Source: Desulfovibrio sp.
Lineage (GTDB): Bacteria > Desulfobacterota > Desulfovibrionia > Desulfovibrionales > Desulfovibrionaceae
Direction: 5' to 3'
Assembly: GCA_020217165.1 (NCBI GenBank)
Contig: JAIWOE010000049.1
Span: forward strand, 1 to 10,021
DNA: 10,021 bases
This document shows positions 1 through 10,021 of this stretch, in pieces. A program made the translations under genes and the position numbers. A model generated the notes under the pieces. That model ran no database searches. It was not told the DNA's origin and saw only the letters and a program-made list of their open reading frames with translations. Numbering within the stretch: the first letter of the stretch is position 1; every line of letters begins with the position of its first letter.

Positions 1-213
1 TGAGCCATGCGTGCCCAGCCCGGCGGCCTTCCCACCCTTTGTGCCTGCATCGCAGCCCCCCTGCCGCCTGGGATTTCTCACCCCTTAAAGAAGGGTGCCC
101 CGGCGCCGCATTCCACAATCCCGACTGATTCCCTTCGGAATTCGCCATGGTACTCATCGATAGCATTGGGATGCAGGAAGCTCAAGTGCCAGCGCCTGTC
201 TCGGCGATCAAAA
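1..213. other. Left-end region with no recognisable gene
   Basis: I see no coding region with family features on either strand here. An open frame runs through on the plus strand from base 7, but the translation before about base 214 is low in recognisable content (Pro, Ala, Ser and Cys scattered, no domain). A weak hairpin is possible at 79-97 (CACCCCTT, loop AAAG, AAGGGTG, one bulged C). No run of T follows it on either strand, so it is not a convincing terminator. No clear promoter was seen. Confidence 0.5.
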
Positions 214-498
214 GTCCCTTACCAGTTTCCGAACGTCACCGGCCTGACCGCCACAGAACTGGCGGCCCACCTGGACGTCTCAAAGCCCGTGGTTTCCAAC
301 ACCGTGCAGGCCCTGCTGCGCGAGGGGCTGCTGGAGGCGACCCCCCACGAGCGGGACCAGCGCTCCCGCAGGATCCGGCTCTCATCCGTCGGACTGGCGC
401 GCCTGAATGCCCTGCTTTCCGGGTATTACGACGTACTGCAGGAACACATGCACGGTCAGGCTCAGCAATGCAGCCGCGGGCCGGACACTTCTTCCTGA
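214..498 (+). pseudogene. MarR-type winged-helix regulator remnant
   Basis: The plus-strand translation from about base 214 shows a typical MarR-type winged helix-turn-helix. The recognition region LTATELAAHLDVSKPVVSNT is encoded at about 244-303, followed by VQALLREGLLE and the wing with DQRSRRIRLSSVGLARL. Intact MarR proteins are usually about 140-170 residues, with helices before and after the wing that form the dimer. Here the N-terminal dimerisation helix is missing, and upstream in frame there is no ATG or GTG with a ribosome site close by; a TTG at 166 is the only near candidate. The C-terminus also loses family character after YYDVLQEH and stops at 496-498 (TGA). The last 37 bases overlap the 3' end of the CheA-like gene on the other strand. 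The most likely reading is a degraded fragment. A short functional protein starting at TTG 166, or a frameshift in the upstream part, cannot be excluded. Confidence 0.5.
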
Positions 499-1583
499 AG
501 CGCATCCACATCCAGCACAAAGCCGATGTCTCCGCCCGTCAACAGGACACAGCCGCCCAGGGACGGATGCCAGGCGCAGCAGGGTGCCAGAGGTGACACG
601 GCCCCGCGGTAGCGACCGCGCACGGCGGCCACGCCCAAGGCCAGACGCGTTCCCGAGGCGGTATTCAGGATCACCGCCTGCGGCGGGGTCTTGTTCTCCA
701 GGGTCTGCCAGGCGCGGCCGTCCAGCAAGCTGGCCAGGTCCAGGAAGGGAATGGTTCCTCGATCGCAAGAGAGCACCGCATGCTGCTGCAGCATGGTGAG
801 ATCCGCGGCCCGCAGGGGCTGGAGAGCGGCAATGACCCCCATGGGCACCACGATGCGATGCGCCCCAGCCTGGAAGACCACCCCATCCAGGAACTGAAAG
901 GCCAATGGGATGCTGCACACGGCCACGGTGCCCCCATTTTGGCCGGGCTTGAGGCAGAAGGAGCCGTGCAGGGCGGCCATGGCCTCTTCGATGCGCCCAA
1001 GACCGGCACGGGGGGCAGAGGCGCCGTCTTGGCAGGTGTCCGCACCATGGCCGTCGTCACGCACTTCCACGCGTACGGCACCGTTTTGGCAACTGGCCAG
1101 CACCTCCAACCTACCCTTGGCCGGCTTGCCAGCGGCCAGCCGCTGGGCGGGGGGCTCCAGGCCGTGCTCCACGGCGCGGCGCACCAGGAGGGCCAGGGGG
1201 TCTTCCAGGGCCTCCAGCACGGCCACGTCCACGGCCAGATCCGCGCCTTCCATGTGCAGGTCCAGCTCCTTGCCGCAGCGGCGGGCCATGTCCATGGACA
1301 GGGCCTTCATCTGCCGAAACAGCTTGTTGAAGGTGGCGGCGCGGATGGCCAGGGTGATGTCCTTGAGGCGTTCCAGCAGGGCGTCCTGCTCGTTCAATGG
1401 ACGGGCCAGGGCCTGGGCCTGGCGCTGCATGGAACAGCCCTCGCCGGCCAGCCGCAGCTGCTGGTGATTGGAAAGCAGGTCCTGCAGCACATGCAGCAGG
1501 GAATCGCCCAGGGTGCGCGCCACCTTGAGATCGGCCTGCTGGCGCTCGGCAATGGTCCCTTCTTTTTGTGTATCATAGAGCAT
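462..1583 (-). CDS. CheA-like pseudokinase with CheW-like domain, no Hpt domain
   Basis: This 373-residue protein aligns by eye with the core and C-terminal parts of CheA chemotaxis histidine kinases. After a helical N-terminus (1-75) there is a dimerisation-like stretch (about 76-120, FNKLFRQMKALSMDMARRCG, then HMEGADLAVD). A GHKL ATPase domain follows: EALEDPLALLVRRAVEHGLE (125-144), AGKPAKG (151-157), and a G1 box DDGHGAD (176-182). A CheW-like domain spans about 228-365 and ends in LTGGDIGFVLDVDAL. Key residues are changed. The N-box Asn of CheA (HLVRNAxDHG) is Arg136, the F box is absent, and the G2 motif GRGVGMDVV is reduced to RAGLGRIEE. There is no phospho-accepting Hpt domain. It is therefore probably not an active kinase and may act as a scaffold or nucleotide sensor. 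The ATG at 1583 is chosen over a TTG at 1589 because GGGAG lies 7 bases upstream. It is the last gene of the run, 24 bases after the siaD-like gene. A link to the Sia switch is inferred from position only. Confidence 0.8.
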   Translation of the reverse strand: MLYDTQKEGTIAERQQADLKVARTLGDSLLHVLQDLLSNHQQLRLAGEGCSMQRQAQALARPLNEQDALLERLKDITLAIRAATFNKLFRQMKALSMDMARRCGKELDLHMEGADLAVDVAVLEALEDPLALLVRRAVEHGLEPPAQRLAAGKPAKGRLEVLASCQNGAVRVEVRDDGHGADTCQDGASAPRAGLGRIEEAMAALHGSFCLKPGQNGGTVAVCSIPLAFQFLDGVVFQAGAHRIVVPMGVIAALQPLRAADLTMLQQHAVLSCDRGTIPFLDLASLLDGRAWQTLENKTPPQAVILNTASGTRLALGVAAVRGRYRGAVSPLAPCCAWHPSLGGCVLLTGGDIGFVLDVDALQEEVSGPRLHC

Positions 1584-1590
1584 GGTCAAG

Positions 1591-1595
1591 CTCCC
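1591..1595 (-). promoter_or_regulatory. Ribosome binding site of the CheA-like gene
   Basis: GGGAG on the minus strand, 7 bases before the ATG at 1583-1581. It supports the ATG over the in-frame TTG at 1589, which lies only one base from the site. Confidence 0.6.
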
Positions 1596-1607
1596 GCGGC
1601 TGTCATG

Positions 1608-2345
1608 TCAGGGTGCATGCACCGCCACCTGGTTGCGGCCGGCAGCCTTGGCCATGTACAGGGCCTCGTCCGCCGCTTTGATGAGCCGGTCCACGGTGTC
1701 CACGCGGCCGCCGATGGTGGCCACGCCGATACTCACCGTGTACCCGATGCGATGTCCCTGCACCGCCACCGGGCACTGGGCCATGTTGCTGCGTAACCGG
1801 TCCGCCACGCCAACGGATTCTTGCAGATCCGCATCCGGTAGCAACGCGGCGAACTCTTCGCCCCCCAGGCGCGCAAACAGATCCTCCGCCCTCAGGGAGG
1901 CCTTGCCCATCACGGCAATGCTCTTGAGGACGAGATCCCCTGCATCGTGGCCATAGGTATCGTTGATGCGTTTGAAATGATCGGCATCCACCAGAAACAG
2001 GGACAACGGCGCGGCCTGGCGGGAGGCCCGGGAAAGGGCCTGGTGCGCGGCCTCCATGAATGCCCTGCGGTTGGCCAGCCCGGTGAGCATGTCCGTGGCG
2101 GCCAACCGCAGCAACTCCTCCTGCTTACGCTCCAGCGCCTCATTCAAGGTGGCGAGCTTTTGCTGCATGCGGTCGCCCATTTTCACCAGCCGCATGCTTT
2201 GCCGGAAGAGCTTCTCGTACTCCCCGAGGAGAAAGACGAACTCGTCGCGCATGCAGCAGTCTTCGTGGTCGGCCCGCTCCAGGTAGGTTCGACACCGCGC
2301 GATGACCCGTTCCTCCTCATGGAAGCCGAGGGCGAAGGCATTCAT
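1608..2345 (-). CDS. siaD: SiaD-like diguanylate cyclase (GGEEF, I-site intact)
   Basis: This 245-residue cytoplasmic protein makes c-di-GMP from two GTP. Residues 1-83 are helical with no sensor domain, probably a stalk or coiled coil (EYEKLFRQSMRLVKMGDRMQ, LNEALERKQEELLRL). The GGDEF domain begins at DMLTGLANRR (85-94). The active site GGEEF is at 161-165. RAED (152-155) lies five residues before it, matching the RxxD product-inhibition site, so both catalysis and feedback inhibition look intact. Length and layout match SiaD of Pseudomonas aeruginosa, where SiaC binds the N-terminal stalk and promotes active dimers. The ATG at 2345 is chosen because it follows the siaC stop by only 2 bases; a longer frame to 2417 would run back into siaC. 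A GGAG lies about 10 bases upstream, inside siaC. Cyclase identity is near certain; the SiaD role rests on its place after siaB and siaC. Confidence 0.93.
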   Translation of the reverse strand: MNAFALGFHEEERVIARCRTYLERADHEDCCMRDEFVFLLGEYEKLFRQSMRLVKMGDRMQQKLATLNEALERKQEELLRLAATDMLTGLANRRAFMEAAHQALSRASRQAAPLSLFLVDADHFKRINDTYGHDAGDLVLKSIAVMGKASLRAEDLFARLGGEEFAALLPDADLQESVGVADRLRSNMAQCPVAVQGHRIGYTVSIGVATIGGRVDTVDRLIKAADEALYMAKAAGRNQVAVHAP

Positions 2346-2347
2346 AG

Positions 2348-2734
2348 TTATGCGTCTCCGTACGATTGCAACTCGAAACGCAGGAATTGGGTTTCTTCCT
2401 TGAATTCTTCTCCGCATTCCTGCGCGATTTCATTTTCCTCGTGATACCGCCACACCACTTGCACCTGGCGGCCGCCTGCGGCGGCTTCTTCCAGCATGTC
2501 GAGCAGATTCATGAGGATCTTGGAACTGGAGCTGTTAAAGTACACAATGTCCATGGTCAGGTGCAGCGGTGTTGTTTCCGTCTCCAGAAACTCCCGTATC
2601 CACTGCAACACCGGTTCATAGAACTTGACGGCATGTTCCGGATACGACTCCCCGCGGATGGATAAGGCGCCCTCCGCAACACGGAAGTCAATGGCCGGGC
2701 TGGATTTGGTGGCCTTGATGATCAGGTCCTGCAT
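2348..2734 (-). CDS. siaC: SiaC-like phospho-switch protein (DUF1987)
   Basis: This 128-residue protein closely fits the SiaC/DUF1987 family, whose members are about 125 residues. The family pattern is clear: SSPAIDF near the N-terminus, LSIRGESYPEH (24-34), FYEPVLQWIREFL (38-50), then LTMDIVYFNSSSSK (59-72) and LLDMLEEAAAGGRQVQVVWRY. In Pseudomonas aeruginosa, SiaC is phosphorylated on Thr68 by SiaB and dephosphorylated by SiaA, and the unphosphorylated form binds and activates the cyclase SiaD. Here the matching position is Ser68 in YFNSSSSK, so phosphorylation on serine is expected; Ser69-71 are alternatives. The start at 2734 follows the siaB stop by 4 bases and has GGTGGGG 7 bases upstream. 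Its place between siaB and siaD is the family's usual order. Confidence 0.93.
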   Translation of the reverse strand: MQDLIIKATKSSPAIDFRVAEGALSIRGESYPEHAVKFYEPVLQWIREFLETETTPLHLTMDIVYFNSSSSKILMNLLDMLEEAAAGGRQVQVVWRYHEENEIAQECGEEFKEETQFLRFELQSYGDA

Positions 2735-2738
2735 GGAT

Positions 2739-3335
2739 TTACCCCACCGCCTTCACGGAAAAAAAAGACAACCCTTCGGCGATGTCTGCAATGCAGTAAT
2801 CCAGGGGCCGGCTTGCCTTGCGGGCCATTTCCAGAAAACCCAGGCCCGCGCCCTTGCTGTCTTCCGACGTGGGTTCCTGGCGGCGCATTTCCTTGTACAG
2901 GGCCTTGAGCTCCTCCCTGGACATGGTGCGCATGGAGTCCAGGCGCTCGGCCAGCATGCGGCCCTTTTCCTGCTGGATGTAGTTGCCGCACAACACAAAG
3001 AATCGCCGGTCCGCCTCGCGCTCCCGACCCACCACCACCACACCATGGCGCATCTCCTCCACCCCGCGCTGTTCCCGCGGGGGCATGGTTTCCGCCGAGT
3101 AGTGCAATATATTCTGCATCTGCTCGATGAAGATGGCGAAGATGTTCCGCGTCACGGTCATGCCGGCTTCTTCCACGGCCATGCGTTGCTTGAGCAGATC
3201 CCCGATGCCTTCCACCAGGGACTGGCTGGTGGGCCCGCTGTAGCAAAAGAGGATGCCTTCGCGTTTCAAGGATTCATAAAACTCGTGCAGATCCTGCAGC
3301 ACGGCGGGAAACGTTGCAATGCACGTCTGATTCAT
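2739..3335 (-). CDS. siaB: SiaB-like GHKL-fold kinase of SiaC
   Basis: This 198-residue cytoplasmic protein matches the SiaB (DUF6272) family. Visible family features are FYESLKREGILFCYSGPTSQ (19-38), then LVEGIGDLLKQRM (40-52). An N-box-like helix FIEQMQNILHYS (69-80) carries Glu71 and Asn75. A glycine motif KGAGLGFLEMARKA (161-174) resembles the ATP lid of GHKL kinases. In Pseudomonas aeruginosa, SiaB uses ATP to phosphorylate SiaC and so switches SiaD off. The frame stays open upstream to 3821, but that part lies inside feoB in another frame and has no family content. The ATG at 3335 is chosen because GGAG lies 6 bases before it and because the SiaB match begins just after it. It lies 14 bases after the feoB stop. 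Unlike the known sia order, feoB sits between this gene and the phosphatase gene. Confidence 0.88.
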   Translation of the reverse strand: MNQTCIATFPAVLQDLHEFYESLKREGILFCYSGPTSQSLVEGIGDLLKQRMAVEEAGMTVTRNIFAIFIEQMQNILHYSAETMPPREQRGVEEMRHGVVVVGREREADRRFFVLCGNYIQQEKGRMLAERLDSMRTMSREELKALYKEMRRQEPTSEDSKGAGLGFLEMARKASRPLDYCIADIAEGLSFFSVKAVG

Positions 3336-3341
3336 TCCTGA

Positions 3342-3345
3342 CTCC
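3342..3345 (-). promoter_or_regulatory. Ribosome binding site of the SiaB-like gene
   Basis: GGAG on the minus strand, 6 bases before the ATG at 3335-3333, in the 14-base gap after the feoB stop. It fixes the start and rules out the longer open frame reaching 3821. Confidence 0.65.
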
Positions 3346-3349
3346 ACAT

Positions 3350-5917
3350 TTAACGAGATTGTGGGACAATGCGTTGATGGCGCAGGGAGTCGCCAATGGC
3401 CTCCACCGGCGAACGGCTGGCAAACAGTCCCAGGCCCAGGGCAATGCAAAGCATGAGCACATAAAACACCTGCATCATGGCAAACCCGGTCACGCCTAGG
3501 GCAGTGCCCAGGGTAAAGATGGCGCTGGCCACCACAATGCCCACGGCCGAGGGGAACAGGATGGCAAAGAGCATCCATTTGTACGAGCCCGTCTGCACCT
3601 TGACCATGATGGTGGCTGCAAAACACGGCGGATACAGGGCAAAGAACACGATGAGGGCCAGGGCGTGCAGGGGAGTCATGCCGGATTCGGCGCTCTGGGC
3701 GCCCATGCGGGCCTCCAGGGTGCCGCCTTCGTCCGCCCCCTGCTGGAAGAGCACCCCCAGGGTGGCCACGCTGGATTCCCGGGCCGCGAAGGAACTGATG
3801 AGGGCAATGTTGATTTTCCAATTGAACCCGGCAAACTGCGTCACCGGCTCCAGGGCCCGGCCCAGGCGGCCGAAGAAGGAGTTCTCGATGCGCTGGTCCT
3901 TGATAGCCCGTTGCGTTTCCTTGCGTGTGTTCATCAGCTGCGCCACGGCCGTGCCCACGATGCGCTCCCCCGGCTCCTTTTTGCCCGGCTTAAGGAAGCT
4001 GAAAAAGATCGGGTGCTGCCGTTCGTAATCGGCCATCACCTTGTCCATGCCACTGCCGGCGTTAAGCCGGGCAGCGGTGAAACGGTTAGAAAAATTCATG
4101 AGTTCAAGCACGTTCTGCCTTTCTGCCAACATGGGGGCAAATTCCGTCTCCCGCACAGCCTGCTGGAAGGTGTCGTAGGCCTGCTCCATGGTCTGCTCGT
4201 GAGTGGCCATCACCGCATCAGGCAGGTTGGGGAACTGCAGCAGGGCAAACACGCAGACACTCACGGCCAGCACGATGGTGCCCACTTTCTGGATGTACTC
4301 CCAGGTACGTTGCAGGGTTCGCGTGGCCACGCCGCGCACCGTGGGCAGGTGGTAGGTGGGCATTTCCATCACAAAGGGCGCGCTTTCCCTGGAGCGCAGG
4401 ATGGTATGCGTGAGAATCCAGGCGATGATGAGGGCCATGAGGATGGTGACCGTGGAAATGAAGAACAGGGCGTAGCTTTTCTCTCCGGGAAAGAAGATGT
4501 TCACCAGCAGGGTGTACAGGGGCACCTTGGCCAGGCAGTTCATATACGGCACGGTGAGGATGGTGGCCATGCGGGACCGCTCGTCGGGAATGCCCTTGGT
4601 GGCCATGATGCCCGGCACCGAGCAGCCCCCGGCAAAGACCCCGCCCAGGATGAAAGGCAAGGTGCTCTGCCCGTGCAGGCCGAACCGCTGGAAGATGCGG
4701 TCCAGAATGAAGGCGATGCGCGCCATGTAGCCCGAATCTTCCAGCATGGCGATGAGGGCGAACAGGATGAAAAAGATGGGCAGGTAATTGAGCAGGGTGT
4801 TGGCGCTGTCCACGCACCAGAGCACCAGGGAACGCAACAGGCCGTCTTCCACCAGGCCCGGGATGGGCAGCAGGTCGCCCACAATGCCCCGCAGGGAGGC
4901 GAGATACGGCCAGGTGTACTTGGTCAGCTCATATCCCTGTACGATGGAGACCTGATAAATGCAGTACACCGTGAGCACCAGGAACACCGGAGCCAGGATG
5001 CGATTGAGCAGCACGCGGTCGATGCGTTCCGAAAGCGTGGTTTTGCGTCCCGCCGGCCGGTTGATGCATTGCTGCACGATCTCCTGGGCTCGGGCGTGGC
5101 GGCAGGCGAGGATGTGATCCGCAATGGACAGCTGCGCCGCCTGCTCGAACATGGTGGCGGCCTGCTCCACCTGGTGCAGGATGGCCTCGGCATCCGGATG
5201 ATTCTCCCGCACCAGGTCGCGCACCATTTCATCCTGTTCCAGAAGCTTCACGGCCATCCAGCGCAGGGGGTAGGCGGCATCCAGCCGGGAATTCTGCCGC
5301 AGGGCCTGCTCCAGGACCATCACCGTCTCTTCCAGCGGACCGTACTCCAGGGGATTCCTCGTCCGTGTCTGTCCGTGCACGCCAGCCCGGGAGACCGCAT
5401 CCATCAGCTCCTTGCGGCCCACATTCTTGCGGCCCACCAGGGGCACGACCGGCACCTCCAGGATGGAGATGAGCTGATCTACATCGATGTACATGCCGTG
5501 GGCCTTGGCCACATCCATCATGTTCAGGCCCAGCACCATGGGGCGGTTCAGCTCCAGCAGCTGCAGGGTAAGCATGAGACTGCGGGACAGGTTGGACGCA
5601 TCCACAATGTTGGCGATGCAGTCCGGCTTGTCCTGCAGTAAAAAATCCCTGGCCACCCGTTCTTCCAGGGAAAAGGACGTGAGGCTGTACGTGCCCGGCA
5701 GGTCCACCACCTCCACGCGCATTTCGCCATCCCGGTACCGGCCGGACTTCTTTTCCACGGTCACGCCGGGATAGTTGGCCACATACTGGCTGGCGCCGGT
5801 GAGCATGTTGAACACCGTGGATTTGCCGGCATTCTGCTGCCCTGCCAGGGCCACCAGCAGATAGTTCTTCACGGCGTGTCCTGCGGTGGACGCCGCATCG
5901 TCAATTCTGGAATTCAT
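3350..5917 (-). CDS. feoB: FeoB ferrous iron transporter with a long extra insertion
   Basis: This 855-residue inner-membrane protein imports Fe2+. The N-terminal G domain shows G1 GQQNAGKST (26-34), G2 YPGVTVE (49-55), G3 DLPGTYSL (72-79) and G4 NMMD (132-135). A helical linker follows to about 300. The membrane part has the two FeoB core repeats: GGCSVPGIMATK (430-441) with Cys432, PYMNCLAKVPLY with Cys461, AARESSVATLGVLF (711-724), and FALYPPCFAATIMVKVQTGS (759-778) with Cys765. Oddities are a soluble, charged segment at about 566-680 between membrane helices, where typical FeoB has a short linker, and a G1 loop with Gln-Gln where Pro-Asn is usual. FeoA is not fused and is not seen in the window. 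The ATG at 5917 overlaps the stop of the upstream phosphatase gene as ATGA, with GGGAGAGG just upstream, so translation is probably coupled. FeoB is usually 700-800 residues; the insertion explains the extra length. Placement inside the sia cluster suggests shared control. Confidence 0.95.
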   Translation of the reverse strand: MNSRIDDAASTAGHAVKNYLLVALAGQQNAGKSTVFNMLTGASQYVANYPGVTVEKKSGRYRDGEMRVEVVDLPGTYSLTSFSLEERVARDFLLQDKPDCIANIVDASNLSRSLMLTLQLLELNRPMVLGLNMMDVAKAHGMYIDVDQLISILEVPVVPLVGRKNVGRKELMDAVSRAGVHGQTRTRNPLEYGPLEETVMVLEQALRQNSRLDAAYPLRWMAVKLLEQDEMVRDLVRENHPDAEAILHQVEQAATMFEQAAQLSIADHILACRHARAQEIVQQCINRPAGRKTTLSERIDRVLLNRILAPVFLVLTVYCIYQVSIVQGYELTKYTWPYLASLRGIVGDLLPIPGLVEDGLLRSLVLWCVDSANTLLNYLPIFFILFALIAMLEDSGYMARIAFILDRIFQRFGLHGQSTLPFILGGVFAGGCSVPGIMATKGIPDERSRMATILTVPYMNCLAKVPLYTLLVNIFFPGEKSYALFFISTVTILMALIIAWILTHTILRSRESAPFVMEMPTYHLPTVRGVATRTLQRTWEYIQKVGTIVLAVSVCVFALLQFPNLPDAVMATHEQTMEQAYDTFQQAVRETEFAPMLAERQNVLELMNFSNRFTAARLNAGSGMDKVMADYERQHPIFFSFLKPGKKEPGERIVGTAVAQLMNTRKETQRAIKDQRIENSFFGRLGRALEPVTQFAGFNWKINIALISSFAARESSVATLGVLFQQGADEGGTLEARMGAQSAESGMTPLHALALIVFFALYPPCFAATIMVKVQTGSYKWMLFAILFPSAVGIVVASAIFTLGTALGVTGFAMMQVFYVLMLCIALGLGLFASRSPVEAIGDSLRHQRIVPQSR

Positions 5918-7152
5918 GCCCTCTCCCTTCTGACACGTCCGGGGGCAAAGCCCAGGACAGTGACATCGTCGCGCCGCACCTGAACGCCCCGATGTGTTTC
6001 AAAGAGCTCCCACAGGCCAGTCTGCAACGCCTTGAACGGGTGCTCGCCATGATTGAACGAATCGCCATGTGCCGATAATTCGGTAATCAGTTTGAGGAAA
6101 CGTTTTTTGCCAAAAGGCAATCGCTTCTCCCCGCCAACCTGATCGAATAATCCATCCGTGGCCAGGTGCACCCCGGCCACGCCGTCCAGGGACACGCACT
6201 GTTCAGCGTACGTATGCTCCAGGGGCGTTTCGCGGTAGCCAATGCCCATTTTTTCCGCCTTGAGTTCCACCGGTTCGCCATCCCGCACCAGGAACGCGCT
6301 GATGCCTGCCCCGGCAAAACACAATGTTTCTGCAGCATTGGGCATCCAGCACAACCCCATTTCCAGGCCGTCATTGGAACGCTTGCTCAAGGCGGTTTCG
6401 GTGCCGTCCTGGCCCAGGAAGGTCTTGAGCCGGCGATTGAGGGAGGCCAACACCAGGCCCGGCCGGCCCTCCACACTGGCGCTGTCCATGGCGTCCAGCA
6501 TGCTGTGAACAATGAGGGTGATGAACGCCCCAGGCACTCCGTGGCCGGTGCAATCGAACACCCCCACGAACACGCCCCCCGGGGTGCGGCGCAGCCAGTA
6601 GGAGTCACCCCCCACTACCTCGCGCGGCTTCCACAGGATGTAGCCGTCGGCCACGTAGTCCCGCAGGCGCTGGGCCGGTGCCTGCATCTGATGCTGAATG
6701 GCGCTGGCGTATTCGATGCTGTCCATCACCTGGCGCTGGGCCTCCTCCAGTTCCGACAACATGCCGGCGATGCGGTGTTCGCGGTCCAGCAGGGAGCGGC
6801 CCATCCAGTACATGTTCCGCTTGAGGCGGATGAAGTCGTTCTCCCCGCCCTTTTCCGGCGGCAGGGACAACTCCTGCAACCCCTTGCCTTCCTGCAGGCT
6901 GCGGCAGAAGTTATTGCACAGGGTGATGTTGCGCAGGGCCAGGATCTCTTCCAGAAACTTGCTCACGGGGATGCACAGGAGAACCCACGCCGCCAGGTAC
7001 ATCACCAGGCCGGCGGTGACCGATTCCACCGGGGAGGTTTCCAACTGCACCAATACCACCAGAGCAGGAATGAATACGCTTATCAATACCAGGGTGCGGA
7101 CCTGCATGCGGATGCCCAGGTCAGACAGCCAATCTAATATGTTACGCCACAT
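5914..7152 (-). CDS. siaA: SiaA-like membrane PP2C phosphatase lacking the periplasmic sensor
   Basis: This 412-residue protein has two membrane helices (about 21-37 and 45-63) joined by only about eight residues. A cytoplasmic linker and helix follow (ELEEAQRQVMDSIEYASAIQ, 134-153), leading into a SpoIIE/PP2C phosphatase domain. Metal-site motifs are present: REVVGGDSYW (177-186), VFDCTGHGVPGAF (198-210), ATDGLFDQ (331-338) and RRDDVTVLGF (393-402). In Pseudomonas aeruginosa, SiaA removes phosphate from SiaC and so activates SiaD. That protein is longer (over 600 residues) and carries a large periplasmic sensor domain that is absent here, so the input signal must differ. The ATG at 7152 has GGGAGGGA 9 bases upstream and lies 3 bases after the ATPase stop. 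The 3' end overlaps feoB by four bases. Phosphatase identity is firm. The SiaA assignment rests on siaB, siaC and siaD downstream; it could be another SpoIIE-type phosphatase. Confidence 0.87.
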   Translation of the reverse strand: MWRNILDWLSDLGIRMQVRTLVLISVFIPALVVLVQLETSPVESVTAGLVMYLAAWVLLCIPVSKFLEEILALRNITLCNNFCRSLQEGKGLQELSLPPEKGGENDFIRLKRNMYWMGRSLLDREHRIAGMLSELEEAQRQVMDSIEYASAIQHQMQAPAQRLRDYVADGYILWKPREVVGGDSYWLRRTPGGVFVGVFDCTGHGVPGAFITLIVHSMLDAMDSASVEGRPGLVLASLNRRLKTFLGQDGTETALSKRSNDGLEMGLCWMPNAAETLCFAGAGISAFLVRDGEPVELKAEKMGIGYRETPLEHTYAEQCVSLDGVAGVHLATDGLFDQVGGEKRLPFGKKRFLKLITELSAHGDSFNHGEHPFKALQTGLWELFETHRGVQVRRDDVTVLGFAPGRVRRERA

Positions 7153-7155
7153 ACA

Positions 7156-9357
7156 CTACCGTCCCTCCCGGGTAGTTGCTGGGGGTGCTTCGCTCCCCAG
7201 GGATGCGCCTGGCTTGCCAGAGTGGCCAGAGTGGCCAGATTTGCTGCCGGCAGGCAGGCTTGGCGCCCGCATGTTCCGCGCCGCGGCCCACCCCAGCATG
7301 CCCAGGGTGAACCCGTTGTGCAGGGTGGCCCACAGGGCAGGCGCACCGCGACCGGCCGCCGCCAGGGCCAGGATGGCGCCATTGACCCCCACCGCGCCCC
7401 AGAAGGCCTGCTGCACGGACTGCTCCAGCCGCAGGGCAATGGCCCGCGCCGCGGCCAGGCTGTGGATGTCCTCGTGCAGCAGTAACACCTGGGCCGTTTC
7501 CCGCGCCAGATCCGCCCCTTTGGGCATGCACACACCCACCTTGGCCAGCATCATGGCCGGGGTGTCGTTGAGGCCGTCGCCCACGTAAGCGATGGTCCGG
7601 CCGGCATCCACCAGTTCCTGGACCATGGCGGCCTTTTCCTCGGGCTTGAGCTCGGCGTGGGCCGCATCCAGTTCCGGTAGTTCCCGCAACAGGTTGTTTG
7701 CGGTCTGCAGATGGTCCCCCGTGAGCACCACCATGCGGTCAATACCCATCTTGCGCAGCTGGCGCAGGGTTTCCCGCGCTTCGGGGCGGATGGCGTCGGC
7801 CAGACCCACCACGCCGGCCAGCTGGCCATCCAGGGCCACGTACAGCACGGTGTTGCCCTGAGCCCGCAATGATTCCGCCTTGTGTTCCAGCAGGGAGGCG
7901 TCCACATGCTCATCTTCTACGATGAAGTGCCGGCTGCCCACTAGGACGCGCCGCCCTTCCACCAGGGCGGAGACCCCATGGGCCACGACGAATTCCACCT
8001 GCGGCGTGGCTGGGATCTCCACACCACGGCGATTGGCCTCGGCCACCACGGCTCGGGCCACGGGGTGCCCGTAATGGGCTTCCGCCGCCGCCGCCAGGGC
8101 CAGCAGCCCGTTCTCGTCCAGGCCGCTCTGGGCAGAGGCTGCAATGCTGGTCACGGCCAGTTCCCCGCTGGTGAGGGTGCCGGTCTTGTCGAAGACCAGC
8201 GTGTCCACCGATGCAACATCTTCCAATGCCTGCGCACCCTTGAAAATGACGCCGGCATGCCCAGCCGCATACATGCTGCTGCGCACGGCCACGGGGCTGG
8301 CCAGCTTGATGGCGCAGGAAAAATCCACAGTGAGCACCGAGGCGGCGCGACGGATATCCCGCGTTATCAGCCACATGAGCACGCCGATGCCAAAGGTGAT
8401 GGGCACCAGCCGATCGGCCAGTTTGGCCCGGTTCTCCTGCGTGGCGGACTTGGCCCGCAGGGACTGCTGCAGGAACCGGTTGATGCGGGCCAGGCGTGTG
8501 CCCTCGCCCACCTCTTCCGCCGCGATGACCAGCTTGCCCTCCTCTACCACCGCGCCGGAAAGGGCCATGGTGCCGGGCCTGTAATGGGCAGGCGCCGCCT
8601 CCCCGCTGATGGAGCTGGTGTTCACCGAGGCCTCGCCCTCTACCACCTCCCCGTCCACGGGAATGAGTTCGCCGGGACCGCAGACCACACGGTCGCCCTT
8701 TTCAATGTCCCCCACGGGCAGCTGCACCTCGGCGCCATCGCGCAGCACCCAGGCGTATTCCGCCTGCGGCCGCATGAGGGTGGCCAGCAGATCCGTGGTG
8801 GAATTTTCCAGCCGCCCTTCCAGGTATTCCACCAGGGAGAGCACCGTCACCACCAGGGAGCTGGTGAGGTAATCCCCGCGCAGGAGGGAGGCGGTCACCA
8901 CGGCGCCATCCAGCACCTTCACCCGCACGCCTTCGGTGAACAGGGTATGGATACCCTCCGCAATCACCGGTGCGCCCAGCACCCAGGAGACCACGGCCCG
9001 CATGGACCGCGGCAGCACCAGGTTCAGGGCCAGGGCCGCGCCGCGGACGGCCACGGGGTAGAAGGAGGGGGTGACCGGCGGCACAAACCCGGAGCGGAAC
9101 GCCTCCGCGGGGAGGCGTTCCAGAAGCTCCAGGGCTGTGGCCTTGGCCTCGTCCCCATCATGTTCCAGCACCACGCACTGCGCCTTGCGGTTGATGCGGC
9201 AACGCTGTACCCCGGGCACGGCCTGCAGGCGAGCCTGCAGGTATTCCGTATCCAGATCCGGATCGAGAAACATCGGCCCTTGCCAACGAACCCGGCCGGG
9301 GATTTCGTGGACCACCCGCAGGCGGTCCTGCTGCCCAAAGGGCATGCTGCTGGACAT
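7156..9357 (-). CDS. P1B-type metal ATPase with SCA motif (P1B-6, FezB-like)
   Basis: This 733-residue heavy-metal P-type ATPase has an N-terminal HMA-like domain (about 12-85, IPGRVRW and LQAVPGVQRCRIN) without a CxxC metal site. Membrane helices lie at about 100-180. The actuator motif is SGEAAP (251-256) instead of the common TGE. The transmembrane 4 motif is SCAIKLASP (347-355) instead of CPC(x)6P. Catalytic motifs are intact: DKTGTLT with phospho-Asp390, GHP (430-432), TGD (546-548) and GDGLNDTP (593-600). The SC(x)6P motif fits the P1B-6 group, which includes FezB of ferrosome-forming bacteria, where it is thought to load iron into a membrane compartment. The last 35 residues form a Gly/Ser/Pro tail with a GHSGHSG repeat that could bind metal. 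The ATG at 9357 has AGGA 10 bases upstream. The two small upstream genes are 7 bases away or overlap each other. ATPase identity is near certain; the substrate (iron or another metal) is inferred. Confidence 0.95.
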   Translation of the reverse strand: MSSSMPFGQQDRLRVVHEIPGRVRWQGPMFLDPDLDTEYLQARLQAVPGVQRCRINRKAQCVVLEHDGDEAKATALELLERLPAEAFRSGFVPPVTPSFYPVAVRGAALALNLVLPRSMRAVVSWVLGAPVIAEGIHTLFTEGVRVKVLDGAVVTASLLRGDYLTSSLVVTVLSLVEYLEGRLENSTTDLLATLMRPQAEYAWVLRDGAEVQLPVGDIEKGDRVVCGPGELIPVDGEVVEGEASVNTSSISGEAAPAHYRPGTMALSGAVVEEGKLVIAAEEVGEGTRLARINRFLQQSLRAKSATQENRAKLADRLVPITFGIGVLMWLITRDIRRAASVLTVDFSCAIKLASPVAVRSSMYAAGHAGVIFKGAQALEDVASVDTLVFDKTGTLTSGELAVTSIAASAQSGLDENGLLALAAAAEAHYGHPVARAVVAEANRRGVEIPATPQVEFVVAHGVSALVEGRRVLVGSRHFIVEDEHVDASLLEHKAESLRAQGNTVLYVALDGQLAGVVGLADAIRPEARETLRQLRKMGIDRMVVLTGDHLQTANNLLRELPELDAAHAELKPEEKAAMVQELVDAGRTIAYVGDGLNDTPAMMLAKVGVCMPKGADLARETAQVLLLHEDIHSLAAARAIALRLEQSVQQAFWGAVGVNGAILALAAAGRGAPALWATLHNGFTLGMLGWAAARNMRAPSLPAGSKSGHSGHSGKPGASLGSEAPPATTREGR
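7217..7239 (-). repeat. Short 9-base tandem repeat in the ATPase 3' end
   Basis: CCAGAGTGG (plus strand) occurs twice in a row at 7217-7225 and 7226-7234, with a partial third copy. On the coding strand it encodes the Ser-Gly-His repeats at residues 707-712 of the ATPase tail. Confidence 0.8.
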
Positions 9358-9364
9358 GACGGGC

Positions 9365-9601
9365 TTATCCTTTACGGTTGGGTGAGGGATACAGGGAATG
9401 GTGCCAGAGGGAGAATCCCACCAGCGCCACCCCGGCCACCAGATGCAGCCGTTTGGACGTCTTGCCGCCGATAAAACCCGTGGCCACCAGGGCGGCCAGG
9501 GATACGGTCATGCCGTGCTTGGCCAGGGCCTTGGCATCAAGACCAGCGCCGCTGCGGCCGCAGCGGCCAGGCACGCCGGGCAGCAACTCGCCATTAGCCA
9601 T
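9365..9601 (-). CDS. Small His-containing membrane hairpin protein, unknown family
   Basis: This 78-residue protein was not matched to a family. Residues 1-28 are hydrophilic and glycine-rich. Two hydrophobic helices follow, about 31-46 (MTVSLAALVATGFIGG) and 53-66 (HLVAGVALVGFSLW), joined by a short basic turn KTSKR. Histidines flank the helices (His29, His53, His67, His68), so haem or metal binding is possible but not shown. The ATG at 9601 lies inside the stop region of the upstream gene (8-base overlap), and only a weak GAG-rich site precedes it, so translation may be coupled. The stop lies 7 bases before the ATPase start, within that gene's leader. Its position suggests a partner of the ATPase. 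Ferrosome loci also carry small membrane proteins (FezA, FezC) near the P1B-6 ATPase, but I cannot show homology. The start could instead be Met31 (ATG at 9511). Confidence 0.7.
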   Translation of the reverse strand: MANGELLPGVPGRCGRSGAGLDAKALAKHGMTVSLAALVATGFIGGKTSKRLHLVAGVALVGFSLWHHSLYPSPNRKG

Positions 9602-9977
9602 TGCGCTGGCTCATCTCGGCTTTGACGTCTTCCACCTTCTCCTTGATCTCCTCGATGGAGCCCTGCACGGCCGTCCAGAGCTTCACCGCGCCCTTCACCA
9701 GGGCCTGCTGCACGGTGGGGTTGGTCAGCACCAGGGCCACGGCCGCGCCCACGGCCAGGCCGCCCAGGTAGTGCTTGTCCGTGACGTTGAACCAGCTGCC
9801 CAGCCCGTCGGGAGATGTGCACATGCTGGGTGTGGGCGTGGCGGCCGGCTGGTACTGCGCCTGGGCATATTGTGGGGCGTACTGGGGGGCGTACTGGGGG
9901 GTCTGGTGAGCCGCATAGGGCTGCTGCGGCGCACCCTGCTGCGAAACATACGGATAATACGAGGAATGATGGCTCAT
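9594..9977 (-). CDS. Small protein with PQYA repeat head and one membrane helix
   Basis: This 127-residue protein has three parts. Residues 1-58 are low complexity, rich in Pro, Gln, Tyr and Ala, with three PQYA copies at 27-38 and likely disordered. Residues 70-86 (YLGGLAVGAAVALVLTN) are a glycine-containing hydrophobic helix. Residues 87-122 are amphipathic and charged (IEEIKEKVEDVKAEM), probably coiled coil. The layout resembles small YtxH- or DUF5132-like membrane proteins, but I do not recognise a specific family. The ATG at 9977 has GGGAG 5 bases upstream and lies 12 bases after the stop of a further upstream gene. The 3' end overlaps the next gene by 8 bases. Given its neighbours it may help build or decorate a membrane compartment or assist the ATPase; this is inference from position. 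Confidence 0.8.
   Translation of the reverse strand: MSHHSSYYPYVSQQGAPQQPYAAHQTPQYAPQYAPQYAQAQYQPAATPTPSMCTSPDGLGSWFNVTDKHYLGGLAVGAAVALVLTNPTVQQALVKGAVKLWTAVQGSIEEIKEKVEDVKAEMSQRNG
9864..9899 (-). repeat. 12-base in-frame tandem repeat encoding PQYA
   Basis: Three near-identical 12-base units (plus-strand core GGGGGCGTACTG) encode three PQYA copies at residues 27-38 of the 127-residue protein. In-frame repeats of this kind can gain or lose copies by slippage without breaking the frame. Confidence 0.8.
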
Positions 9978-9989
9978 GATGGCTCCCGC

Positions 9990-10021
9990 CTACTGTTTGA
10001 CGACCTTGCCGCCCTTGGCCT
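9990..10021 (-). CDS. 3' end of an upstream gene in the same run (partial)
   Basis: The minus strand from the right edge reads in frame as AKGGKVVKQ followed by a TAG stop at 9992-9990, 12 bases before the start of the 127-residue protein gene. The close spacing, same strand and Lys/Gly-rich tail fit the C-terminus of another small protein of this operon. Only about ten codons are inside the window, so the frame is not certain and no family can be named. Confidence 0.4.
   Translation of the reverse strand, partial: AKGGKVVKQ

Follow-up and report, generated by a model that had tools for sequence, protein, structure and literature searches.

An operon of Desulfovibrio sp. that is probably controlled by Fur and would serve iron import and storage appears to carry its own c-di-GMP switch, the sensor of which probably reads a partner in the membrane, with FeoB as the foremost candidate. 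The window, a stretch of 10,021 bases, would represent the downstream part of this operon; it is one whole contig from a fragmented 340-contig genome, so that the operon's 5′ end is cut off. Judging from the sequence, the classical sensor part of SiaA is replaced here by a two-helix module.

All genes and features described for the window lie on the minus strand, where, as the first-pass annotation had proposed, nine intact genes follow one another with junctions of 12, −8, 7, 3, −4, 14, 4, 2 and 24 bases, counted from an upstream partial gene; the gene coordinates confirm every one of these values. The partial gene, g0 (9990..10021), encodes a small membrane protein, of which the contig end leaves only the 3′ end, with the same AKGGKVVKQ-stop terminus as its copy (L062:16344-16753) in G015, a near-complete congener assembled into 2 contigs. 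It is followed by g1 (9594..9977; 127 aa), g2 (9365..9601; 78 aa), a P1B heavy-metal ATPase gene (7156..9357), siaA (5914..7152), feoB (3350..5917), siaB (2739..3335), siaC (2348..2734), siaD (1608..2345) and a gene for a CheA-like protein (462..1583), the start of which we took as ATG, with TTG at 1589 as a possible alternative. In G015, the nine genes stand in identical order, with three more at the 5′ side, and in both genomes siaA and feoB overlap by 4 bases. Because the near-complete congener repeats it, the gene order is supported and an assembly chimera is argued against. The nine genes are presumably read as a single transcript.

The iron side of the operon resembles a ferrosome (fez) locus. 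The ATPase matches the heavy-metal P-type family TIGR01525 (445.5 against a cut-off of 346) and carries the expected TM4 motif SC(x)6P (FSCAIKLASP), which bears out the type first assigned to it and which we take to mark the P1B-6 subgroup (FezB-type); its HMA_2-like N-terminal stretch scores below the Pfam cut-off. The small membrane protein g2 looks like FezC in its sequence, having two conserved His residues, both kept at 90% or more across 21 aligned members, and its family yields weak matches to DUF4405, the family that the haem protein FezC resembles, in 6 of the 7 members scanned (at best 6.4e-4, below the Pfam cut-off; E 2.4 for the g2 of the window itself). For g1, with a Y/Q/P-rich N-terminus and a hydrophobic stretch, no Pfam family was found above cut-off; its homologues adjoin P1B genes in fez-like clusters, and it is perhaps, at a guess, the putative occupant of the FezA place. 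The identity of FeoB, a long form of 855 aa, is upheld by TIGR00437 (467.5 against 316) and by its G domain, Gate and FeoB_C, all of which were found. The fez loci of Desulfovibrio magneticus and of Clostridioides difficile likewise combine an SC(x)6P P1B ATPase with a small membrane protein, FezC, to which g2 would correspond, and Fur control is reported for that of C. difficile (PMC11334425, PMC12574912). What sets the window and G015 apart is that their operon also holds sia and feoB; the upstream part in G015 further encodes, besides the small g0/g1 proteins, a small HMA-like protein and a second ATPase, of the CPC type. Ferrosomes, seen as membrane-bound iron granules, are a prediction from this likeness of the genes.

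On the signalling side, the claim of a full SiaABCD switch stands as far as families and catalytic residues go. SiaA contains a SpoIIE/PP2C domain (5953..6582) with the metal-binding Asp motifs, the aspartates being invariant in 14 of 14 aligned proteins. SiaB matches NF038262 (DUF6272/SiaB family; 193 against a cut-off of 85), and its FIEQMQN aligns with YIEMTQN of 6kko_A, where the Glu predicted to be catalytic lies (E61 in P. aeruginosa); Glu occupies this column in 29 of 29 copies. SiaC (PF09345; 149 against 24.5) reads YFNSSSSK, in which N and S are retained and the predicted phosphorylation would fall on a Ser that replaces the acceptor Thr68 of P. aeruginosa, and the motif YFNSS[ST]SK recurs in 31 of the 31 copies examined. 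The SiaD match (GGDEF; 156.5 against 23.8) spans residues 32-240 and includes GGEEF with RAED upstream, GG[DE]EF being present in all cyclases listed; the SiaC-binding stalk of P. aeruginosa SiaD, used as sole query, gave no match. However, none of the four proteins reaches the NCBI equivalog cut-off of its Pseudomonas counterpart (SiaA 170/700, SiaB 130/225, SiaC 129/150, SiaD 179.5/290), and, with 412 aa and a score of 170 against 700, SiaA is to be called a SiaA-type protein, the SiaA equivalog being excluded. The P. aeruginosa system (PMC7647112, PMC8457831; PDB 6k4e, 6k4f, 6kko, 7e6g) shares the PP2C, SiaB, SiaC and GGDEF proteins with their catalytic residues, but its SiaA has 663 aa, including a long N-terminal part that the protein of the window lacks, and, unlike it, the sia operon of the window includes feoB, ATPase and CheA-like genes. 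The CheA-like label holds for the CheW domain (34 against a cut-off of 23.5), but domain scans detected no histidine phosphotransfer (HPt) domain and the ATPase region is degenerate and weakly matched, its N-box Asn being Arg in the window and Asn in G015.

The first-pass annotation overlooked the exchange of the SiaA sensor, the presence of the same sensor on diguanylate cyclases (many of them beside feoB), the FezC-like g2 and the probable Fur control. The SiaA sensor (6739..7152) is a short module of two TM helices and a short loop, a topology read from hydropathy only, that has no periplasmic domain and stands where the long N-terminal sensor part would be. Modules of identical type are fused directly to GGDEF diguanylate cyclases, some of which adjoin feoB, which supports the sharing of one sensor by SiaA and cyclases. 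In our survey sample of 149 genomes of the family Desulfovibrionaceae, 53 encode the module, and a tree of 82 modules requires a single change of effector (SiaA versus GGDEF). SiaA has a conserved Cys83. Although HAMP-like by eye, the module is not called a HAMP domain here, Pfam returning only HAMP_N3 in 1 of 19 members (E 0.11).

Gene calls at the relatives' loci, obtained by homology seeding and by scanning all six frames with HMMs, place 33 of the family's 56 module genes, from 15 of 19 module-bearing genera, near feoB (within 13 kb), as are 17 of 24 sia loci with the module and none of 17 SiaC places without it. An exclusive pairing of module and FeoB can be ruled out, since, within the spans examined, 23 of the family's 56 module genes, and 13 of 17 from other families, are not near feoB; the module-bearing sia of genus g21 has no feoB nearby, and the sole module-GGDEF locus examined in genus g10 adjoins ftsA/ftsZ-like genes. 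In 4 genomes, siaA and siaB flank feoB, including G031 and G089, where siaA-feoB-siaB-siaC-siaD has no ATPase block alongside; module-GGDEF, feoB and fez-type genes occur together in 7 loci, and in another family (L127, L129) fez-type genes near feoB have GGDEF in place of sia. Thus, iron genes often accompany sia, but the exact nine-gene operon was found only in the genus of the window (2 of 149 family genomes), and the metal and sia blocks, which the first-pass annotation had treated as a unit, lie apart in half of the relevant relatives as far as the ATPase block is concerned: where a family genome encodes a high-scoring FezB-type ATPase as well as SiaC (10 genomes), the two lie no more than 10 kb apart in 5 cases and on different contigs in the other 5.

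Desulfovibrio Fur boxes have been described as an overlapping pair 6 bp apart (PMC545781), and we scanned for them with a TGATAAT-type consensus first and then with the published delta-proteobacterial consensus. The window itself ends before the operon head, and the boxes are seen in the corresponding locus of relatives. In G015, two overlapping boxes 6 bp apart lie about 100 bases before the first operon gene, and in G031 and G089 such pairs likewise precede two genes, one small and one encoding a DUF4198 protein, just upstream of the sia–feoB genes; gaps before siaA of 244 bases in the former and about 155 in the latter make a single transcript less certain for these two. Across 87 loci, 30 double-box pairs were found, as against 0.2 in shuffles; they occur, however, at only 11 of the 24 module-sia loci, 7 of the 30 family module-GGDEF loci and 0 of 17 loci outside the family, while 16 SiaC loci without the module had none. 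The comparison with relatives suggests that c-di-GMP production belongs to the group's response to iron starvation. The proposed joint control of c-di-GMP and iron is favoured by the proximity of sia to feoB and by the boxes in three relatives, but the nine-gene set as such was found in one genus only.

We propose that the operon encodes a ferrosome-type store (the FezB-like ATPase, a FezC-like cytochrome and companions), FeoB as importer of Fe(II) and a complete switch for c-di-GMP, and that it would be released by Fur upon iron shortage. The two-helix module of SiaA would then read an intramembrane signal, the most probable one being the state of a partner in the membrane, for instance FeoB; the PP2C domain of SiaA would dephosphorylate SiaC, which SiaB would rephosphorylate, and free SiaC would activate SiaD to produce c-di-GMP. 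Iron import and storage would thereby be tied to a change in behaviour, for example attachment or aggregation; the response is predicted both in its direction and in its output. This analysis yielded no evidence of c-di-GMP acting on iron proteins.

A more specific and rather doubtful version casts FeoB as a transporter-receptor, whose working state is read by the module on SiaA or on a cyclase, so that c-di-GMP gates ferrosome iron storage. It would recall the Bce-type modules, in which an intramembrane-sensing kinase without a dedicated sensing domain is encoded with a transporter and proposed to read its cycling (PMC10314905). The likeness lies in a sensor without a dedicated sensing domain beside a transporter gene, whereas in the window the output would be SiaC dephosphorylation or a cyclase rather than a histidine kinase, and the partner complex is putative.

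The preferred reading, in which the sensor reports on a membrane partner, has to be weighed against a less probable but still quite possible one, namely that sia is a behavioural switch induced by iron starvation that came to be placed in the iron operon so as to be co-expressed, with SiaA sensing something else, such as membrane state or redox via Cys83, and having no physical link to FeoB or the ATPase. Double Fur boxes indeed head module-sia operons without nearby feoB (L091, L093, L099) as well as single-chain module-GGDEF genes without it (L086, L110, L112; for L086, within a 9.7-kb contig), and the many module genes that are not near feoB point the same way. However, co-expression alone fits less well with the insertion of feoB between siaA and siaB, with the 4-base overlap in the window and G015, and with the module tree, on which linkage to feoB requires at least 11 changes (gains or losses).

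It seems improbable that a divalent metal other than iron (Ni, Co, Mn) is what the importer and the ATPases handle and the switch reports on: although in relatives a DUF4198 protein, of a family that occurs with Ni/Co uptake systems, goes with the long FeoB, and their clusters contain further P1B types, one with CPC, the loci have Fur boxes and, in relatives, Fur and FeoA-like genes. Least credible of all is a functionally meaningless operon fusion in one genus; the restriction of the exact order to two genomes would agree with chance, but the proximity recurs in differing orders across the 15 genera, another family has fez-type genes together with GGDEF where sia would stand, and none of the 17 SiaC places without the module is near feoB.

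The first-pass annotation knew of no described system with this combination, and among the open-licence literature matches listed there is indeed no report joining ferrosomes or FeoB with SiaABCD. The link between iron and c-di-GMP is nevertheless not wholly unprecedented, since a 2004 prediction of the Desulfovibrio Fur regulon places feoAB, gdp (a GGDEF protein) and another protein, with P-type ATPase domains, under double Fur boxes; the accessible part of that report describes no sia genes, shared sensor module or common operon (PMC545781).

If FeoB is indeed what the module reads, a metal transporter would be connected with a second messenger by flux sensing, a route that has two interchangeable forms, a phospho-switch or a direct cyclase, in Desulfovibrionaceae and some relatives. 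To our knowledge, neither the signals that set the Sia switch nor those to which many diguanylate cyclases respond are known; in the present case, the genomic context, the Fur sites and the shared sensor point to iron. Living as biofilms, the group's sulphate reducers contribute to the corrosion of metals and to iron cycling, and if their iron state is coupled to c-di-GMP from within, this could account for the timing of their attachment to iron surfaces.

The nine genes of the operon lie on the minus strand, from 9977 to 462, and our gene calls reproduced both this single-strand run and the junctions reported in the first-pass annotation. Domains of the P1B ATPase, PP2C phosphatase (SiaA), FeoB, SiaB, SiaC, GGDEF and CheW families were confirmed by Pfam and NCBIfam, and the SC(x)6P type that the first-pass annotation gave the ATPase is borne out by the motif FSCAIKLASP. 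The source genome is fragmented (340 contigs, 87% complete), and the window is one entire contig (C173, 10,021 bases). In G015, a genome of the same genus (2 contigs, 99% complete), all nine genes recur in identical order. Upstream of them lie g0, whose final residues are identical to those of the gene cut at the window end, a Y/Q/P-rich repeat protein gene (L062:16758-17759) and a small HMA_2-like protein gene with an HMA_2 match under the Pfam cut-off, with spacing of at most 39 bases throughout. By this gene content and order, the window looks like the greater part of a 12-gene, 11-kb operon. Further upstream in G015, beyond the three extra genes, lies another P1B ATPase, this one with a CPC motif. 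Y/Q/P/A-rich repeats (e.g. YAPQ, YMYQAP) occur both in the N-terminal part of the first gene, g1 (window:9850-9960), and in the G015 repeat protein.

The ninth gene matches CheA models, with a weak ATPase region and no match to a phosphotransfer domain in the Pfam and NCBIfam profile scans; its N-box Asn is Arg in the window and Asn in G015. On the plus strand, window:7-498 holds a MarR-type helix-turn-helix reading frame that runs at its end into the CheA-like gene; its match does not cover the start of the model. It is perhaps a remnant; none of the four genes scanned downstream of the G015 operon matched MarR.

The catalytic residues of the Sia switch are retained. Window SiaC aligns with Pseudomonas aeruginosa SiaC across the acceptor site, with N67 and S69 kept and T68 replaced by Ser, and the pattern is the same in 31 of 31 copies from module-bearing loci, the window's among them (two of these loci, L012 and L099, are one record). 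The predicted catalytic Glu of SiaB is kept in the window and at the aligned position of 29 of 29 copies. SiaA retains its PP2C Asp motifs, and SiaD its GGEEF active site. In P. aeruginosa, SiaB is the kinase and SiaA the phosphatase of SiaC, and SiaD is activated by unphosphorylated SiaC (PMC7647112, PMC8457831).

The sensor part of SiaA has been exchanged relative to P. aeruginosa: the window protein has 412 aa against 663 aa. A module makes up its first 138 residues; across the 19 rows of alignment A1, P62, G89, L110 and R124 of the module are invariant, and C83 and W116 are almost invariant. Hydropathy, the sole topology evidence, places helices at 20-38 and 45-63 around a loop of about six residues. 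Cys83 (window:6904-6906), which follows the second helix and is absent in L065/L082 and genus g10 and otherwise nearly invariant, is a possible redox or metal site. The same module (E 6e-13 to 1e-14) is carried by single-chain diguanylate cyclases adjoining feoB in G010, G051, G116 and G148, four genomes without a SiaC match.

Module-bearing genomes number 53/149 in the family Desulfovibrionaceae, 68/199 in the order and 5/247 in the phylum, in overlapping samples that each include the window's own genome. Of 57 family matches, one (G068, E 1e-6) was left out; the 56 counted comprise 24 PP2C genes, 30 GGDEF genes and 2 assigned to neither (one cut at a contig end). Within 13 kb of at least 33 of these 56, in 15 of 19 genera, lies feoB (PP2C, at least 17/24; GGDEF, at least 16/30), absence here covering the fetched spans, mostly 6-10 kb per side, and the feoB matches listed. 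The order-level search added eleven family genomes with the module, excluded from the 56-gene counts; among the six fetched (L146-L151), five have feoB inside the span. Outside the family, feoB is near at least 4/17 module genes. Neighbours were viewed for five module loci unlinked to feoB: by eye, L132 adjoins genes whose starts resemble a TonB receptor system, and L105 adjoins ftsA/ftsZ-like genes.

Among 41 SiaC places in the family, at least 17 of the 24 with the module are near feoB, versus 0/17 without it in the fetched spans and feoB matches listed (Fisher p 2.5e-6, ignoring relatedness); since 4 of 16 fetched control loci have no PP2C gene within the span, not all controls are complete sia loci. 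In 30 SiaC loci from several phyla, the module occurs in five (L002, L008, L012, L019, L025), three with feoB and one with fez-type (ferrosome-like) genes in the fetched span; the fetched spans of the other 25, several of them short, show neither feoB nor P1B ATPase (a 27-bit GTPase-like match in L007 was set aside). In relatives, the long FeoB has two companions, one protein of 102-105 aa and one DUF4198 protein (L063:3666-4851, L064:3557-4755, L066:4913-6199, L069:14198-15433), which may be part of this importer. Between sia and feoB, genus g5 carries a MoxR-like ATPase together with a DUF2201 gene (L069:6454-8748) or a DUF2201 gene (L067:9253-10776); a MoxR-like/CoxE-like operon of D. desulfuricans G20 is listed in a 2004 Fur study (PMC545781).

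The ATPase block is less constant. We name g2 (78 aa) FezC-like with reserve, on the basis of two His conserved across 21 aligned relatives, weak DUF4405 matches in 6/7 members scanned (window copy, E 2.4) and the description of ferrosome FezC as a DUF4405-like haem protein, a dimer in the model (PMC11334425). Fez-type genes, feoB and the module meet within 20 kb in 13 loci from eight genera and two families, in sia form (window, L062, L065, L071, L072, L073) or GGDEF form (L076, L077, L116, L127, L129, L149, L150). A FezB-type ATPase above 590 bits occurs in 26 family genomes, only 10 of which also have SiaC, and the two are on separate contigs in five of the 10 (G014, G031, G046, G054, G096); the G014 sia contig (L065) terminates in other fez-type genes. 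Thus, the pairing of feoB and sia is firm; the ATPase block joins them often but more loosely, as a third partner. Fez-type clusters also carry another P1B ATPase, in which the residue after CPC(x)6 is S (Q in L119) in place of P (L062:18319-19998; also L065, L071-L073, L076-L078, L081, L116-L121), and a small HMA_2-like protein near it; several clusters have a third P1B copy, of the VC(x)6P or the AC(x)6P type. Two SiaC genes that lack the module, in L154 and L156, lie 3-4 kb from a P1B ATPase.

In the 2004 study, the Desulfovibrio Fur signal was described as two partly overlapping boxes with a 6 bp shift, and the predicted regulon listed there takes in feoAB together with one GGDEF protein and one protein bearing P-type ATPase domains (PMC545781). 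The window is cut before the operon head. Scanning with the consensus of that study, we found a double box in G015 (L062 18223/18229) about 100 bases before the first operon gene, and others in G031 (L063 3565/3571) and G089 (L064 3453/3459), ahead of the 102-104 aa gene, which is followed by the DUF4198 gene and then, 244 and about 155 bases further on, by siaA. Across 87 loci there were 30 such pairs versus 0.2 in first-order shuffles; for 18 of the 30, the start side of a sia, module or fez-type gene is no more than 115 bases away. They were present in 11/24 module-sia and 7/30 module-GGDEF loci of the family, in 0/17 module loci outside it and in 0/16 SiaC loci without the module, whose spans were 10-12 kb versus up to 20 kb for the others (mean GC 0.609 and 0.592). 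The 400 bases ahead of the module hold a single box (at least 13/16 matches) in 18/49 module-GGDEF loci; the figure for random windows is 3.7%. In genus g38, a Fur-like site (12/14 matches) stands about 1.1-1.3 kb before the GGDEF-protein module in 6/6 genomes (L100-L103, L130, L131).

On a quick, unrooted tree of 82 modules, built from 134 columns, with L012 and L099 identical and many forks left open, a single change between GGDEF and PP2C effectors is needed (SH-aLRT 95), and feoB linkage requires at least 11. Next to the PP2C group (fork support 90) is a cluster of nine GGDEF modules, in which a long feoB is near L127, L079 and L080 and not near L128, L132, L134, L136, L137 or L140. The simplest reading of these sequences would be one exchange between module-cyclase and module-phosphatase with c-di-GMP output kept, its direction not being given by an unrooted tree.

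The first-pass annotation had proposed that iron and c-di-GMP are controlled as one unit; feoB-sia linkage and the Fur boxes support this in part, and the separation of the ATPase block from SiaC in five of 10 genomes speaks against it for that block. Most likely, iron shortage would release Fur, and importer, store and switch would then be produced together; the membrane module of SiaA would set the phosphatase, to which SiaC and then SiaD would respond. With two helices and hardly any loop, the sensor cannot accommodate a ligand-binding domain in the periplasm. For BceS, a kinase that also lacks a dedicated sensing domain, reading of its transporter has been proposed (PMC10314905). Given this analogy and the position of feoB between siaA and siaB in four genomes, with a 4-base siaA-feoB overlap in the window and G015, we infer that FeoB is the first candidate for the membrane partner of the module. 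In P. aeruginosa, SiaD promotes biofilm, and siaD was raised under iron restriction combined with E. faecalis, no rise from iron restriction alone being reported in the passages covered (PMC13192264).

Among the open-licence papers listed in our literature searches, none joined ferrosomes or FeoB with SiaABCD. What stands firm is a family of c-di-GMP sensors, linked to iron and associated with Fur, that is common to SiaA and single-chain cyclases. It occurs in Desulfovibrionaceae and a few related families, and among the forms seen the window operon is the most compact.
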